Shown piece after piece: positions 1 to 64,000 of a DNA stretch of 64,000 nucleotides. The number at the start of each line of letters is the position of its first letter. Within the stretch, counting starts at the first letter, position 1. The position numbers were made by a program, and so were the translations under genes. This DNA is from Paracoccaceae bacterium. Its GTDB lineage: Bacteria; Pseudomonadota; Alphaproteobacteria; Rhodobacterales; Rhodobacteraceae. The notes below the pieces were generated by a model. It made no database searches, was not told the origin of the DNA, and saw only the letters and a list, made by a program, of their open reading frames with translations. The stretch lies in the NCBI GenBank assembly GCA_027489375.1, contig JAIXZW010000003.1, forward strand, positions 1 through 64,000, given 5' to 3'.

Positions 1-250
1 GCGATCCTGTCCGCCACATCTTCAGATTTTCCGGATCGTCGTGACGTTTCGCTTTCGCTTCATCGTCGCTTCTTTCCGTCACCGTCACGTTTCCGCTTCG
101 GTGAGGCGGTGTTTACGGAAGGGTGTCGGGAGCCGCAAGAGGGAAAAAGACAGAATGCGCGACTTTTTTCAGATTACCGGATTTATCCACAAAATCTTGG
201 GCTTGGCGAAATTTTCGACACGACCGACCGCGGCTCCGTGCAAGAAAATG
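1..250. other. Left-edge non-coding stretch
   Basis: No convincing gene is seen before the 3' end of msrQ. The short open frames here have no ribosome binding site and no recognisable protein. The right half is unusually AT-rich for this window and contains a perfect DnaA-box-like nonamer at 183-191. Confidence 0.5.
183..191 (+). promoter_or_regulatory. DnaA-box-like nonamer
   Basis: The sequence TTATCCACA matches the strict DnaA box consensus (TTATNCACA). It is a single copy in AT-rich DNA, so it is not evidence of an origin. A second copy occurs at 26620-26628. Confidence 0.3.
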
Positions 251-895
251 TCACTTGCCCCCTGATGCCGATGGCCGCCCCCCCGATCCGGCAGGGGCAG
301 GCATCAGGCGAGCGCCCGCTTTCCATGCGCGGGCTGCAAGAAGCAGGATAGCGGCGCCGAGATAGAGAAGCGGCTCGGGCGGCCATGACTTGACCAGCAC
401 CACATAATGCACAGCCCCCGCAAGGGCGGCGAAATAGGTGAGCTTGTGCAGACGCCGCCATGCCACGGCACCGAGCCGTTTGACCGAGGCGTTGTTCGAC
501 GTGATCGCCAGCGGGATCATCGCGGCAAAACCCGCCATGCCGATGATGATGTACCAGCGTTTGACGAGATCATTCGCCATTTCGGCCCAGCGCAGGCCCA
601 TGTCGAGTATGATCCAGGCCGAAAGGTGCATTGCGATATAGAAGAAGGCGAGGAGGCCGATGGCTCTTCGGAACCGCACCAGATTGAGACCGACCCAGCG
701 CAGCGGGGTGATCACGAGGCCGCCGAGGAGAAACTGCAACCCCAGCTCGCCCAGACGCCATTCGATGGCTTTGACCGGATCGGCACCGAGGCCACCGGTG
801 AGCGTGAGCCAGACGATCCACAGGAAGGGAACGAACCCGGCAAGATAGACAGACCACGTCGGAAGCCTGCGGGCAAACTGGTTCAAGCGGTCCAC
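251..895 (-). CDS. msrQ: MsrQ, haem-binding membrane subunit of the MsrPQ methionine sulfoxide reductase
   Basis: MsrQ is the inner-membrane b-haem protein that passes electrons from the quinone pool or flavin to periplasmic MsrP, which repairs oxidised methionines. The 214-residue product is almost all hydrophobic segments, and histidines that could bind haem sit within helices (for example in AMHLSAWI and RRLHKLTYFAALAGAVHYVV). It lies directly downstream of msrP; the GTG used here starts 2 bp after the msrP stop, so the two are co-translated. A TTG at 886 is an alternative start. The C-terminal tail is short and rich in Gly, Pro and Ser. Family assignment is firm from both sequence and partner gene. 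Confidence 0.9.
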   Translation of the reverse strand: MDRLNQFARRLPTWSVYLAGFVPFLWIVWLTLTGGLGADPVKAIEWRLGELGLQFLLGGLVITPLRWVGLNLVRFRRAIGLLAFFYIAMHLSAWIILDMGLRWAEMANDLVKRWYIIIGMAGFAAMIPLAITSNNASVKRLGAVAWRRLHKLTYFAALAGAVHYVVLVKSWPPEPLLYLGAAILLLAARAWKAGARLMPAPAGSGGRPSASGGK

Positions 896-897
896 GT

Positions 898-1806
898 TCA
901 GAAGTCCTTGGCGAGATCTTGGCCCGCGTAAAGCGAGGCGACCTGATCGGCGTAGCCGTTGAACATCAGCGTGTCCTGACGGCCTGCGAACAGGCCCGCG
1001 CCGACGCGGCGTTCGGAAGCCTGACTCCAGCGCGGATGGTCGACGGTCGGGTTCACGTTGGAATAGAAGCCGTATTCCGAGGATTGCAGCATGTTCCACG
1101 TGGTTTGCGGCATGCTGTCGGTCAGGGAGATCTTCACGATGCTCTTGATCGACTTGAAGCCGTACTTCCACGGAACGACCAGACGGATCGGTGCGCCATT
1201 CTGCTTGGGCATCTCTTCGCCATAAAGTCCGGTCGCGAGAATCGTCAGCGGGTGCATGGCTTCATCCAGCCGCAGCCCTTCGCGATAGGGCCATTCGAGG
1301 ATGGGGGAATTCTGGCCGGGCATCTCTTCGGGGCGCACGAGGGTTTCGAAGGCGACATATTTGGCAGAGGGCTGGACGCCCACGCGGTCGAGCAGGCCGG
1401 AAAGCTGGAAGCCGATCCACGGAACGATCATGGACCATGCCTCGACGCAGCGGAAACGGTAGATGCGTTCTTCGAGCGGTTGGTCCTTGAGGATATCGGC
1501 AAGGTCATAGGTGCCGGGCTTGTCGACCATGCCGTCGATGGTGATGGACCAAGGGTCCGTCGTCAGTGCCGCGGCGTTGCGGGAGGGGTCTTCCTTGTCG
1601 GTGCCGAATTCATAGAAGTTGTTGTAGGTCGTGATTTCTTCGAAGGTGTTCGGCGTGTCGGTGGTGGAGAACGGACTTTTCGCGGCCTCGATCTTTGCCA
1701 AGGCGGGCGAGGCGAAGGCGGCGGCCCCCGCCGAGGCGATGAGCTGGCGGCGGTTGAGCCAGAGGGATTTCGGTGTCACATCGGACCATGTCAGGCGTTC
1801 GGGCAT
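898..1806 (-). CDS. msrP: MsrP, periplasmic molybdenum protein-methionine-sulfoxide reductase
   Basis: MsrP is the catalytic, molybdopterin-containing subunit that reduces methionine sulfoxide in periplasmic proteins. The 302-residue product starts with a twin-arginine signal ([11 protein letters not shown], ending near ASPALA at residue 37), fitting export of a folded cofactor enzyme. The presumed molybdenum-ligand cysteine is C120 in YRFRCVEAW, followed by the typical PWIGFQL segment. The ATG at 1806 is chosen over a start 21 codons upstream because AGGAGG lies just before it and the Tat signal then sits at the normal distance. It is first in the msrPQ operon. Confidence 0.93.
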
Positions 1807-2090
1807 CGGTCGTCCTCCTAGGAACTCGGTCTGGCAAGGGTGACAGCGTTTGCCGGAAATGCAAAACACAGCCTCTCACCTTTGCTTTACGAAAGTGAAA
1901 CAGCGTTAGTTTCAGTCACGCATGATAAAAGATAATCGCAGGGATGTGTTTTGAAATCCGCGGGGGGCAAGGCTTAGGGCGCGGCGAGGTGCAATCAACG
2001 GGTGTTAACGCGATTGTCAGAGTCATCCACGGGTTGCGGATGGAGCGTAGCAGTTACGCCAATCAAGGCAGTCAATGGGAGTGACACCAG
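1807..2090. promoter_or_regulatory. Divergent promoter region between msrP and the fasciclin gene
   Basis: This 284-bp gap separates two divergent genes and must hold both promoters. An inverted repeat TGAAAC-N7-GTTTCA lies at 1896-1914, about 90 bp upstream of msrP, and could be an operator. The stretch around 1915-1945 is relatively AT-rich. No regulator is encoded next to it, so which factor would bind is unknown. Confidence 0.4.
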
Positions 2091-2579
2091 ATGATCCGCA
2101 GAACCTTTCTTGCGCTGACCACCGCGACCACGCTTTTCGCCGGGCAAGCCTTTGCCGAGGCACATTCGAAGGACATCGTCGATACGGCCATCGGGGCTGG
2201 AAATTTCACCACGCTGGTTGCGGCGGTGGAAGCGGCGGGGCTTGTCGAAACGTTGAAGGGGCCGGGGCCGTTCACCGTCTTTGCGCCGACCGATGCGGCC
2301 TTTGCCGCGCTTCCTGCGGGGACCGTGGAAGACCTGCTCAAGCCCGAGAACAAGGACAAGCTGGTTTCGATCCTGACCTATCACGTGGTTCCCGGTAAGG
2401 TCATGTCGACCGATCTGACCGAAGGCATGACGGCGGCGACCGTGCAGGGTGCCAATGTGACGATCACGCTGGAGGGTGGTGCCAAGGTGAATGGTGCGCC
2501 CGTTTCGACTGCGGATATCGAAGCGTCGAACGGTGTCATCCATGTGATTGATCAGGTGATCCTGCCGCCGGAAGGCTGA
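2091..2579 (+). CDS. Secreted fasciclin (FAS1) domain protein
   Basis: FAS1 domains are cell-surface or periplasmic adhesion modules. The 162-residue protein has a Sec signal peptide (basic start, hydrophobic core, likely cleavage after QAFA at about residue 22) and then a single FAS1 domain. The domain's hallmarks are visible: an [13 protein letters not shown] opening, [17 protein letters not shown], then YHVVPGK, and [14 protein letters not shown] at the end. The start is supported by GGGAG upstream of the ATG. It stands alone, divergent from msrP and followed by a strong terminator. Whether it works in adhesion or another envelope role cannot be told from the sequence. Confidence 0.9.
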
Positions 2580-2598
2580 GGTTCGGGACGGTGACGTA

Positions 2599-2636
2599 AA
2601 ACGGCCCCGCGGAGCGATCCGCGGGGCCGTTTCTTT
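2599..2636. terminator. Bidirectional intrinsic terminator
   Basis: A perfect 15-bp stem (2599-2613 with 2618-2632) closes a GCGA loop and is flanked by A and T runs on either side. It can stop transcription from the fasciclin gene and from clpB, which converge here. Confidence 0.92.
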
Positions 2637-2646
2637 TGCGACGGGT

Positions 2647-5259
<2,613 letters not shown>

Positions 5260-5331
5260 CGGCAATTCTCCTTTTCACAAGCACCGCTTGGGGACGCCCT
5301 GAAAAGGCGCGTCCGCTTCGGCCTTGTCCGA

Positions 5332-5361
5332 AACATGGGAGGGGTTGGCCCGCCTTGCAAG
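5332..5361 (-). promoter_or_regulatory. RpoH (sigma-32)-type heat-shock promoter of clpB
   Basis: On the minus strand CTTG at 5361-5358 and CCCATGTT at 5339-5332 are separated by 18 nt. This fits the alphaproteobacterial RpoH pattern of CTTG and a C-rich -10 about 17-18 nt apart. It would give a leader of roughly 65 nt before the clpB start. Confidence 0.7.
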
Positions 5362-5380
5362 ATGGGGCCGTGCGACAATT

Positions 5381-6199
5381 TCAGCCGTAGCGGACGAAGG
5401 CAAAGGCGTGGCCGTCGGGTGCCCAGTTCGGCACGTTCATCGTGCCCTGCCCGCCCGTGAATTCAAGGATGCGGCGGCGGTTCGTGCCGTCGGGGCTGCA
5501 CAGGACAAGCGCCACGGGCAGGTCGCGCGGGTGGCCCAAGGTGCCCGCCGGGTAGGCGAGGTAGAGGAGGTGCTTGCCGCAGGGTGACGGATGGGGGAAC
5601 CAGTTGACGCAATCGTCGGCGAAAAGTTTGCGCTGGTCGGTGCCGTCGGCGTTCATCACCCAGATTTGCGCGTGACCGTCGCGGTCGCAGTTGTAGTAGA
5701 TCTGGCGGCCATCGGCGGAATAGTCGGGGCCGTCGCAATGCCCCTCGCCCCATGTCAGGCGGGTTTCATCGCCACCCGACACGGGGATGGTGTAGACGTC
5801 GATCACGCGGCTGCCACGGGCCGCGACATAGGCGAGCGTCCTGCCATCGGGCGACCAGCCGTGCCACCAGCTGGGTGCGGCGGGCGAGACAAGGCGCGGG
5901 GTGCCGCCGCCTGCGGGCATCAGGAAGATTTCCGAGCCGTTTTCGCGGTGGTGCGACAGGGCGATCAGGCTGCCATCGGGGGAAATGCCGTGGTCGTTGT
6001 TGCATTTCGTGGCAAAGCCAGAGTCGAGGGGGACAAGCGCAGGCGCGTCGAGCGGGACGCGGAACAGGTGGCCGTCACCGTTGACGAGCAGCGATGTGCC
6101 GGAAGGGTCCCAATTCGGAGCCTCGATCAGGCGGTCGGTTTCCAGCACCCTATGGGCGGTGTTCGTGGCGACCGTCCAGATCATCAGCGTCGAGGTCAT
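5381..6199 (-). CDS. TolB-like WD40/PD40 beta-propeller protein
   Basis: The 272-residue protein is built of repeated PD40-type blades. Recurrent WSPDGRTLAYVA, YSADGRQIYYN, ISPDGSLIALS and WAPDGHAFAFV motifs mark at least five blades, as in the C-terminal propeller of TolB. There is no signal peptide and no TolB N-terminal domain, so this is probably a cytoplasmic propeller rather than TolB itself. It is the last gene of a four-gene operon; its ATG overlaps the stop of the upstream gene by 4 bp. Substrate or partner unknown. Its place beside a sugar kinase suggests a role in sugar metabolism, but this is a guess. Confidence 0.75.
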   Translation of the reverse strand: MTSTLMIWTVATNTAHRVLETDRLIEAPNWDPSGTSLLVNGDGHLFRVPLDAPALVPLDSGFATKCNNDHGISPDGSLIALSHHRENGSEIFLMPAGGGTPRLVSPAAPSWWHGWSPDGRTLAYVAARGSRVIDVYTIPVSGGDETRLTWGEGHCDGPDYSADGRQIYYNCDRDGHAQIWVMNADGTDQRKLFADDCVNWFPHPSPCGKHLLYLAYPAGTLGHPRDLPVALVLCSPDGTNRRRILEFTGGQGTMNVPNWAPDGHAFAFVRYG

Positions 6200-6972
6200 T
6201 GCCGTTCCTTTGGTTTCAACAGCTTTGCAGGGCGCAGGGCTTCTGCCGAACGCATGAGGCTGAAGGTCTGGTTCACGTAATTCACCACGCCCGAGATTTT
6301 TTCCATATAGGCGGTGAGTTCGGGGGTCTTTTCCGCCTCGACCATCTGCACGGGGCGGTCGGGGCCGTCATGTTCGAACTGGCAGTAGAACAGCGGCTCG
6401 CCGCGTTTCAGGATCAGGTCGCGGTCGATGTCGTGCCATTCAAAGGCCCACATCAGCGGGCGCGGCCAGAGTGACAGCGGAAAGCGCCCGCCAAAGATCG
6501 TGCCGGGGAGCGGATCGCGGCGGTAATGGGCAAAGGTGCCGATCTGCGTCAGCCAGACGGGTTCGTCGGCGATGAAGCAATAGGGCAGGGAAAGCTGCAC
6601 GGTCGGGCGGTCGGGGAAGCGCCATTCGGTCTCGGAGACGAGGGTCAGCACCTCGCCGAGTTTGTTGCCACGGATCGGTGATGCGGTTCCGGCGCGGTTG
6701 ACGAGAACGCCCTTGCCCTTGTCGTCGCGGGAAAAGCCGATGTGCAGGTCGAAGGGGCATTTCACCACGAAATAGCGGCTTTCCATCTGGATCACCGCCG
6801 GGCAGCGGCTGGCGCTTTTGGCGTGGGTGCGGTTGGGCGGGCGCGAGACAAGGCGTTCGGGCGGGTCATAAAGCACCGCGCCTTTGTCTTGGGTCAGGAA
6901 CCAGCCGACTTGGACGGGGCCGGATTTCGGGCCATCGTCGGGGCGGTCGTAGGATATGTTGATGTCCACCAT
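6196..6972 (-). CDS. Conserved protein of unknown function
   Basis: The 258-residue protein has no signal peptide or membrane segment and matches no family I can name with confidence; it vaguely recalls DUF6065-type proteins. It is rich in aromatic residues and short turns (for example LWPRPLMWAFEWHDIDRD). Its ATG shares one base with the cutC stop codon, and its own stop overlaps the start of the beta-propeller gene, so it is translated as part of the ROK-cutC-unknown-propeller operon. The tight coupling suggests a function linked to its neighbours. No catalytic motif stands out. Confidence 0.7.
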   Translation of the reverse strand: MVDINISYDRPDDGPKSGPVQVGWFLTQDKGAVLYDPPERLVSRPPNRTHAKSASRCPAVIQMESRYFVVKCPFDLHIGFSRDDKGKGVLVNRAGTASPIRGNKLGEVLTLVSETEWRFPDRPTVQLSLPYCFIADEPVWLTQIGTFAHYRRDPLPGTIFGGRFPLSLWPRPLMWAFEWHDIDRDLILKRGEPLFYCQFEHDGPDRPVQMVEAEKTPELTAYMEKISGVVNYVNQTFSLMRSAEALRPAKLLKPKERQ

Positions 6973-7685
6973 TACTCCTTGAGCGCGTCTTTCAGCGCCC
7001 GCACTTGATCTGCCGATGTGTCGCGCCGCGTCGCGGGGCCGAAGCCGAGGGCCGCGATGGCAGCGGTTTCTTGGGTTGCCACAGAACAGGAGGCGTGGAT
7101 TTCGCGCAAGCCCGCTGCGGTGAAGAGGCGGGCGTTTTGCGGGGTGATGCCGCCGCCTGCAAGGATGGTGATACGGCCTGCGGCCTGCGCGTGAAGGCGG
7201 GTGATGAGGTCGATGCCTTCGGGCGCTGTGCGGGCTTGGCCCGAGGTGAGGATGCGGGTGAAGCCGAGTGCCGCGGCCTGTTCGAGGGCGTGTAACGGGT
7301 CTGGTGTCAGGTCGAAGCAGCGGTGGAGGGTGGTTTCCATGCCCTTGGCTTCGGCGATAAGCGTTGCAAGGGTTTCGGTGTCGAGCGTGCCGTCGGGGCG
7401 GGATGCGCCAAGGACGACTCCGGCAAGGCCCGCTTGGCGCACGGCGGCGATCTCGTGCCGCATGGCGCGGATTTCGGCAGGGGTCCAGACGAAGCCACCC
7501 GCGCGGGGGCGGACCATCGCAAGGACGGGGACGGGGCTTTGACGTGCCGCCGCGATCAGGCCCGCCGAGGGGGTCAGGCCGCCGAGGGCGAGGGCAGAGC
7601 AAAGCTCGATCCGGTCGGTGCCGCCTGCGATGGCGGCTTGCAGCCCGTCGGGCGTGTCGACGCAGGTTTCGAGCAGGTTAGCCAA
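6972..7685 (-). CDS. cutC: CutC family protein
   Basis: CutC proteins are cytoplasmic TIM-barrel proteins once linked to copper homeostasis; their biochemical role remains uncertain. The family hallmarks are present: LLETCVDTP at the start, GGTDRIELCSALALGGLTPS, VLAMVRPRAGGFVW, TTLHRCFDL, LGFTRILTSGQ and GRITILAGGGI. The TTG at 7685 gives MANLLETC, aligning with the usual family start, and overlaps the ROK gene by 8 bp. A GTG at 7712 is the alternative and would add nine residues. It is the second gene of the operon that begins with the ROK kinase. Confidence 0.85.
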   Translation of the reverse strand: MANLLETCVDTPDGLQAAIAGGTDRIELCSALALGGLTPSAGLIAAARQSPVPVLAMVRPRAGGFVWTPAEIRAMRHEIAAVRQAGLAGVVLGASRPDGTLDTETLATLIAEAKGMETTLHRCFDLTPDPLHALEQAAALGFTRILTSGQARTAPEGIDLITRLHAQAAGRITILAGGGITPQNARLFTAAGLREIHASCSVATQETAAIAALGFGPATRRDTSADQVRALKDALKE

Positions 7686-8568
7686 AAGCGGCGGCCCCCG
7701 CTTCGGCGGCACCGATCAGGCCGGGTTCGATGCGGCATTGCGCGGGGACGACCAAGGGGCGGGCGGTCTGGCGCAGGATCATGCCGCGCACGGCGGTATC
7801 GAGCGTGTCGATCAGCGCGGGGACGTTGGACAGGCCGCCCCCCACGGGGACGATGGAAGCGCCGACCGTGTTCAGCACCATCGCAAGCGGCGGGGCGATC
7901 AGGGCGGTCCAGACCTTGACCGTTTTCGCAGCCTTCCCCTCGCCTATCTGCCAGTCGGTCAGGATGGCGTGCGACGTTGCGGTGATGCCGTGGAGGGTGA
8001 GGTGGAGTTTTTCGATGCCGCGCGCGCTGCAAACGGCGTCGATGCAGCCGATCAGGCCGCAGCCACAGGGGTATTCGGGCATGGTGACGCCTTCGACCTG
8101 CGTCTTGGCGACGGGGCCGTGACCCCATTCGCCCGCAAACCCGCCCGGACCGCTGACGAGTTTGCCGTCGATCACCAACCCCCCGCCTACGCCAGTTCCA
8201 AGGATGACACCAAAGACGTTGCGATGCCCCCGCCCCGCGCCCTGACGGGCCTCGGCCAGGGCGAAGCAGTCGGCGTCGTTGAGGATGAGGGTTGGCAGGC
8301 CGAGTGCGGCTTCGATTTCGGGGGCAAGCGCGCGGTGGTCGGCGCAGGGGATGTTGGCCACGCGGATGCGGTGGCTGTCGGGATCGACGACCCCCGCGAT
8401 GGAGATGGAGATGGCGCGGTGGTCGGGCGTGACGTAGCCGCGCAGGGCGGCGAGGAAGGCCGCGAAATCGGCGGTGGGGGTGGGGGTGTCGCCCAAGGGG
8501 GTGACGCTGCCGCCCGTGGCGCTTGCGGCCTTGATCCGGCTGCCGCCGATGTCGAAACAGAGGATCAT
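7678..8568 (-). CDS. ROK family sugar kinase, N-acetylglucosamine kinase-like
   Basis: ROK proteins phosphorylate sugars such as GlcNAc or glucose in the cytoplasm, or act as sugar-sensing repressors. This 296-residue product has no DNA-binding N-terminus, so it is a kinase. It starts with the phosphate-binding motif CFDIGGSRIK, has LGTGVGGGLVIDG and GEWGHG, and carries the ROK zinc site CGCGLIGCID. The likely catalytic base is the Asp in LNDADCFA. The start is set by AGGAG five bases before the ATG. It is first in the four-gene operon, so the operon probably handles an amino sugar; the exact substrate is not readable. Confidence 0.85.
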   Translation of the reverse strand: MILCFDIGGSRIKAASATGGSVTPLGDTPTPTADFAAFLAALRGYVTPDHRAISISIAGVVDPDSHRIRVANIPCADHRALAPEIEAALGLPTLILNDADCFALAEARQGAGRGHRNVFGVILGTGVGGGLVIDGKLVSGPGGFAGEWGHGPVAKTQVEGVTMPEYPCGCGLIGCIDAVCSARGIEKLHLTLHGITATSHAILTDWQIGEGKAAKTVKVWTALIAPPLAMVLNTVGASIVPVGGGLSNVPALIDTLDTAVRGMILRQTARPLVVPAQCRIEPGLIGAAEAGAAAFG

Positions 8569-8669
8569 GTGCTCTCCTGTCGTTCGCGGCGATCCTAGCG
8601 GCAGTCTTGCGCTGTTGACAGAGGGGCCGTCGCCGCGCACTACGCCTGCGGCTTTGGATGGAGAGAGAG

Positions 8670-9359
8670 ATGTCGGACGACCGCCTGATCGTTGCCCTTG
8701 ACGTGCCGAACGTGGTGCAGGGGCTGGAGCTTGCCCAGCGCATCGGGGATGCGGTGTCGTTTTACAAGATCGGGCTGGGGATGCTGACGGGCGGCGGGCT
8801 TGCACTGGCGAACGAGTTGAAGGGCGAGATGGGCAAGCGCATCTTCCTTGATATGAAGTTCTTCGACATCGGGGCCACGGTGGAAGCGGCGGTGCGCGGG
8901 GTGGCGAAATACGACCTCGACTTCCTGACGGTGCATGGCGACCCGCAGGTGGTGCGGGCCGCGGCCGAAGGCAAGGCGGGGACGGGGTTGAAGATACTGG
9001 CGGTGACGGTCCTGACATCGCTCGACCGTGCGGACCTTGATGCCAACATGATCGTAGCGGGGGATATCCGCGAGATCACGCTGGAACGCGCGGCGCGGGC
9101 GTTGGAGGCCGGGGCGGATGGCGTGATTGCCAGCCCGCAAGAGGCGGCGTTGATCCGTGCGTTGCCGCAAGCCAAGGGCAAGCTGATCGTGACGCCGGGG
9201 GTGCGGCCTGCGGGGGCGGCGCTTGGCGACCAGAAGCGGGTGGCGACTCCGTGGCAGGCGATCACCGACGGGGCCGACCATATCGTCGTCGGTCGGCCGA
9301 TCTGGCAGGCGGCGGACCCTGCGGCGGCGGCGCGGGCGGTGATTGCCGAGCTGCCTTAG
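8670..9359 (+). CDS. pyrF: Orotidine 5'-phosphate decarboxylase
   Basis: PyrF converts OMP to UMP, the last step of de novo pyrimidine synthesis. The 229-residue protein has the normal class I length. The catalytic Asp-Lys-Asp set is in FLDMKFFDIGATV, followed by TVHGDPQVV, VTVLTS and VTPGVRPAG, with the phosphate-binding VVGRPIW near the end. The ATG at 8670 is chosen over one four codons upstream because GGAG lies five bases before it and the protein then begins at the usual place. It is divergent from the ROK operon and converges with the next gene, whose stop codon overlaps its own. Confidence 0.96.
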   Translation: MSDDRLIVALDVPNVVQGLELAQRIGDAVSFYKIGLGMLTGGGLALANELKGEMGKRIFLDMKFFDIGATVEAAVRGVAKYDLDFLTVHGDPQVVRAAAEGKAGTGLKILAVTVLTSLDRADLDANMIVAGDIREITLERAARALEAGADGVIASPQEAALIRALPQAKGKLIVTPGVRPAGAALGDQKRVATPWQAITDGADHIVVGRPIWQAADPAAAARAVIAELP

Positions 9360-10585
9360 ATCGGTTTTCCCGCCAGAAGGCGCGGCAGGTCGCCCGTCAA
9401 GCCTGCGGCTTGGCGGATGAAGCCACGGCGCAGGGCGGGGATGCGGTTCACAAGGCCAAGACCTAGGTCGCGCCCTGCCCGCAGGATCGGGTTGTCGTTC
9501 GAAAACAGCCGGTTGACCGTATCCATGCCCAGCGCGAGGGCGGTGGAATCGAACCTGCGCCAGCGTTGGTAGGATTCGAGCGTGGTGGCAGAGCCGATAT
9601 CCTCGCCACGCCGTGACGCCTCGATCACCACTTGGGCAAGGGCGGCGACATCACGCAGGCCAAGGTTCAGCCCCTGCCCTGCGATGGGATGCACGCCGTG
9701 GGCGGCATCACCCACCAGCGCCACGCGGGGGGCGACGAAGCGTTCGGCCAGTGAAAGCGAGAGCGGATAGGTGAAGCGGTCGCCAGCCAAGGAGATTTCA
9801 CCAAGGAAGTCGCCGAAGCGGGGGCGCAGCGCTTCGAGGTAATCGGCATCGGGGAGGGCCTGTATGGCGCGGGCGTTGTCGTCCGTCTCGCTCCAGACGA
9901 TGCTGGAATGGTGCCCTCCGGCGAGGGGGAGGATGGCAAGCGGGCCTTCGGGCATGAAGAACTGGTGCGCGATGCCGTGGTGGTCTTTTTCGTGGTGGAT
10001 CGCGGTGACGAGTGCCGTCTGGCCGTAACCCCAGCCGATGCGCTTGATGCCTGCCCGCGTGGCGGTGCCGCTGCCGCGACCGTCGCAACCGACAAGCAGG
10101 CGACCGCGCAGGGTTTGGCCTGAGTTCAGTGTGACGGTCACGCCCGATGCATCGACGGCTTGGCCGGTCACGGTCTGGCCGGACAGAAGCGTGATCTTCG
10201 GGTGGGCGGTCATGGCCGACAGGAAGGCCGCGTAAAGGTGGCGATCCTCGAGCAGGAAGCCCATCGGCCCCTCTTCGATCTCGGCCGCGTCGAAGGTGAG
10301 GAAGAAGGGCGCTGGCCCCTGCCCCGCCAGACCATCGCTTGCCTTGATCTGGTGGATCGGCTGCGCCTTGTCGCCCACGGCGGGCCAGATGCCGATGCCT
10401 TGCAGCAGGCGGCGCGAGGCGATGGCAAGCGCATAGGCGCGACCGTCAAAGCCCGCTTCGGCCCGTGCGGGGGCGGGGCGCGAGTCGACCACGGTGACGG
10501 AAAGGCCGTTCTCTGCCAGCGCCAAGGCCAGCGCGGGGCCGTTCAGGCCACCGCCCGCGATCAGGATGTCTGCATCGAATGTCAT
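9356..10585 (-). CDS. UbiH/UbiF-like FAD-dependent ubiquinone biosynthesis monooxygenase
   Basis: This family hydroxylates the aromatic ring of ubiquinone precursors using FAD and NAD(P)H. The 409-residue protein shows the FAD dinucleotide-binding motif ILIAGGGLNGPALALALAE, the LLVGCDGRGSGT segment, and the C-terminal VGDAAHGVHPIAGQG that binds the flavin ribityl chain. A conserved RFTYPLSLS stretch precedes the GDAAH motif, as in UbiH-type enzymes. Which ring position it modifies cannot be decided here. Its TAA overlaps the pyrF stop codon on the other strand by three bases. Confidence 0.85.
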   Translation of the reverse strand: MTFDADILIAGGGLNGPALALALAENGLSVTVVDSRPAPARAEAGFDGRAYALAIASRRLLQGIGIWPAVGDKAQPIHQIKASDGLAGQGPAPFFLTFDAAEIEEGPMGFLLEDRHLYAAFLSAMTAHPKITLLSGQTVTGQAVDASGVTVTLNSGQTLRGRLLVGCDGRGSGTATRAGIKRIGWGYGQTALVTAIHHEKDHHGIAHQFFMPEGPLAILPLAGGHHSSIVWSETDDNARAIQALPDADYLEALRPRFGDFLGEISLAGDRFTYPLSLSLAERFVAPRVALVGDAAHGVHPIAGQGLNLGLRDVAALAQVVIEASRRGEDIGSATTLESYQRWRRFDSTALALGMDTVNRLFSNDNPILRAGRDLGLGLVNRIPALRRGFIRQAAGLTGDLPRLLAGKPI

Positions 10586-10666
10586 GCGCCAAATATGGCC
10601 GCGCGGGCGGGATTGTCCATGCGCCGGACTGCCGCTACCGTTCGGGCAAAGCGACAGGGGCGAGCG

Positions 10667-11998
10667 ATGAGCAGGACTTGGCTGAATATGCGGGCCGCAG
10701 AACTGGGGCGCGAGATCGGGGCGGGGCGGATCAACCCCGTGGACCTGACGGAGCTTTACCTCGATACGATCGCCGCGCACCCCTTGGCCAAGCGCATCTT
10801 TGCCCGCACCACCCCCGCACGGGCGCGGGCCGAGGCGATGGCGGCGACAACGCGGGCGCGGCGGGGCTGGCGGCACGGTTTGCTGGACGGCGTGCCGATC
10901 AGCTGGAAAGACCTGTTCGACACGGCGGATATCGCGACCGAGGCGGGGTCGGCCCTGCTGCGCAACCGCGTGCCGAAACGGGATGCCGAGGTGTTGGGCG
11001 TGGCGACGCAAGGCGGGCTTGTCTGTCTGGGCAAGACGCATATGAGCGAATTGGCCTTTTCCGGCCTCGGGCTGAACCCCGTGACGGAAACGCCGCCCTG
11101 CATCAATGACGAGGATGCGGTTTCGGGGGGGTCGTCGTCGGGTGCGGCGGCTTCGGTGGCTTACGGGTTGGCCCCTGCGGCGATCGGGTCGGATACGGGC
11201 GGGTCGGTGCGGATACCGGCGGCGTGGAACGATCTGGTGGGGTTGAAAACGACCTCGGGGCGCTTGTCGTTGAAGGGGGTCGTGCCGCTGTGCGAGCGGT
11301 TCGATACGGTGGGGCCGCTTGCGAAATCGGTCGAGGATTGCGCGCTGCTTCTGGCCGCGATGGAGGGCAGCAGGCCAAGCGATCTGAGCGGTGCCACGCT
11401 TGCGGGCACGCGGATGATGGTGCTGGAAACCGTGGCGCTGGAGGAATTGCGCGAGGGGCCGGAGCGGGGCTTTGACGATGCGGTCAGCCGTTTCAGCGGG
11501 GCAGGCGCGCGGATCGAGCGGGTGAAAGCCCCCGAGGTGGCCGAGGCGATGGGGCTGGCCGCCGCCCTGTTCACCGCCGAAGCCTATGGCATCTGGCGCG
11601 ACACGATCGAGGCTGCGCCCGCCAAGATGTTTCCCCGCATCCTTGAACGCTTCCGGTCGGGGGCGGCCATCGCGGCGCCGGACTATGTGGCAGCGTGGCG
11701 GCGGCTGGAGCAGTTGCGCCGTATCTGGGCGGACCGGACGGCGGGCTATGACGCGGTTCTGGTGCCCACCTCGCCCATCATGCCGCCGCATGCGGCACGC
11801 CTGATGGAGGACGACGCCTATTACGTGACCGAGAACCTGCTGGCGCTGCGCAACACGCGGATCGGCAACCTGATGGGGCTTTGCGCGTTGACCTTGCCGA
11901 CCATCGAACCCAGTTGCGGTATCTGCCTGATGGCCCCGCCGATGGCCGAGGAACGGCTGCTCCGGCTGGGTGTGGCCGCGGAAAAGGCGCTGCGCTAG
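10667..11998 (+). CDS. Amidase signature family hydrolase
   Basis: The protein (443 residues) belongs to the amidase signature family, which includes GatA and many amide hydrolases. The Ser-cisSer-Lys triad is visible: Lys in PISWKDLFD, the serine loop in GGSSSGAAA, and the nucleophile region GSDTGGSVR. It is not GatA by context, because no gatB or gatC is near. The ATG at 10667 follows a weak AGGGG. It is divergent from the UbiH-like gene and precedes an aminotransferase by 125 bp. The substrate is unknown. Confidence 0.88.
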   Translation: MSRTWLNMRAAELGREIGAGRINPVDLTELYLDTIAAHPLAKRIFARTTPARARAEAMAATTRARRGWRHGLLDGVPISWKDLFDTADIATEAGSALLRNRVPKRDAEVLGVATQGGLVCLGKTHMSELAFSGLGLNPVTETPPCINDEDAVSGGSSSGAAASVAYGLAPAAIGSDTGGSVRIPAAWNDLVGLKTTSGRLSLKGVVPLCERFDTVGPLAKSVEDCALLLAAMEGSRPSDLSGATLAGTRMMVLETVALEELREGPERGFDDAVSRFSGAGARIERVKAPEVAEAMGLAAALFTAEAYGIWRDTIEAAPAKMFPRILERFRSGAAIAAPDYVAAWRRLEQLRRIWADRTAGYDAVLVPTSPIMPPHAARLMEDDAYYVTENLLALRNTRIGNLMGLCALTLPTIEPSCGICLMAPPMAEERLLRLGVAAEKALR

Positions 11999-12123
11999 GG
12001 GCGGAAAAGCCACAAATCGGCGGCTCAAGCTGTGGGTGCGGCAGGCTTTTTCTGGACCGCATGCAATGACTTGGCTATCGTGACAACAAAACGGGGCGGA
12101 ACGACCCCGGACATGAGGCATGA

Positions 12124-13302
12124 ATGGCGTTTCCTGAGCGGTTTGACAGCCTGCCGGATTATGCATTTCCGCGTCTGCGGAAATTGCTCGACCCCCACAA
12201 GCCGGGGGCCGAACCCATTGCAATGACCATCGGCGAACCGCGCCACCCCATGCCCGCCTTTGTGGCCGAGGTGATGGCGGCGAATATCGCGGGCTTCGGG
12301 GTCTATCCGCCGAATGACGGAACGCCCGAACTGCTGGCGGCGATTTCGGGCTGGATTGCGCGGCGTTACGGGGTGGCGGTGGTCGAAGACCGGCTGATGG
12401 TGCTGAACGGCACGCGGGAAGGGCTGTTCAACGCCGCCGTTGCGCTGTGCCCCGAGACGAAGAACGGTAAGAAGCCGGTCGTGCTGATGCCGAACCCGTT
12501 CTATCAGGTTTACGCGGTTGCAGCGCTCGCAATGGGGGCGGAGCCTGTCTATGTGCCCGCCACGGCGGCGACAGGGTTCCTGCCGGATTACGCCGGTTTG
12601 CCCCGTGATGTGCTGGACCGCGTGGCGATTGCCTATCTGTGTTCGCCCGCCAACCCGCAGGGGGCGATTGCGTCGCGCGATTATCTGGCGGGGCTGATGC
12701 AGCTTGCCGAAAAGCATGATTTCAGGCTGTTCTCGGACGAGTGCTATTCGGAAATCTGGCGCATTGCGCCGCCGCCCGGAGCCTTGCAGGTGGCGGAAGA
12801 GATCGGGGCGGACCCCGAGCGGGTGGCGGTGTTCCATTCGCTGTCCAAGCGGTCAAACCTGCCGGGGCTGCGGTCGGGCTTCGTTGCGGGGGGCGTGGAA
12901 AGCATCGCCCGCATCCGCAAGCTGCGGTCTTTCGCCGGTGCGCCCCTGCCCCTGCCCGTCCAGCGCGTGAGCGAGCGGGCTTGGGCGGACGAGGCGCATG
13001 TGGCCGAGAACCTTGCGCTTTATCAGGACAAGTTCCGCATTGCGGATGAGGTGTTCGCCGGTGTGCAGGGATTCCAGAACCTCGAAGGCGGGTTCTTCCT
13101 GTGGCTTCCGGTCGAGGATGGCGAGCAAGCGGCGCTGAAGCTGTGGACCGAGACGGGCGTTCGGGTTCTGCCCGGTGCGTATCTGTCGCGCGATGTCGGG
13201 GGCGATAACCCCGGCAAGGGATATATCCGGGTCGCCCTTGTGGCACCCAAAGACGAAATGCAGCGCGGGCTGATCAAGCTCCGCGACTGTCTGTATCGGT
13301 AA
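12124..13302 (+). CDS. PLP-dependent class I/II aminotransferase
   Basis: The 392-residue protein has the class I/II fold. The PLP lysine is in HSLSKRSNLPGLRSGF, the aspartate contacting the pyridine nitrogen is in LFSDECYSE, and substrate-side features include FGVYPPNDGTPEL and LPGAYLSRD. In alphaproteobacteria close relatives are often annotated as succinyl-diaminopimelate aminotransferase (DapC) in lysine synthesis. That role is plausible but not proven; dapB lies 17 kb away. It ends 12 bp before ftsK, so the two may be co-transcribed. Confidence 0.87.
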   Translation: MAFPERFDSLPDYAFPRLRKLLDPHKPGAEPIAMTIGEPRHPMPAFVAEVMAANIAGFGVYPPNDGTPELLAAISGWIARRYGVAVVEDRLMVLNGTREGLFNAAVALCPETKNGKKPVVLMPNPFYQVYAVAALAMGAEPVYVPATAATGFLPDYAGLPRDVLDRVAIAYLCSPANPQGAIASRDYLAGLMQLAEKHDFRLFSDECYSEIWRIAPPPGALQVAEEIGADPERVAVFHSLSKRSNLPGLRSGFVAGGVESIARIRKLRSFAGAPLPLPVQRVSERAWADEAHVAENLALYQDKFRIADEVFAGVQGFQNLEGGFFLWLPVEDGEQAALKLWTETGVRVLPGAYLSRDVGGDNPGKGYIRVALVAPKDEMQRGLIKLRDCLYR

Positions 13303-13314
13303 GGGACGGGCAAG

Positions 13315-16305
13315 ATGGCATCCTATCAGGCACGGCAGCGCGATCCGCTTCTGGACCAGAACATGCAGGCGATGCTCGAACGGCGCGGGCGCGAGTTGAT
13401 CGGCATCGCGCTGGTCGGGGCGGCGTTGCTGTTCACGCTGATGCTGTGGAGCTATTCGCCCGAAGACCCCGGCTGGATGGTGGCGACGGATGAACCGGCG
13501 CGGAACATCCTTGGCCGCTTCGGGTCGGCGGTGTCTTCGACGCTGATCATCATCGGCGGCAAGGGGACATGGGCGATCCCGCTTATCCTCCTTGCATGGG
13601 GTCTGCGCTTCACGCTGCATCGCGGGGCCGAGCGGGCGCTGGGGCGGATCGTCTTTGCCGTGATCGCGGTGGCGATGTGTTCGGTCTATGCGGCGTCTCT
13701 GGTGCCGGCGGCGGATTGGCCGCATTCCTTTGGCCTTGGCGGGCTGTTCGGGGATACGGTTCTGGGCGCGCTGATCGGGATGGTTCCGGGGGGGGCGGGC
13801 TTCGGGTTGAAGCTCGTGTCGCTGCTTATGGGCGTCGGCGTCGTGGCGATGATGATGTTCGTGACCGGCTTTGACGGGCGCGAGGTGCGGGTGATTGGCC
13901 GTTTCCTGATGGTCGGGTCGGTCCTGCTTTACACCGCCATGCTGAACGTTGCGGGAAGCGGGGCCACGCGCACCGCCCGGGCTGCGGCGACGATGCAGGA
14001 GAAGCGGCGGGCGATGCAGGCCGATCCGCGCCGTGTGGATATGGGCGACCGTCCGCGCCGTGGCGAACCCGTGATGGACGCGCGGCGCGAGACGCAGCCC
14101 GAATGGGGACGCCCCACGCAACTGCGGGCCGATCCGCGCTATGGCGCGACGCTGGCCGAACAGCCGCATTATGCACCGCCACGCGAAAAGCAGGGGATTC
14201 TGTCGCGCGTCTCGGGCCTCACGCGGCGTATGGCCGAGCCGGAGCCGGAGTTGATCGAGCCTACGCCGCTTGACTATGACGATGATTTCCGCCCCGACGA
14301 AGACCGCATCAAGGCGCGGATTTCGGACGTCATCAAATCGCGCATCCGGCATCCGAACGGGCCGGTGAACGTGTCTGCCGGACAGCGGCGCGAACCTGCG
14401 CTGACGCGGCCGAGCCGCCCTGTGACGCTGGTGGCCGATACCGCCCGCCGTGTTGCCGAGCCGCCGCTTTCGGCTGCGGCTTCGGTCGCAGTGCCCGTGG
14501 CTTCGCCAGTGGCTTCGCCAGTGGCTTTTGGCGGGCGCATCGTGCCGCCCCCTCCAGCGGAACCCGAGGAGATTGACGACGAGAACATGTTCCGCGCCGA
14601 TTTGGGCGAGGATTACATGGCCGACGACGAGACCGACGACGAGGGGGATTACCCCCCTGCCCCGCTTGGTTCGCCCCGGATTGGTGCGGCGGAGCGGCGG
14701 CCCGTGGTGCAGCACGGGGTGAAGAAGCCCATCGCGCCTTCGCGGCAGGCGATTGCCGAATCGCAGCCGAAGTTGCGCTTCGACGATCCCTCGCCGGTTT
14801 ACGAACTGCCGCCGCTGTCGCTGCTTGCCTCGCCCGACGGGGTGGTGCGGCACACGCTTTCGGACGAGGCGCTGGAAGAGAATGCGCGGATGCTCGAATC
14901 CGTACTGGACGATTATGGGGTCAAGGGCGAGATCGTGTCGGTCCGGCCCGGCCCCGTGGTTACGATGTATGAGCTTGAGCCTGCGCCGGGGTTGAAGGCG
15001 AGCCGTGTGATCGGGCTTGCCGATGATATCGCGCGCTCCATGTCGGCCCTGTCGGCGCGGGTGTCGACCGTGCCGGGGCGGACGGTGATCGGGATCGAAT
15101 TGCCCAATGCCACAAGGGAAAAGGTGGTGCTGCGCGAGATTCTGTCGGCCCGCGATTTCGGCGATTCGAACATGCGTCTGCCGCTGGCCTTGGGCAAGGA
15201 TATCGGGGGCGAGCCGATCGTGGCGAACCTTGCCAAGATGCCCCACCTGCTGATTGCGGGGACCACGGGTTCGGGCAAGTCGGTGGCGATCAACACGATG
15301 ATTTTGTCGTTGCTTTACAAGCTGTCGCCCGAAGAATGCCGGTTGATCATGATCGACCCCAAGATGCTGGAACTATCGGTTTACGACGGGATTCCGCACC
15401 TGCTTTCGCCCGTGGTGACGGACCCGAAGAAGGCGGTCGTCGCCCTGAAATGGGTCGTGGGCGAGATGGAGGAGCGTTACCGCAAGATGTCCAAGATGGG
15501 CGTGCGGAACATCGAAGGGTTCAACGGGCGGGTGCGCGAGGCGCTGGCCAAGGGCGAGATGTTCAAGCGCACGATCCAGACGGGATTCGACGAGGATACG
15601 GGCGAGCCGGTGTTCGAGACGGAAGAATTCGCCCCCGTCGCCCTGCCCTATATCGTGGTCATCGTTGACGAGATGGCAGACCTGATGATGGTGGCGGGCA
15701 AGGAAATCGAGGCCTGTATTCAACGGCTTGCGCAGATGGCGCGGGCGTCGGGTATCCATCTGATCATGGCAACCCAGCGGCCTTCGGTCGACGTTATCAC
15801 GGGGACCATCAAGGCGAACTTCCCGACCCGTATCTCTTTCCAAGTGACGTCCAAGATCGACAGCCGCACCATCCTTGGCGAACAGGGGGCGGAACAACTG
15901 CTTGGCATGGGGGACATGCTTTACATGGCGGGCGGGGCGAAGATCACCCGTATCCACGGACCCTTCGTTTCGGATGAAGAGGTCGAGGAAATCGTCAATC
16001 ACCTCAAGAGCTTCGGGCCGCCCACCTATATGTCGGGCGTGGTCGAAGGGGTCGAGGACGAGCGGGCGGATGACATCGACATGGTGCTTGGCCTTGGTGG
16101 TGGCGAAGGCGGGGATGATGCGCTTTACGATCAGGCGGTCGCGATTGTCGCCAAGGACCGGAAGTGTTCCACGAGCTACATCCAGCGCAAGCTGGGGATC
16201 GGCTACAACAAGGCGGCGCGGTTGGTGGAGCAGATGGAGGAGCAGGGGGTCGTTACCCGTGCGAACCATGTGGGCAAGCGGGAAATTCTGGTTCCCGAAC
16301 ACTGA
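13315..16305 (+). CDS. ftsK: FtsK/SpoIIIE DNA translocase
   Basis: FtsK anchors at the division septum and pumps chromosome DNA while activating XerCD recombination at dif. The 996-residue protein has four N-terminal membrane segments (about 30-210), a Pro/Arg/Ala-rich linker (about 220-490), then the motor domain with Walker A GTTGSGKS and Walker B-like [11 protein letters not shown]. The C-terminal winged-helix gamma domain, which reads KOPS sequences, ends the protein ([28 protein letters not shown]). All functional parts look intact. Confidence 0.96.
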
Positions 16306-16325
16306 ACCCGCAGAAATCCCAAGAA

Positions 16326-16361
16326 AACAAGGCCGCGCCGCAGGGTGCGGCCTTGTTCTTT
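16326..16361 (+). terminator. Intrinsic terminator after ftsK
   Basis: An 11-bp stem (16326-16336 with 16347-16357) is followed by TTCTTTC. It separates ftsK from the downstream radical SAM gene, whose start lies 29 bp further on. Confidence 0.85.
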
Positions 16362-16389
16362 CGGGCTATGGGGGGTAGGTGCGCTGCCC

Positions 16390-17421
16390 ATGAAAGCAGC
16401 GGTTTCCTTGGATGATCTGGTGGCGCGGGGGCTGGTCGGGGCGGACGAGGCCCCTGCCCTGCTGCCGGTGCAGGAGGCGTTCAGGATCAGGGTCACGGGG
16501 GCGATGGAGCGGGCCATCGGCGACCGTTCGGACCCCGTAGCGCGGCAGTTTTTGCCGGATGTTCAAGAGCTTGGCATTCAGGACGGCGAGTTGTTCGACC
16601 CCATCGGGGACGAGGCCCATTCGCCGGTGAAAGGGTTAACGCATCGTTACCCTGACCGTGTGATCCTGCATGTGACGAAAACCTGCGAGGTTTACTGCCG
16701 TTTCTGTTTCCGCCGCGAAGCGGTGGGAGAGGAAGGCCATCTGACCGAAGCTGAGATCATAGCGGCTTTGGATTACGTGGCGGTTAATCCGCAGATCAGG
16801 GAAGTGATTCTTACGGGCGGCGACCCGCTAGTGCTTTCGGCGCGTCGAATCAAGGACTTGGTCGGGCGGATCGGGGCGATTGCTACGGTCGAGACGTTGC
16901 GGATTCACACGCGGATTCCGGTGGTGGCGCCCGAACGGGTGACGGAGGAACTGGCCGAATCCTTGGGGAATTCGCGGCTTTCGGTGGTTCTGGTGGTGCA
17001 TACGAACCATGCGCAGGAGTTCACCGATGCGGCGCGGGTGGCGTTGGGGCGGTTGCGGAGCGCGGGAATTATGCTGCTTTCCCAATCGGTTCTGCTGCGC
17101 GGGGTGAATGATTCCCTTGATGCGCTGGAAAATCTTTTCAGGGAATTGATGCGGAACGGGGTGAAACCCTATTACCTGCACCATTGCGATCTGGCGCGGG
17201 GGGTTTCGCATTTCCGAACCTCGATAGCCGAGGGGATGGCGCTGATGCGCGGGCTGCGGGGGCGGTTGTCCGGGCCGCTGCTTCCGACCTATGTGATTGA
17301 TATTCCGGGGGGATTCGGCAAGGTTCCGGTCAATCCGGCCTATGTTTCCCGTGGTGATGCACCCAAGGAATGGCGCATCACCGACTGGAAAGGCGGGGTT
17401 CACCGCTATGCTGATCCCTAA
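16390..17421 (+). CDS. Lysine 2,3-aminomutase-like / EpmB-like radical SAM protein
   Basis: This family uses a [4Fe-4S] cluster, SAM and PLP to move the amino group of lysine from C2 to C3. In the 343-residue product the radical SAM cysteines are C99, C103 and C106 (CEVYCRFCF), and the PLP-binding lysine is K311 in GGFGKVP. Length matches EpmB, which prepares beta-lysine for elongation factor P, better than the roughly 415-residue free-lysine enzyme. No epmA or efp is in the window. The ATG at 16390 is preceded by a G-rich ribosome binding site. The gene stands alone behind the ftsK terminator and converges with the formate dehydrogenase operon. Confidence 0.85.
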   Translation: MKAAVSLDDLVARGLVGADEAPALLPVQEAFRIRVTGAMERAIGDRSDPVARQFLPDVQELGIQDGELFDPIGDEAHSPVKGLTHRYPDRVILHVTKTCEVYCRFCFRREAVGEEGHLTEAEIIAALDYVAVNPQIREVILTGGDPLVLSARRIKDLVGRIGAIATVETLRIHTRIPVVAPERVTEELAESLGNSRLSVVLVVHTNHAQEFTDAARVALGRLRSAGIMLLSQSVLLRGVNDSLDALENLFRELMRNGVKPYYLHHCDLARGVSHFRTSIAEGMALMRGLRGRLSGPLLPTYVIDIPGGFGKVPVNPAYVSRGDAPKEWRITDWKGGVHRYADP

Positions 17422-17482
17422 ACAGCGCGGATGCACACCCTATGCATACGCGTGGGACGCTTCGTTAACGGGCGGGTAAGGT

Positions 17483-17713
17483 TCAGGCCGCGACGGGGCG
17501 GCGGATCTTGGCGGCGGCTTCAAGGACGAGGGGGCGCAGGCCCGCGCCGCCCGCATCGACCACGGCGAAGAATTTGGCGCGCATGCGGGGTTCCCAGAAA
17601 TCGTTGATATGGGCGGCGATGCCCTCGACGCCTTCGTCATGCGGCTTTGATTCGAAGAATTTCGCGATCTGGTTCGCCATGTAGATGTGTTTGTCGGTGG
17701 TATCAGCGGACAT
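17483..17713 (-). CDS. fdsD: FdsD, small delta subunit of NAD-dependent formate dehydrogenase
   Basis: FdsD is a small accessory subunit found at the end of fds operons; in Rhodobacter-type enzymes it helps to assemble or stabilise the molybdenum formate dehydrogenase. The 76-residue protein matches in size and in the MANQIAKFFES...HINDFWEPRMR core. Its start overlaps the fdhD 3' end by 11 bp, placing it last in fdsGBA-fdhD-fdsD. Confidence 0.9.
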   Translation of the reverse strand: MSADTTDKHIYMANQIAKFFESKPHDEGVEGIAAHINDFWEPRMRAKFFAVVDAGGAGLRPLVLEAAAKIRRPVAA

Positions 17714-18509
17714 GATGCGCAGCCTTTGTCAGTCTGTCGGAATGGGTGAAGACCTCGAACCTGTCGGGACGGGCGAGGGCGATGAGGGTGAGGCCCGCTT
17801 CGTCGGCCATATCCACTGCCGATGCGGTGGGGGCCGAGACGGCGATCAGGACCGGCGCGCCGAGGGTGGCGACCTTTTGCACCATGTCGATGGAGACGCG
17901 GCTGGTCAGGACCACGGCACCCTGTGGCGAGCCGTTGCGGACGAGGTGGCCGACGAGCTTGTCGAGCGCGTTGTGGCGGCCCACATCCTCGCGCGCGGCA
18001 AGGATGCCTGCGGGTGTCCAGAAGGCGGCGCAATGGGCGGCGCGGGTGATGTCGTGCAGGGGTTGCTGCGCCGTCAGGGCGGCGACGGCGGCATGGACCT
18101 GTTCGGGCGTCATGCGGAAGGGCGAGGGGGCGATATGCGCCACGGGGCGCACGGCCTGTTCGATGCTGTCCAGCCCGCACAGACCGCAGCCCACGGGACC
18201 GGCCATCGTGCGGCGGCGGGCCTTCAGGCGGTCTTCGGCATCGGAGCGGAGCCAGATCTGAACGTCGATCCCCTTGTCGGTTTCGACGGTTTCGACCGAT
18301 TCGATCTGGTCGGGGGTGGCGATGCCTTCGGTCAGGGCGAAGCCATAGGCGAAATCGGTGAGGTCGGCAGGGGTTGCCATCATCACCGCTTGCGTGGAGC
18401 CGTTGAAGGAGAGGGCGACCGCCGCCTCGACCGGCAGGGGGCGGACCCCCTGCGCGATGCCGTCTGCGGTGAAACCGAGACGGGGAAGGCGGCGGACGCT
18501 GTCCATCAT
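17703..18509 (-). CDS. fdhD: FdhD (FdsC), formate dehydrogenase accessory sulfurtransferase
   Basis: FdhD transfers sulfur to the molybdenum cofactor so that formate dehydrogenase becomes active, and chaperones the cofactor. The 268-residue protein carries the CGLCG motif (GPVGCGLCGLDSI) that holds the transferred sulfur, plus REDVGRHNALDKLVG and LTSRVSIDMVQK, hallmarks of the family. Its ATG overlaps the fdsA stop by 4 bp; a second ATG follows directly. In the Rhodobacter literature the same gene is called fdsC. Confidence 0.95.
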   Translation of the reverse strand: MMDSVRRLPRLGFTADGIAQGVRPLPVEAAVALSFNGSTQAVMMATPADLTDFAYGFALTEGIATPDQIESVETVETDKGIDVQIWLRSDAEDRLKARRRTMAGPVGCGLCGLDSIEQAVRPVAHIAPSPFRMTPEQVHAAVAALTAQQPLHDITRAAHCAAFWTPAGILAAREDVGRHNALDKLVGHLVRNGSPQGAVVLTSRVSIDMVQKVATLGAPVLIAVSAPTASAVDMADEAGLTLIALARPDRFEVFTHSDRLTKAAHHVR

Positions 18510-21382
18510 TCAGCCGCGAGGATGCGCCGCGACTGGGCGGCCTGGGCGTTGTAATCCTCTTGCCATTCGGTCGGGCCGTTGGACGGGCTGACCTGAACCG
18601 CCGTCACCTTGTATTCGGGGCAGTTGGTTGCCCAGTCCGAGAAGTCGGTGGTGATGACGTTGGCCTGCGTGTCGGGGTGGTGGAAGGTCGTATAGACCAC
18701 ACCGGGGGACACGCGGTCGGTGATCTTGGCCTTCAACGCGGTTTCGCCCGAGCGGGAGGCCAGTTTCACGAATTGCCCATCGCGCACGCCGCGGACTTCG
18801 GCGTCGTGCGGGTGGATTTCGAGAACGTCCTGATCGTGCCACACCACGTTGTCGGTGCGGCGGGTCTGCGCACCGACGTTGTATTGCGACAGGATCCGGC
18901 CCGTGGTGAGCAGGAGCGGGAAGCGGGGACCCGTCTTTTCATCGGTCGCCACGTATTCGGTGATGATGAATTTGCCCTTGCCGCGCACGAAACCGTCGAT
19001 GTGCATCAGGGGCGTGCCCTCGGGCGCCTTTTCGTTGCAGGGCCACTGGATGGAGCCCATCGTTTCGAGCCGTTCGTAGTTCACGCCCGCGAAGGAGGGG
19101 GTGAGCATGGCGATTTCGTCCATGATCTGGGACGGGTGGGTATAGGCCCAGCCTGCGCCCATCGCATTGGCGAACATCTGGGTCACTTCCCAGTCGGCGT
19201 AGCCCTGTTTCGGGGCCATCACCTTGCGGACGCGGTTGATGCGGCGTTCGGCGTTGGTGAAGGTGCCGTCCTTTTCGAGGAAGGAGGAACCGGGGAAGAA
19301 GACGTGGGCGTAGTTTGCGGTTTCGTTCAGGAAGAGGTCGTGGACGATGACGCATTCCATCGCGGCCAGACCGGCGGCGACGTGTTTGGTGTCGGGGTCG
19401 GATTGCAGGATGTCTTCGCCCTGGCAATAAAGACCCTTGAAGGTGCCTTCGACCGCGGCGTCGAGCATGTTGGGGATGCGGAGGCCCGGTTCGTTGTCGA
19501 TCTTGACGCCCCAGAGCGATTCGAAGACTTCGCGGACCGAGTCGTTCTTCACATGGCGGTAGCCCGGCAGTTCGTGCGGGAAGGACCCCATGTCGCAGGA
19601 GCCTTGCACGTTGTTCTGGCCACGCAGCGGGTTCACGCCCACGCCACGGCGGCCGATGTTGCCGGTGAGCATGGCAAGGTTGGCGATGCCGATGACCGTG
19701 GTGGAACCCTGCGAGTGTTCGGTCACGCCGAGGCCGTAGTAGATGGAGCCGTTGCCGCCGAGCGCGTAAAGGCGGGCAGCGGCGCGGAGTTCCTCGGCCG
19801 GAACGCCGGTGAGGAGCTGCGTCGCCTCGGGCGAGTGGCGGGGGTCCGCGACGAAGGCGGCGTAGTCCTGGAATTCGTCCCAGTCGCAGCGTTCACGGAT
19901 GAAGGCTTCGTTGAAGAGGCCTTCGGTCACGATGGTATGGGCGATGGCGGTGACGACGGCGACGTTGGTGCCGGGGGTCAGTTGCAGGTGGTGCGACGCC
20001 TTGATGTGGGCAGAATCGACAAGGTCGATGCGGCGCGGGTCGACGACGATGAGCTTCGCGCCCTGACGCAGGCGCTTTTTCAGGCGCGACGCAAAGACGG
20101 GGTGGCCATCGGTCGGGTTGGCGCCGATCAGGATGACGACATCGGTTTCCTCGACCGAGTCGAAGTCCTGCGTGCCGGCCGAGGTGCCGAAGGTCTGGCC
20201 AAGCCCGTAGCCGGTGGGCGAATGGCAGACGCGGGCGCAGGTGTCGGTGTTGTTGTTGCCGAACACCGCGCGGGTGAGTTTCTGGACGAGGAAGGTTTCC
20301 TCGTTCGTGCAGCGCGACGAGGTGATGACGCCGACGGAATGGCGGCCATGCTTGGCGATCAGGCCGTTCATGCGGGCGGCGGCGAATTCCATCGCCTCGG
20401 GCCACGAGACCTCTTTCCACGGGTCGTTGATCGAGTCGCGGATCATGGGCGAGAGGATGCGGTCTTTGTGCGACGCGTAGCCATAGGCGAAGCGGCCCTT
20501 GACGCAGCTATGCCCACGGTTCGCCTTGCCGTGCTTGTAGGGGGTCATGCGGACGAGTTCGTCGCCGCGCATCTCGGCCTTGAACGAGCAGCCGACGCCG
20601 CAATAGGCGCAGGTGGTGATGACCGAGCGTTCGGGGGTGCCGATTTCGATGATGGATTTCTCTTGCAGGGTCGCGGTCGGGCAGGCCTGAACGCAAGCGC
20701 CGCAGGAGACGCAGTCGGAGGTGAGGGCGGTATCGGTTTTCGCGCCGAAGGAGACGCGGCTATCAAAACCGCGGCCTTCGATGGTGAGGGCGAAGGTGCC
20801 TTGCACTTCCTCGCAGGCGCGGACGCAGCGGGAGCAGACGATGCACTTGGCGGGGTCGTAGGAGAAGTAGGGGTTGCTGTCGTCTTTGGGCAGGTATTGG
20901 GGGTTCGCCTCGCCCGAGGTGTTCTTGGCTTTGAAGTGGGTGTCCACCGCTTCGTAGCGCACGTCGCGCAGGCCGACCGCGCCCGCCATGTCCTGCAATT
21001 CGCAATCGCCGTTGGCCGAGCAGGTCAGGCAGTCGAGCGGGTGGTCCGAGATGTAAAGCTCCATCACGCCGCGGCGGAGTTGCTTGAGCTTGCTGTTCTG
21101 GGTGTGGACCTTGAGGCCGGGGGCCACAGGGGTGGTGCAGGAGGCGGGGGTTCCGGCGCGGCCTTCGATTTCGACGAGGCACAGGCGGCAGGAGCCGAAG
21201 GCGTCGATGCTGTCGGTGGCGCAGAGTTTCGGGACGGTGATCCCGATTTCGGCGGCGGCGCGCATGATGGAGGTGCCTGCGGGAACGGTGACGTCGAAGC
21301 CGTCGATGGTCAGCGTCACCAGTTCCTTCGCCTTGGAGGCGGGGGTGCCGAAGTCGCGGTCGGGGATGATGAAGTCTTTCAT
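18506..21382 (-). CDS. fdsA: FdsA, catalytic alpha subunit of NAD-dependent formate dehydrogenase
   Basis: FdsA oxidises formate to CO2 in the cytoplasm at a bis-MGD molybdenum centre. The 958-residue subunit starts with a NuoG-like part: a [2Fe-2S] domain (CATDSIDAFGSCRLC), the HPLDCLTCSANGDC site and two ferredoxin-type clusters (CIVCSRCVRAC, CVSCGACVQAC). The molybdopterin domain opens with CAYCGVGC and has the active-site DTCARVCHSPTG, so the metal ligand is cysteine, not selenocysteine. The C-terminal cofactor-binding domain is complete. It overlaps fdsB upstream and fdhD downstream by 4 bp each. Confidence 0.96.
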   Translation of the reverse strand: MKDFIIPDRDFGTPASKAKELVTLTIDGFDVTVPAGTSIMRAAAEIGITVPKLCATDSIDAFGSCRLCLVEIEGRAGTPASCTTPVAPGLKVHTQNSKLKQLRRGVMELYISDHPLDCLTCSANGDCELQDMAGAVGLRDVRYEAVDTHFKAKNTSGEANPQYLPKDDSNPYFSYDPAKCIVCSRCVRACEEVQGTFALTIEGRGFDSRVSFGAKTDTALTSDCVSCGACVQACPTATLQEKSIIEIGTPERSVITTCAYCGVGCSFKAEMRGDELVRMTPYKHGKANRGHSCVKGRFAYGYASHKDRILSPMIRDSINDPWKEVSWPEAMEFAAARMNGLIAKHGRHSVGVITSSRCTNEETFLVQKLTRAVFGNNNTDTCARVCHSPTGYGLGQTFGTSAGTQDFDSVEETDVVILIGANPTDGHPVFASRLKKRLRQGAKLIVVDPRRIDLVDSAHIKASHHLQLTPGTNVAVVTAIAHTIVTEGLFNEAFIRERCDWDEFQDYAAFVADPRHSPEATQLLTGVPAEELRAAARLYALGGNGSIYYGLGVTEHSQGSTTVIGIANLAMLTGNIGRRGVGVNPLRGQNNVQGSCDMGSFPHELPGYRHVKNDSVREVFESLWGVKIDNEPGLRIPNMLDAAVEGTFKGLYCQGEDILQSDPDTKHVAAGLAAMECVIVHDLFLNETANYAHVFFPGSSFLEKDGTFTNAERRINRVRKVMAPKQGYADWEVTQMFANAMGAGWAYTHPSQIMDEIAMLTPSFAGVNYERLETMGSIQWPCNEKAPEGTPLMHIDGFVRGKGKFIITEYVATDEKTGPRFPLLLTTGRILSQYNVGAQTRRTDNVVWHDQDVLEIHPHDAEVRGVRDGQFVKLASRSGETALKAKITDRVSPGVVYTTFHHPDTQANVITTDFSDWATNCPEYKVTAVQVSPSNGPTEWQEDYNAQAAQSRRILAAE

Positions 21383-22896
21383 TCGGCGGCTTCCTTCATG
21401 GGGGCGAAGTCATCGGGGAAATGGGTCAGGGCGGACATCACCGGATAGGGGGTGAACCCGCCGAGAGCGCAAAGCGATCCCGATTTCATGGTGTTGCAAA
21501 GGTCGGTCAGCAGCGGGATGGCGGCAGAGTCGCCCTTGGCGATGCGGTCGACGGTTTCGACGCCGCGCACCGCGCCGATCCGGCAGGGGGTGCATTTGCC
21601 GCAGGATTCGATGGCGCAGAATTCCATCGCGAAGCGGGCCTGTTTCAGCATGTCGGCGGAGTCGTCGAAGATCACGAGGCCGGCGTGGCCGATCAGCCCC
21701 TCTTTCGCGCCGAATTCCTCATACCCGAAGGGGGTGTCGAAGAGGGCGCGGGGGAAGTAGGCGCCGAGGGGGCCGCCGACCTGCACCGCTTTGACGGGGC
21801 GGCCCGTGGCGGTGCCGCCACCGATGGCGTCGACGATCTGGCCGAGGGTGAGGCCGAAGGCAGCCTCGAACAAGCCGCCGTGTTTCACGTTGCCCGCGAT
21901 TTGCAGCGGGATGGTGCCGCGCGAGCGGCCAAGGCCGAAGTCTTTGTAATGGGCCGCGCCCTTTTCAAAGATCACGGGGACGGTTGCGAGCGAGATGACG
22001 TTGTTGACCACCGTGGGGCGGCCAAGGAAGCCTTGCAGCGCGGGGAGCGGCGGCTTGGCGCGGACGACGCCGCGTTTGCCTTCGAGCGAGTTGAGGAGCG
22101 AGGTTTCCTCGCCGCAGACATAAGCGCCTGCGCCGACGCGGATTTCCATGTCGAAGGCATGGGCCGAGCCGAGGATGGACGCCCCGAGGATGCCAGCGTT
22201 GCGGGCGAGAATTACGGCGGCGGACATAACCTCGATCGCGTCGGGGTATTCGCTGCGGATGTAGACGTAGCCTTTGGTCGCACCCGTGGCGAGGCCCGCG
22301 ATCACCATGCCTTCGATCAGGGTGAGGGGGTCGCCCTCCATAAGCATACGGTCGGCGAAGGTGCCGCTATCGCCCTCATCCGCGTTGCAGACGATGTATT
22401 TCTGGTCGGCCTTGGCCTCGGACACAGTTTTCCACTTGATGCCCGTGGGGAAGCCAGCGCCGCCACGGCCACGCAGGCCGCTGTCGGTGACTTCGGACAC
22501 GATGGCGGGGCGGTCCATGCCGAGCGCGCGGCGCAGGCCCGCAAGGCCGCCGTGGGCTTCGTAATCCGAGAGCGAGAGCGGGTCGATCAGGCCGACGCGG
22601 GCGAAGGTGAGGCGGGTTTGCTGCGCCATCCACGGCAGCGCATCGGTGGGGCCGAGCGACAGGGGGCCACCGTCGAAGATCTGCGCGACATCGGCTGCGG
22701 TCATGGGGCCAAAGGCGACGCGGCCATTCGGGGTTTCAACCTCGACCAGCGGTTCGAGCCAGACCATGCCGCGCGAGCCGTTGCGGACGATCTGCACGGT
22801 GAGGCCGCGCTTTGCGGCCTCGGCCTTAACGGCGGTGACAACCTCGTCAGAGCCGAGGGCGCGGGCGGCGGCGTCGCGGGGGATGTAGATTTTCAT
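21379..22896 (-). CDS. fdsB: FdsB, NADH-binding beta subunit of formate dehydrogenase
   Basis: FdsB is the diaphorase subunit that passes electrons from FdsA to NAD+. The 505-residue protein is a NuoF homologue with an extra thioredoxin-like N-terminal domain (about 1-110). It has the NADH/FMN-binding loop LRGRGGAGFPTGIKW, CNADEGDSGTFADR and YVCGEETSLLNSLEG, and the C-terminal [4Fe-4S] ligands in ESCGKCTPC with a distant cysteine in SGSLCALG. It overlaps fdsG by 4 bp at its start and fdsA by 4 bp at its stop. Confidence 0.95.
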   Translation of the reverse strand: MKIYIPRDAAARALGSDEVVTAVKAEAAKRGLTVQIVRNGSRGMVWLEPLVEVETPNGRVAFGPMTAADVAQIFDGGPLSLGPTDALPWMAQQTRLTFARVGLIDPLSLSDYEAHGGLAGLRRALGMDRPAIVSEVTDSGLRGRGGAGFPTGIKWKTVSEAKADQKYIVCNADEGDSGTFADRMLMEGDPLTLIEGMVIAGLATGATKGYVYIRSEYPDAIEVMSAAVILARNAGILGASILGSAHAFDMEIRVGAGAYVCGEETSLLNSLEGKRGVVRAKPPLPALQGFLGRPTVVNNVISLATVPVIFEKGAAHYKDFGLGRSRGTIPLQIAGNVKHGGLFEAAFGLTLGQIVDAIGGGTATGRPVKAVQVGGPLGAYFPRALFDTPFGYEEFGAKEGLIGHAGLVIFDDSADMLKQARFAMEFCAIESCGKCTPCRIGAVRGVETVDRIAKGDSAAIPLLTDLCNTMKSGSLCALGGFTPYPVMSALTHFPDDFAPMKEAAE

Positions 22897-23366
22897 GCGT
22901 TGACCCCTGCGAGGATGCTGTCGATGCGGGCTTCATCCACGCGGCCCACCAGTTTGCCGTCGATCATGGCGGCGGGGGCGCAGGCGCAGAGGCCGAGGCA
23001 GAAGATGGGTTCGAGCGTGACCTGACCGTCACGGGTGGTTTCGTGCCATTCGATGCCGAGTTTGTTCTGGGCATGGGCGGCGACGCGGTCCGCGCCCATC
23101 GACTGGCACGCCTCGGCGCGGCAGAGTTTGAGGACGTGCTTGCCGGCCGGGTCTTCGCGGAAGTCGTGGTAGAAGGACATGACGCCGTGAACCTCGGCCT
23201 TCGACAGGTTCAGGCTTTTGGCGATCACGGGGAGCGCGTCTTGCGGGACGTAGCCGAAGCTTTCCTGAATGGCGTGGAGGATCGGGAGGAGCGGACCTTC
23301 CAGCCCGTCATGCGCGGCGAGGATGGCATCGACGCGGGAAAGGATTTCGGCGGTTTGCAGAGTCAT
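22893..23366 (-). CDS. fdsG: FdsG, [2Fe-2S] gamma subunit of formate dehydrogenase
   Basis: FdsG is the NuoE-like electron-transfer subunit. The 157-residue protein binds one [2Fe-2S] cluster through CRAEAC and CLGLC. The ATG at 23366 gives a normal NuoE length and has AAGGG before it; an upstream in-frame start would add 18 residues unlike the family. It is the first structural gene, so its upstream region (23367-23460) is expected to carry the operon promoter. Expression is probably controlled by the LysR gene just upstream. Confidence 0.94.
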   Translation of the reverse strand: MTLQTAEILSRVDAILAAHDGLEGPLLPILHAIQESFGYVPQDALPVIAKSLNLSKAEVHGVMSFYHDFREDPAGKHVLKLCRAEACQSMGADRVAAHAQNKLGIEWHETTRDGQVTLEPIFCLGLCACAPAAMIDGKLVGRVDEARIDSILAGVNA

Positions 23367-23402
23367 GGCGGGCCCTTTGTTCGTTAAGAGGTGTGATACG
23401 CC

Positions 23403-23455
23403 GTTTGATAGGGGAATCAATATTGAAATATCGTTGTTTGATAGACGGCATCTAT
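23403..23455 (-). promoter_or_regulatory. Candidate LysR operator and promoter of the fds operon
   Basis: The 9-mer GTTTGATAG occurs twice (23403-23411 and 23436-23444), 33 bp apart, which is about three helical turns. The second copy overlaps an inverted repeat ATAGA-N5-TCTAT (23441-23455) of the T-N11-A form bound by LysR regulators. The block is much more AT-rich than its surroundings and ends 37 bp before fdsG. Confidence 0.55.
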
Positions 23456-23495
23456 TGAACGGGGTGGCTTAACGGGGTTTGGATCGGGCGGATCA

Positions 23496-23693
23496 GGAAA
23501 CGCGACCCGCGTTTCCCCGCCCGCAACGCAACGGCTCCACCCGACCCGTTCCGCAAGCATGACAGAGGCCAGCGCACGACCCGGCGGGCGAGAAGCGCCC
23601 GCCATGGGCGGGGCGGGCGCTGGCCGGTGGCCTTTGGGGCCACCGGCGGCAGGTGAAACCGGCAATGCGTGGCAAAGGCACGCGCCTTTGCCA
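23496..23693. repeat. Array of strong hairpins between lysR and fdsG
   Basis: Four perfect stems lie in 198 bp: 9 bp with a 3-nt loop (23496-23516), 8 bp with a 5-nt loop (23583-23603), 9 bp with a 5-nt loop (23624-23646) and 10 bp with a 4-nt loop (23670-23693). The second sits inside a wider inverted repeat GGCCAGCGC / GCGCTGGCC (23567-23575 and 23617-23625). The last stem lies 12 bp beyond the LysR stop and may end that transcript, though no T run follows. The function of the rest is unknown. Confidence 0.75.
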
Positions 23694-23705
23694 TTGAGGC
23701 CCGAT

Positions 23706-24599
23706 CTAGATTCCCGACGTTTTCCCGAACCGCTCCGCTTCCGCGATCAGTGCGGCCAGCACGGGGGTCAGCGGGTCGCGGCGGGCGGCGATGAGGCCGA
23801 CGAGGTGTTCGACCTCGGGCTCCACGATGGGGATGGCGCGAAGCTGGCCGCCGCCTGCGAACATCAGCGCGAGTTCGCGGGGCACGACCGAAGCCCAGCG
23901 CCCCGTCATGACATGGGCGGTCAGGGCGATGGTGGAGTTCGATTCGACCTGTGCGGTGACGCGGGCGCCTGCTTCGGCGAGGTGCTGGTTGATGATGCGG
24001 CGGTTCTGCATGTCGCCCGTGAGCAGGCAGAGTGGTTGTTCCGCGACCTCGGCCCATGTGACGCTTTCGCGGTCGGCAAGGGGGGAGGAGGAGGCGCAGA
24101 GCAGGCGGTAGAATTCGGCGTAAAGCGGGATTTGCGCCACGCGGCCAAGGGGTTCGTTGTCGAGGTAGGTGATGCCTGCGTCGAGGTCGAGGGATTCGAT
24201 GCCAGACAGGATCTCGGCGCTGGTGCGGGACAGGATCGAGACGCGGACGTTGGGGTGGCGGGCGATGAAGGGCGCGGTGAGGCCCGCGATCATCGGGAGT
24301 GCCGTGGGGATGACGCCGAGGCGGACGTTGCCGGAAAGACCTGCGCGGACGGTGCGCATCTCGTCCTTCAGGGCGCGCATGTCGCCGACGATGCGGCGGC
24401 CCCAGTCGAGGACGCGCTGGCCTTCGGGCGTCAGGCCCTGAAAGCGCGAGCCGCGAAAGACGAGTTGCACGCCGAGCTGGTCTTCGAGCTGGCGGATGGC
24501 GGAAGAGAGGGTGGGCTGGGTCACGCCACACACCTCGGCCGCGCGGCCGAAGTGGCGTTCGTTGGCGAGGGCGATGAACATTTCCAGCTTGTCGATCAT
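23706..24599 (-). CDS. LysR family transcriptional regulator, probable fds operon activator
   Basis: The 297-residue protein has the LysR layout: an N-terminal winged helix-turn-helix (MIDKLEMFIALANERHFGRAAEVCGVTQPTLS, SAIRQLEDQLG) and a periplasmic-binding-protein-like sensor domain (GNVRLGVIPTALPMIA onward). The ATG at 24599 is used rather than the start 12 codons upstream, since LysR proteins begin just before the helix. It is upstream of, and in the same direction as, fdsGBA, separated by a 339-bp gap with a candidate operator. Control of formate dehydrogenase is inferred from position. The inducer is unknown. Confidence 0.9.
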   Translation of the reverse strand: MIDKLEMFIALANERHFGRAAEVCGVTQPTLSSAIRQLEDQLGVQLVFRGSRFQGLTPEGQRVLDWGRRIVGDMRALKDEMRTVRAGLSGNVRLGVIPTALPMIAGLTAPFIARHPNVRVSILSRTSAEILSGIESLDLDAGITYLDNEPLGRVAQIPLYAEFYRLLCASSSPLADRESVTWAEVAEQPLCLLTGDMQNRRIINQHLAEAGARVTAQVESNSTIALTAHVMTGRWASVVPRELALMFAGGGQLRAIPIVEPEVEHLVGLIAARRDPLTPVLAALIAEAERFGKTSGI

Positions 24600-24660
24600 G
24601 TGACGAGCCTGCCCCCATTCGCCGCTTGTCCGCAAGGGGCGGGGGGCTTACCTGTTGGGC

Positions 24661-25452
24661 ATGAGACATTTGATCCCGCTTATTCCCAAGCCCGCCTATG
24701 TGCCCGTGATCCGCCTGAGCGGGGCGATCGGGGGGCCACGTGGCCTATCGGACGCGGCCCTTGCGCCGCTGGTCGAGCGGGCGTTTGCGCGGGGCAAGCC
24801 TGCGGCGGTGGCGCTGGTGGTGAATTCGCCCGGCGGGTCGGCGGCGCAATCGTCGCTGATCGCGGCGCGGGTGCGGCGGCTGGCCGAGGAGAAGAAGGTT
24901 CCGGTGCACGCCTTTGTCGAGGATGTGGCGGCATCGGGCGGATATTGGCTGGCCTGTGCGGCGGATGACATCTGGGTGGATCAGGCGAGTATCGTGGGGT
25001 CCATCGGGGTGATCTTTGCGTCCTTCGGCTTCCCCGAGTTGATGGCGCGGCAGGGGGTCGAGCGGCGCGTGGTGACGGCGGGGCGGTCGAAGAGTTTCGC
25101 CGATCCCTTCCTGCCGCAGAAGCCCGAGGATGTGGAGCGGCTGCGCGCCTTGCAGGAGCCGATCCATCAGGCCTTCATCGACCATGTGAAGGCGCGGCGC
25201 GGGGCGCGGCTGGATGCTACGGCAGACCTGTTCAACGCCGATGTCTGGGTCGGCGCGCAGGCGGTGAAACTGGGGCTGGTGGACGGGGTGGGGCATCTGG
25301 TCCCCAAACTGAAGGAGCTTTACGGCGACAAGGTGCGGCTGGTGCCGTTCGGGCAGAAGCGGAGCCTGTTGCAGCGCTTCGGGTTGGCCGCGGTGGACGG
25401 GGTGATGCAGGGCGTGGAAGAGCGGGCGCTTTGGGCGAGGTTCGGGCTGTGA
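24661..25452 (+). CDS. S49 family serine peptidase (SppA/SohB-like)
   Basis: S49 peptidases cut membrane-bound peptides such as leftover signal peptides. This 263-residue protein has the catalytic serine at S92 in AASGGYWLA and the general-base lysine at K144 in GRSKSFADPF, the Ser-Lys dyad of single-domain SppA. VVNSPGG upstream forms the oxyanion region. No clear membrane anchor is seen, unlike SppA of E. coli. The ATG at 24661 is preferred over a TTG two codons upstream. It overlaps the next small gene by 4 bp. Confidence 0.88.
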   Translation: MRHLIPLIPKPAYVPVIRLSGAIGGPRGLSDAALAPLVERAFARGKPAAVALVVNSPGGSAAQSSLIAARVRRLAEEKKVPVHAFVEDVAASGGYWLACAADDIWVDQASIVGSIGVIFASFGFPELMARQGVERRVVTAGRSKSFADPFLPQKPEDVERLRALQEPIHQAFIDHVKARRGARLDATADLFNADVWVGAQAVKLGLVDGVGHLVPKLKELYGDKVRLVPFGQKRSLLQRFGLAAVDGVMQGVEERALWARFGL

Positions 25453-25628
25453 TCAAGGGCGCGATCTTCTTCCTGATCATCATGGTGGCCATCGGGCTGA
25501 TCGGGAACGCGATTGCGCCGGGGTCGGTCGGGCGCATGGTGCGGCGGCAGTTGCCGAAAGCCTCTACCTGTCCGCGCTGCGGGCGCTATCTGTTCGGCAA
25601 GACGGGATGCGATTGCCGGAAGGGGTAG
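25449..25628 (+). CDS. Small membrane protein with zinc-ribbon-like tail
   Basis: The 59-residue product starts at a GTG that overlaps the peptidase stop (GTGA). It has one N-terminal membrane segment (about 4-24, IFFLIIMVAIGLIGNAIA) followed by a basic linker and a cysteine cluster CPRCGRYLFGKTGCDC, which could bind zinc. I know no named family. Its overlap with the S49 gene suggests it is an anchor or partner for the peptidase, which lacks its own membrane helix; this is inference. Confidence 0.7.
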   Translation: MIKGAIFFLIIMVAIGLIGNAIAPGSVGRMVRRQLPKASTCPRCGRYLFGKTGCDCRKG

Positions 25629-25630
25629 TT

Positions 25631-26407
25631 ATGCGGGCTTTGGTGACGGGTGCGGGCAAGCGTCTCGGGCGGGCGATGGCGCTTTATCTTGCGGCGCGCG
25701 GCTATGATGTGGCGGTGCATTATTCCAGCAGCGCGGCCGAGGCCGAGGCGGTGGTTGCCGAAATCCGTGCGATGGGGCGGCGGGCGGTGGCCTTGCAAGC
25801 GGACCTGTTGCGCGAGGACGAGGTGACGGGGCTGGTCGCGCGTGCGGTCGACGGTTTGGGCGGTGCCTTGACCCTGCTGGTCAACAACGCGTCGATCTTC
25901 GAGCATGACACGATCCGCGAGTCGACCCGCGAGAGCTGGGACCGGCATATGGAATCGAACCTGCGTGCGCCCTATGTGCTGACCCAAGGCTTCGCGGCGC
26001 AGGTGCCCGAGGCGGAGACGGACGCCAATGGCGAGCCGCGGGCGCGGGGGCTGGTGGTCAATATGCTCGACCAGCGGGTGCTGCGGCCCACGCCGGAGTT
26101 TTCGACCTATACGATTGCCAAGATGGGCCTGTGGGCACTGACACGGACGGCAGCGCAGGGGTTGGCGCCGCATGTGCGGGTGAACGGGATCGGGCCGGGA
26201 CCGACCTTGCAGGGCGGGCGGCAGAGCGCGGAGCAGTTCGCGCGGCAGCGGGCGGCCACGGTTCTGGGGCGCGGGGCGAGTGCCGAGGACATCTGCGCGG
26301 CGCTTGGTTTCCTGATCGATTCGCCCGCCGTTACGGGGCAGATGATCGCCGTGGACGGGGGCCAGCATCTGGGCTGGCAGACGCCGGATACATTCGGTGT
26401 GGAGTGA
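25631..26407 (+). CDS. SDR family oxidoreductase, pteridine reductase-like
   Basis: The 258-residue enzyme is a classical short-chain dehydrogenase. The NADP-binding motif is TGAGKRLGRAMA, the structural NNAS motif is LLVNNASIF, and the catalytic Tyr-Lys pair is YTIAK. The Lys-Arg in the glycine loop and the GPGPTLQGGRQS stretch recall FolM and pteridine reductases that make tetrahydro-pterins. The ATG at 25631 follows AGGGG and lies 2 bp after the preceding small gene, so the three genes form an operon. The substrate is not certain. Confidence 0.82.
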   Translation: MRALVTGAGKRLGRAMALYLAARGYDVAVHYSSSAAEAEAVVAEIRAMGRRAVALQADLLREDEVTGLVARAVDGLGGALTLLVNNASIFEHDTIRESTRESWDRHMESNLRAPYVLTQGFAAQVPEAETDANGEPRARGLVVNMLDQRVLRPTPEFSTYTIAKMGLWALTRTAAQGLAPHVRVNGIGPGPTLQGGRQSAEQFARQRAATVLGRGASAEDICAALGFLIDSPAVTGQMIAVDGGQHLGWQTPDTFGVE

Positions 26408-26719
26408 GGTTTACAGGTGGACGAAGCGGAGTTGTCCACCTTGGATGTTTCACGGTAATTCCTGTCACGAATTCGTTAAGTTTTTCAAACATTTGCCGCG
26501 TGGTCAAAAATGTTTGTAGTGAAATCAATATCTTACAAATATGCCTAAAAAATAGGCAACGCGACGAAGCGGGCCAAAAACAAGGAGAATCCGGCAAAAC
26601 CCGAAACTTCCCCACCAAGTTATCCACAGAATGGGTGGACAGGTTAGCTCTTGCTCAAAGGTATAGAGTCGGTGCAGCCGGAGGGAGAATCGATGACTCG
26701 CGGATGCAGGTGAAGGGCA
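26408..26719. promoter_or_regulatory. AT-rich regulatory region upstream of uvrC with several palindromes
   Basis: No gene is seen in these 312 bp. They hold an 8-bp inverted repeat AGGTGGAC / GTCCACCT (26415-26441, possible SDR terminator), a 9-bp pair CAAACATTT / AAATGTTTG (26486-26516), a small GCCTA / TAGGC hairpin with an A5 loop (26543-26557) and a perfect DnaA-box-like TTATCCACA (26620-26628). The centre is strikingly AT-rich. No LexA-type GTTC-N7-GTTC box is evident. Confidence 0.6.
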
Positions 26720-28615
26720 GTGACGGAAGACGCGCAAATCGGGGGTGACGGCGGGCGGGAAGAAGGACCCGTTCCAACCGGCTACGGGGTGGTTCAGGGT
26801 TATCTGAAGACGCTCGATTCCTCGCCGGGGGTTTACCGGATGCTCAATGCCAAGGCCGAGGTGCTTTACGTCGGCAAGGCGCGGAACCTGAAGGCGCGGG
26901 TGTCGAACTACAGCCGTCCGAGCGCGCAACATTCGGGGCGGATCACGCGGATGATCCACGAGACCGCGTCGATGATGTTCCTGACCACGCGGACCGAGAC
27001 GGAAGCGCTGCTGCTGGAGCAGAACCTGATCAAGCAGCTCAAGCCGCGTTACAACGTGCTGCTGCGCGACGACAAGAGTTTCCCCAACATCCTGATCGGC
27101 AAGGAGCATGGCTTTCCGCAGATCAAGAAGCATCGCGGCAAGCGGTCGGAAAAGGGCAGCTACTTTGGCCCCTTTGCCAGTGCGGGGGCGGTGAACCGGA
27201 CGCTGAACCAGTTGCAGCGGGTGTTCCTGTTGCGGACCTGTTCGGATTCGATGTTCGAAAGCCGGACGCGGCCTTGTCTGCTGTTCCAGATCAAGCGGTG
27301 TTCCGCGCCCTGCGTGGGGCGGGTCACGCCCGAGGAATATGCGGCGCAGGTGAGTGACGCCGAGCAGTTCCTGTCGGGCAAGTCGACGCAGATACAGGCG
27401 GAATTGGCGACGGCGATGGCGGCGGCATCCGAAGCGATGGAGTTCGAGCGGGCGGCGGCGCTGCGCGACCGGATACGGGCGCTGACCAATGTGCAGCAGG
27501 CGCAGGGCATCAACCCGCGTGGCGTGGCCGAGGCGGATGTGATCGCGCTGCATCTTGAGGGCGGGCAGGCCTGTGTGCAGGTGTTCTTCATCCGTGCGAA
27601 CCAAAGCTGGGGGAACCGCGACTTTTACCCGCGCACGGGGGCGGGGGCGGAGGAGGCGGAAATCCTCGAAGCCTTTGTCACGCAGTTCTATGACGACAAG
27701 GAGCCGCCGAGGGTGGTGCTGCTGTCGCATCCCGTCGAGAACCCCGATCTGGTGGCAGAGATGCTGGCGGAACGGGCGGGGCGGAAGGTGGAGTTGGCGG
27801 TTCCCTTGCGCGGAGAAAAGGCCGAGCTGGTCGAGAACGCGGCGCGCAATGCGCGGGAGTCGCTGGCGCGGCGGATGGCCGAGGGGGCGGCGCAGTCGAA
27901 GTTGCTGGTGGCCCTTGCCGATGCCTTCGAGCTGGACGCGCCGCCGAAGCGGATCGAGATTTACGACAACGCGCATATCCAAGGGTCCGATGCCGTGGGC
28001 GGGATGGTCGTGGCGGGACCCGAGGGGTTCATCAAGGGGCAGTATCGCAAGTTCAACATCAAGGGAGCGGCAGGCAAGGCGGGCGACGACTTCGGCATGA
28101 TGAAAGAGGTGCTGATGCGGCGGTTCGAGCGGCTGCTGAAGGAGGACCCCGAGCGGAAAACCGAAGCCTGGCCGGACCTGTTGCTGATCGACGGCGGCGC
28201 GGGGCAGGTTTCGGCGGTGGGCGAAATCTTGGCCGAGTTGGGCGTGGACGATGTGCCGTTCATCGGGGTGGCCAAGGGGATCGACCGCGATGCGGGGAAG
28301 GAAGAGTTCCACCGTCCGGGCGAGCCGCCGTTTGCCTTGCAGCGGAACGATCCGGTTCTGTATTTCGTGCAGCGGATGCGGGACGAGGCGCACCGCTGGG
28401 CCAATGGCGCGCATCGGGCGAAGCGGTCGAAGGCGATCAGCGCCACGCCGCTGGATGATGTGCCGGGGGTGGGGGCGACGCGGAAGCGGGCGCTTCTGGC
28501 GCATTTCGGCAGTGCCAAGGCCGTGTCACGGGCGGGGGTGAGCGATCTGATGGCGGTGGACGGGATTTCCGAGGCGATGGCGCAGGTGATCCATGATTAT
28601 TTTCATGACCGGTGA
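26720..28615 (+). CDS. uvrC: UvrC, excinuclease ABC subunit C
   Basis: UvrC makes the two incisions around a damaged base in nucleotide excision repair. The 631-residue protein has the GIY-YIG nuclease (GVYRML...[18 protein letters not shown], about 35-115), the UVR motif that contacts UvrB (about 225-260), the RNase H-like endonuclease domain ([30 protein letters not shown]) and C-terminal helix-hairpin-helix repeats ([19 protein letters not shown]). The GTG at 26720 has GAAGGG only a few bases upstream. All parts look complete. Confidence 0.96.
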
Positions 28616-28674
28616 AAGTCGCCCGCAGCGCGTGCCGCGGGCGTAGCGCAAGGGTCAAACCTGCGGCGGCGCGT

Positions 28675-28698
28675 GTCGCGCAACACGCGTTGCGCGAC
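28675..28698. terminator. Hairpin between convergent uvrC and rbfA
   Basis: A perfect 10-bp stem GTCGCGCAAC / GTTGCGCGAC closes an ACGC loop. A smaller GCCCGC / GCGGGC hairpin lies at 28621-28642. Both sit in the 92-bp gap between converging genes and probably end transcription, although no clear T run follows. Confidence 0.6.
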
Positions 28699-28707
28699 AG
28701 GGTGAGG

Positions 28708-29133
28708 TCAGTCGTCTTCGCCCTCGTCCCCGTCTTCCTTCGCCGCGATGTCGCGTTGCACGCGGTCATCCGAGAACAGGCGGCGGGTCTCGTCGAGGCG
28801 GTCGAAGGTCTCGTCGGGGCGGAAGCGGAGTTCGGGGGTGTATTTCAGCGTCATTTCCTGCCCCAGACGGTGCCGGATCTCGCCCTTGTTGCGGGCCAGT
28901 GCCGCGATGCATTCGGCCGCGGTCACGGTGCCCATGAGCGGCATGACATAGACGGTCGCGACCTTGAGGTCGTTGGAACACGACACCTCGCCCACGGTGA
29001 TGGACATGCGGTTGAGGTCGGGATCGTGGATCTCGGCGCGGTTGAGCATGTCGGAGAGCGTGCGGCGGATGAGTTCGCCGACGCGCAACTGGCGCTGCTT
29101 GGCGCCTTGGGACTGGGTGGGGCGTTTGGACAT
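28708..29133 (-). CDS. rbfA: RbfA, 30S ribosome-binding factor
   Basis: RbfA binds the immature 30S subunit and helps process the 16S rRNA 5' end. The 141-residue protein has the KH-like core: [17 protein letters not shown], then [22 protein letters not shown], and [16 protein letters not shown]. The C-terminus is an acidic tail (EDGDEGEDD), common in alphaproteobacterial members. The ATG at 29133 lies at the usual position. It converges with uvrC and is divergent from dapB with a 94-bp gap. Confidence 0.95.
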
Positions 29134-29227
29134 GGCTTTCCCATAGGGGTTTTGCGCCCCGCGTGCAACGGCAGGGTTTATCGCGGGGGCGGATCGGGCT
29201 AAAGCGGGGCAAAGCATGGGGGTTGGC

Positions 29228-30034
29228 ATGGATCTGCCGGGTATCGTGGTGACGGGCGCTTCGGGGCGCATGGGGCAGATGCTGGTCAAGGGCATCACGG
29301 CGTCGGACAAGGCGCGGCTGGTGGCCTGTGTCGAGCGGGCGGGGCATGCGTGGATCGGGCGCGATGTCGGCGAATGCATGGGGGGTGCGCCGCTTGGCGT
29401 GACCGTGACGGACGACCCGCTTGAGGCTTTTGCCAAGGCACAGGCGGTGATCGACTTTACCGCCCCTGCGGCGACGGTGGAGTTTGCGGCGCTGGCCGCG
29501 CAGGCGCGGGCGGTGCATGTGATCGGGACGACGGGGCTTGAGGCGGCGCATCTGGCAAAGATCGACGCGGCCTCGCGCCATGCCGTCATCGTGCGGGCGG
29601 GGAACATGTCGCTGGGCGTGAACCTGCTGGTGAAGCTGACGCAGAAGGTGGCGGCGGCGCTGGATGCCGATTGGGATATCGAGGTGATCGAGGCGCATCA
29701 CCGCATGAAGGTGGACGCGCCGAGCGGCACGGCGCTGATGCTGGGGCAAGCGGCGGCGGAAGGGCGCGGGGTCAGCCTTGAGGATGCGCGGGTGTCGGGG
29801 CGTGACGGGATCACCGGCGCGCGGGAGCGGGGGACCATCGGGTTCAGCGCCATTCGCGGCGGGGATATCGTGGGCGAGCATGACGTGCTGTTCGCCGCCG
29901 ATGGGGAACGGATCGTGCTGCGGCATGTGGCGACGGACCGGACGATCTTTGCCCGCGGGGCGATCCGGGCGGCGCTTTGGGGGCAGGGGCAGAAGCCCGG
30001 CCAATATGATATGATGGATGTCTTGGGGCTGTGA
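29228..30034 (+). CDS. dapB: 4-hydroxy-tetrahydrodipicolinate reductase
   Basis: DapB reduces the product of DapA with NAD(P)H in the lysine and diaminopimelate pathway. The 268-residue protein has the nucleotide-binding [11 protein letters not shown], the signature [16 protein letters not shown] (catalytic His-His and Lys) and [20 protein letters not shown]. The ATG at 29228 gives the family length; another ATG four codons upstream is possible. It is divergent from rbfA. Confidence 0.95.
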
Positions 30035-30109
30035 GTCGTGCCCCGATTGCCGCCCGAATGATCCATCGGGCGGTGTGATGCGTAGAAATCCCGTTGCTTG
30101 GGGGTTTGG

Positions 30110-30466
30110 ATGCGTTTCGGACTTATCTTTCTTGCACTGCTGCTGCCCGCCATCGCGCGGGCCGATGGCTATCAGCGGATCAGCGACCGCGAGCAATTCC
30201 TGAACACAGTTGCGGGGAAGGAGTTGCGGATGCGGCTGCTTGGCATCTCGCTGGTCGTCGAGCCGGACGGGAAGATCAAGGGCGATGCCCTTGGCTGGGA
30301 TGTCAGCGGGACGTGGGAATGGCGGGACGGCTATTTCTGCCGCGAGATGGACTGGTCGGGCTATCCGATCCCGATGAATTGCCAGTTGGTCGAGGCGGGG
30401 GATGGCGCGGTGCGCTTTACCGTCGACAAGGGGACGGGCGAGTCGGCGGCGTTTTCGATCCGCTAG
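30110..30466 (+). CDS. Small secreted protein of unknown function
   Basis: The 118-residue product has a Sec signal peptide (MRFGLIFLALLLPAIARA, cleavage near residue 18). The mature part of about 100 residues contains the conserved-looking GWDVSGTWEWRDGYFCREMDWSG and a second cysteine in PMNCQLVEAG, so one disulfide is likely. Relatives in Rhodobacteraceae are sometimes labelled dihydrodipicolinate reductase, probably only because they sit beside dapB; no such enzyme motif is present. It follows dapB by 75 bp. Function unknown. Confidence 0.72.
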   Translation: MRFGLIFLALLLPAIARADGYQRISDREQFLNTVAGKELRMRLLGISLVVEPDGKIKGDALGWDVSGTWEWRDGYFCREMDWSGYPIPMNCQLVEAGDGAVRFTVDKGTGESAAFSIR

Positions 30467-30651
30467 AAGTCGATCGCCAGACCCTTTTTCTCCCAATCGC
30501 CATAACGCACGGGTTCGGGACCGTCGCGGCCACCGAGTTCGGGGGGGAGCGCCTGTTGCTTTGCCGCCTTGCGGCGCTCTTCGGCTTCGGCGAGGGCGCG
30601 GAGGGCTTCGGGCGGCAGGTCGCGTTTCGGTTCGGCGGGGGCGTCGGTCAT
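30463..30651 (-). CDS. DUF1674 / SDHAF4-like protein
   Basis: The 62-residue protein ends in the DUF1674 signature (GPEPVRYGDWEKKGLAIDF). The mitochondrial homologue SDHAF4 binds flavinylated succinate dehydrogenase subunit A and helps assemble complex II, so a similar role is likely here. It has a charged helical N-terminus and no signal peptide. Its stop overlaps the end of the opposite-strand secreted protein by 4 bp. No sdh genes are in the window. Confidence 0.85.
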   Translation of the reverse strand: MTDAPAEPKRDLPPEALRALAEAEERRKAAKQQALPPELGGRDGPEPVRYGDWEKKGLAIDF

Positions 30652-30715
30652 GGCGGGTTCCTGTTTCTGTGGCTTTGATATACGCCCTTGGCCCAAGGCA
30701 ACAAGGGTGCGGGTC

Positions 30716-31969
30716 ATGGCGGCAGAGGGATTGGCGGCGCGGGCGGCGGCGGTTGGCCTATTGGGTGCCGTGCTGTCCGAGGGGCAGTTGATGGCGCAGG
30801 CCGTCGCTGACGGGCAGGGCGCGTTGGCGGGGCTGACGCCTTCGGACCGCGCAAGGGCGCAGCGGCTGGCGCTGGCGACGCTGCGGCATGTGGAGCAGGC
30901 CGACAAGGTTCTGGAGAAACATATGCGTAAGGCACCGCCGCGCGTGGTGCAGAATGCGTTGCGGCTGGCAGTCACCGAACTGGCGCTGGGCGGGGCCGCG
31001 CATGGCGTGGTGAACGCGGCGGTCGAGATCGTGCGGCGTGGCAAGCGCACGGGGCATATGGCGGGGCTGGTCAATGCCGTGTTGCGTCAGGTGCCGGAGC
31101 AGCCGTTCGACGGGTTGGCGGTGCAGAAGATGCCGCGCTGGCTGCGGCAGCCGCTGGTTCATGCTTGGGGCCGCGAGGTCGTGGCGGCGATCGAGGCGGT
31201 GCAGGCGGGGGTTCCGCCGCTTGACCTGACTCTGCGGTCGGGGGGTGTCGCGCCGGAGGGGGAGTTGCTGCCCACGGGGTCGCTGCGGCTGGCCGATGCG
31301 GGGCAGGTTTCGGCGCTGGCGGGATATGACACGGGCGGTTGGTGGGTGCAGGATGCGGCGGCTGCTTTGGCGGTAAAGCTGCTTGCGCCGCAAAAGGGCG
31401 AGCGGGTGCTGGACCTGTGCGCGGCCCCCGGTGGCAAGACGATGCAGATGGCGGATGCGGGGGCGGTCGTGACCGCCTTGGACATTTCCGGCCCGCGGAT
31501 GGAGCGGGTGCGGGAAAATCTTGTGCGGACGGGGCTGGGTGCCGAGTTGGTCGTCGCGGATGCGCTGCAATGGCAGGCCGAGGGGCTGTTCGACGCGGTG
31601 CTGCTGGATCCGCCCTGTTCGGCCACGGGGACGATCCGGCGGCATCCTGACCTGCCCTTCGTCAAGGACGGGTCCGAGGTGGCGGAGTTGGTGGCATTGC
31701 AAGCGGCGATGCTGGATCGGGCTTTGGGCTTGGTGAAAGCGAGGGGGCGGGTGGTGTTCTGCACCTGCTCGCTTCTGGCCGAAGAGGGCGAGGGGCAGTT
31801 GGCCGCCGTGCTGGAACGGCACGCGGGTTTGCGGGCCGAGCGGGTCGAAATTGCGGGCGTCGATCCGGCGTGGTGGACCGATGCGGGCGGGTTGCGCCTG
31901 CGGCCCGACTATTGGGCCGAGCGGGGCGGGATGGACGGGTTCTTCATGGTCCGGCTGGTGAAGGGTTAA
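30716..31969 (+). CDS. rsmB: RsmB-like 16S rRNA (cytosine-C5) methyltransferase
   Basis: RsmB methylates C967 of 16S rRNA. The 417-residue protein has an N-terminal NusB-like RNA-binding domain (about 1-135) and a Rossmann methyltransferase domain with SAM motif DLCAAPGGKT, motif IV DPPCSATG and the catalytic cysteine in VFCTCSLLAEEGE. A GTG two codons upstream is an alternative start. It is divergent from the DUF1674 gene and its stop overlaps the end of the convergent corA gene by 4 bp. Whether the target base is exactly C967 is inferred from domain layout. Confidence 0.9.
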   Translation: MAAEGLAARAAAVGLLGAVLSEGQLMAQAVADGQGALAGLTPSDRARAQRLALATLRHVEQADKVLEKHMRKAPPRVVQNALRLAVTELALGGAAHGVVNAAVEIVRRGKRTGHMAGLVNAVLRQVPEQPFDGLAVQKMPRWLRQPLVHAWGREVVAAIEAVQAGVPPLDLTLRSGGVAPEGELLPTGSLRLADAGQVSALAGYDTGGWWVQDAAAALAVKLLAPQKGERVLDLCAAPGGKTMQMADAGAVVTALDISGPRMERVRENLVRTGLGAELVVADALQWQAEGLFDAVLLDPPCSATGTIRRHPDLPFVKDGSEVAELVALQAAMLDRALGLVKARGRVVFCTCSLLAEEGEGQLAAVLERHAGLRAERVEIAGVDPAWWTDAGGLRLRPDYWAERGGMDGFFMVRLVKG

Positions 31970-32916
31970 AGCCAGTTCTTCCAGCGGAAATAGGCCCAAG
32001 CCACGGCGGATGAGGCGACCATGCCGAGGAGTGCGGCAGGGTAGCCCCACGGCTGCGGCAGTTCGGGCATATGGGCGAAGTTCATGCCGTAGATGCTGGC
32101 CACCAGCATCGGCGGCGAGAACAGCACCGCCACGACCGAGACGATGCGGACGGTCGAGTTCTGCGCGAGGTTGATCATGCCGAGCGTCAGGTCGGTCGCC
32201 TGCGCGATGCGGGAGGAGAGGAAATCCGTATGCACCTCGAGCGCGTTGACATCGCGGCGGAGGGCTTTGATCGCGCTGTCATGGGCGGCTTCGCGGTCGG
32301 TCTGCGCGTAGAAGCCGAGCGCGCGGTCAAGGGTGAGCAGGGCAAGGCGGAGGATGCCGATGAGGTGGCCTTCGCGGCCGAGTTGGCGGAGCGCGACCTC
32401 GAGCCGTTCCTGCGCGCGGCTGCGGCGGGGGGTGTCGTGGATGGCGTTGCCCAAGCTGTCGAGGCTGCGGCCTGCGGATTCGAGAAGGTCGGCAAGGCGG
32501 CCCGTGATCTCTTCGACCAGCGAGAGGAAGACGGTGTGGCCTGAAGCGCAGCCGAGGGCGAATTTGTCGGCGCGGGTGGGGTAGGTTTCGAACGGGCGCG
32601 AGGCGTGGTGGCGCACGGTGACGAGCCTGTCGGGGCCGAGGATGAAGCTGACGGGGCCGGAGATGGGCGTGTTGGTCTGGGAATGGCCCGTGAGGACCAC
32701 GGTCATGTAATCCAGCCCGTTTTCGCGGTAGAGGCGGTTGGAGATTTCGATCTCTTCCATATCCGCGAGCGAGGGCACGTCGAGGCCGAGGGCGGCGACG
32801 GCGGCGGATTCCTCGGGTGTGGGTTGGAAAAGGTCGATCCAGACGGCGCGGTCGAGCGGGGTCCCTGTGGGCAGGGGGACAAGGCGGCCTTGGGATTCGG
32901 AAAAGGCGGAAAGCAT
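31966..32916 (-). CDS. CorA-like divalent metal ion transporter
   Basis: CorA proteins are pentameric channels for Mg2+, Co2+ or, in the ZntB branch, Zn2+. The 316-residue protein has a long cytoplasmic N-domain with alpha-helical stalk and two C-terminal membrane helices. The pore motif YGMNFAHMPE shows the family GMN signature; the following loop has E in MPEL. The ATG is at 32916. It converges with rsmB. Which ion is moved cannot be decided. Confidence 0.9.
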   Translation of the reverse strand: MLSAFSESQGRLVPLPTGTPLDRAVWIDLFQPTPEESAAVAALGLDVPSLADMEEIEISNRLYRENGLDYMTVVLTGHSQTNTPISGPVSFILGPDRLVTVRHHASRPFETYPTRADKFALGCASGHTVFLSLVEEITGRLADLLESAGRSLDSLGNAIHDTPRRSRAQERLEVALRQLGREGHLIGILRLALLTLDRALGFYAQTDREAAHDSAIKALRRDVNALEVHTDFLSSRIAQATDLTLGMINLAQNSTVRIVSVVAVLFSPPMLVASIYGMNFAHMPELPQPWGYPAALLGMVASSAVAWAYFRWKNWL

Positions 32917-32972
32917 CGGGCACCCCTGCGGTTGAGGGCGCAGGTAAGCGCGGAACGGGGGCGAGGTAAAGC

Positions 32973-33587
32973 CTAGCGCAGGATCAGCGCCGCAAGGGGG
33001 GCGTTCTGGCGCGCGACCCGTTCGTTGAGGTCCGGCAGGGTCATCGCCTCGTCTTTGACGAATTCGATGAACATGGCGTTGAGGTTGTTGAAGATCACCT
33101 CGCCCAGTGCGCGGGGGTCGATGTCGGGGCGGATGTCCCCGCGGCGCTGGAGTTCGGCCAGAAGGGCGCAGACCTGATCGGTCAGCATGTTGTCGAGTTC
33201 GGTGAAGCGGGTGGAAAAACGGGTGGCCGGGGCTTCGATGGTGATGGCCATCGCGGTGCGCCACATCTCTTTCGACAGGTAGACCAGCGAGTGGTCGTAA
33301 TAGCCGCCGATGAGCCGTGACAGGGCTTGGCGCACCTCGGGCGGCGGGTCGGCAAGCAGGGTCTTGCCGAAATCGAGAACCTCTTCGACCTCCATCGAGA
33401 CGATGGCGAGCAGCAGATCGCCCTTGGTTTCGAAGTAGTTGTAGAAGGTGCCGACCGAAACCTCGGCCGCACGGGCGATGTCTTCGATATGGACCGCGCC
33501 ATAGCCCACCTGACGGAAGAGTTGCGCCGCCGCTTCGAGGATGCGGCGGGTGCGGGCGGCTTTCTGTTTTTCGCGCAATCCGGTCAT
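32973..33587 (-). CDS. TetR family repressor of the neighbouring ABC/ureohydrolase operon
   Basis: The 204-residue protein has a TetR N-terminal DNA-binding domain (RRILEAAAQLFRQVGYGAVHIEDIARAAEVSVGTFYNYFETK) and a helical ligand-binding C-domain. It is transcribed divergently from the ABC transporter operon, with a 109-bp gap that contains an inverted repeat at 33603-33637. This is the classic layout of a TetR gene that represses itself and its neighbour. The ligand is presumably the transported compound or a product of it. Confidence 0.88.
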   Translation of the reverse strand: MTGLREKQKAARTRRILEAAAQLFRQVGYGAVHIEDIARAAEVSVGTFYNYFETKGDLLLAIVSMEVEEVLDFGKTLLADPPPEVRQALSRLIGGYYDHSLVYLSKEMWRTAMAITIEAPATRFSTRFTELDNMLTDQVCALLAELQRRGDIRPDIDPRALGEVIFNNLNAMFIEFVKDEAMTLPDLNERVARQNAPLAALILR

Positions 33588-33602
33588 GGCGGCCTGAATT
33601 TA

Positions 33603-33637
33603 TTCGTTCTTTGACATTGACTTCAAAAATGAACGAA
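33603..33637. promoter_or_regulatory. Candidate TetR operator in the divergent promoter
   Basis: TTCGTTC (33603-33609) and GAACGAA (33631-33637) form an inverted repeat with a 21-nt spacer. The distance suits two half-sites bound by a TetR pair, and the site lies 16 bp from the tetR start codon. Confidence 0.55.
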
Positions 33638-33696
33638 CTCAATAATTTTCAGCAGGCGCCGCAGAGTGCCATCCCAAACCCGACATGGAGAAGAAA

Positions 33697-34743
33697 ATGG
33701 CCCGTATCGCGCCGCTGACTGCCGTTGGTCTGCTTGCCCTTTCCACCCCGTCGTTCGCGCAGGAATTGAACGCGCTGGTCTGGTGCGACCATACCGACCC
33801 CGCGCTGGTCGCGCCCTTCGAAGAGAAGTTCGGCGTCAAGGTGAACGTGAAGGAATACGAGGGGACGGCAGCGGGGCTGGCGATCCTTGACCAGAGCCAG
33901 CCGGGTGACTGGGACGTGATGGTGATCGACGCGGTGGACGTGGGCCGCGCGGTCGAGGCGGGGAAGCTGGCCGAGCTTCCGGCGGACCAGTTGCCGACGG
34001 CGGATTTCTTTCCCGAGCTGGTGATGGAGGCGAACAACAGGGTGGGCGGCAAGACCTATGCCGTGACGGAAAAGTTCGGCTACAACACGATCTCCTACGA
34101 CAAGACCAAGGTGGACCCCGCCGACATGCAGGACATGGCCGCGCTGACGAGCGGCAAGTATGACGGGCGGATCGGGATTTATGATTACTACCTGCCGGTG
34201 CTGGGCATCGTGGCGCTGGGTCAGGGGATGAACACGGCGGACATCAACGCCGAGAGCCTGCCGAAGCTGAAAGAGCCGCTGATGAAGCTGCGCGCGGCGT
34301 CGAAGCAGGTGTCTGATGTGGTTTCCAGCCAGACGGCGCTGGCGACGGGCGAGGTGGATATCGTCGTCGGTGGCGGGGAATGGCTGACGGCGGTGCTGGG
34401 GGCGGATAACCCGAACCTCGACTGGACGATCCCGAAGCAGGGCGGTTTGCGCTGGGCGCAGTCGATCGGCGTGGTGGCGGGGACGACGCAGCCGGACCTT
34501 GCGCTGGAGTTCGTCAAGTATATCGTCTCGCCCGAGGGTCAGGCGCGGTTGGCGACGGCGTCGTGCTATTGGGGGATGCCCGCCAATGCCAAGGCGGGCG
34601 ATGCGCTGACCGCCGAGCAGAAGGCGGTGTTGCGCTGGGATGAACAGCCCGAGTTCCTGAAGCGGGCGCAGCTTTACCCGATTCCTGACGCGGCGACGGA
34701 TACCGCGATGCAGGACCTTTGGACCGAGATGCTGAACCAGTGA
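33697..34743 (+). CDS. ABC transporter substrate-binding protein, polyamine (PotD-like) type
   Basis: This periplasmic protein captures the substrate for the importer encoded downstream. The 348-residue product has a signal peptide (cleaved near TPSFAQ) and the PotD-type fold: LNALVWCDHTDPALVAPFEEKFG at the N-terminus, DWDVMVIDA, and a C-terminal YIVSPEGQARLA segment. The ATG at 33697 is chosen because GGAG lies six bases before it; an ATG four codons upstream is possible. It is first in a six-gene operon in which every junction overlaps. Its substrate is unknown; the last gene of the operon suggests a guanidino compound or polyamine. Confidence 0.85.
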   Translation: MARIAPLTAVGLLALSTPSFAQELNALVWCDHTDPALVAPFEEKFGVKVNVKEYEGTAAGLAILDQSQPGDWDVMVIDAVDVGRAVEAGKLAELPADQLPTADFFPELVMEANNRVGGKTYAVTEKFGYNTISYDKTKVDPADMQDMAALTSGKYDGRIGIYDYYLPVLGIVALGQGMNTADINAESLPKLKEPLMKLRAASKQVSDVVSSQTALATGEVDIVVGGGEWLTAVLGADNPNLDWTIPKQGGLRWAQSIGVVAGTTQPDLALEFVKYIVSPEGQARLATASCYWGMPANAKAGDALTAEQKAVLRWDEQPEFLKRAQLYPIPDAATDTAMQDLWTEMLNQ

Positions 34744-35594
34744 CGCTTGAGGCCAAAGAGCGGCGGATGGGGTGGGGGCTGGTGGCCCCTGCCCTGATCT
34801 GGACGGGGGCGTTCTTCGTGCTGCCCTTTGCCGCGATGGTGGTGCTTTCCTTCGCCCATATGGAGGGGCGGACGGTCGTTCAGGGGTTCGACGTCGGGAA
34901 TTACGTGCGGGCCTTTACCGACTGGACGATGGTGAAGGCGCTGGTCAACAGCCTTGAGATCACGGCCATCGTGACGGTGGTGTCGCTGGTGCTGGCCTAT
35001 CCCTTGGCCGCGATCATCGCGTTTCGGGTGCCCGCGCGGTGGCAGCGGCTGGCGCTGCTCATGGCGGTGTTGCCGTTCTGGACGTCCTATGTGGTGCGGT
35101 CCTATTCGTGGTTGCTGGTGCTGGGGCAGAACGGGGTGGTGAACAAGGCGCTGCTGGGGCTGGGCCTGATCGCCGAGCCGCTGGAGATCGCCTCGACCCG
35201 CACGGCGACGGTGATCGGTTTCGTGCATTTCTTCGTCATGCTGCTGACGCTGACCATATACGCCAACCTGATCCAGCTTAGCCCCAATTACATGCGGGCG
35301 GCGCAGGACCTTGGCGCGGGCAGGTGGCAGACATTCCGGCATGTGGTGCTGCCGCTGACGCTGCCGGGGGTGGTGACGGGGGCGTTCCTGACATTCGTGC
35401 TGTGCATCGGGGATTATATCACGCCGCAGATTCTGGGCGGGAATACCGAATTGACGCTGCCGCAGTTGATCATGCTGCAACTGGGGCGGAGCGGGAATTT
35501 CCCGCTGGCGAGTGCGCTTTCGGTCGTGCTGATGGGGGTGGTGACGGTGGCCTATTTCCTGTCGTCGAAATGGCTGAGGCTGGATCGGGTATGA
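34740..35594 (+). CDS. ABC transporter permease, PotB-like
   Basis: The 284-residue inner-membrane protein has about six membrane helices. The EAA loop that docks to the ATPase is in YMRAAQDLGAGRWQTFRHVVLPLTLPG. The GDYITPQILGG segment is typical of polyamine-type permeases. Translation starts at a GTG overlapping the binding-protein stop by 4 bp (GTGA), and the gene ends in an ATGA overlap with the second permease. Confidence 0.9.
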   Translation: MTLEAKERRMGWGLVAPALIWTGAFFVLPFAAMVVLSFAHMEGRTVVQGFDVGNYVRAFTDWTMVKALVNSLEITAIVTVVSLVLAYPLAAIIAFRVPARWQRLALLMAVLPFWTSYVVRSYSWLLVLGQNGVVNKALLGLGLIAEPLEIASTRTATVIGFVHFFVMLLTLTIYANLIQLSPNYMRAAQDLGAGRWQTFRHVVLPLTLPGVVTGAFLTFVLCIGDYITPQILGGNTELTLPQLIMLQLGRSGNFPLASALSVVLMGVVTVAYFLSSKWLRLDRV

Positions 35595-36358
35595 AGGCGC
35601 TGGCTTGGGTCTATATGGCGGCGGCCTATGTGTTCGTGTTCCTGCCCGTGGCGGTTCTGGTCGCGTTCTCGTTTCAGGACGGGCGCTTGCCCGTGCCGCC
35701 GTTTCAGGGGTTTTCGCTGAAATGGTATGAGAAGGTGCTGGGCGACGGCGATCTGATGGTCGCGCTTGGCAATTCGCTGCTGGTGGCGGTGGTGTCTTCG
35801 GTGGTTGCGCTGTTCTTGGGGTTTCTGGCGGCGCATGCGCTGGCGCGGGTGCGGTTGCCGGGGTCGGTGCTGATGCGGGGCGTCCTTATCGCGCCGATGA
35901 CGGTGAGTTACCTGATCGTGGCGCTGGGATTGCTGCATCTGTTCGGGATGGTCGGGGTGAAGCTGTCGCTTTGGACCGTGGGCGCGGGGCATGTGGTGAT
36001 CAACCTGCCGCTGTGCTTTGCCATCTGCTTTGCGGCGATGGGCGACCAGCAAAAGGCGGCAGAGCGGGCGGCGCGCGATCTGGGCGCGGCGGAGTGGCAG
36101 GTCTTGCTGCTGGTGTCCGCCCCGATGCTGGCGGCACCGCTGGCGGCGGCGTTCTTCCTGTCGGTGACGTTTTCATGGGACGAATTCATCATCGCTTTCC
36201 TGCTGACGCGGTTCGATGTGACGCTGCCCGTGGAAATCTGGTCGATGCTGCGGTCGGGGCTGTCTCCGGCGACGAATGCGGTGGGGTCGTTGGTGTTTCT
36301 GGTGTCTGTCACGCTGGTTGTGGCGTTGGAATTGCTGGTTTTCCGGAGGGCGAAATGA
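35591..36358 (+). CDS. ABC transporter permease, PotC-like
   Basis: The 255-residue second permease also has about six membrane helices. Its EAA loop is AERAARDLGAAEWQVLLLVSAPMLAAP, and FSWDEFIIAFLL matches PotC-type proteins. It starts within an ATGA overlap with the first permease, and its own stop overlaps the ATPase start in the same way, so the transporter parts are translationally coupled. Confidence 0.9.
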   Translation: MKALAWVYMAAAYVFVFLPVAVLVAFSFQDGRLPVPPFQGFSLKWYEKVLGDGDLMVALGNSLLVAVVSSVVALFLGFLAAHALARVRLPGSVLMRGVLIAPMTVSYLIVALGLLHLFGMVGVKLSLWTVGAGHVVINLPLCFAICFAAMGDQQKAAERAARDLGAAEWQVLLLVSAPMLAAPLAAAFFLSVTFSWDEFIIAFLLTRFDVTLPVEIWSMLRSGLSPATNAVGSLVFLVSVTLVVALELLVFRRAK

Positions 36359-37347
36359 CCGCAGGGGTTTCGGTGCGCGGGGTTTCGCAACGCTATGGCG
36401 CGGCCTTGGCTTTGGATGATGTGAGCCTTGAGATTGCGGCGGGGGAGTTCGTGGTTCTGCTTGGCCCTTCGGGCTGCGGGAAGACGACCTTGCTCAACCT
36501 GATCGGGGGGTTTGCGGAACCGACACGCGGGCAGGTGCTGATCGGCGGGAAGGATATGGCGGGGGTTGCGCCGAAAGCGCGGCCCACGACGACCGTTTTT
36601 CAGGATTACGCGCTGTTTCCGCATATGACGCTGGCCGAGAACGTGGGCTTTGGCCTGCGGATGCGGGGGGTTGGCAAGGCCGAGCGGGGCGCGCGGGCCG
36701 AGGAGATGCTGGCGTTGGTGGGGCTGCAAGGGCGCGGGGCGCGGCGGCCGCACGAGTTGAGCGGCGGGCAGCGGCAGCGTGTGGCGCTGGCGCGGGCGCT
36801 TGCCGTCAGCCCTGACGTCTTGCTGCTGGATGAACCGCTCGGGGCGCTTGATCTGAAGCTGCGACGCCTGATGCAGGACGAGTTGAAGGCGATCCAGCGG
36901 CGGGTGGGGACGACGTTCGTGCATGTGACGCATGATCAGGAAGAGGCGATGGCGATTGCCGACCGGATCGTGGTGATGAACGGCGGCAAGATCGAGGATC
37001 AGGGTCCGCCGCGCGAGGTCTACATGCGCCCGAAGTCGCTGTTTTCGGCGGGGTTCATGGGCGAGGTCAACCGGATCAAGGTGCGGGACGGGGTGTCGGT
37101 GCTGGGCATGATGCCCGTGGCGGACGGGGTGCTGTGCATCCGGCCCGAGGCGATTTCCGAGACGGGGGCGTTGCGGTTGGGGCCGGCCCGTGTGCGGGAT
37201 GCGGCATTCTTTGGCGGCTATGTGCGGGCGCATGTGGTGCCTGTGGCCGCGCCGGATACGGTTCTGGTCGTGCATCTGCCGCAGGGGGCAGAGGTTCAGG
37301 CGGGCGCGGTGCTGGACCTTGGGGCAAGCAATTACGTGGTGTTGTGA
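36355..37347 (+). CDS. ABC transporter ATP-binding protein, PotA-like
   Basis: The 330-residue ATPase drives the importer. It has Walker A GPSGCGKTT, the Q-loop in VFQDYALFPHMTL, the signature LSGGQRQRVALARAL, Walker B VLLLDEPLGALD and the switch histidine in VHVTHDQEEA. A C-terminal TOBE-like domain (about 240-330) is typical of polyamine and iron importers. It overlaps the permease gene by 4 bp and its stop shares one base with the next gene's ATG. Confidence 0.93.
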   Translation: MTAGVSVRGVSQRYGAALALDDVSLEIAAGEFVVLLGPSGCGKTTLLNLIGGFAEPTRGQVLIGGKDMAGVAPKARPTTTVFQDYALFPHMTLAENVGFGLRMRGVGKAERGARAEEMLALVGLQGRGARRPHELSGGQRQRVALARALAVSPDVLLLDEPLGALDLKLRRLMQDELKAIQRRVGTTFVHVTHDQEEAMAIADRIVVMNGGKIEDQGPPREVYMRPKSLFSAGFMGEVNRIKVRDGVSVLGMMPVADGVLCIRPEAISETGALRLGPARVRDAAFFGGYVRAHVVPVAAPDTVLVVHLPQGAEVQAGAVLDLGASNYVVL

Positions 37348-38075
37348 TGGAACGTGCAAAGGCGGGTGACTGGTGGCGCGTGCGCACCGTCGGCGACGGG
37401 GTCAGTTGGATCGACGAGCCGCATATCCATGAATTCTACCGCTGCAATGTCTGGCATGTGCGGGGGCGGGACGGGGATATGCAGGTGGACAGCGGGATGG
37501 GGGTTGTCAGCTTGCGCGACTGGGTGCCGCTGGTGACGGAACGGCCGCTCGAGGCGGTGGCGAGCCATACGCATTTCGACCATATCGGTTGTCACCATGA
37601 ATTTCCCTGCCGGTCCTGCCACGGGGCCGAGGCCGAGATGATGCGCAGCCCGACGCGGGTGAACACGCTGGCCGAGCCCTATGTGACGGACGAGATTTTC
37701 ACGACCCTGCCGCCCGCCCCCTATCAATCGGCGCTTTATGCGGTGAAGGCCGCGCCTGCGACGCGGTTGTTGTGGGACGGGGATGTGGTGGACCTTGGCG
37801 ACCGGCATTTCGAGGTGATCCATACGCCGGGGCATTCTCCGGGCGGGATCGCGCTTTGGGAGGCAGCCTCGGGCGTGCTGTTTTCGGGGGATATCGTCTA
37901 TGACGGGCCGCTGATCGAAGAGACCTACCATTCAAACGCGGCGGATTATCACCGCAGCATGGTAAGGTTGTATGATCTGCCCGTGCGGGTGGTGCATGGC
38001 GGACATTTCGCGAGCTACGGGCGCGAGCGGCATCGCGAGATCATCGGAAACTGGCTGAGGGAGAAGGACAGATGA
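37347..38075 (+). CDS. Metallo-beta-lactamase-fold hydrolase
   Basis: The 242-residue cytoplasmic protein has the metal-binding motif HTHFDH (residues 74-79), a further histidine in HTPGHSPGG, the bridging aspartate in LFSGDIVYDG, and a C-terminal VHGGHF histidine. Together these make a two-metal hydrolase site. It has no signal peptide. It lies between the ABC ATPase and the ureohydrolase, overlapping both, so it probably acts on the imported compound or its breakdown product. Possible substrates include thioesters, lactams or cyclic amides; this is inference only. Confidence 0.85.
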   Translation: MERAKAGDWWRVRTVGDGVSWIDEPHIHEFYRCNVWHVRGRDGDMQVDSGMGVVSLRDWVPLVTERPLEAVASHTHFDHIGCHHEFPCRSCHGAEAEMMRSPTRVNTLAEPYVTDEIFTTLPPAPYQSALYAVKAAPATRLLWDGDVVDLGDRHFEVIHTPGHSPGGIALWEAASGVLFSGDIVYDGPLIEETYHSNAADYHRSMVRLYDLPVRVVHGGHFASYGRERHREIIGNWLREKDR

Positions 38076-39046
38076 GCAGCTTCAACCAACCGCTTGGCGG
38101 AAACGACATGCCGCGTTTCGGCGGTCCTGCGACGATGATGCGCCTTCCGTTCCAGCCGACGGCCGAGGGGCTGGATGTGGCCTTCATCGGGATTCCGATG
38201 GATCACGGCACCTCGAACCGGTCCGGCACGCGGCTCGGGCCGCGCCAGATACGGGACGAAAGCCGGATGCTGCGGCCGTTCAACATGGCGACGGGGGCGG
38301 CGCCGTTCGAGCATTTGCAGGTGGCCGATATCGGGGATGTGCCGATCAACACATTCGACCTGAAAAAGACCGTGGACATCATCACCGCGCATTATCGGGG
38401 CGTGCTGGCGGCGGGGGCGAAGCCCTTGACGCTGGGGGGCGACCATACGCTGACATGGCCGATCCTGCGGGCGATGAAGGAAAAGCACGGGCCTGTGGCG
38501 CTGATCCATGTCGATGCCCATGCCGATATCAACGAAACGATGTTCGGCGAGACGGTCGCGCATGGCTGCCCGTTCCGGCGGGCCTGGGAGGATGGCTGTC
38601 TGCAAAACGACAAGGTCTTCCAGATTGGCCTGCGCGGGACGGGCTATGCCGCCGACGATTTCGACTGGGCGCGGGACAAGGGCTGGACGGTGGTTCAGGC
38701 CGAGGAGTGCTGGGGGAAGTCGCTGGCGGGCCTGATGGAACAGGTTCGGGCGAAGATCGGGAATGCGCCGGTCTACATCACCTATGACATCGACTCGCTC
38801 GACCCTGCCTTTGCGCCGGGGACGGGGACGGTCGAGGTGGGGGGGCTGACCACATGGCAGGCGCTGGAGATCATTCGCGGCTGCGCGGGGTTGAACATCG
38901 TGGGGGGCGATCTGGTCGAGGTGTCGCCGCCCTATGACACGACGGGCAACACGGCGCTGATCGGGGCGAACCTGCTGTACGAGATGCTCTGCGTGATGCC
39001 GGGCGTGCCGCAGAAGCCTTCGCGGTTTTCGGGGTTGGCGTTTTAG
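38072..39046 (+). CDS. Agmatinase-family ureohydrolase (agmatinase or guanidinobutyrase-like)
   Basis: Ureohydrolases split guanidino compounds into an amine and urea at a two-manganese centre. The 324-residue protein shows all metal motifs: GGDHT, HVDAHAD and YDIDSLDPAFAPG, with VSPPYD near the C-terminus. The surrounding sequence (GTSNRSGTRLGPRQIR, ETMFGETVAHGCPFRRAWEDG) resembles guanidinobutyrase and guanidinopropionase as much as agmatinase, so the substrate is open. It is the last gene of the tetR-controlled importer operon, overlapping the hydrolase gene by 4 bp. A palindromic repeat begins 17 bp after its stop. Confidence 0.87.
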   Translation: MSSFNQPLGGNDMPRFGGPATMMRLPFQPTAEGLDVAFIGIPMDHGTSNRSGTRLGPRQIRDESRMLRPFNMATGAAPFEHLQVADIGDVPINTFDLKKTVDIITAHYRGVLAAGAKPLTLGGDHTLTWPILRAMKEKHGPVALIHVDAHADINETMFGETVAHGCPFRRAWEDGCLQNDKVFQIGLRGTGYAADDFDWARDKGWTVVQAEECWGKSLAGLMEQVRAKIGNAPVYITYDIDSLDPAFAPGTGTVEVGGLTTWQALEIIRGCAGLNIVGGDLVEVSPPYDTTGNTALIGANLLYEMLCVMPGVPQKPSRFSGLAF

Positions 39047-39062
39047 CGCGGGATCAGGAAGC

Positions 39063-39125
39063 GGGGTGCGCAGCGAGTGCGCACCCTACGGGCGGGGATG
39101 TAGGGTGCGCACTTGCTGCGCACCC
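39063..39125. repeat. Palindromic repeat element (REP-like), copy 1
   Basis: Two 28-bp arms face each other across a 7-bp spacer; 39063-39090 is the near-perfect inverted complement of 39098-39125. Each arm itself folds (GTGCGCAGCGAGTGCGCAC core). The same arms recur at 63529-63556 and 63677-63702. It lies between the convergent ureohydrolase and RND genes and probably ends transcription from both. Confidence 0.88.
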
Positions 39126-39129
39126 TTGT

Positions 39130-42100
39130 TCATTCCGCCACATGCAGCGACGGGCGTTTGCCGGACAGCGCGTCGACGCGGGTCGAGAGGTCCTCGATCC
39201 GTTCGGCGAGGATGTGGGCGGGCGGCTCTTCGGGTTCGTCCTCTTTCGGGCCGATGATGCGGGCGAAGAGGCGGCTTATCAGGCGCGAGAGGTCGTCCAT
39301 GATGAGGAAGAAGGCAGGCACCACGACAAGGCTGAGCACCGTCGAGACGATGATGCCGCCGATCACCGCCGTTGCCATCGGGGCGCGGAACGACCCGCCC
39401 TCGCCCACGCCGAGCGCGGAGGGGAGCATGCCTGCCGACATGGCGATGGAGGTCATGACGATGGGGCGGGCGCGTTTGTGGCCGGCCTCGATCACCGACT
39501 GGAAGCGGTCCATGCCCTGACGGCGCATCTCGATGGCGAAGTCGATGAGGAGGATGGCGTTCTTCGTCACGATGCCCATGAGCATCAGGATGCCGATGAG
39601 GACGGGCATCGACAGCGCCGAGCCGGTGAGGATGAGCGCCGCGGCGACGCCGCCGATGGCGAGGGGGAGCGAAAACAGGATGGTGAAGGGCTGGATCACC
39701 GATTTGAAGAGCAGGATGAGCACGGTCAGCACCAGCATCAGGCCCATGATCATGGCATTGCCGAAACTGGTCATGAGTTCGCCCTGAACCTCGGCATCGC
39801 CGGATTCCTGGATGCGGGCGGTCGGGGGCATTTCGACGCCTTCGGCGATTTCCTTGAAACGCGCGGAGGCCGTGCCGAGCGCCACACCCACGGGAAGGTT
39901 CGCCCCGATGGTGGCGCGCCGTTCGCGGTTGAGGCGGTCGACCATCGACGGGCCTTCGGCGATGCGGATGTCGGCCACGGTCGAGAGCGGGACGGAGCCT
40001 GTGGAGGTCGGCACGCGCAGGGCGGCGATGCGGGCGAGATCTTCGCGGCTGGCATCGTTCAGGCGGACGCGGACGGGGATCAGGCGGTTGTCGATGGCGA
40101 GTTTGGCCAAGGCCGCATCCACATCGCCGATGGTGGCGACGCGGACGGTCTGGGCAATGGCCTGCGTCGTCACGCCAAGGCGGGCAGCTTCGGTGGCGCG
40201 GGGGGTGATCTGCACCTCGGGTCGCGGAAGGGCACCTTCGGAAGCGACGTTGGCAAGGAGCGGATCGCCCGACAGCGCCGCCTCGAGGCGGGCCACGGCG
40301 AGGTTCAGGTCGGCCTCGTTTTCGGCGAGGATCGAGAAGGAGAGGTCACGCTCGCCCCGGTCGTTCAGTTTGAAGGCGCGGATGTCGGGGATGGCGTGGA
40401 GTTTCTCGAAAATCTGCGCCTCGATCACGTTTTGCGGGGTGAGGCGGCCTTCGTTCGTGGCATCGGGAACGATGAGCCCGAGCAGCGGCACCTTGTTCGC
40501 CACCTGCGAGAGTTTCAGCAACAGGGAATGGTCGAGACGGTCGAGCAGCACGGTGACAGAAGCGCGGCGGATGTCGCGGTCGCCGGTCGGAGAGGTGCCG
40601 CCGATCACCATGACCTTGTCGACGCCTTCGACGGACTGGATGGCTTGCACCATCGACTCTGTCGTGCGGTCGGTTTCGGCGAGGGTGGCACCGGGGGGAA
40701 GTTCGACCGAGATCGGGATGCGGCTGACATCCTCGGGCGGCAGGAAGCTGCCCGGGACACGGAGCATGAAGAAGACCGAGACGATGAGCACCGCGAAAGC
40801 CCCGACCAGCGTGATGTAACGGGCAGGGATCCGCCAGACATGGCCGGACGTGGTGATCGACACGAGCCGGAGGTAGCCGCGCATGAACGGCCCGTCGCCG
40901 TGCCCTTCGTCATGCGCGTCCTTGGACCGCATGAGATAGGCGGCCATCATCGGCGTGATGAGGCGTGCCACGAGGAGCGAGAAAAGCACGGCAATGGCGA
41001 CGGTCAGGCCGAACTGGCGGAAATACTGGCCGGGAATGCCGGGCATGAAGGACACCGGCATGAAGACCGCGACGATGGTGAAGGTGGTCGCAATGACCGC
41101 GAGGCCGATTTCGTCGGCGGCGTCGATGGAAGCGCGGTAGGGGGTTTTGCCCATACGGATGTGGCGCGAGATATTCTCGATTTCCACGATCGCATCGTCC
41201 ACGAGGATGCCGGTCGCCAATGTGATGGCAAGGAAGCTGACGAGGTTCAGCGAGAAGCCGAGCAGGTCCATGATGTAGAACGTCGGGATCGCCGAAAGCG
41301 GCAGGGCGACGGCAGAGATGAGCGTGGCGCGCCAGTTCTTGAGAAAGGCGAGGACGACCAGAACCGCGAGCAGCGCGCCTTCGAGCAGCGTGTGAAGGGC
41401 GGATTCGTAATTGCCATAGGTGTAGAACACCGTTTCGTCGACAAGGTTCACGGCAACGTCGGGGTGCCTGGCGCGCAATTCGTCAAGCTGCGCGTTGACG
41501 GTTTCGGCCACCGAGACTTCGGACGCGCCCTTGGCCCGGAAGACGGCGAAGGTGACGACCTGCTGGCCGTTCACCTTGGCGAAGGAGCGGAGTTCTTCGT
41601 AGGTGTCGACAATCTGGCCGAGGTCGGAAAGGCGCACATGCCGCCCCGAAGGCAGGGCGATGGTGGTGTTGGTCAGTTTTTCGACTGTCGTGGCATCGCC
41701 GAGGGTGCGGATGGCCTGTTCGCCGCTGCCGAGTTCCGAGCGGCCCGCGCCGAGGTTGGTGTTGGTGGCGCGGAGCTGGGCGCTGACGGCGGCGGCGGTG
41801 ATGCCGTAGCTGTCGAGTTTGACGGGATCGAGCAGCACGCGGATTTCGCGGTCGGCCCCGCCGTAGCGGTCGACGCGGCCAATGCCGGGGCGGCCCTGAA
41901 GGGCGCGGATGATCGTGTCGTCGACGAACCACGACACCTCTTCCATCGTCATGTCGGGGGCGCTGACGGCGAAGGTCATGATCGCCTGCCCTTCCACATC
42001 CACGCGGCTGACGATCGGGGCGTCGATATCGCCGGGAAGGTCGCCGCGAACGCGGTCGATGGCGTCTTTGGTGTCCTGCACGGCCTTGTCGGTGGGAACC

Positions 42101-42393
42101 TCCATGCGGAATTCGACTGCGGTGGTCGAGACGCCGTCTGTCACGGTGGAGACGATGTTCTTGACGCCGGTGATGCCGGCGACGGCGTCTTCGATCTTTT
42201 TCGTGACCTGTGTTTCCATCTCGGCCGGTGCGGCGCCGGATTGGGCGACGGATACGGCGACGACGGGAACGTCGATGTTGGGGAAGCGGGTGATGGGAAG
42301 CGTGTTGAAGCTTTGCCAGCCGAGGACCAGCAACATGAAGAAGAAGAGGAGCGGCGCGACGGGGTTGCGGATCGACCAGGCGGAGAAGTTCAT
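39130..42393 (-). CDS. RND efflux transporter permease (AcrB/HAE1 type)
   Basis: This is the inner-membrane proton-driven pump of a tripartite efflux system. The 1087-residue protein has the RND layout: an N-terminal helix (NPVAPLLFFFMLLVLGW), two large periplasmic loops and two sets of six membrane helices. LATGILVDDAIVEIENISRH in helix 4 carries the paired aspartates of proton relay. HAE1-type pumps export drugs, detergents or other hydrophobic compounds. It is the third gene of a tetR-adaptor-pump operon. No outer-membrane channel gene is nearby, so a shared TolC is presumably used. Confidence 0.94.
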   Translation of the reverse strand: MNFSAWSIRNPVAPLLFFFMLLVLGWQSFNTLPITRFPNIDVPVVAVSVAQSGAAPAEMETQVTKKIEDAVAGITGVKNIVSTVTDGVSTTAVEFRMEVPTDKAVQDTKDAIDRVRGDLPGDIDAPIVSRVDVEGQAIMTFAVSAPDMTMEEVSWFVDDTIIRALQGRPGIGRVDRYGGADREIRVLLDPVKLDSYGITAAAVSAQLRATNTNLGAGRSELGSGEQAIRTLGDATTVEKLTNTTIALPSGRHVRLSDLGQIVDTYEELRSFAKVNGQQVVTFAVFRAKGASEVSVAETVNAQLDELRARHPDVAVNLVDETVFYTYGNYESALHTLLEGALLAVLVVLAFLKNWRATLISAVALPLSAIPTFYIMDLLGFSLNLVSFLAITLATGILVDDAIVEIENISRHIRMGKTPYRASIDAADEIGLAVIATTFTIVAVFMPVSFMPGIPGQYFRQFGLTVAIAVLFSLLVARLITPMMAAYLMRSKDAHDEGHGDGPFMRGYLRLVSITTSGHVWRIPARYITLVGAFAVLIVSVFFMLRVPGSFLPPEDVSRIPISVELPPGATLAETDRTTESMVQAIQSVEGVDKVMVIGGTSPTGDRDIRRASVTVLLDRLDHSLLLKLSQVANKVPLLGLIVPDATNEGRLTPQNVIEAQIFEKLHAIPDIRAFKLNDRGERDLSFSILAENEADLNLAVARLEAALSGDPLLANVASEGALPRPEVQITPRATEAARLGVTTQAIAQTVRVATIGDVDAALAKLAIDNRLIPVRVRLNDASREDLARIAALRVPTSTGSVPLSTVADIRIAEGPSMVDRLNRERRATIGANLPVGVALGTASARFKEIAEGVEMPPTARIQESGDAEVQGELMTSFGNAMIMGLMLVLTVLILLFKSVIQPFTILFSLPLAIGGVAAALILTGSALSMPVLIGILMLMGIVTKNAILLIDFAIEMRRQGMDRFQSVIEAGHKRARPIVMTSIAMSAGMLPSALGVGEGGSFRAPMATAVIGGIIVSTVLSLVVVPAFFLIMDDLSRLISRLFARIIGPKEDEPEEPPAHILAERIEDLSTRVDALSGKRPSLHVAE

Positions 42394-42403
42394 GGCTGCC
42401 CCC

Positions 42404-43573
42404 TCAATTCGCGTCGGAGGGGACGGGGTTGATGCGGTCGCCGTCGCGGACGAATGCGCCTGCCTTGGTCACGATGGTGTCACCCTCGGTCAAGCCGGAA
42501 AGGATTTCGACCCAGCCGCCGTCGCGGATGCCGGTTTCGACGCGCACGCGCGAGACGGTGCCATCGCGCACGACCATCACGGACGCACCCTCGGCCGAAG
42601 CGCCGACGGCCGTGACGGGCACTGCCAAGGCGTTGCGCTCGGCGACGAGGATTTCGGCGTCGAGGAACATGCCCTGACGGATCATCCCTGCATCGTCGAT
42701 GGTGATGCGGGCGCGGCCCAGGCGGGTGGTCTGGTCGATTGCAGGTTCCACTAGGCGGACGGTGCCGGTAAGCGGCTCGGTGGAGCCGACCGCGACCATG
42801 CTGACCTTTTGTCCCGCGGCAAGGCGGGTGAGGTCGATTTCCGAGACATCGGCATTGAGTTCGAGCGCACCGTCGCGGATCAGCGTGAACATGGGCTGGC
42901 CTGCGCCCGAGGCGATGGCCCCGACGACGGCGTTGCGTTGGGTGATCGTGCCCGCGACGGGGGCTTTCACCTCGGTCCGTTCAAGGCTGAGTTCAAGGTT
43001 GGCAAGCTGGGCCTGCACCAGTTCGACCTGCGCGCGGGCGGCTTCGAGCGATTGGGTCGCCACGGTGACGCGGGCGGTGGCGGCGATGGCGTTGGAGGCC
43101 GCCTGATCGGCGGCGGCCTGACTCGAGGCTCCCTGCTTCACCAGCGCCGCGGTGCGTTCGTTCACGCGCTGCGCTTCGTCGGCGCTGGCGCGGGCTTCGA
43201 GCATCTGCGCTTCGGCCTGCGCGATGGTGGCGCGGGCCGAAGCGAGCGAGGCCACGAATTGGCTGCGTTGAAGTTCGAGTGTGCTTTTCGACAGGATGGC
43301 GAGGGTCTGGCCCGCCTGAACCTTGTCACCCACATCGGCAAGGAGGGATTCGATGGGCTGGCCTTCGATCAGGGGGGCAACGCGCACCTCTTCGACCGCG
43401 CCGACGAGGCCCGAGACGATGACACGGTCGCGCAGGGCGCGGGGGGCGACGGTCGAGACGGTGATCGCGGGAAGCGCCGAGGGCGGGGTGGCGGCGGCCT
43501 GTGCTTCGGCGGCGGCGTGGACCGGTGCGGCGAGCGCTGCGAGCAGGGCGGGAACGATCAGCAGGGAACGCAT
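42404..43573 (-). CDS. RND efflux periplasmic adaptor (membrane fusion protein)
   Basis: The 389-residue protein links the pump to the outer-membrane channel. It has a signal peptide (cleavage near VHAAAEA), a lipoyl-like half-motif (VGDKVQAGQTLAILS), a long alpha-helical hairpin (about 100-190, Ala/Gln/Glu-rich), the second lipoyl half (VKAPVAGTITQRNAVVGAIAS) and beta-barrel domains. There is no lipobox cysteine, so it is probably not lipidated. It lies 10 bp upstream of the pump and 6 bp downstream of tetR. Confidence 0.92.
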   Translation of the reverse strand: MRSLLIVPALLAALAAPVHAAAEAQAAATPPSALPAITVSTVAPRALRDRVIVSGLVGAVEEVRVAPLIEGQPIESLLADVGDKVQAGQTLAILSKSTLELQRSQFVASLASARATIAQAEAQMLEARASADEAQRVNERTAALVKQGASSQAAADQAASNAIAATARVTVATQSLEAARAQVELVQAQLANLELSLERTEVKAPVAGTITQRNAVVGAIASGAGQPMFTLIRDGALELNADVSEIDLTRLAAGQKVSMVAVGSTEPLTGTVRLVEPAIDQTTRLGRARITIDDAGMIRQGMFLDAEILVAERNALAVPVTAVGASAEGASVMVVRDGTVSRVRVETGIRDGGWVEILSGLTEGDTIVTKAGAFVRDGDRINPVPSDAN

Positions 43574-43579
43574 CGGGTA

Positions 43580-44212
43580 TCAGCCTTTCACATCGTCATT
43601 GGACACGTCGTCGATCGTGCGGTCGATCGTACGGAGCAGCAGGTCGGTCAGTCGCGCCTGCTCGTCAGGGGTTTCGGCGGGGTGCATGGCGCTGGCTTTG
43701 ACAAGCATGATGATCAGCATGGCCTGCGGATAATAGCGCTGTCGGGCAAGGTCGGGCGGGAGGGCATGGACCTTGGCGAAGATGGAGGTGAGGTAGCCGA
43801 CGATCTCGTGCTCCATCTGGGTCGTGATGGCGCTGATCTCGGCCTTGCGGAGTGCGGCGGCCGTGATTTCCGCCCAGAGTTGGCCTTCGCTCTGGCAGTT
43901 CCGTTCCAGGACGCGGGCGTGCACCGTTGCGCGCAGACCGGCAAGCGGATCGGGCGAGCGGAGAATTTCGCGGAAGGTCGCCTCCATCTCGGCCAGATCG
44001 CGGAGGATGAGGGCGGCGACGATGGCGGCTTTGGACGGGAAGTAGCGGTAGAAGTTGCCGACGCTCATGCCGCAGGCGCGGGCGAGGTCTTGCATGGAGG
44101 CGCCGTCGAAGCCTTTTTCGGAAAAGGCGCGGCGCACCCCTTCGAGGATTTCAACGCTGCGCTGGTCGGCAAGCGGTGCGTGGTGAGGAGACACGGGAGC
44201 GAGGGTGTTCAT
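43580..44212 (-). CDS. TetR family repressor of the RND efflux operon
   Basis: The 210-residue protein has the TetR DNA-binding domain near its N-terminus (ILEGVRRAFSEKGFDGASMQDLARACGMSVGNFYRYFPSK) and a helical C-domain. It is the first gene of the operon with the adaptor and pump, so it probably represses its own operon. A perfect 16-bp palindrome lies 17 bp before its start codon. The ligand is unknown, presumably an export substrate. Confidence 0.9.
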   Translation of the reverse strand: MNTLAPVSPHHAPLADQRSVEILEGVRRAFSEKGFDGASMQDLARACGMSVGNFYRYFPSKAAIVAALILRDLAEMEATFREILRSPDPLAGLRATVHARVLERNCQSEGQLWAEITAAALRKAEISAITTQMEHEIVGYLTSIFAKVHALPPDLARQRYYPQAMLIIMLVKASAMHPAETPDEQARLTDLLLRTIDRTIDDVSNDDVKG

Positions 44213-44229
44213 GGGATATCCGCATCTGC

Positions 44230-44245
44230 GAATGAACGTTCATTC
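44230..44245. promoter_or_regulatory. TetR operator palindrome of the RND operon
   Basis: GAATGAACGTTCATTC is a perfect 16-bp palindrome just upstream of tetR. Size, symmetry and place fit a TetR operator. Its GAAC/GTTC core resembles the half-sites of the other TetR system at 33603-33637. Confidence 0.72.
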
Positions 44246-44525
44246 ATCGAGATAGACCTCTCCACGTGGAAAGCAAGGACTTCGTTCGAAAGATGCACAG
44301 GCGGTTCGGTGATTCGCTGCGCGGGCCGTTTTTTGTGTATTTAAGGGCAACAATGCACAACTTAAGGTTGTGGTGCGATTTCACTTTAGAAGCAAAACCA
44401 TCATTTCGACGCAATTGAGAGTGAAAGACGGCGACAATGCGGCAGAAGTTTGACCGCGGTGTTAACCAGTGTTAATAAAGATTAACGCCCGTTTGGGTGT
44501 TTTTCGTTACGCATTGGAGCACGAA
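44246..44525. promoter_or_regulatory. AT-rich upstream region with three evenly spaced TTAA boxes
   Basis: No gene is seen. TTAA occurs at 44462, 44472 and 44482, exactly 10 bp apart (6-nt gaps), inside two GTGTTAA copies (44459-44465, 44469-44475) and an inverted repeat GTTAAT-AAAG-ATTAAC (44471-44486). This resembles a CtrA-type site, though CtrA classically uses a 7-nt gap. A CACAAC / GTTGTG hairpin lies at 44356-44372 and a TCCACGTGGA palindrome at 44261-44270. Confidence 0.5.
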
Positions 44526-45224
44526 ATGGGACGCAGATTCGGACCGCTGCCGTATGGGTCTACGATCTTGAAGGGATTTTGTGTCGCTTCCGTTATGGCC
44601 GCCACGACATTCGTGATGCCCCAGACTGGCACGGCGCAGGTTCGCAAGATCAAGATTCCGCAGGAACTTTGTGAATATCGCCCGCTTGGCAAGAAATTGA
44701 TCCTGACCATCAAGGCGCGGTCGGATTACCTCAAGATTCTTGAATATCTCAGCGAGCAGTGCCCCGAAGTGGCGCTGCTGTTCGCGGACGAACCGACTGC
44801 GACCATTCCGGACGATGGCGGTGACGGTGGCGACGACAACGGTGGCGGCGGCCAAACCGGCGGCGGTGGCGATCCGACCCCGTCCCCTTCGGCAGCACCG
44901 TCGAATTCGCCCGCGCCGTCCACGTCGCCTGAGCCTTCGCCCGAGCCGTCGACTTCGCCCGAGCCATCGCCCGAGCCGTCGACTTCGCCCGAGCCGTCCA
45001 CTTCGCCCGCACCTTCGACTTCGCCCGCACCGTCGACTTCGCCCGGACCTTCGACGAAGCCCCGCGGCGGGAACAAGGGCGGCGGCAATGGTGACGAAGG
45101 AGATTGCCAAGGTTCGGGTTGCACCGACGGGGACAATCCCGGCCACGGCGGCGGCGGCAAGAAGGACAAGGTCACTGCACCTGCCACCGATCCCGTTCAG
45201 GAAACCGCTCCCGTCACGGAGTGA
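44526..45224 (+). CDS. Secreted Pro/Ser-repeat protein of unknown function
   Basis: The 232-residue protein begins with a long signal peptide (cleavage near GTAQ, about residue 38). A short folded part follows (about 39-95: RKIKIPQELCEYRPLG...LEYLSEQCPEVALLF, two cysteines), then a Gly/Asp-rich linker, about 50 residues of tandem PSTSPEP- and PSTSPAP-type units, and a Gly-rich tail with a CQGSGC motif. The ATG at 44526 has GGAG six bases upstream; an earlier in-frame start is less likely. The repeat is likely an extended wall-spanning spacer. No family is recognised. Confidence 0.72.
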   Translation: MGRRFGPLPYGSTILKGFCVASVMAATTFVMPQTGTAQVRKIKIPQELCEYRPLGKKLILTIKARSDYLKILEYLSEQCPEVALLFADEPTATIPDDGGDGGDDNGGGGQTGGGGDPTPSPSAAPSNSPAPSTSPEPSPEPSTSPEPSPEPSTSPEPSTSPAPSTSPAPSTSPGPSTKPRGGNKGGGNGDEGDCQGSGCTDGDNPGHGGGGKKDKVTAPATDPVQETAPVTE

Positions 45225-45242
45225 ACCTGACCAAGAACTGAC

Positions 45243-45270
45243 AAAGGCCGCCTTCGGGCGGCCTTTTCGT
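45243..45270 (+). terminator. Intrinsic terminator
   Basis: A perfect 10-bp stem AAAGGCCGCC / GGCGGCCTTT closes a TTCG tetraloop and is followed by TCGTTTT. It lies between the converging secreted-protein and cysteine-peptidase genes. Confidence 0.93.
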
Positions 45271-45290
45271 TTTCGGTGCAGCCGGTGCGA

Positions 45291-45911
45291 TCAGCTGAGA
45301 CGGTCCATGATCCCGCCTGCGAAGACCGCGACCCAGCGGTTCGGCTGGCGGGGGTCTTGCAGGCGAAGGAAGGTATAGCCGGTGTCACGCCACGGCTTGA
45401 TGCGGCCGGTGAGGTTGTCGAGCACGAGGTCTTGCGTGCCGGTGCGCAGGACGAGCACCGCATGCGAGCGGTTCTGCCGGTCGAGCACGGTGGCGATGAG
45501 AAGCTGGTCGGGCGAGAAGCCCGCCTCGATCAGCATCTTTTTCTTGTAGATCGCAAAATCCTCGCAGTCGCCGCCGCGGTTTGTCGGCAGGCTCCACTTT
45601 TCGGCGATGGACCATTGGCGCTGGTCGGAGACGGGGCGGACCTTTTGGTTGGCGCGCTGGTTCACCTTTTGCACGATGGCGAGTGCCGCAGCGTCGATCG
45701 TGGTCACGCGGCCCGTGCGAGCACAGGCCCAGGCATATTGCCGGCACAGGCCCGATGCGCCCGAAGGGGCCGAGACGGTCGCCTTGACCGGCAGGAGGTC
45801 GCGGTGGAGTTTTCGCGCGTCGATGGCGTGCGCGGGAAGGGCGAGTGTCACGAGAAGGCCGACCGTCAGCATCGTGCGGAGTGCGGTCGTGAAAGTCCGG
45901 AATTTGCGCAT
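45291..45911 (-). CDS. Periplasmic transglutaminase-like cysteine peptidase (BTLCP/LapG-like)
   Basis: This family includes LapG, which cuts large surface adhesins to release biofilms under c-di-GMP control. The 206-residue protein has a signal peptide (cleavage near ALPAHA, residue 29) and the papain-like triad: C116 in GGDCEDFAIYKK, H150 in RSHAVLVLRT and D165 in LVLDNL. No LapD-like receptor or giant adhesin is in the window, so its target is unknown. Its ribosome binding site is inside a hairpin (45917-45943), suggesting translational control. Confidence 0.87.
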   Translation of the reverse strand: MRKFRTFTTALRTMLTVGLLVTLALPAHAIDARKLHRDLLPVKATVSAPSGASGLCRQYAWACARTGRVTTIDAAALAIVQKVNQRANQKVRPVSDQRQWSIAEKWSLPTNRGGDCEDFAIYKKKMLIEAGFSPDQLLIATVLDRQNRSHAVLVLRTGTQDLVLDNLTGRIKPWRDTGYTFLRLQDPRQPNRWVAVFAGGIMDRLS

Positions 45912-45916
45912 AGCAG

Positions 45917-45943
45917 CCCCCTGAGGCGAGTCCGTTCAGGGGG
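45917..45943 (-). promoter_or_regulatory. 5' leader hairpin that sequesters the ribosome binding site
   Basis: On the minus strand CCCCCTGA pairs with TCAGGGGG in a perfect 8-bp stem with an 11-nt loop. The second arm contains the AGGGGG ribosome binding site, five bases before the ATG of the cysteine peptidase gene. When folded it should block translation. Confidence 0.65.
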
Positions 45944-46098
45944 AATAAAGCCTGCCGACAGCGACCTTGATTGGACCGAAGCAAGGCAAATTGGCGCAAA
46001 TGTCGGGAAAGGGGAAAGTTACAAGTTTGATTATTTACAAGCGCTTGTGGCGGCAGGACCGGAGAAAGCGCGGCAGCAATTGGGCGGAACCCGCATCG

Positions 46099-47463
46099 TC
46101 AGGGCCATGACTTGAAGAGCATGCGTGATTCGTAGGCCTGCGGCGCAAGGCTTTCGCCATAGGTCAGGGGCTTGAGGAACAGGAAAAAGGCGGCAGCGGC
46201 TGCAATCCAGACGAAGCCCGTGATCCGCGACAGGTCAAGGCGGGTGGCAATGACGGCGCAGACCGCGACCGCAAAGGTCAGGCTGGGGATATAGTGGTAC
46301 AGGAACATCGGCCGGTCGATCAGCGCGTAGGGCAGAAAGAAAGCGCAATAGGTCAGGGCGAAGAGACCTGCGGACAGGTCGTCGCCCCCGTCGCGCCAGA
46401 GGGCGAGGGGGCGGCGCGTCCAGAGGAAGAGTTGGTCCAGGACCAGCTTTGCCATGAAGAGCGTCGTCGTCCACAGGATGACGAGGTTGGGGAGCAGGTA
46501 GATGCGGGCGAGGTCGGGTTCGATGCGGTCGGTCCAGTAATAGACGCCGCGCACGCCGAAGGGCCACGTATACCAGGCGGTGGCATAGGGGTGGGGGCCG
46601 ACGTTGTCGGCGATCTCGGCCATCGTGCGGTTGAGTTCGAGGATCGCGGCAAAGAGGCCGAGCGGTTGGGTGCCGTCGGAAGCGGCGGCATGCCCTGCAA
46701 GGCGGGCATTGAACTCGGGGATCATGAAGGCGGTGCCGTCGCCCGTGTTCGGCAGCAGCATGAGGTGGAGCGCGAAACCTGCGACGTACCAGACGGCGAT
46801 GGCGGCGAAGATCACCAGTCCGGCAAGGACCGAACGGCGGAAGTGGCCGGTCAGCGCCTCGCGCCCCAGAATGGCGAGGACGGGGACGAGGAAGGCGAGG
46901 GCGGTCCATTTGATCGACACGGCGAAGGCAAGGAAGATGGCCGTGGCAAGCAGCGTGCCGATGCTGCGGCGGCGGAGCCATTCGCCAAGGCAGACGCCGG
47001 CTGCCAGCCCGCAGAAGATGAGCGGGCCATCCGGCAGGACAAGGCGGCTTTCGGTGACGCGCAGGTTGTCGAACACCAGCGCCCAGCCCGCCATGAGGCC
47101 CCAGAAGCGGCTTGCGCCCATCATGATCGCCAGACGCGCCATGAGGAGCGGCGTCATGGCGGCGAGGGCCGAGATGAAACCGCGCTGCACCACGTAATAG
47201 GCACCGTCATACGCCTCTTGGAAGTCGGGGACGCCCTGGCCGTGGTAGCCGCCAAGCCATGCGAGCGCGGCGAAGAGCAGGCGCAGGTGCGGCGGGTGGA
47301 TGTCGACGTAGAAGCTGCCGGTGAAGTAGGAGGCCCAGAAGGTGCCGTAGCTTTCGTCGAAGACCACCTCGGCCGGCTGGCCGAGGGCGCGGAAGGCGGT
47401 GGCGAAGGCGACCGCAGCAAGCGCGATCCAGACGAGGCGTTCGGACTGGGTATCGGGGTGCAT
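46099..47463 (-). CDS. PMT-type (GT39-like) polyprenyl-phosphate-dependent glycosyltransferase
   Basis: PMT-like enzymes move a sugar from a lipid-phosphate donor to a protein or polysaccharide on the outer face of the inner membrane. The 454-residue protein has ten or more membrane helices and the catalytic-loop pattern VFDESYGTFWASYFTGSFYVDIHPPH, with the acidic residues typical of family 39. Its ATG shares one base with the GtrA stop, so the two are co-translated. An ATG five codons upstream is an alternative. Together with GtrA and the GT2 gene it forms a likely three-part glycosylation set. Confidence 0.85.
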   Translation of the reverse strand: MHPDTQSERLVWIALAAVAFATAFRALGQPAEVVFDESYGTFWASYFTGSFYVDIHPPHLRLLFAALAWLGGYHGQGVPDFQEAYDGAYYVVQRGFISALAAMTPLLMARLAIMMGASRFWGLMAGWALVFDNLRVTESRLVLPDGPLIFCGLAAGVCLGEWLRRRSIGTLLATAIFLAFAVSIKWTALAFLVPVLAILGREALTGHFRRSVLAGLVIFAAIAVWYVAGFALHLMLLPNTGDGTAFMIPEFNARLAGHAAASDGTQPLGLFAAILELNRTMAEIADNVGPHPYATAWYTWPFGVRGVYYWTDRIEPDLARIYLLPNLVILWTTTLFMAKLVLDQLFLWTRRPLALWRDGGDDLSAGLFALTYCAFFLPYALIDRPMFLYHYIPSLTFAVAVCAVIATRLDLSRITGFVWIAAAAAFFLFLKPLTYGESLAPQAYESRMLFKSWP

Positions 47464-47882
47464 CAATGGGCTTTCCATGTGTGCCGTTTCGAAAGGCGGT
47501 AGTTCCAGACCGTGCCCGCAGCGATGCCCGCAAGGGTGGCGAGCGGCCAGTAGGGAATGAGGCGGATGGTGACAAAGGCCACGGCCACGTTGATCAGCGC
47601 ACCGAGGCTGCTGATGAGGCAGAAGCGGAAGAGGCCCAGCGCGAAGGCACGGCCATGAAGGCGGTGGTCGGGAAATGTGAAGCGGTTGTTGAGGATGAAG
47701 TTCAGGATCATGACCGCAAAGGTCACTGCGGTATGCGCGGGGAGGAAGGGCAGGCCCATACCGTCGATGAGAAGCACGAGCAGCGAGAAATGCACCGCCG
47801 CTCCGAAGCCGCCGACGCAGCCGTACAGCAGGAAATCCACGGGCAGCGAGGTCAGGCGCGACAGGGCGCGAAGGGCGGTCAT
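47463..47882 (-). CDS. GtrA family membrane protein, putative lipid-linked sugar flippase
   Basis: GtrA-like proteins are thought to flip polyprenyl-phosphate-sugar across the inner membrane. The 139-residue protein has four predicted helices with the family's opening LLYGCVGGFGAAVHFSLLVLL and the NFILNNRFTF loop. A GTG at 47936 would add 18 polar residues; the ATG at 47882 gives the usual length. It is divergent from the GT2 gene and overlaps the PMT gene. Confidence 0.87.
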   Translation of the reverse strand: MTALRALSRLTSLPVDFLLYGCVGGFGAAVHFSLLVLLIDGMGLPFLPAHTAVTFAVMILNFILNNRFTFPDHRLHGRAFALGLFRFCLISSLGALINVAVAFVTIRLIPYWPLATLAGIAAGTVWNYRLSKRHTWKAH

Positions 47883-47994
47883 GGCCGTGGCGCGCCGGTT
47901 TGGCCCTTTTTCTGGCCGGATCGGATCTTGGGGCACGGGTCACACCTGACGGCTTGGCTTTGCGATAGAAGTAGCCCAAGCGCCGGCGGTTATG

Positions 47995-48021
47995 TTAACT
48001 AATTTTAAAGCGAGCGCTTAA
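47995..48021. promoter_or_regulatory. TTAA box cluster in the gtrA/GT2 divergent promoter
   Basis: TTAA at 47995-47998 and 48005-48008 are separated by 6 nt, and a third TTAA lies at 48018-48021. The spacing between the first two matches the clusters at 44462 and 58725. It may be a CtrA-like site or simply an AT-rich promoter element. Confidence 0.4.
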
Positions 48022-48033
48022 CAGGGGTGCGTG

Positions 48034-49035
48034 ATGGCGATTTCAGGTGACACCATCACCTTGGTCGTGCCGGTCTACAACGAGGAAGCGGCAATACCGC
48101 GCTTTCTGGAAGAGATCACCTTGCGGCTGGCGCCGCTGGATGCCTCGCTGGAAATCCTTTTTGTCGACGACGGGTCGCGCGACCGCAGTTTCGAGGTGAT
48201 CCGCGATGCGTCCCTGCGTGACCCGCGTATCCGATACGTGAAGCTGTCGCGCAATTTCGGAAAGGAAGTGGCGCTGACCGCGGGGATCGAAATGGCGCGG
48301 GGCGATGCCGTGGTGCCGATGGATGTCGACCTTCAGGACCCGCCGGAGCTGATCCTCGAATTCGTGCGCTTGTGGCGGGAGGGCTATCGCACGGTCTATG
48401 GCGCAAGGCGGCGGCGGGATGCCGACACGTTCATGAAGCGGCTGACCGCAGGGGCGTTCTACCGGCTGTTCAACGCGGTGGCGGACATGCGCATTCCCGA
48501 GGATGCGGGGGATTTCCGGCTGATCGACCGCGAAGTGGTGGAGGTGATCCGCCAGTTGCCCGAGCGGACGCGCTTTATGAAGGGCATCTTCAGTTGGGCG
48601 GGGTTCTCGACGATTGCGGTGCCCTATGACCGGCCTGCGCGGGAGGTGGGGCAGACAAGCTTCAACTACCGCAAGCTCATCCGCTTCGCGATGGACGGGA
48701 TCACGAGTTTCTCCACCTTGCCGCTGCGGGTCTGGTCGGCATTCGGCGCGGTGATGGCGCTGGCCTCGCTTGGCTATATGCTGATCGTGGTGGTGCGGAC
48801 GCTGGTGTTCGGGGTGGACTGGCCGGGCTATGCGTCGCTGATGTCGGCGGTGCTGTTCTTCGGGTCGGTGCAGTTGATCAGTGTGGGGGTGCTGGGAGAG
48901 TATATCGGGCGCATCTATTTCGAAACGAAGCAACGCCCGCTTTACGTGATCGAGGCAACCAATCTTGGGGGTGCGGCGGTCAGTGCGCGGGTCGGGGCCG
49001 CCGATCCGAGCGGATCGGGTCGAACAGCAGCCTGA
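48034..49035 (+). CDS. GtrB/DPM1-like family 2 glycosyltransferase
   Basis: This enzyme type loads a sugar from a nucleotide donor onto polyprenyl phosphate at the inner face of the membrane. The 333-residue protein has a GT2 catalytic domain (TLVVPVYNEEAAIPRFL, LFVDDGSRDRS, then the DVDLQDP metal-binding site) and two C-terminal membrane helices (about 235-300), as in GtrB and ArnC. It is divergent from gtrA. The last 56 bp overlap the 3' end of the convergent metal ATPase gene. Confidence 0.92.
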   Translation: MAISGDTITLVVPVYNEEAAIPRFLEEITLRLAPLDASLEILFVDDGSRDRSFEVIRDASLRDPRIRYVKLSRNFGKEVALTAGIEMARGDAVVPMDVDLQDPPELILEFVRLWREGYRTVYGARRRRDADTFMKRLTAGAFYRLFNAVADMRIPEDAGDFRLIDREVVEVIRQLPERTRFMKGIFSWAGFSTIAVPYDRPAREVGQTSFNYRKLIRFAMDGITSFSTLPLRVWSAFGAVMALASLGYMLIVVVRTLVFGVDWPGYASLMSAVLFFGSVQLISVGVLGEYIGRIYFETKQRPLYVIEATNLGGAAVSARVGAADPSGSGRTAA

Positions 49036-50899
49036 GGCCGTTGAGGACGACGAGGACGGTGCCGCCTTCGTGGCCGAGAACGGCGAGGGGGAGCGGCAGG
49101 TCGAAGAACAGGCCGCCGATGACCAGAAGCACCATCGCGCCCAGCGCGAAGACGAGGTTCTGGCGGATGATCGAAGCCGTGCGCCGTGCAAGGCGATGGG
49201 CGGCGGCGAGGCGGTCCATGTTTTCCGACAACAGCGCGACCTCGGCGGCCTGCAGGGCGACTTCGGAGCCTGCGGCACCCATCGCGATGCCGACATCGGC
49301 GCGGGCCAGTGCCGCGGCATCGTTCACGCCGTCGCCCACGAAGGCCACGCGCCCCTTGGCGGCGAGTTCGCTGACGAGGCGGACCTTGTCGGCGGGGAGG
49401 AGGTCGGCGTGGATTTCCTCGGGGCGCAGGCCAAGCGACTGACCGATCCGGAGCGCGACGGGGCGGCGGTCGCCGGTCATCATGGCGAGGGTTTCGATAC
49501 CGGCGGCGCGCAGGTCGGCGAGGCCATCGCGCGAGGTGGCGCGGGGCTGGTCGGCCACCGCGATGGCACCGATGAGGTCGGACCCGCTGCCAAGGTAGAC
49601 CACGGTTTCGGCCCCGTCCTGCAACGAGGCGAGCGCGGGGTGGGTCAGGTCGGCCCCCATATGCGCGGCCATGCGCGGATTTCCGGCCCAGAGCGGGCCG
49701 GTTGCGTGGATGCCGGTGATGCCTTCGGACGGGTGCGCTTTCACGTTGCGCACGGTTGCGGGCGTCAGGCCACGCAGATCCACGGCGCGGCGGAGGGCAT
49801 CGGCGATGGGGTGTTCGGAATGGGATTCGATGCCGGAGAGCAGACAAAGCAGGGTGGCTTCGTCAACCGCGATGGGAAGGATGCGCGTCACCTCTGCCTT
49901 GCCGGTGGTGAGGGTGCCGGTCTTGTCGAAGGCGAAGGTCTTGACCGTGGCGAGGGTTTCCAGCGCAGCACCGCCCTTGAACAGCACGCCGCCACGGGCG
50001 GCGGCGGACAGCGCCGAGAGGATGGCGGCGGGGACCGAGATCACCACGGCGCAGGGGCTGGCGGCGACGAGGACGGTCGCGGCGCGGTAGAGCGCCATGT
50101 CGAACGGCTGGCCGAGCCAGAGGAAGAAGCCGAAGAGGAGGATGGAGCCTGCAAGGACCGCCACCGTGTAGCGCTGGCCGAACCACGCGGAGAAGCGTTC
50201 GGAGGGCGCCTTTTGCGCCTGCGCTTCCGTCACCATCGCGATCATGCGGGCAACGGTGGATTCCGCGATGGGGCGCAGCACCTCGACCGTCAGGATGGTG
50301 TGGAGGTTGACGGTGGCTTCGTGCACGCGGTCGCCCGGGCCTTTGACGACGGGGATGGATTCGCCGGTGATGGTGGATTCGTCGATGCTGCCCGAGCCTT
50401 CGGCGATGCGGCCATCGACCGGCACGCGCGCACCGGGGCGCAGGATCACGCGATCTCCGGCGGCAAGGTTGGCGACGGGGACTTCGCCGACGGTGCCGTC
50501 GGGAGCGATGCGGAAGGCGGTTTCGGGGCGCAGGGCCATCAACGCTTCGACCGCGCGGCGGGCTTTGCCCATGGCGCGGTGTTCGAGCATGCTGGACAGG
50601 CGGAAGAGCGTGAGGAGGACCGCCCCTTCCAGTGCCGCGCCCACGACGGCGGCGGCGAGGGCGGCAACGACCATGAGCAAATCGACGTCGAGCACGGCCT
50701 CGCGGAACAGCTCGCGCAGGGCGGTGAAGGCGGCGGGGGCACCACCGGCGAAGAAGACGAGCAGAAGCGCAAGTTCGGTGCGTGGCAGGGGGACGAGGAA
50801 GCGGTCGGCTATCGCATAGGCCATGCCGGCGAGGGTGAGCAGCGTCAGGACGAGGTCCAGACCTTCGGGCATTTCATGGTCGTGGTTATGGTCGGACAC
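48980..50899 (-). CDS. P1B-4-type heavy-metal translocating ATPase
   Basis: These pumps export transition metals. The 639-residue protein has a short His-rich N-terminus (SDHNHDHEM) instead of a CXXC metal-binding domain, the phosphorylation site FDKTGTLTTGK, the TGES actuator motif, the transmembrane SPC motif (ASPCAVVIS) and HEGGT in the last helices. SPC plus HEGGT defines subgroup P1B-4, linked to Co2+, Fe2+ or Zn2+ export. A GTG start is used; upstream in-frame codons extend 35 residues further and are less likely. The 3' end overlaps the GT2 gene by 56 bp. Confidence 0.9.
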   Translation of the reverse strand: MSDHNHDHEMPEGLDLVLTLLTLAGMAYAIADRFLVPLPRTELALLLVFFAGGAPAAFTALRELFREAVLDVDLLMVVAALAAAVVGAALEGAVLLTLFRLSSMLEHRAMGKARRAVEALMALRPETAFRIAPDGTVGEVPVANLAAGDRVILRPGARVPVDGRIAEGSGSIDESTITGESIPVVKGPGDRVHEATVNLHTILTVEVLRPIAESTVARMIAMVTEAQAQKAPSERFSAWFGQRYTVAVLAGSILLFGFFLWLGQPFDMALYRAATVLVAASPCAVVISVPAAILSALSAAARGGVLFKGGAALETLATVKTFAFDKTGTLTTGKAEVTRILPIAVDEATLLCLLSGIESHSEHPIADALRRAVDLRGLTPATVRNVKAHPSEGITGIHATGPLWAGNPRMAAHMGADLTHPALASLQDGAETVVYLGSGSDLIGAIAVADQPRATSRDGLADLRAAGIETLAMMTGDRRPVALRIGQSLGLRPEEIHADLLPADKVRLVSELAAKGRVAFVGDGVNDAAALARADVGIAMGAAGSEVALQAAEVALLSENMDRLAAAHRLARRTASIIRQNLVFALGAMVLLVIGGLFFDLPLPLAVLGHEGGTVLVVLNGLRLLFDPIRSDRRPRPAH

Positions 50900-51084
50900 G
50901 GGGGGCTGCCTATGGCTTGGGTCGGTGCAATTTGCGCACCGTTTGGCGGGCACGGCAACGCGGCATAGGGTGCATCGCCCGCGGTTGTGCCCGGATTTCG
51001 CCACAAGTCTTTACGCGTGTGGCGCGGTGCGGCCCGCAAAGCGCCCCAATCGCATGTTTCGGCTGGACGGGGACGGAGGCGGCG

Positions 51085-54000
51085 ATGAACATTCGCACGG
51101 ATGATCTTGTTATTCGGTCGGGCGTAACGCCGGAGGTTGCGGTGTCTGACATTTCGCTTGTGCGCCTGTTGAACGAATTGCTGCGGGTGCCGCTGGTTGG
51201 CCTCGATGCGATGGTCAATACGGTCATCGGACGTCTTGGCTTAGGGGCGGGGGCGGGATGGGCTTGTCTTTACCGCTTCGAAGGGGACAGTCTGCGGCTG
51301 ACGCATGGCTGGATGGAACCGGGCCGCGTGGCGCAGGATTGCACTCCGGACGAGGTGCTTGCGTCCTGTATCGCACGGCTTGCCGCGAACGAGGTTGTCG
51401 TCTTGCACGGAGTTGCGGGGTTGAGCCCTGCAATCGGCGCGCTGGTCCTGCCGATCCATGAAGGCGGCGCGTTGGCGGGGGTGCTGGGATTCCTGTTCGA
51501 CGGTCGCGTGCCCGAGATGCCCGGGGCCGAGATCGACCGGCTGAAGGCGGCGGCCGAGGTGATCGAGACGGTGTTGTCGCGGCAGGGCGATGCGACGCGG
51601 CACCGTGACACGGCGCGGCGGCTGGAGGCGACGCTGGCCGCCCTGCCCGATCTGCTGTTCGAGGTGGAGGCGACGGGGCATTTCGCCGGCTTCACCGCAG
51701 GCCCGCCCGAATTGATGGCGGCGCCCCCCGATGCGTTGAAGGGGATGCATATGGCGGAGGTGCTGACGCCCGAGGCCTATGCCGTGGCGCAGCGGGGGCT
51801 TGAGCTTGCGTTGCGGGACGGGCGGGTGACGGGGCTGCGCTATCCGCTGCCGGTGAACGGAAAGGACTATTGGTTCGAGCTTGCCGGTGCGCGCAAGCCT
51901 GCGGCGGTGGCGGGGCATGAGCCTTCGGTCATCTTTCTTGTGCGGGACGTGACGGCGGACATGCAGATGCGCGATCAGGTGTCGCGGCTGGGCAAGATCG
52001 TCGAGACGATGTCGAACCTTGTGGCGATCCTCGACCTCGACGAGCGGGTGGTCTGGGTCAACGAGGCGTTCGAGCGGCATACGGGCTGGACGCTGGCCGA
52101 GATCAGGGGCCAGCAGTTGACGGGTTTCGTGCGCTGCGAAGAGGATGTGGCGGGCAATGCCGAGGCGGTGGCCGAGGCGCTGGAGAAGCGGCGCGTCCAT
52201 GCGGGGCAGACGATCAACAAGGACCGTTGGGGCAACCGCTACTGGATCGACTTCCACGTGGTCCCCCTGCATGACGCGGCGGGCGAGGTGAACGGGTTCG
52301 TCACCATCGAGACGGTGGTGACGAAGTCGAAGGAGCAGGAGGCGGCGATGGCCGCGCTTGCCCGTTCGGCCACGCTGGCGCATGAGCAGATGGTCAACGC
52401 CGTGCATGCCCTGCCCGATGCGGTGGCGCTGCTGGATGCCGATGACCGTCTGGTCGTGGCCAATGCCGCCTATTTCACGATGTTCCCCGCGCTGGTCGGG
52501 GTGGCGGTGCCGGGGGCGAAGCTGGCCGATATCCTGCGGGTCGGGGTGGAGACCGGCTCATTCGGGCCGGGGCTGGACGCCGATGCGGAAACGCGGGCGG
52601 TCTGGATGGCGGAGCGGATGGCGACCTTCGGGCATGGCGAGGCGCGGCACGAGGTGAAGCTGCCGGACGGGCGCTGGATGCGGCGGACGCATATGCGGAC
52701 GGCGGATGGCGGCTGCATCATGTCCTTTGCCGACATCACCGCACGGCAGAACCAGATTGCCGCTTTGGATGCCGCCAACCGCGACCTGAGTGCCGCGCTG
52801 GAGGAACGCGACCGCGCCGAACGCAACGTGCTGCGTATCATCGACGGGGCCGAGGTCGGGACCTTCGAGCTTGATCTTCTGACGCATGAGTTGCGCGTGG
52901 GCGGGCATTGGGCCGAGATGCTGGGCCGCGATCCGGCGTCGAGCAACATCTTCGAATTCGTGGATTTCCGCGATCTGGTGCATCCCGACGACCAGCCGCG
53001 CATTCCGCTTCCGGCAATGGACCTGCCCGATCCGGGCGAAGGGTTCATGGAGATCGAATTCCGCATGCGGCATGATGACGGGCATTGGGTCTGGATGCTG
53101 TCGCGCAGCCGCGTGACCGCGCGGGATGCCGAGGGGCGGCCACGGGCGGTGGCGGGCGTGCATCTGGACATTTCCGAACGCAAACGGCTGGAGCAGGAAA
53201 TTCGAGCCAGCCGCGCCTATCTGACCGAGGTGATGGATACGTCGATTGCGGCGCTTGCGGTGTTGGACGAGGCGGGTCGGATCACCTATGCCAACCTTGA
53301 AGCCGAGCGGATTCTGGGGCTTGGCCGGTCGGAGATGCGGGGGCTGCGGTATAATGACCCGCTCTGGCGGCTTGAGCGGGTCGAGGGCGGACCATTGCCG
53401 GATGCGGATCTGCCGTTCCGGCGGGCCTTGGCCGAACGCGGCACGGTGCGCGATCTGCGCTTTGCTTTGCATTGGCCGGATGGCACGCGGCGGGTGCTTT
53501 CGTCGAACGCGGTGCCTTTGGCGCACGAGGGCGGGCAAAAGCAGGTCGTGGTGTCGTTCTCGGACATCACCGATGCGCTGGCAGCGACCGCGCGGCTTGA
53601 GGAAGCGCGGGTGCGGGCCGAAGAGATGAGCCGCGCCAAGTCGGTCTTCCTTGCCAATATGAGCCACGAGATCCGCACGCCGCTGAACGGGGTGCTTGGC
53701 ATGGCCGAGGTGCTGGACAGTCTGGTCACGGCGCCCGAGCAGAAGCAGATGATCGCCACGATCCGCCGGTCGGGCGAGACGCTGCTGACGGTGCTGAACT
53801 CCATCCTCGACATGTCGAAGATCGAAGCGGGGAAGATGGAGCTGGAATCCGTACCGCTGCGGGTTTCGGAGATCGTGGCGCAGGCCGAGGCGGTGTTCTC
53901 GGTACAGGCCGAGGAAAAGGGGCTGGAGTTCGAGGTTCTGGCCCATGCGGGGGCGGAGCGGGCGCGGCTGGGCGACCCGCACCGCATCGCGCAGGTGCTG

Positions 54001-54762
54001 AACAACCTGTTGTCCAATGCGATCAAGTTCACCGAAAGTGGCGGGGTGGAGCTGAAGGTTTCAAGCAAGCCGGGCAAGCCCGTGACATTCGAGGTCAGCG
54101 ACAGCGGCGTGGGCATGACCGCGGCGCAGGTGGCGCGGGTGTTCGAAAGCTTCGAACAGGCGGACGGGTCCACCACGCGGCGCTTTGGCGGCACGGGGCT
54201 GGGGTTGTCCATTGTGCGCGAACTGGTCGAATTGATGGGCGGCACGGTGGAATTGCGCAGCGCCGAGGGGGAGGGCACGCGCGTCAAGGTTGTCCTGCCT
54301 CTGGAGGAAGCGGCAGAGGGGCCGGAGATGACGGCCGAGACGGAAGCCGCGCCGGACCTGTCGGCGCTGGTGGGGCGCAGTCTTTTGGTGGCCGACGACA
54401 ACCTGACCAACCGCATGGTCTTGCACGAGATGCTGGCGCAGACGGGGGTGCGCGTGACGTTGGTCGAGAACGGGCAGGATGCAGTGGCCGCGTGGCGCAG
54501 GGCCGAGGGTGCCGGCAAGGCGTTCGACCTGCTGCTTCTGGATATCACCATGCCGGTGCTGGACGGGATGAGCGCGCTTTCGCAGATCCGCCAAAGCGAG
54601 GTGGCCAATGGCGCGGAGCCTGTGCCGGCGATTGCGGTCACGGCGAATGCGATGCCGAATCAGGTTGCGGATTACATCATGGGCGGTTTCGACACGCATC
54701 TGGCGAAACCGTTCAAGCGCAAGGATTTGCTTCATGCTATAAGATCGCTGCTGCGGGCCTGA
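51085..54762 (+). CDS. Large hybrid histidine kinase with GAF, multiple PAS and receiver domains
   Basis: The 1225-residue protein has no membrane segment, so it senses cytoplasmic signals. In order: a GAF-like domain (about 25-160), five PAS-type domains (about 175-825), a HisKA domain with the phospho-accepting H861 (NMSHEIRTPLNG), a HATPase domain (N-box LNNLLSNAIKF, G-boxes DSGVGMT and RRFGGTGLGLS) and a C-terminal receiver with D1153 (LLLLDITMPVLDG). The ATG at 51085 follows GGAGG. It is followed by a lone receiver and a second hybrid kinase, with an Hpt gene on the other strand: the parts of a phosphorelay. Confidence 0.92.
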   Translation: MNIRTDDLVIRSGVTPEVAVSDISLVRLLNELLRVPLVGLDAMVNTVIGRLGLGAGAGWACLYRFEGDSLRLTHGWMEPGRVAQDCTPDEVLASCIARLAANEVVVLHGVAGLSPAIGALVLPIHEGGALAGVLGFLFDGRVPEMPGAEIDRLKAAAEVIETVLSRQGDATRHRDTARRLEATLAALPDLLFEVEATGHFAGFTAGPPELMAAPPDALKGMHMAEVLTPEAYAVAQRGLELALRDGRVTGLRYPLPVNGKDYWFELAGARKPAAVAGHEPSVIFLVRDVTADMQMRDQVSRLGKIVETMSNLVAILDLDERVVWVNEAFERHTGWTLAEIRGQQLTGFVRCEEDVAGNAEAVAEALEKRRVHAGQTINKDRWGNRYWIDFHVVPLHDAAGEVNGFVTIETVVTKSKEQEAAMAALARSATLAHEQMVNAVHALPDAVALLDADDRLVVANAAYFTMFPALVGVAVPGAKLADILRVGVETGSFGPGLDADAETRAVWMAERMATFGHGEARHEVKLPDGRWMRRTHMRTADGGCIMSFADITARQNQIAALDAANRDLSAALEERDRAERNVLRIIDGAEVGTFELDLLTHELRVGGHWAEMLGRDPASSNIFEFVDFRDLVHPDDQPRIPLPAMDLPDPGEGFMEIEFRMRHDDGHWVWMLSRSRVTARDAEGRPRAVAGVHLDISERKRLEQEIRASRAYLTEVMDTSIAALAVLDEAGRITYANLEAERILGLGRSEMRGLRYNDPLWRLERVEGGPLPDADLPFRRALAERGTVRDLRFALHWPDGTRRVLSSNAVPLAHEGGQKQVVVSFSDITDALAATARLEEARVRAEEMSRAKSVFLANMSHEIRTPLNGVLGMAEVLDSLVTAPEQKQMIATIRRSGETLLTVLNSILDMSKIEAGKMELESVPLRVSEIVAQAEAVFSVQAEEKGLEFEVLAHAGAERARLGDPHRIAQVLNNLLSNAIKFTESGGVELKVSSKPGKPVTFEVSDSGVGMTAAQVARVFESFEQADGSTTRRFGGTGLGLSIVRELVELMGGTVELRSAEGEGTRVKVVLPLEEAAEGPEMTAETEAAPDLSALVGRSLLVADDNLTNRMVLHEMLAQTGVRVTLVENGQDAVAAWRRAEGAGKAFDLLLLDITMPVLDGMSALSQIRQSEVANGAEPVPAIAVTANAMPNQVADYIMGGFDTHLAKPFKRKDLLHAIRSLLRA

Positions 54763-54820
54763 ATCCGGCGGGACTGAATCCGGCAGGGTTGCGCTTCGGT
54801 GAATGTCTTTGGTGAATTCG

Positions 54821-54835
54821 TTAATCTTTGTTTAA
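54821..54835. promoter_or_regulatory. CtrA-like box (TTAA-N7-TTAA) upstream of the receiver gene
   Basis: TTAA at 54821-54824 and 54832-54835 are exactly 7 nt apart, the classical CtrA spacing. It lies 85 bp before the receiver start, in the only gap (157 bp) within the plus-strand signalling genes. Further AT-rich DNA follows. Confidence 0.5.
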
Positions 54836-54919
54836 ATGCTGCAGGATTATACCACAATCTCGCCCTTAAGCTGTGCTGTCATGATGAATGGCAGCCAAGG
54901 GCTGTAGAACAGGGTTTTG

Positions 54920-55318
54920 ATGATGGACGAGAACAGTTCAGATCAGAAGTTCCGCATCCTTCTCGCCGAGGATGACGAGGTGAACCAAGAGGTCATCAAA
55001 GCCTTTCTGGTTGGGCAGTCGCATATCGACCTTACCGTCGTGGGGGATGGCCGGTCGGCGCTGGAAGCGGCGCTGGGCACGCGGTTCGACCTTATGCTGT
55101 TCGATCACAACATGCCGCATATCACGGGGGATCGGGTGATCCGCTATCTGCGGTCGGGCAACTCCAACAATTCGCGCACGCCGGTCGTGCGCTTCACGGC
55201 CGAGGCGGACCATGCCGTGATCCGCGAGACGGAAGGGCTGATCGAGGCGGTTCTGCCCAAGCCGCTGCGGGCCGAGACGTTCCTGACCACGATCGACACG
55301 ATCCTGCGCAAGGGCTGA
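54920..55318 (+). CDS. Single-domain response regulator
   Basis: The 132-residue protein is only a receiver domain. It has the acidic pocket LLAEDDEVNQ, the phospho-accepting D62 in LMLFDHNMPHITG, a switch threonine in VRFTAEA and the conserved lysine in VLPKPL. With no output domain it probably shuttles phosphate within the relay or acts by protein contact. Two ATG codons are adjacent; AGGG lies a few bases upstream. It is 6 bp before the next hybrid kinase. Confidence 0.88.
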   Translation: MMDENSSDQKFRILLAEDDEVNQEVIKAFLVGQSHIDLTVVGDGRSALEAALGTRFDLMLFDHNMPHITGDRVIRYLRSGNSNNSRTPVVRFTAEADHAVIRETEGLIEAVLPKPLRAETFLTTIDTILRKG

Positions 55319-55324
55319 CACCTC

Positions 55325-57349
55325 ATGACCTATGAGGGACGGACGAAACCGACAGATGACGAAGATGCCGTAACCCCCGCTGCGCTGATCCGTGGCGAGG
55401 AGCGGTTGCGCGATGTGATCGAGGGTGCGCAGGTCGGGACCTGGACCTGGGATTTCGACACGGTCACGCAGTTGGTGAACGATGTCTGGGCGCGGATGCT
55501 GGGCTATGATCTGGCCGAGCTGTCGCCCGTGACCTATGAGACATGGAGCCGGATCATCCACCCCGACGACCGTGCAGGTGTCGAAGGGATGATCGACCAG
55601 TGCCTGACGGGTGTGGCGAATGGCTACGAGGCCGAATACCGGATGCGGCACCGTGACGGGCACTGGATGTGGGTGCTGGACCGTGGCCGCGTGGTGCGGC
55701 GCAAACCGGACGGGTCGCCCAAGATCATGGCGGGCATCCAGATCGAGATTTCCGAGCAGAAGTCGCGCGAGGCGGCGCTGATCAAGGCCAAGGCGGAACT
55801 GGAAAGCGCGCTGGCCGAACGGGCAAGCGCCGAGCAACGCTTCATCGACATTGCGGCGGTGAGTGACGGCTGGTTCTGGGAACAGGGGCCGGACCTGCGC
55901 TTTTCGTTCCTGTCGCAGCCGGAATATTTCGAAAAGATCGGCGTGCCGCCCGCGAACATCATGGGCAAGACGCGGGAAGAATGGCTTGAACTTTACCCCG
56001 ATGTGCGGGCGAGCGCGGATTGGGAGTTGGTGCTTGTCGCCTTGCGCGACCGGCGGCCGTTCCGCGATTTCGTCTACCGCGCCCCCGCCTCGCCCGATGG
56101 CGAGGAGCGGTGGTTCCGGATTTCGGGTGCGCCGGTCTTTGACGCGGCGGCCAATTTCCTTGGCTATCGCGGGGTCGGTTCGGACGTGACGCAGCTTTAC
56201 CTTGCCAAGGCGCGGGCGGAAGAGGCGAGCCGGACGAAGTCGATGTTCCTTGCCAATATGAGCCACGAAATCCGCACGCCGCTGAACGGGGTGCTCGGGA
56301 TGGCCGAGGTGCTGGATTCATCGCTGACGAACCCTGAACACAAGCGGATGATCGGGACGATCCGGCGGTCGGGCGAGACGCTGCTGAACATCCTGAACGA
56401 CATTCTGGACATGTCGAAGATCGAGGCCGGAAAGCTCGAGCTGGAATCCGTGCCGTTCAGCCCGATGGAATTGGCCGAGCGGGTCGAGGACCTGCACAAT
56501 CTGCGGGCCGAGGAGAAGGGGCTGGATTTCGAGGTTCTGGTGAGTTCGGGGGCCGAATTGCCGCGCATCGGCGATCCGTTCCGCGTGCAGCAGGTGATGC
56601 ACAACCTTGTCTCCAATGCGATCAAGTTCACCGATGCGGGGTCGGTGACGGTCAAGATTTCGGGGCGGCGCGGGCAACCCCTCGTGATCGAGGTGCGCGA
56701 CAGCGGGATCGGGATGACGCCCGAGCAGATGGCGCGGTTGCATGAGGAATTCACCCAAGCCGACAGTTCGGTCACGCGGCGCTTCGGCGGCACGGGGCTG
56801 GGCATGGCGATCACCCGCAATCTGGTGCTGAAGATGGGCGGCCAGATCACGGTCCAGTCGGAACCGGGTGCGGGGACGGTGATCCGCGTTTCCCTGCCGC
56901 TGGCGGAAACCGATCTGCAACCCGCATCGGCGCGGGGGCAGGCGACGGCTCCGGCGGAGGGGCGGCTTGACGGGTTGCGGATACTGGCAGCCGACGACAA
57001 CGGGACCAACCGTTCGGTGCTGGAACTGATGCTGACCCGCTGCGGGGCCGAGGTGACGACCGTGGCGGACGGGCTGGCCGCGGTGCAGGCGTGGGCACCG
57101 GGGCGGTTCGACGCGATCCTGCTTGATATCGCCATGCCGGTGATGGACGGGAAGGCGGCGCTGCACGAGATCCGCCAGAAGGAAGCCGCGTTGAACGTGC
57201 CGCGCGTGCCGATCGTTGCGGTGACGGCCAACGCCATGTCGCACCAGATCGTCGAATATCTGATATGGGGCTTCGACAGCTGCGTGTCGAAGCCGATCAC
57301 GATGACCGATGTGACCAAGGTGATCCGGTCGCTGTTGCAGCGGGCCTGA
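55325..57349 (+). CDS. Hybrid histidine kinase with PAS and receiver domains
   Basis: The 674-residue cytoplasmic kinase has two PAS-type domains (about 25-150 and 170-290; the first is PAS_3-like with a PAC tail), HisKA with H314 (NMSHEIRTPLNG), HATPase (VMHNLVSNAIKF, DSGIGMT, RRFGGTGLGMA) and a receiver with D601 (AILLDIAMPVMDG). Its kinase core is so like that of the large kinase at 51085-54762 that the two probably arose by duplication. It is followed on the opposite strand, end to end, by an Hpt gene. Confidence 0.92.
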   Translation: MTYEGRTKPTDDEDAVTPAALIRGEERLRDVIEGAQVGTWTWDFDTVTQLVNDVWARMLGYDLAELSPVTYETWSRIIHPDDRAGVEGMIDQCLTGVANGYEAEYRMRHRDGHWMWVLDRGRVVRRKPDGSPKIMAGIQIEISEQKSREAALIKAKAELESALAERASAEQRFIDIAAVSDGWFWEQGPDLRFSFLSQPEYFEKIGVPPANIMGKTREEWLELYPDVRASADWELVLVALRDRRPFRDFVYRAPASPDGEERWFRISGAPVFDAAANFLGYRGVGSDVTQLYLAKARAEEASRTKSMFLANMSHEIRTPLNGVLGMAEVLDSSLTNPEHKRMIGTIRRSGETLLNILNDILDMSKIEAGKLELESVPFSPMELAERVEDLHNLRAEEKGLDFEVLVSSGAELPRIGDPFRVQQVMHNLVSNAIKFTDAGSVTVKISGRRGQPLVIEVRDSGIGMTPEQMARLHEEFTQADSSVTRRFGGTGLGMAITRNLVLKMGGQITVQSEPGAGTVIRVSLPLAETDLQPASARGQATAPAEGRLDGLRILAADDNGTNRSVLELMLTRCGAEVTTVADGLAAVQAWAPGRFDAILLDIAMPVMDGKAALHEIRQKEAALNVPRVPIVAVTANAMSHQIVEYLIWGFDSCVSKPITMTDVTKVIRSLLQRA

Positions 57350-57670
57350 TCAGTCGGGGCGGGGAAGGGCTTCGAGCGCTTCCATCAGCGGGTCGAGGAC
57401 GGGGATGATCTCCGGCCCCGTGGCACCGATGGCGACGAGACGCTCCACCTCGGCCCCCAAGGCGCCGATTTCGGCATGTCCGAGGGTGGCGGCGGTTCCG
57501 GCGAGTTTGTGGGCGATGCCGCCGATTTCGACCAGCGCCTCCTGCGGTGCGCGCCCTTCGGCGTAGCGAAGGCGGGCATCCTCCAGCGCGTCCAGACGTT
57601 CGGCGGCAAGACGGCGGAACAGGCGTTCGGCTGCAGCGAGCGGCGGGTCAATCGTGGAGGGCGCGTTCAT
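57350..57670 (-). CDS. Hpt (histidine phosphotransfer) protein
   Basis: The 106-residue helical protein has the Hpt core with phospho-accepting H54 in GGIAHKLAGTAATLG. Hpt proteins pass phosphate from the receiver of a hybrid kinase to a final response regulator. Its ATG shares one base with the stop of the receiver-GGDEF-like gene upstream, so the two are made together and probably form a donor-acceptor pair. It converges with the second hybrid kinase with no gap. Confidence 0.9.
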   Translation of the reverse strand: MNAPSTIDPPLAAAERLFRRLAAERLDALEDARLRYAEGRAPQEALVEIGGIAHKLAGTAATLGHAEIGALGAEVERLVAIGATGPEIIPVLDPLMEALEALPRPD

Positions 57671-58620
57671 CAGGCCACCATCGTCGGCTTGTTGCGCTTA
57701 TCGGGCGGGGTGGAGGCGGAGAGGATCGCCCGTTCGAGAATGCGCGTGGGTTTCGTGGGAGAGAGGAAGGAGGAGCGCGCCACCTCGCCCACACGGACCT
57801 GCGGGACGGGGATGCGGTCGGCGGCGTAAATGGATTCGAAATCCATCAGGCCGATGTTGATGAGGATTTCGAGGTCATCCGTCGATTGGCCGAGGTCGCC
57901 TTCGGTCATGCACACGAAATTGCCGCTGCCCGCGTAGGCGATCTTGGCGTCTTCGGTTTTCAGCGAATCCATGATCTGGGCCGCCACATCGCCGAGCATC
58001 TGGATGTAGATCGCGCCGGACGCCTTGTTGAAGATCATGCCGGCGTTCTTGATGTGGATGCCGATGGCGGAGGTGGAATACATGCGCTTGATGCCGAGGG
58101 TGAGGAGGTAGTTCTCCATCGCCAGAAACTCGATCCCGCGGTCGAAGCCGGGGATGAGGATGGGGGTTTCGAAGTCGGCGTTGATGTCGACCTGTGCGGC
58201 GCGCTGGCCGACGAGGCGGGCGAATTCGGCCAGACGGTGGCGTTCGGACAGAAGGCGGGCCACCATGCCGATGCGGGCCTTGAGTTCGATCATGTCGAGC
58301 GGTTTCGTGATGTAGTCGGTGGCACCGGCGGTGAAGGCATCGTCGACGAAGTTCTTGCCCGCCATCGCCGTGATCATGAGGATCGGCGTCTGGCGATAGG
58401 CGGTGCGCAGGCGGATGGCGGTGGTCAGCGCGGTTCCGTCGAGGCCGGGCATCTGCATGTCGGAGAGGATGCAGTCATAGACCGCAGGCGAAGTGTCTAT
58501 TTCATGCAGCGCCTGTTCGGCGGTGCCGACGGTCGTGACATGGCCATAGCCGATGGCTTTGAGCATCCCCGCGAGGAGTTCCAGAAACACGGGATCATCA
58601 TCCACCGCGAGAATACGCAT
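57670..58620 (-). CDS. Response regulator with a degenerate GGDEF-like output domain
   Basis: The 316-residue protein starts with a complete receiver domain (D54 in ILSDMQMPG, K106 in DYITKPLDM). After a helical linker comes a region (about 165-245) whose pattern follows a GGDEF fold, but the signature is AGSGNF at residues 230-235 instead of GG(D/E)EF. It therefore probably cannot make c-di-GMP and may bind a nucleotide or a partner instead. The C-terminal 60 residues are unique. The ATG at 58620 has GGAAGGG upstream. It is first in an operon with hpt. Confidence 0.75.
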   Translation of the reverse strand: MRILAVDDDPVFLELLAGMLKAIGYGHVTTVGTAEQALHEIDTSPAVYDCILSDMQMPGLDGTALTTAIRLRTAYRQTPILMITAMAGKNFVDDAFTAGATDYITKPLDMIELKARIGMVARLLSERHRLAEFARLVGQRAAQVDINADFETPILIPGFDRGIEFLAMENYLLTLGIKRMYSTSAIGIHIKNAGMIFNKASGAIYIQMLGDVAAQIMDSLKTEDAKIAYAGSGNFVCMTEGDLGQSTDDLEILINIGLMDFESIYAADRIPVPQVRVGEVARSSFLSPTKPTRILERAILSASTPPDKRNKPTMVA

Positions 58621-58724
58621 CAATCGGCCCTTCCATTCTCCGGCGCGACTCCGCTCCGGAGCCGTTTCGCTTCGCTTGCCCCGATCTGCAATCTGGAGGC
58701 GAAACGCGGCGAGAATTGGGCTTG

Positions 58725-58738
58725 TTAACAGTTATTAA
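58725..58738. promoter_or_regulatory. TTAA pair upstream of the receiver-GGDEF-like gene
   Basis: TTAA at 58725-58728 and 58735-58738 have a 6-nt gap, the same spacing as the clusters at 44462 and 47995. It lies about 105 bp upstream of the receiver-hpt operon, in the 166-bp gap after the HupE-like gene. Confidence 0.4.
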
Positions 58739-58786
58739 TAGGCAAGTTTCGGACGGTTTCGGACGGTGCCCGATGTTTTTGCGGGA

Positions 58787-59905
58787 TCAGCCCATGATGC
58801 GCTCCACGAACCACCACGCGCCGACCATCGCAATCGCGCCCGAGGCCGGTATGGAGATGCGTGCGCGATACCACGGTTTGCCGCCGAACCAGAGGCCGAC
58901 GAGCAGGAAGGCAGCGGCGATGACGGCAAGTTGGCCAAGCTCGACCCCGGCGTTGAAACCGAGGAGGGCGGGAAAGAAATTGCCTTCGGGCAGGCCGATT
59001 TCGCCAAGGACCGAGGCAAAACCGAGGCCGTGGAGCAGGCCGAAGCAGAAGACGACGAAGGGACGCCAGCGGGAAAGCCCCTGCGTCAGGATGTTCTCCA
59101 CCGCGACGAAGACGATGGAGGCGGCGATGACCGGCTCGACGATGCTGGCGGGCACGCTGACATAGCCCAGCGCGCCAAGACCGAGGGTGACGGTATGGGC
59201 AAGGGTGAAGGCCGAAACCTGCCAGAGCAGCGGACGCCATCTGGTCGACAGGAAGAAAAGGCCGAGGACGAAGAGGATATGGTCCAGCCCCTTGGGGACG
59301 ATGTGGTCGAAGCCGATCGGGACATACGAGGCGAAGGCTTGCAGTGGTGACATGGCGTCGCCGCCGCCCAGCGCGATGGGGTCGGACATGGCGCCCGCTT
59401 CCAGATAGCCGTCATAGGGTTTGTCCACGCCGTTCTGGCGGATGACCAGCGCGCCGAAGGGGGCCGCCCAGCCGACCTGCACCGTTTTCGCGCCTGCGGG
59501 CACGGGCGCGGTGAAGCTGATGGTGGAGGCGCGGGGAAGGGAGGGGTCGCCGACTTCGGGAACGGAAACACCGAGAAGGGCGAGTGGCTGGTCCACCCCG
59601 TCGATGCGGACGAAGATGCGCGGGGCCATTCGGGGCCAGAAGGCGCGGAAACGGGATTCGAGCGCTTGCGGCGCAAGGGCGCGGAGGGTGTCGTAGGTTG
59701 CCGCTTCGGGGGCGGCGTTGGTGTCGGCAGTGACGGTCAGGTCGATGCCGGCGACGAAGCCTTCGAGGTTGCTGCGGATGTCGAAGGAGAGGGTGTCGCC
59801 GTCCCGCTCGAAATCGCCGATGGAGGGCAGAACCTCGTGTGCGGAGAGGGGTGTGGCGAGCAGGAGGAGCAGGCCGAGGGCAAGGCGGTGGAGAGGGGCG
59901 AGCAT
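58787..59905 (-). CDS. HupE/UreJ-like membrane protein with a periplasmic domain
   Basis: HupE/UreJ proteins are linked to nickel or cobalt uptake. The 372-residue protein has a signal peptide (cleaved near PLSAHE), a periplasmic domain of about 160 residues and then six or seven membrane helices with the family motifs GFDHIVPKGLDHILFVLGLF, AFTLAHTVTLGL, VAVENIL and FGLLHGLGFASVL. The His/Asp-rich motifs are the likely metal path. It is divergent from a DUF4198 gene, a protein type also found with metal uptake systems. The metal is unknown. Confidence 0.85.
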   Translation of the reverse strand: MLAPLHRLALGLLLLLATPLSAHEVLPSIGDFERDGDTLSFDIRSNLEGFVAGIDLTVTADTNAAPEAATYDTLRALAPQALESRFRAFWPRMAPRIFVRIDGVDQPLALLGVSVPEVGDPSLPRASTISFTAPVPAGAKTVQVGWAAPFGALVIRQNGVDKPYDGYLEAGAMSDPIALGGGDAMSPLQAFASYVPIGFDHIVPKGLDHILFVLGLFFLSTRWRPLLWQVSAFTLAHTVTLGLGALGYVSVPASIVEPVIAASIVFVAVENILTQGLSRWRPFVVFCFGLLHGLGFASVLGEIGLPEGNFFPALLGFNAGVELGQLAVIAAAFLLVGLWFGGKPWYRARISIPASGAIAMVGAWWFVERIMG

Positions 59906-59999
59906 GTTTTTGTTGACCTTTCGCTTGCCGAAGCGCGCTGGCGCACAATCTATGGCGTGGGGACCGAAATGAAACGTCACGAATGAAGGAGGAGTGGAA

Positions 60000-60827
60000 A
60001 TGTCCATTCTACGGTCCCTGATGCTTGCAGCGCTGGTCGGGGCGGGGTTGCCCGCCGCATCGCCCGTGGGGGCGCATGAATTCTGGATCTCGCCGCTGAC
60101 CTATCGCGCCGAGGTGGGGCAAGAGGTGCAGGCGGAGTTGCTTGTCGGTTCGGATATGGCGGGGCAAGCCTTTCCGTGGCTGAAGCGGAACACCGCCGAG
60201 GCACGCATGATCTCGGACGGGTGGACGGTGGATATCACGGGGCGCGAGGGGGATTTGCCCGCGCTGCGCTTTACGCCGCAGGAAGAAGGGCTGCATCGGG
60301 TGATCTTTCACGCGCAGCCCGCTTTCGTGGTGTTCGACAAGCCCGAGACCTTTCCGCATTATCTGGAATACGAAGGTCTCGACTGGGTGATGGAGGCGCA
60401 TCAGGAGCGGGGTTTGCCCGGTACGGGCTTTGCCGAGATGTACACGCGGAATGCGCGGGCGCTGGTGCAGGTGGGGGCGGCATCGGACGACCAGATGGAC
60501 GCCCCGACAGGGATGCCGTTCGAGTTGGTCGCGTTGCAGAACCCCTATGTGGAGGGAGCCGAGGCCGTCGACGTGCGGTTGACGTGGAACGGCGCGCCGC
60601 AGGCGGACGAGCAGGTGGCGATCTTCGTCAAGCCGTGGGGCGGGACTGCGCCCGCGGATGTGACGCGCCGGCTGGTGCGCACCGATGCCGGGGGCGTGGC
60701 GCATATCCCGCTGGATGCGGCGGGGGAATACATGCTGTCTTCGGTGCATATGGAACCGCTCGAGGGCAATGTGGCAGCGGTCTGGCAAAGCCACTGGGCG
60801 ACGCTGAATTTCGGGATCGGCGGATGA
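60000..60827 (+). CDS. DUF4198 family periplasmic protein
   Basis: The 275-residue protein has a signal peptide (cleavage near PVGAHE) and begins its mature part with HEFWISP, the usual DUF4198 opening. This family has beta-sandwich domains and often sits next to nickel/cobalt transport genes, which fits the divergent HupE-like neighbour. GGAGG lies a few bases before the ATG. The 94-bp gap to the HupE-like gene presumably holds both promoters. Function in metal binding is inferred from context only. Confidence 0.82.
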   Translation: MSILRSLMLAALVGAGLPAASPVGAHEFWISPLTYRAEVGQEVQAELLVGSDMAGQAFPWLKRNTAEARMISDGWTVDITGREGDLPALRFTPQEEGLHRVIFHAQPAFVVFDKPETFPHYLEYEGLDWVMEAHQERGLPGTGFAEMYTRNARALVQVGAASDDQMDAPTGMPFELVALQNPYVEGAEAVDVRLTWNGAPQADEQVAIFVKPWGGTAPADVTRRLVRTDAGGVAHIPLDAAGEYMLSSVHMEPLEGNVAAVWQSHWATLNFGIGG

Positions 60828-60863
60828 GGGATGGCCCCGGCGATACACCGGGGCCAACACCGG

Positions 60864-61049
60864 TCACTGACGGGTGTTGTTGAAGCCGCGGGCTTCGCGC
60901 AGTGCCTCGCCGAGGCCTTGAGCCGCCGGAACGGTGACGGTCATGACCGTTTCGCCCTTGGACATGCCCTGATCGTGCCCCTTGGCAAAGGCCATCGGTG
61001 CGGTGAGGGCGGCGAGGGTGAGGGCGAGAGTGGTGGTTTTGACAAGCAT
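60864..61049 (-). CDS. Very small secreted protein of unknown function
   Basis: The 61-residue product has a clear signal peptide (MLVKTTTLALTLAALTAPMAFA, about 22 residues) and a mature part of only 39 residues (KGHDQGMSKGETVM...REARGFNNTRQ) without cysteines. GGAGG four bases before the ATG makes translation likely. It converges with the DUF4198 gene. I recognise no family. Confidence 0.65.
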   Translation of the reverse strand: MLVKTTTLALTLAALTAPMAFAKGHDQGMSKGETVMTVTVPAAQGLGEALREARGFNNTRQ

Positions 61050-61235
61050 TCTATCCTCCGTGTTGCTTGGTTCGGTGGACAAGTTACGGGGCGGGTGGTG
61101 CGGAAGTTTCAGACGGGGCGCCTATTTCGCGTGACGCTGCGTCAGGTGGCGGAAGGGCGCGGCTTGCTCGCGCCAAAGTTGACGGGGCGCGGGGTGACTG
61201 CCTAGGCTGGACGGCGTGAACGGTGAGGGGCAAAG

Positions 61236-61820
61236 ATGCGTGCGATGCTGCGGATCACGGCCGGGATCGACCGGCTCAACGAATGGATCGGCAGGGGAGT
61301 GGCCTGGCTGATCCTGCTCGCGGTGCTGGTGAGTGCAGCCAATGCGGTGGTGCGGAAGGTGTTTTCCGTTTCGTCCAACGCGTGGCTGGAATTGCAGTGG
61401 TATCTGTTCGGCGCGGCCTTTCTGCTGGCGGCGGCCTATACGCTGAAACAGAACGAACATATCCGCATCGACATCGTCTACGGGTTGTTTTCGCGCCGCG
61501 TGCAGCATTGGATCGACCTGTTCGGGCATGTGGTGTTCCTGATGCCCTTCGTCGCGCTGATGGTGTGGTATCTGGGACCATATGTGGCGCAATCCTTCCG
61601 CAACGGCGAGGTTTCGACCAATTCGGGGGGGCTGGTGATCTGGCCCGCCAAGGGGTTGCTGCTGGCGGGGTTCGTGCTGCTTGGCCTGCAAGGGGTGGCC
61701 GAGATCATCAGGAAGATCGCGGTGATGCGCGGTTTGATCCCCGATCCGCATCCTTTTGTTTCGGCGCATGAGGCGGCGCAGCGCGAGGGTGAGGCGCTGG
61801 CCGAGGAGATCAAAAGATGA
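61236..61820 (+). CDS. TRAP transporter small membrane subunit (DctQ type)
   Basis: The 194-residue protein has four membrane helices with the DctQ pattern (GVAWLILLAVLVSAANAVVRKVF, LELQWYLFGAAFLLAAAYTLKQNEHIRIDI). TRAP systems take up organic acids with the sodium gradient. It overlaps the large subunit by 4 bp. The ATG follows GAGGGG. No binding-protein gene lies upstream; one may be encoded at the right edge on the other strand. Confidence 0.92.
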   Translation: MRAMLRITAGIDRLNEWIGRGVAWLILLAVLVSAANAVVRKVFSVSSNAWLELQWYLFGAAFLLAAAYTLKQNEHIRIDIVYGLFSRRVQHWIDLFGHVVFLMPFVALMVWYLGPYVAQSFRNGEVSTNSGGLVIWPAKGLLLAGFVLLGLQGVAEIIRKIAVMRGLIPDPHPFVSAHEAAQREGEALAEEIKR

Positions 61821-63523
61821 TCGAATTCATCGCGCTGAACATGGCGCCGATCATGTTCGCCTCGCTCATCGTATTCTTGTTGCTGGGCTATCCGGTGGCC
61901 TTTTCGCTGGCGGCGAACGGGCTCTTGTTCTTTTTCATCGGGGTCGAGCTGGCGCCGCTGTCGGGGGGGTCGATCAGCCTCGATTGGCCGTTGCTGAACA
62001 CGCTGCCCAACCGGTTCTGGGGGGTGTTGGCGAACGAGACGTTGCTGGCGATACCCTTCTTCACCTTCATGGGGATCGTGCTGGAGCGGTCGGGGATGGC
62101 GGAAGACCTGCTCGATACCATCGGGCAGTTGTTCGGGCCGATCCGCGGGGGGCTGGCCTATGCGGTGATCTTCGTGGGGGCGCTGCTGGCGGCGACGACG
62201 GGGGTGGTGGCGGCGAGCGTCATTGCGATGGGGTTGATCAGCCTGCCGATCATGTTGCGCTACGGCTATGACAGGCGGATCGCGAGCGGGGTGATCGCGG
62301 CAAGCGGGACGCTGGCGCAGATCATCCCGCCGAGCCTTGTGCTGATCGTTCTGGCGGACCAGTTGGGGCGGTCGGTCGGGGATATGTATACGGCGGCGAT
62401 GATCCCCGGATTGGTGCTGACGGGGCTTTACTGCCTTTATGTCTTTGCCATGTCGATGCTGCGGCCCGAGTCGATGCCCGCGCTGCCGCTTGAGGCGCGG
62501 ACGCTGGGGCATGGCGTCACCTCGCTTTTCGTGGCGCTGCTGGCTTCTGGGCTGATCGGTTACGGGGCGCATGTCTGGCTCTATCCGACGCAAGGGGCGA
62601 ATGCGGATGTGCTGGGGGCCACGGTCGGGGTGGTGGTGATCTATGCCGTGGCGGTGGCGGACAAGGGGTTACGGCTGGGGCTGATGTCACGGTTGGCGCA
62701 ACAGGTCATCATCGTGCTGATCCCGCCGCTGGCGCTGGTCTTCCTTGTGCTCGGGACCATCTTCCTTGGCATCGCCACGCCGACCGAAGGGGGGGCGATG
62801 GGGGCTGTGGGCGCGCTGGTGCTGGCGGCGGCGAAAGGACGGTTGAATTACGGGGTGGTGTCGCAGGCGCTGACGGCGACGACGCGGTTGTCGGCTTTCG
62901 TGATGTTCATCCTTTTGGGCGCGCGGGTGTTTTCGCTGACCTTCTATGGTGTGAACGGACATGTCTGGGTGGAGCATCTGTTGACGAGCCTGCCGGGGGG
63001 CGAGACGGGGTTTCTGGTCGCGGTGTCGGTGCTGATCTTCCTGCTGGCGTTCTTCCTCGACTTCTTCGAACTGGCCTTCATCATCGTGCCGCTTCTGGTG
63101 CCGGCGGCGAATGCGTTGGGGATCGATCTGGTGTGGCTGGGGATCATTCTGGGCGTGAACATGCAGACGAGTTTCATGCATCCGCCCTTTGGCTTTGCGC
63201 TGTTCTACCTGCGGTCTGTGGCCCCCAAGGCGCCCTATATCGACAAGGTGACGGGGGTGCGGACGGATGGGGTGGCGACCGGGCAGATTTACTGGGGGGC
63301 GGTGCCGTTTGTTGCCATTCAGGTGGTGATGGTGGGGCTGGTGATCGCGTTCCCGCAGATGGTGATGCATTACAAGGGCGCGGCGGTGGACCCTGCGGCG
63401 GTCGAGATGAAGTTGCCGGAGTTGAAGCCGCTGGGCGGGCTGGGTGGCGGGTTGGGGGCCAACACCGCTCTCGGGGGCGGATCGGCTGCGCCCAAGGTCG
63501 GGGCGCCGGTGATTGCGCCGTGA
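61817..63523 (+). CDS. TRAP transporter large membrane subunit (DctM type)
   Basis: The 568-residue permease subunit is of the long DctM class (short ones have about 425 residues). It has a dozen or more membrane helices, with family features such as FFTFMGIVLERSGMAEDLLD, AATTGVVAASVIAMGLISLP, SGTLAQIIPPSLVLIVLADQ and GIATPTEGGAMGA. An extra hydrophobic section is seen around residues 230-290, and a Gly/Ala-rich tail of about 30 residues follows the last helix. Transport substrate unknown. The stop is followed after 5 bp by the second copy of the palindromic repeat. Confidence 0.92.
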   Translation: MIEFIALNMAPIMFASLIVFLLLGYPVAFSLAANGLLFFFIGVELAPLSGGSISLDWPLLNTLPNRFWGVLANETLLAIPFFTFMGIVLERSGMAEDLLDTIGQLFGPIRGGLAYAVIFVGALLAATTGVVAASVIAMGLISLPIMLRYGYDRRIASGVIAASGTLAQIIPPSLVLIVLADQLGRSVGDMYTAAMIPGLVLTGLYCLYVFAMSMLRPESMPALPLEARTLGHGVTSLFVALLASGLIGYGAHVWLYPTQGANADVLGATVGVVVIYAVAVADKGLRLGLMSRLAQQVIIVLIPPLALVFLVLGTIFLGIATPTEGGAMGAVGALVLAAAKGRLNYGVVSQALTATTRLSAFVMFILLGARVFSLTFYGVNGHVWVEHLLTSLPGGETGFLVAVSVLIFLLAFFLDFFELAFIIVPLLVPAANALGIDLVWLGIILGVNMQTSFMHPPFGFALFYLRSVAPKAPYIDKVTGVRTDGVATGQIYWGAVPFVAIQVVMVGLVIAFPQMVMHYKGAAVDPAAVEMKLPELKPLGGLGGGLGANTALGGGSAAPKVGAPVIAP

Positions 63524-63528
63524 GTGGA

Positions 63529-63702
63529 GGGGTGCGCAGCGAGTGCGCACCCTACGGGGGTAAGGTTGGGTTGGACTCGAACCAACATCCGTTTCCGGCT
63601 TTCGCCGGCAAACCCCCCTTGCCAATCGGGGCACACAACCTTGAGATTAGCATAATGCAGGAATAGAGCATGCGCAATGTAGGGTGCGCACTTGCTGCGC
63701 AC
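63529..63702. repeat. Palindromic repeat element (REP-like), copy 2, split by an insert
   Basis: The left arm (63529-63556) and right arm (63677-63702) match the two arms of the copy at 39063-39125 almost exactly. There they are 7 bp apart; here about 120 bp separate them and carry a tRNA-like sequence. Like copy 1, it starts right after the last stop codon of an operon. Confidence 0.85.
63561..63642 (-). other. tRNA-like element or decayed tRNA
   Basis: Read on the minus strand, 82 nt begin with AAGGTTG and end with CAACCTT-A, a perfect acceptor-like stem. A canonical T-arm lies at 63586-63570 (GTTGG-TTCGAGT-CCAAC), and a CCCC / GGGG D-arm-like stem with GG in its loop follows the 5' strand. 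The anticodon region is replaced by a CCGGC-GAAA-GCCGG hairpin without a 7-nt loop, one extra base separates the T-arm from the acceptor, and no CCA follows. It is not a working tRNA. Confidence 0.5.
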
Positions 63703-63745
63703 TTTTACCGATGACCGTAAGAAGGTTCATCGCGACGCTTGGGTT

Positions 63746-63800
63746 GGACCGTGGCCCAAAGCCACGGTCCGCGCGCAGCCCGCCCCCTCGGGCTGCGCGC
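63746..63800. terminator. Two strong adjacent hairpins
   Basis: GGACCGTGGC / GCCACGGTCC (63746-63770, 5-nt loop) and an 11-bp stem at 63771-63781 with 63790-63800 (8-nt loop) abut each other directly. They lie downstream of the minus-strand gene cut by the right edge and may end its transcript. No T run follows. Confidence 0.6.
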
Positions 63801-63891
63801 CAAGGCGCACATCCCGGCGGGCCGCACGCGAACCTAACGGCGGCGCATCGAAACGTTCCACTGGAGCCTTTCGACGCGCCTATCGCTTGGA

Positions 63892-64000
<109 letters not shown>

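Follow-up and report, generated by a model that had tools for sequence, protein, structure and literature searches.

Near the right-hand end of the window (the whole 64,000-nt stretch of a Paracoccaceae bacterium contig analyzed here), two inverted 25-bp arms lie between convergent genes, with their GTAG ends facing inwards across 123 bp; each differs from GTAGGGTGCGCACTTGCTGCGCACC by one mismatch. The original prediction compared this arrangement with another copy of the repeat (copy 1), in which the arms would be 7 bp apart as against about 120 bp here. The wide spacing stands, while that of copy 1 measures 10 bp, the 7 bp being the distance from CCTACG to ATGTAGGG. The junction is, as claimed, identical in copy 1 and in the interrupted copy, and the intervening sequence does contain a tRNA-like segment. 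The features are as follows (R1 and R2 are models of the tRNA-like RNA; R2 is a covariance model of 38 relatives from which the window copy was left out):

39065-39124 (arms 39065-39089 and 39100-39124): copy 1, a head-to-head REP pair with a 10-bp spacer and without insert
63531-63555, minus strand: left REP element, 25 bp, GTAG head inwards; found with the pattern in its own genome; alone at the orthologous site of genome G311
63562-63642, minus strand: 81-nt tRNA-like RNA that lacks an anticodon loop and an encoded CCA; 81.4 bits with R1, 74.0 bits with R2; covariation in the family
63562-63568, minus strand: acceptor-like stem, 3' strand CAACCTT
63569, minus strand: unpaired C (RNA position 74) between the T stem and the acceptor 3' strand; common to the aligned relatives
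63570-63586, minus strand: T arm, GTTGG-TTCGAGT-CCAAC
63591-63613, minus strand: hairpin with a GAAA loop replacing the anticodon arm; relatives vary its sequence and length and keep the pairing
63615-63631, minus strand: D-arm-like hairpin, CCCC-GATTGGCAA-GGGG; the near-invariant D arm of the family
63636-63642, minus strand: acceptor-like stem, 5' strand AAGGTTG; pairs with 63562-63568 (7/7 pairs)
63649-63654, minus strand: possible -10 box TATGCT, weak (2 mismatches), 6 nt before the RNA
63672-63677, minus strand: possible -35 box TTGCGC, weak (3 mismatches), 17-bp spacer
63679-63703, plus strand: right REP element, 25 bp, GTAG head inwards; found with the pattern in its own genome; missing at the G311 site

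The arms are dispersed GTAG-tagged REP elements, that is, palindromes in the 20-40 bp range with an unpaired GTAG at one end that are repeated in the genome. A pattern search allowing up to two mismatches returned 41 arm matches in the same genome and none for the pattern read backwards, which rules out a chance palindrome. Across 21 regions (20 fetched plus the present one), the elements occur singly, tail to tail, in tandem and head to head, and the spacers of head-to-head pairs range from 6 to 123 bp with unrelated contents. In the available part of their published description, GTAG REPs are likewise GTAG-headed hairpins, found singly or as dimers whose variable spacers are mostly 20 to 100 bp long and may differ in sequence (PMC3733652). 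With about 40 copies, the 25-bp elements described here are fewer than the more than 100 copies usual for REPs according to a portion of PMC2817692. The RAYT transposase is the proposed mobilizer of REPs and no part of their definition; RAYT-type Y1_Tnp (PF01797) gave no match in this genome (assembly 94.6% complete) and was matched in 5 of 14 control genomes. Just to the right of the pair, at 63729-63882, begins another repeat dispersed through intergenic DNA, about 150 bp long and forming strong hairpins (GGACCGTGGCCC...); at least 9 of the 19 genus genomes have copies, and many have several.

The tRNA-like RNA is no regular content of REP spacers, since only one place in the genome, the one studied here, scores more than 31.5 bits with the RNA model; all 20 other REP regions read were without such an RNA. 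Conversely, REP arms surround the RNA at one of the 56 RNA loci checked, namely the window's own, and are absent from the other 55. We also compared the site among the 19 genus genomes searched. In G311 (87% identity over the compared stretch), the left arm follows beyond dctM and the sequence then rejoins that of the window, with 8 bp in place of the window's 172. Neither arm is present at the orthologous site of G307, and none was seen by eye at L062, L063 and L066 to L071, loci that are more distant or have other neighbors. The left REP, standing alone in G311, is thus older than, or independent of, the remainder, and the difference between the window and G311, the one such genome, may reflect a gain in the window lineage or a loss in G311.

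These comparisons bear on both origins that the original prediction had offered. It proposed a check for empty sites in relatives; G311 retains the left arm only, lacking the insert and the right arm, and G307 has neither arm. Insertion of a tRNA-derived element into the center of the palindrome is left without support by a left arm alone in G311 and by neither arm in G307. As for the proposal that the arms are the ends of a mobile unit carrying cargo, collecting the arm copies genome-wide gave varied spacings (6-123 bp) and unrelated contents, which the prediction had itself named as speaking against it. Taken together with the G311 site and the 55 RNA loci without REPs, the dispersed elements and their unrelated spacers exclude the two REPs as termini of a cargo-bearing unit.

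The RNA resembles the upper part of a tRNA. It has in common with tRNA (RF00005) and tRNA-Sec (RF01852) a 7-bp acceptor-like stem, the D-loop GG and the TTCRANT-type T loop that together make up the elbow, with GG and TTC.A invariant in 38 sequences; scores to these models are 22 to 30 bits. The family differs from both in a 4-nt linker before the D stem, in the lack of an anticodon loop, and in the extra C, which intervenes where the acceptor of a tRNA stacks directly on the T stem (12 bp). In the window copy, a GAAA tetraloop is found instead of the 7-nt anticodon loop and CCA, which in a tRNA is either encoded or added, is not encoded, the acceptor stem being followed by ACCCCC. An mRNA-like part with a tag peptide, as in tmRNA, is absent from the 81-nt RNA. 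ARAGORN called no tRNA at the window copy and no tmRNA anywhere in the window, and Rfam 15 reported nothing at gathering score in the window, the best weak match being tRNA-Sec at 22.5 bits; this and a weak EFASI match were taken as chance or tRNA-clan noise. The folding energy of the window sequence by itself is unremarkable (z -0.87). With R2, the window copy scores 74.0 bits (E 1.5e-17) and the next place in the genome 31.5.

The insert belongs to an RNA family without a matching Rfam 15 model of its own, which Rfam 15 touches merely through weak or borderline tRNA-clan scores. No family was reported at gathering score in six further loci, and in a second set of six only L112 reaches the tRNA cut-off of 29 bits; member scores for tRNA include 30.2 (L112), 30.3 (L147, in a permissive scan of this locus by itself) and 25.9 bits. 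Values at or near the cut-off make an origin from real tRNAs likely. L112, from G668, is without Mu-like genes, and its membership is uncertain. Another candidate, the Mu-gpT-DE motif, was dropped; the scanned loci gave no Rfam family besides tRNA. Some members go undetected by ARAGORN, and others receive diverse anticodons (Cys, Arg, Ala, Phe, Gly, Pro, Ser or undefined); on L020 the program called a tmRNA with the member as its 3' end, which we judged spurious. The open-license PMC literature on tRNA-like or mimic RNAs of Mu-like, transposable and other prophages, as far as its accessible portions go, does not describe the family, nor do the corresponding parts of PMC5148205, PMC9004378 and PMC13192938.

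Members were gathered at several taxonomic depths. A blastn search over 295 genomes of the host's family found eight with a match, including the window's own; L010 and L012 are true relatives, which have the D and T arms in common with the window copy and an acceptor stem altered by paired changes, while the other five are short matches. The set was then enlarged through pattern scans of viral and genome collections and through covariance searches. Within the genus, the RNA occurs in 2 of 19 genomes (G000 and G296). Eight of 394 family genomes, the window's included, score 60 bits or higher, the remainder of the 31 listed reaching at most 37.8 bits and being taken as ordinary tRNAs without inspection. 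Among the matches listed for 398 phylum genomes, only G668 (56.9) and G621 (47.3) exceed 45 bits besides the window, with 41.1 next, and 385 class genomes yielded, apart from the own one, only G1091 at E of 1e-8 or below; searches of more than 40 genomes used stricter filters, with which weak members may be lost. In G1091, five places (L175-L179) match the RNA model at 58 to 79 bits. One of the phylum matches below this level that was read, L114 at 39.8 bits, shows loops like those of any normal tRNA. The patterns GCCCTGACAGGTAACGGG and GTGGCCCAATGGNAAGGGTAGC matched no viral contigs, and the E. coli genomes searched with one member contained none. In blastn searches with L018, L147 and L151, no record covers 80% of the query: L147 gave zero matches, and L018 and L151 partial ones only (37 records at E up to 1, eight at E up to 0.01), with several falling within annotated tRNAs. 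Named hosts of members include Rhodobacterales, Burkholderiales, a Rhodocyclaceae MAG and a Desulfovibrionaceae MAG.

Covariation supports the fold across the family. We analyzed 18 sequences including the window copy, and 38 without it, from which near-duplicates and the divergent L112, L113 and L030:6462-6534 were omitted. In the larger set, 97.5% of cells are paired, and changes on both sides occur at 14 of 19 pairs. The covariation score of 0.581 compares with 0.182 in shuffles, which ignore relatedness (0/500 reach it), and falls to 0.096 or less when partner columns are slid by 1 to 3. The acceptor stem, the T stem and the third hairpin covary in both sets, while the D stem hardly varies and is by itself little informative. 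For the third hairpin, eight pairs were counted in the 18-sequence set (72.8% of cells paired) and the three outermost in the 38-sequence set because its length varies. At pair 30-69 of the larger set, G-U is the commonest combination (16, followed by G-C 10, C-G 6 and A-U 5), which argues for an RNA rather than a DNA structure; since G-U pairs are common, we dropped a DNA-cruciform reading. Folded by itself in 44 sequences, the third arm has a loop of 4 nt in 25, 3 nt in 7, 5 nt in 6, 6 nt in 5 and 7 nt in one (L164), with GNRA or TTCG loops in 15. In 43 of the 44, the arm thus lacks a 7-nt loop, so that nearly all members are unable to hold a normal anticodon there.

Most relatives lie in Mu-like phages or prophages. 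With home-made profiles for Mu F, G, I, T and GemA (Pfam served as a check on six such proteins), a Mu-like head gene or GemA was detected within 4 kb of the RNA at 49 of 53 loci, a set that leans to phages by construction and includes near-duplicates (29/29 positive for viral contigs, 13/14 for the genome-contig scan, 7/10 for genome searches plus the window). No such gene was detected at L088, L112, the window and L029, the last of which lies at a contig edge. Mu-like genes also occur at six of the eight loci that represent the family genomes scoring 60 bits or higher, one locus per genome being counted. At 36 of the 53 loci, the F gene lies at the RNA 3' end on the opposite strand, and in 34 of these its stop codon falls in the interval from 7 nt inside the RNA to 16 nt past its 3' end; in the near-identical L031 and L035 it lies 102 nt beyond, with a second tRNA-like sequence between. 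G is found across the RNA from F at 35 of the 36 F-junction loci, in L146 at a distance of 1.3 kb. Seven loci have the RNA between GemA and T, in sense orientation. When viral loci were chosen by gpG alone (the best 80 of 490 relatives, near-identical ones included), the RNA was present in 10, always antisense and no more than 100 nt from where gpG matched; four of these carriers (L244, L262, L281 and L282) are new to the pattern-derived set. The family's fixed site in Mu-like prophages spans several proteobacterial groups, and its absence from 70 of the 80 gpG loci marks the RNA as accessory. Neither vB_ThpS-P1, RC1, vB-Vv-ZX4290 and D3112 (whole or nearly so) nor 12 kb of Mu contains a member, the best score being 16 bits.

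Some loci carry more than one such RNA. In L030 of Tepidimonas alkaliphilus, three tRNA-like RNAs lie within about 1.5 kb (5269-5348, 6462-6534 and 6656-6738), two of them behind a common upstream repeat and the middle one of a divergent type, as in L113. A second, weak tRNA-like sequence stands beside the first in L031, L035 and L149 (28.6, 28.6 and 29.9 bits); those at L149:830-904 and L031:843-916 have the core TTGTTTCCAATGGGAATGGTT in common and perhaps form a sister family. The surroundings of G accommodate further genes: D3112 carries the anti-CRISPR gene AcrF2 between G and the protease, which makes this a region known to host accessory genes, and RC1 has hypothetical genes in the same interval (loci L142 and L144 of the two phages). 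Gaps around G may therefore suit searches for further accessory genes and RNAs. Like the anti-CRISPR slot of D3112, the family occupies an accessory position among head genes adjoining G; unlike AcrF2, it is an RNA that runs antisense and stands on the opposite flank of G.

Upstream of the RNA, we found promoter-like signals of the sigma70 type. Over 49 distinct stretches including the window, related ones among them not being independent, the best -35/-10 pair close to the expected position averages 4.08 mismatches; the mean is 5.77 for shuffled stretches (minimum of 5.41 in 200) and 6.31 for randomly chosen places (minimum 5.86). The commonest layout, a 17-bp spacer with the -10 box ending 8 nt before the RNA, occurs in 18 of the 49. 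With five mismatches in all, the boxes of the window are among the weaker, and another pair ties with them at five.

The window RNA itself is an orphan chromosomal copy without phage genes nearby: the Mu profiles gave no match in the flanks examined, of 4 kb and 1.6 kb. They likewise matched nothing within about 10 kb on either side of the G296 copy or at the loci of G178 (L088, L181) and G668 (L112, L182). The G296 copy sits between thpR-like and amidase-like genes (names from reading the sequence); compared with G000 and G307 it forms an insertion of some 160 bp, and at the same place G311 has 42 bp peculiar to itself. This RNA is enclosed by a 10-bp inverted repeat, and GGCGGGTGTT and GGCGGGCGTT, which by eye stand on either side of the insert, could be an imperfect 10-bp target duplication. 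Between the acceptor stems of the window and G296 copies (AAGGCCG/CGGCCTT in the latter), two pairs are altered on both sides. These double changes suggest that the fold mattered after the two lines parted, and they may have arisen in phage. When orphan and phage flanks were compared, the upstream flanks of both orphans and the downstream flank of the window were no better than shuffles; a downstream match of G296 to L085 (0/200 shuffles) was set aside as partly host sequence common to G307. Without convincing flank similarity, descent of the orphans from prophages lacks support. A Mu-like protease was not matched in the 19 genus genomes, and the control genomes gave no match either.

We are confident that two REPs, not tied to the insert, here flank an orphan member of an RNA family whose other known copies lie mostly in Mu-like phages and prophages; the account as a whole, with the mechanism proposed below, we consider on balance probable. 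The RNA of about 80 nt folds as the upper half of a tRNA, with an acceptor-like stem, a D arm, a T arm and hence presumably an elbow, the anticodon arm being swapped for a capped hairpin of free sequence and length. In phages it is an accessory gene with its own promoter-like boxes, placed antisense at the F/G junction or in sense at the GemA/T junction. In the proposed mechanism, transcription would begin at or near the RNA 5' end, the tRNA fold would stabilize the product, and the RNA would act in trans by occupying a host protein that recognizes the tRNA elbow and the acceptor/T stack. Candidate targets would be a tRNA-processing or -modifying enzyme, or a tRNA-targeting defense or stress protein. 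The elbow and the acceptor/T stack are what elbow-binding proteins read, and the part that varies in the family is what decoding requires; that the elbow/acceptor half is kept while the anticodon arm is free points to a target that reads only this half. Given the promoter-like signals, the opposite strands at the two phage positions and the accessory distribution, a trans-acting mimic appears to be the most economical reading, with decoy action as such a tentative suggestion. Its closest precedent, by analogy and itself a proposal, is the tRNA-like domain of YrlA, which the consulted portion of PMC7790460 puts forward as a competitive inhibitor of an anticodon nuclease.

YrlA also raises the question of common descent. 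As described in parts of PMC8394870 and PMC7790460, it is a non-coding RNA whose D, T and acceptor arms mimic those of tRNA, as in the present family, and a relative of this bacterial Y RNA might tether PNPase or, like the proposed inhibitor, shield tRNAs from a nuclease. YrlA additionally has a second stem that binds Rsr, with which it is sometimes encoded. The tRNA-like module has its counterpart in the present family, but the Ro-binding stem does not, no Y RNA match reached Rfam gathering score in the window or 12 further loci, and no TROVE/Rsr gene was found in the own genome (1 of 14 control genomes matched); the family is set in Mu-like phages instead. We therefore regard kinship with Y RNAs as highly improbable. 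It is also very unlikely, in our view, that the RNA is a degenerate phage or host tRNA gene drifting after loss of its anticodon arm. The tRNA-clan similarity close to the Rfam cut-off and the solitary window copy, without Mu-like genes around it, would fit such a relic, but drift is disfavored by the double changes that preserve the stems across 38 sequences, the near-invariant D and T loops, the recurring phage position and a third hairpin that lacks a 7-nt loop in 43 of 44 sequences.

A function in cis would be of another kind. RNase P and RNase Z read tRNA-like ends and the elbow, and a processing or stability tag cut by them could set the transcript ends of the phage head operon; the ends and elbow of the RNA, and its termination at the F stop codon at the F/G junction, suit this role. 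At that junction, however, the RNA is encoded on the strand opposite the late operon, with its own promoter-like boxes, whereas at GemA/T it lies in sense, and because one cis role does not fit both junctions we find such a tag unlikely. Quite unlikely, too, is a small mobile unit with palindromic ends, REPs here and another inverted repeat in G296, that carries the RNA as cargo. Both orphans of the genus amount to an extra 160-165 bp or so relative to a congener (the window against G311, G296 against G000 and G307), both lie inside inverted repeats with exact cores of 14 and 10 bp (0/60 shuffles each), and the possible target duplication in G296 would agree; by itself, the G296 insert with its inverted repeat leans to a small mobile carrier unrelated to REPs. 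Yet the inverted repeats of the two orphans differ, and of the 47 loci tested for them a phage copy, L150, also has one of 9 bp (0/60 shuffles), so that such repeats can arise by chance. The G296 duplication falls within GC-rich repetitive sequence, and the same account has to contend with the missing Y1_Tnp transposase, the left REP alone in G311, and REPs and RNA that mostly occur apart (20 REP regions, 55 RNA loci).

The fixed places of the relatives in Mu-like phages suggest that these viruses carry a tRNA look-alike for some purpose. To our knowledge, tRNA mimicry in bacterial phages, true tRNA genes aside, has been little described, and the family misleads annotation: ARAGORN labels members tRNAs with differing anticodons. 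The fixed accessory site in Mu-like prophages makes the function testable in lysogens. A broader and more doubtful possibility is that Mu-like phages carry a family of dedicated tRNA-elbow mimics as accessory counter-defense or host-control RNAs, an RNA counterpart of the protein anti-CRISPRs found among head genes in related phages, and that some bacteria retain solitary copies, under compensatory evolution, as resident inhibitors or immunity genes.
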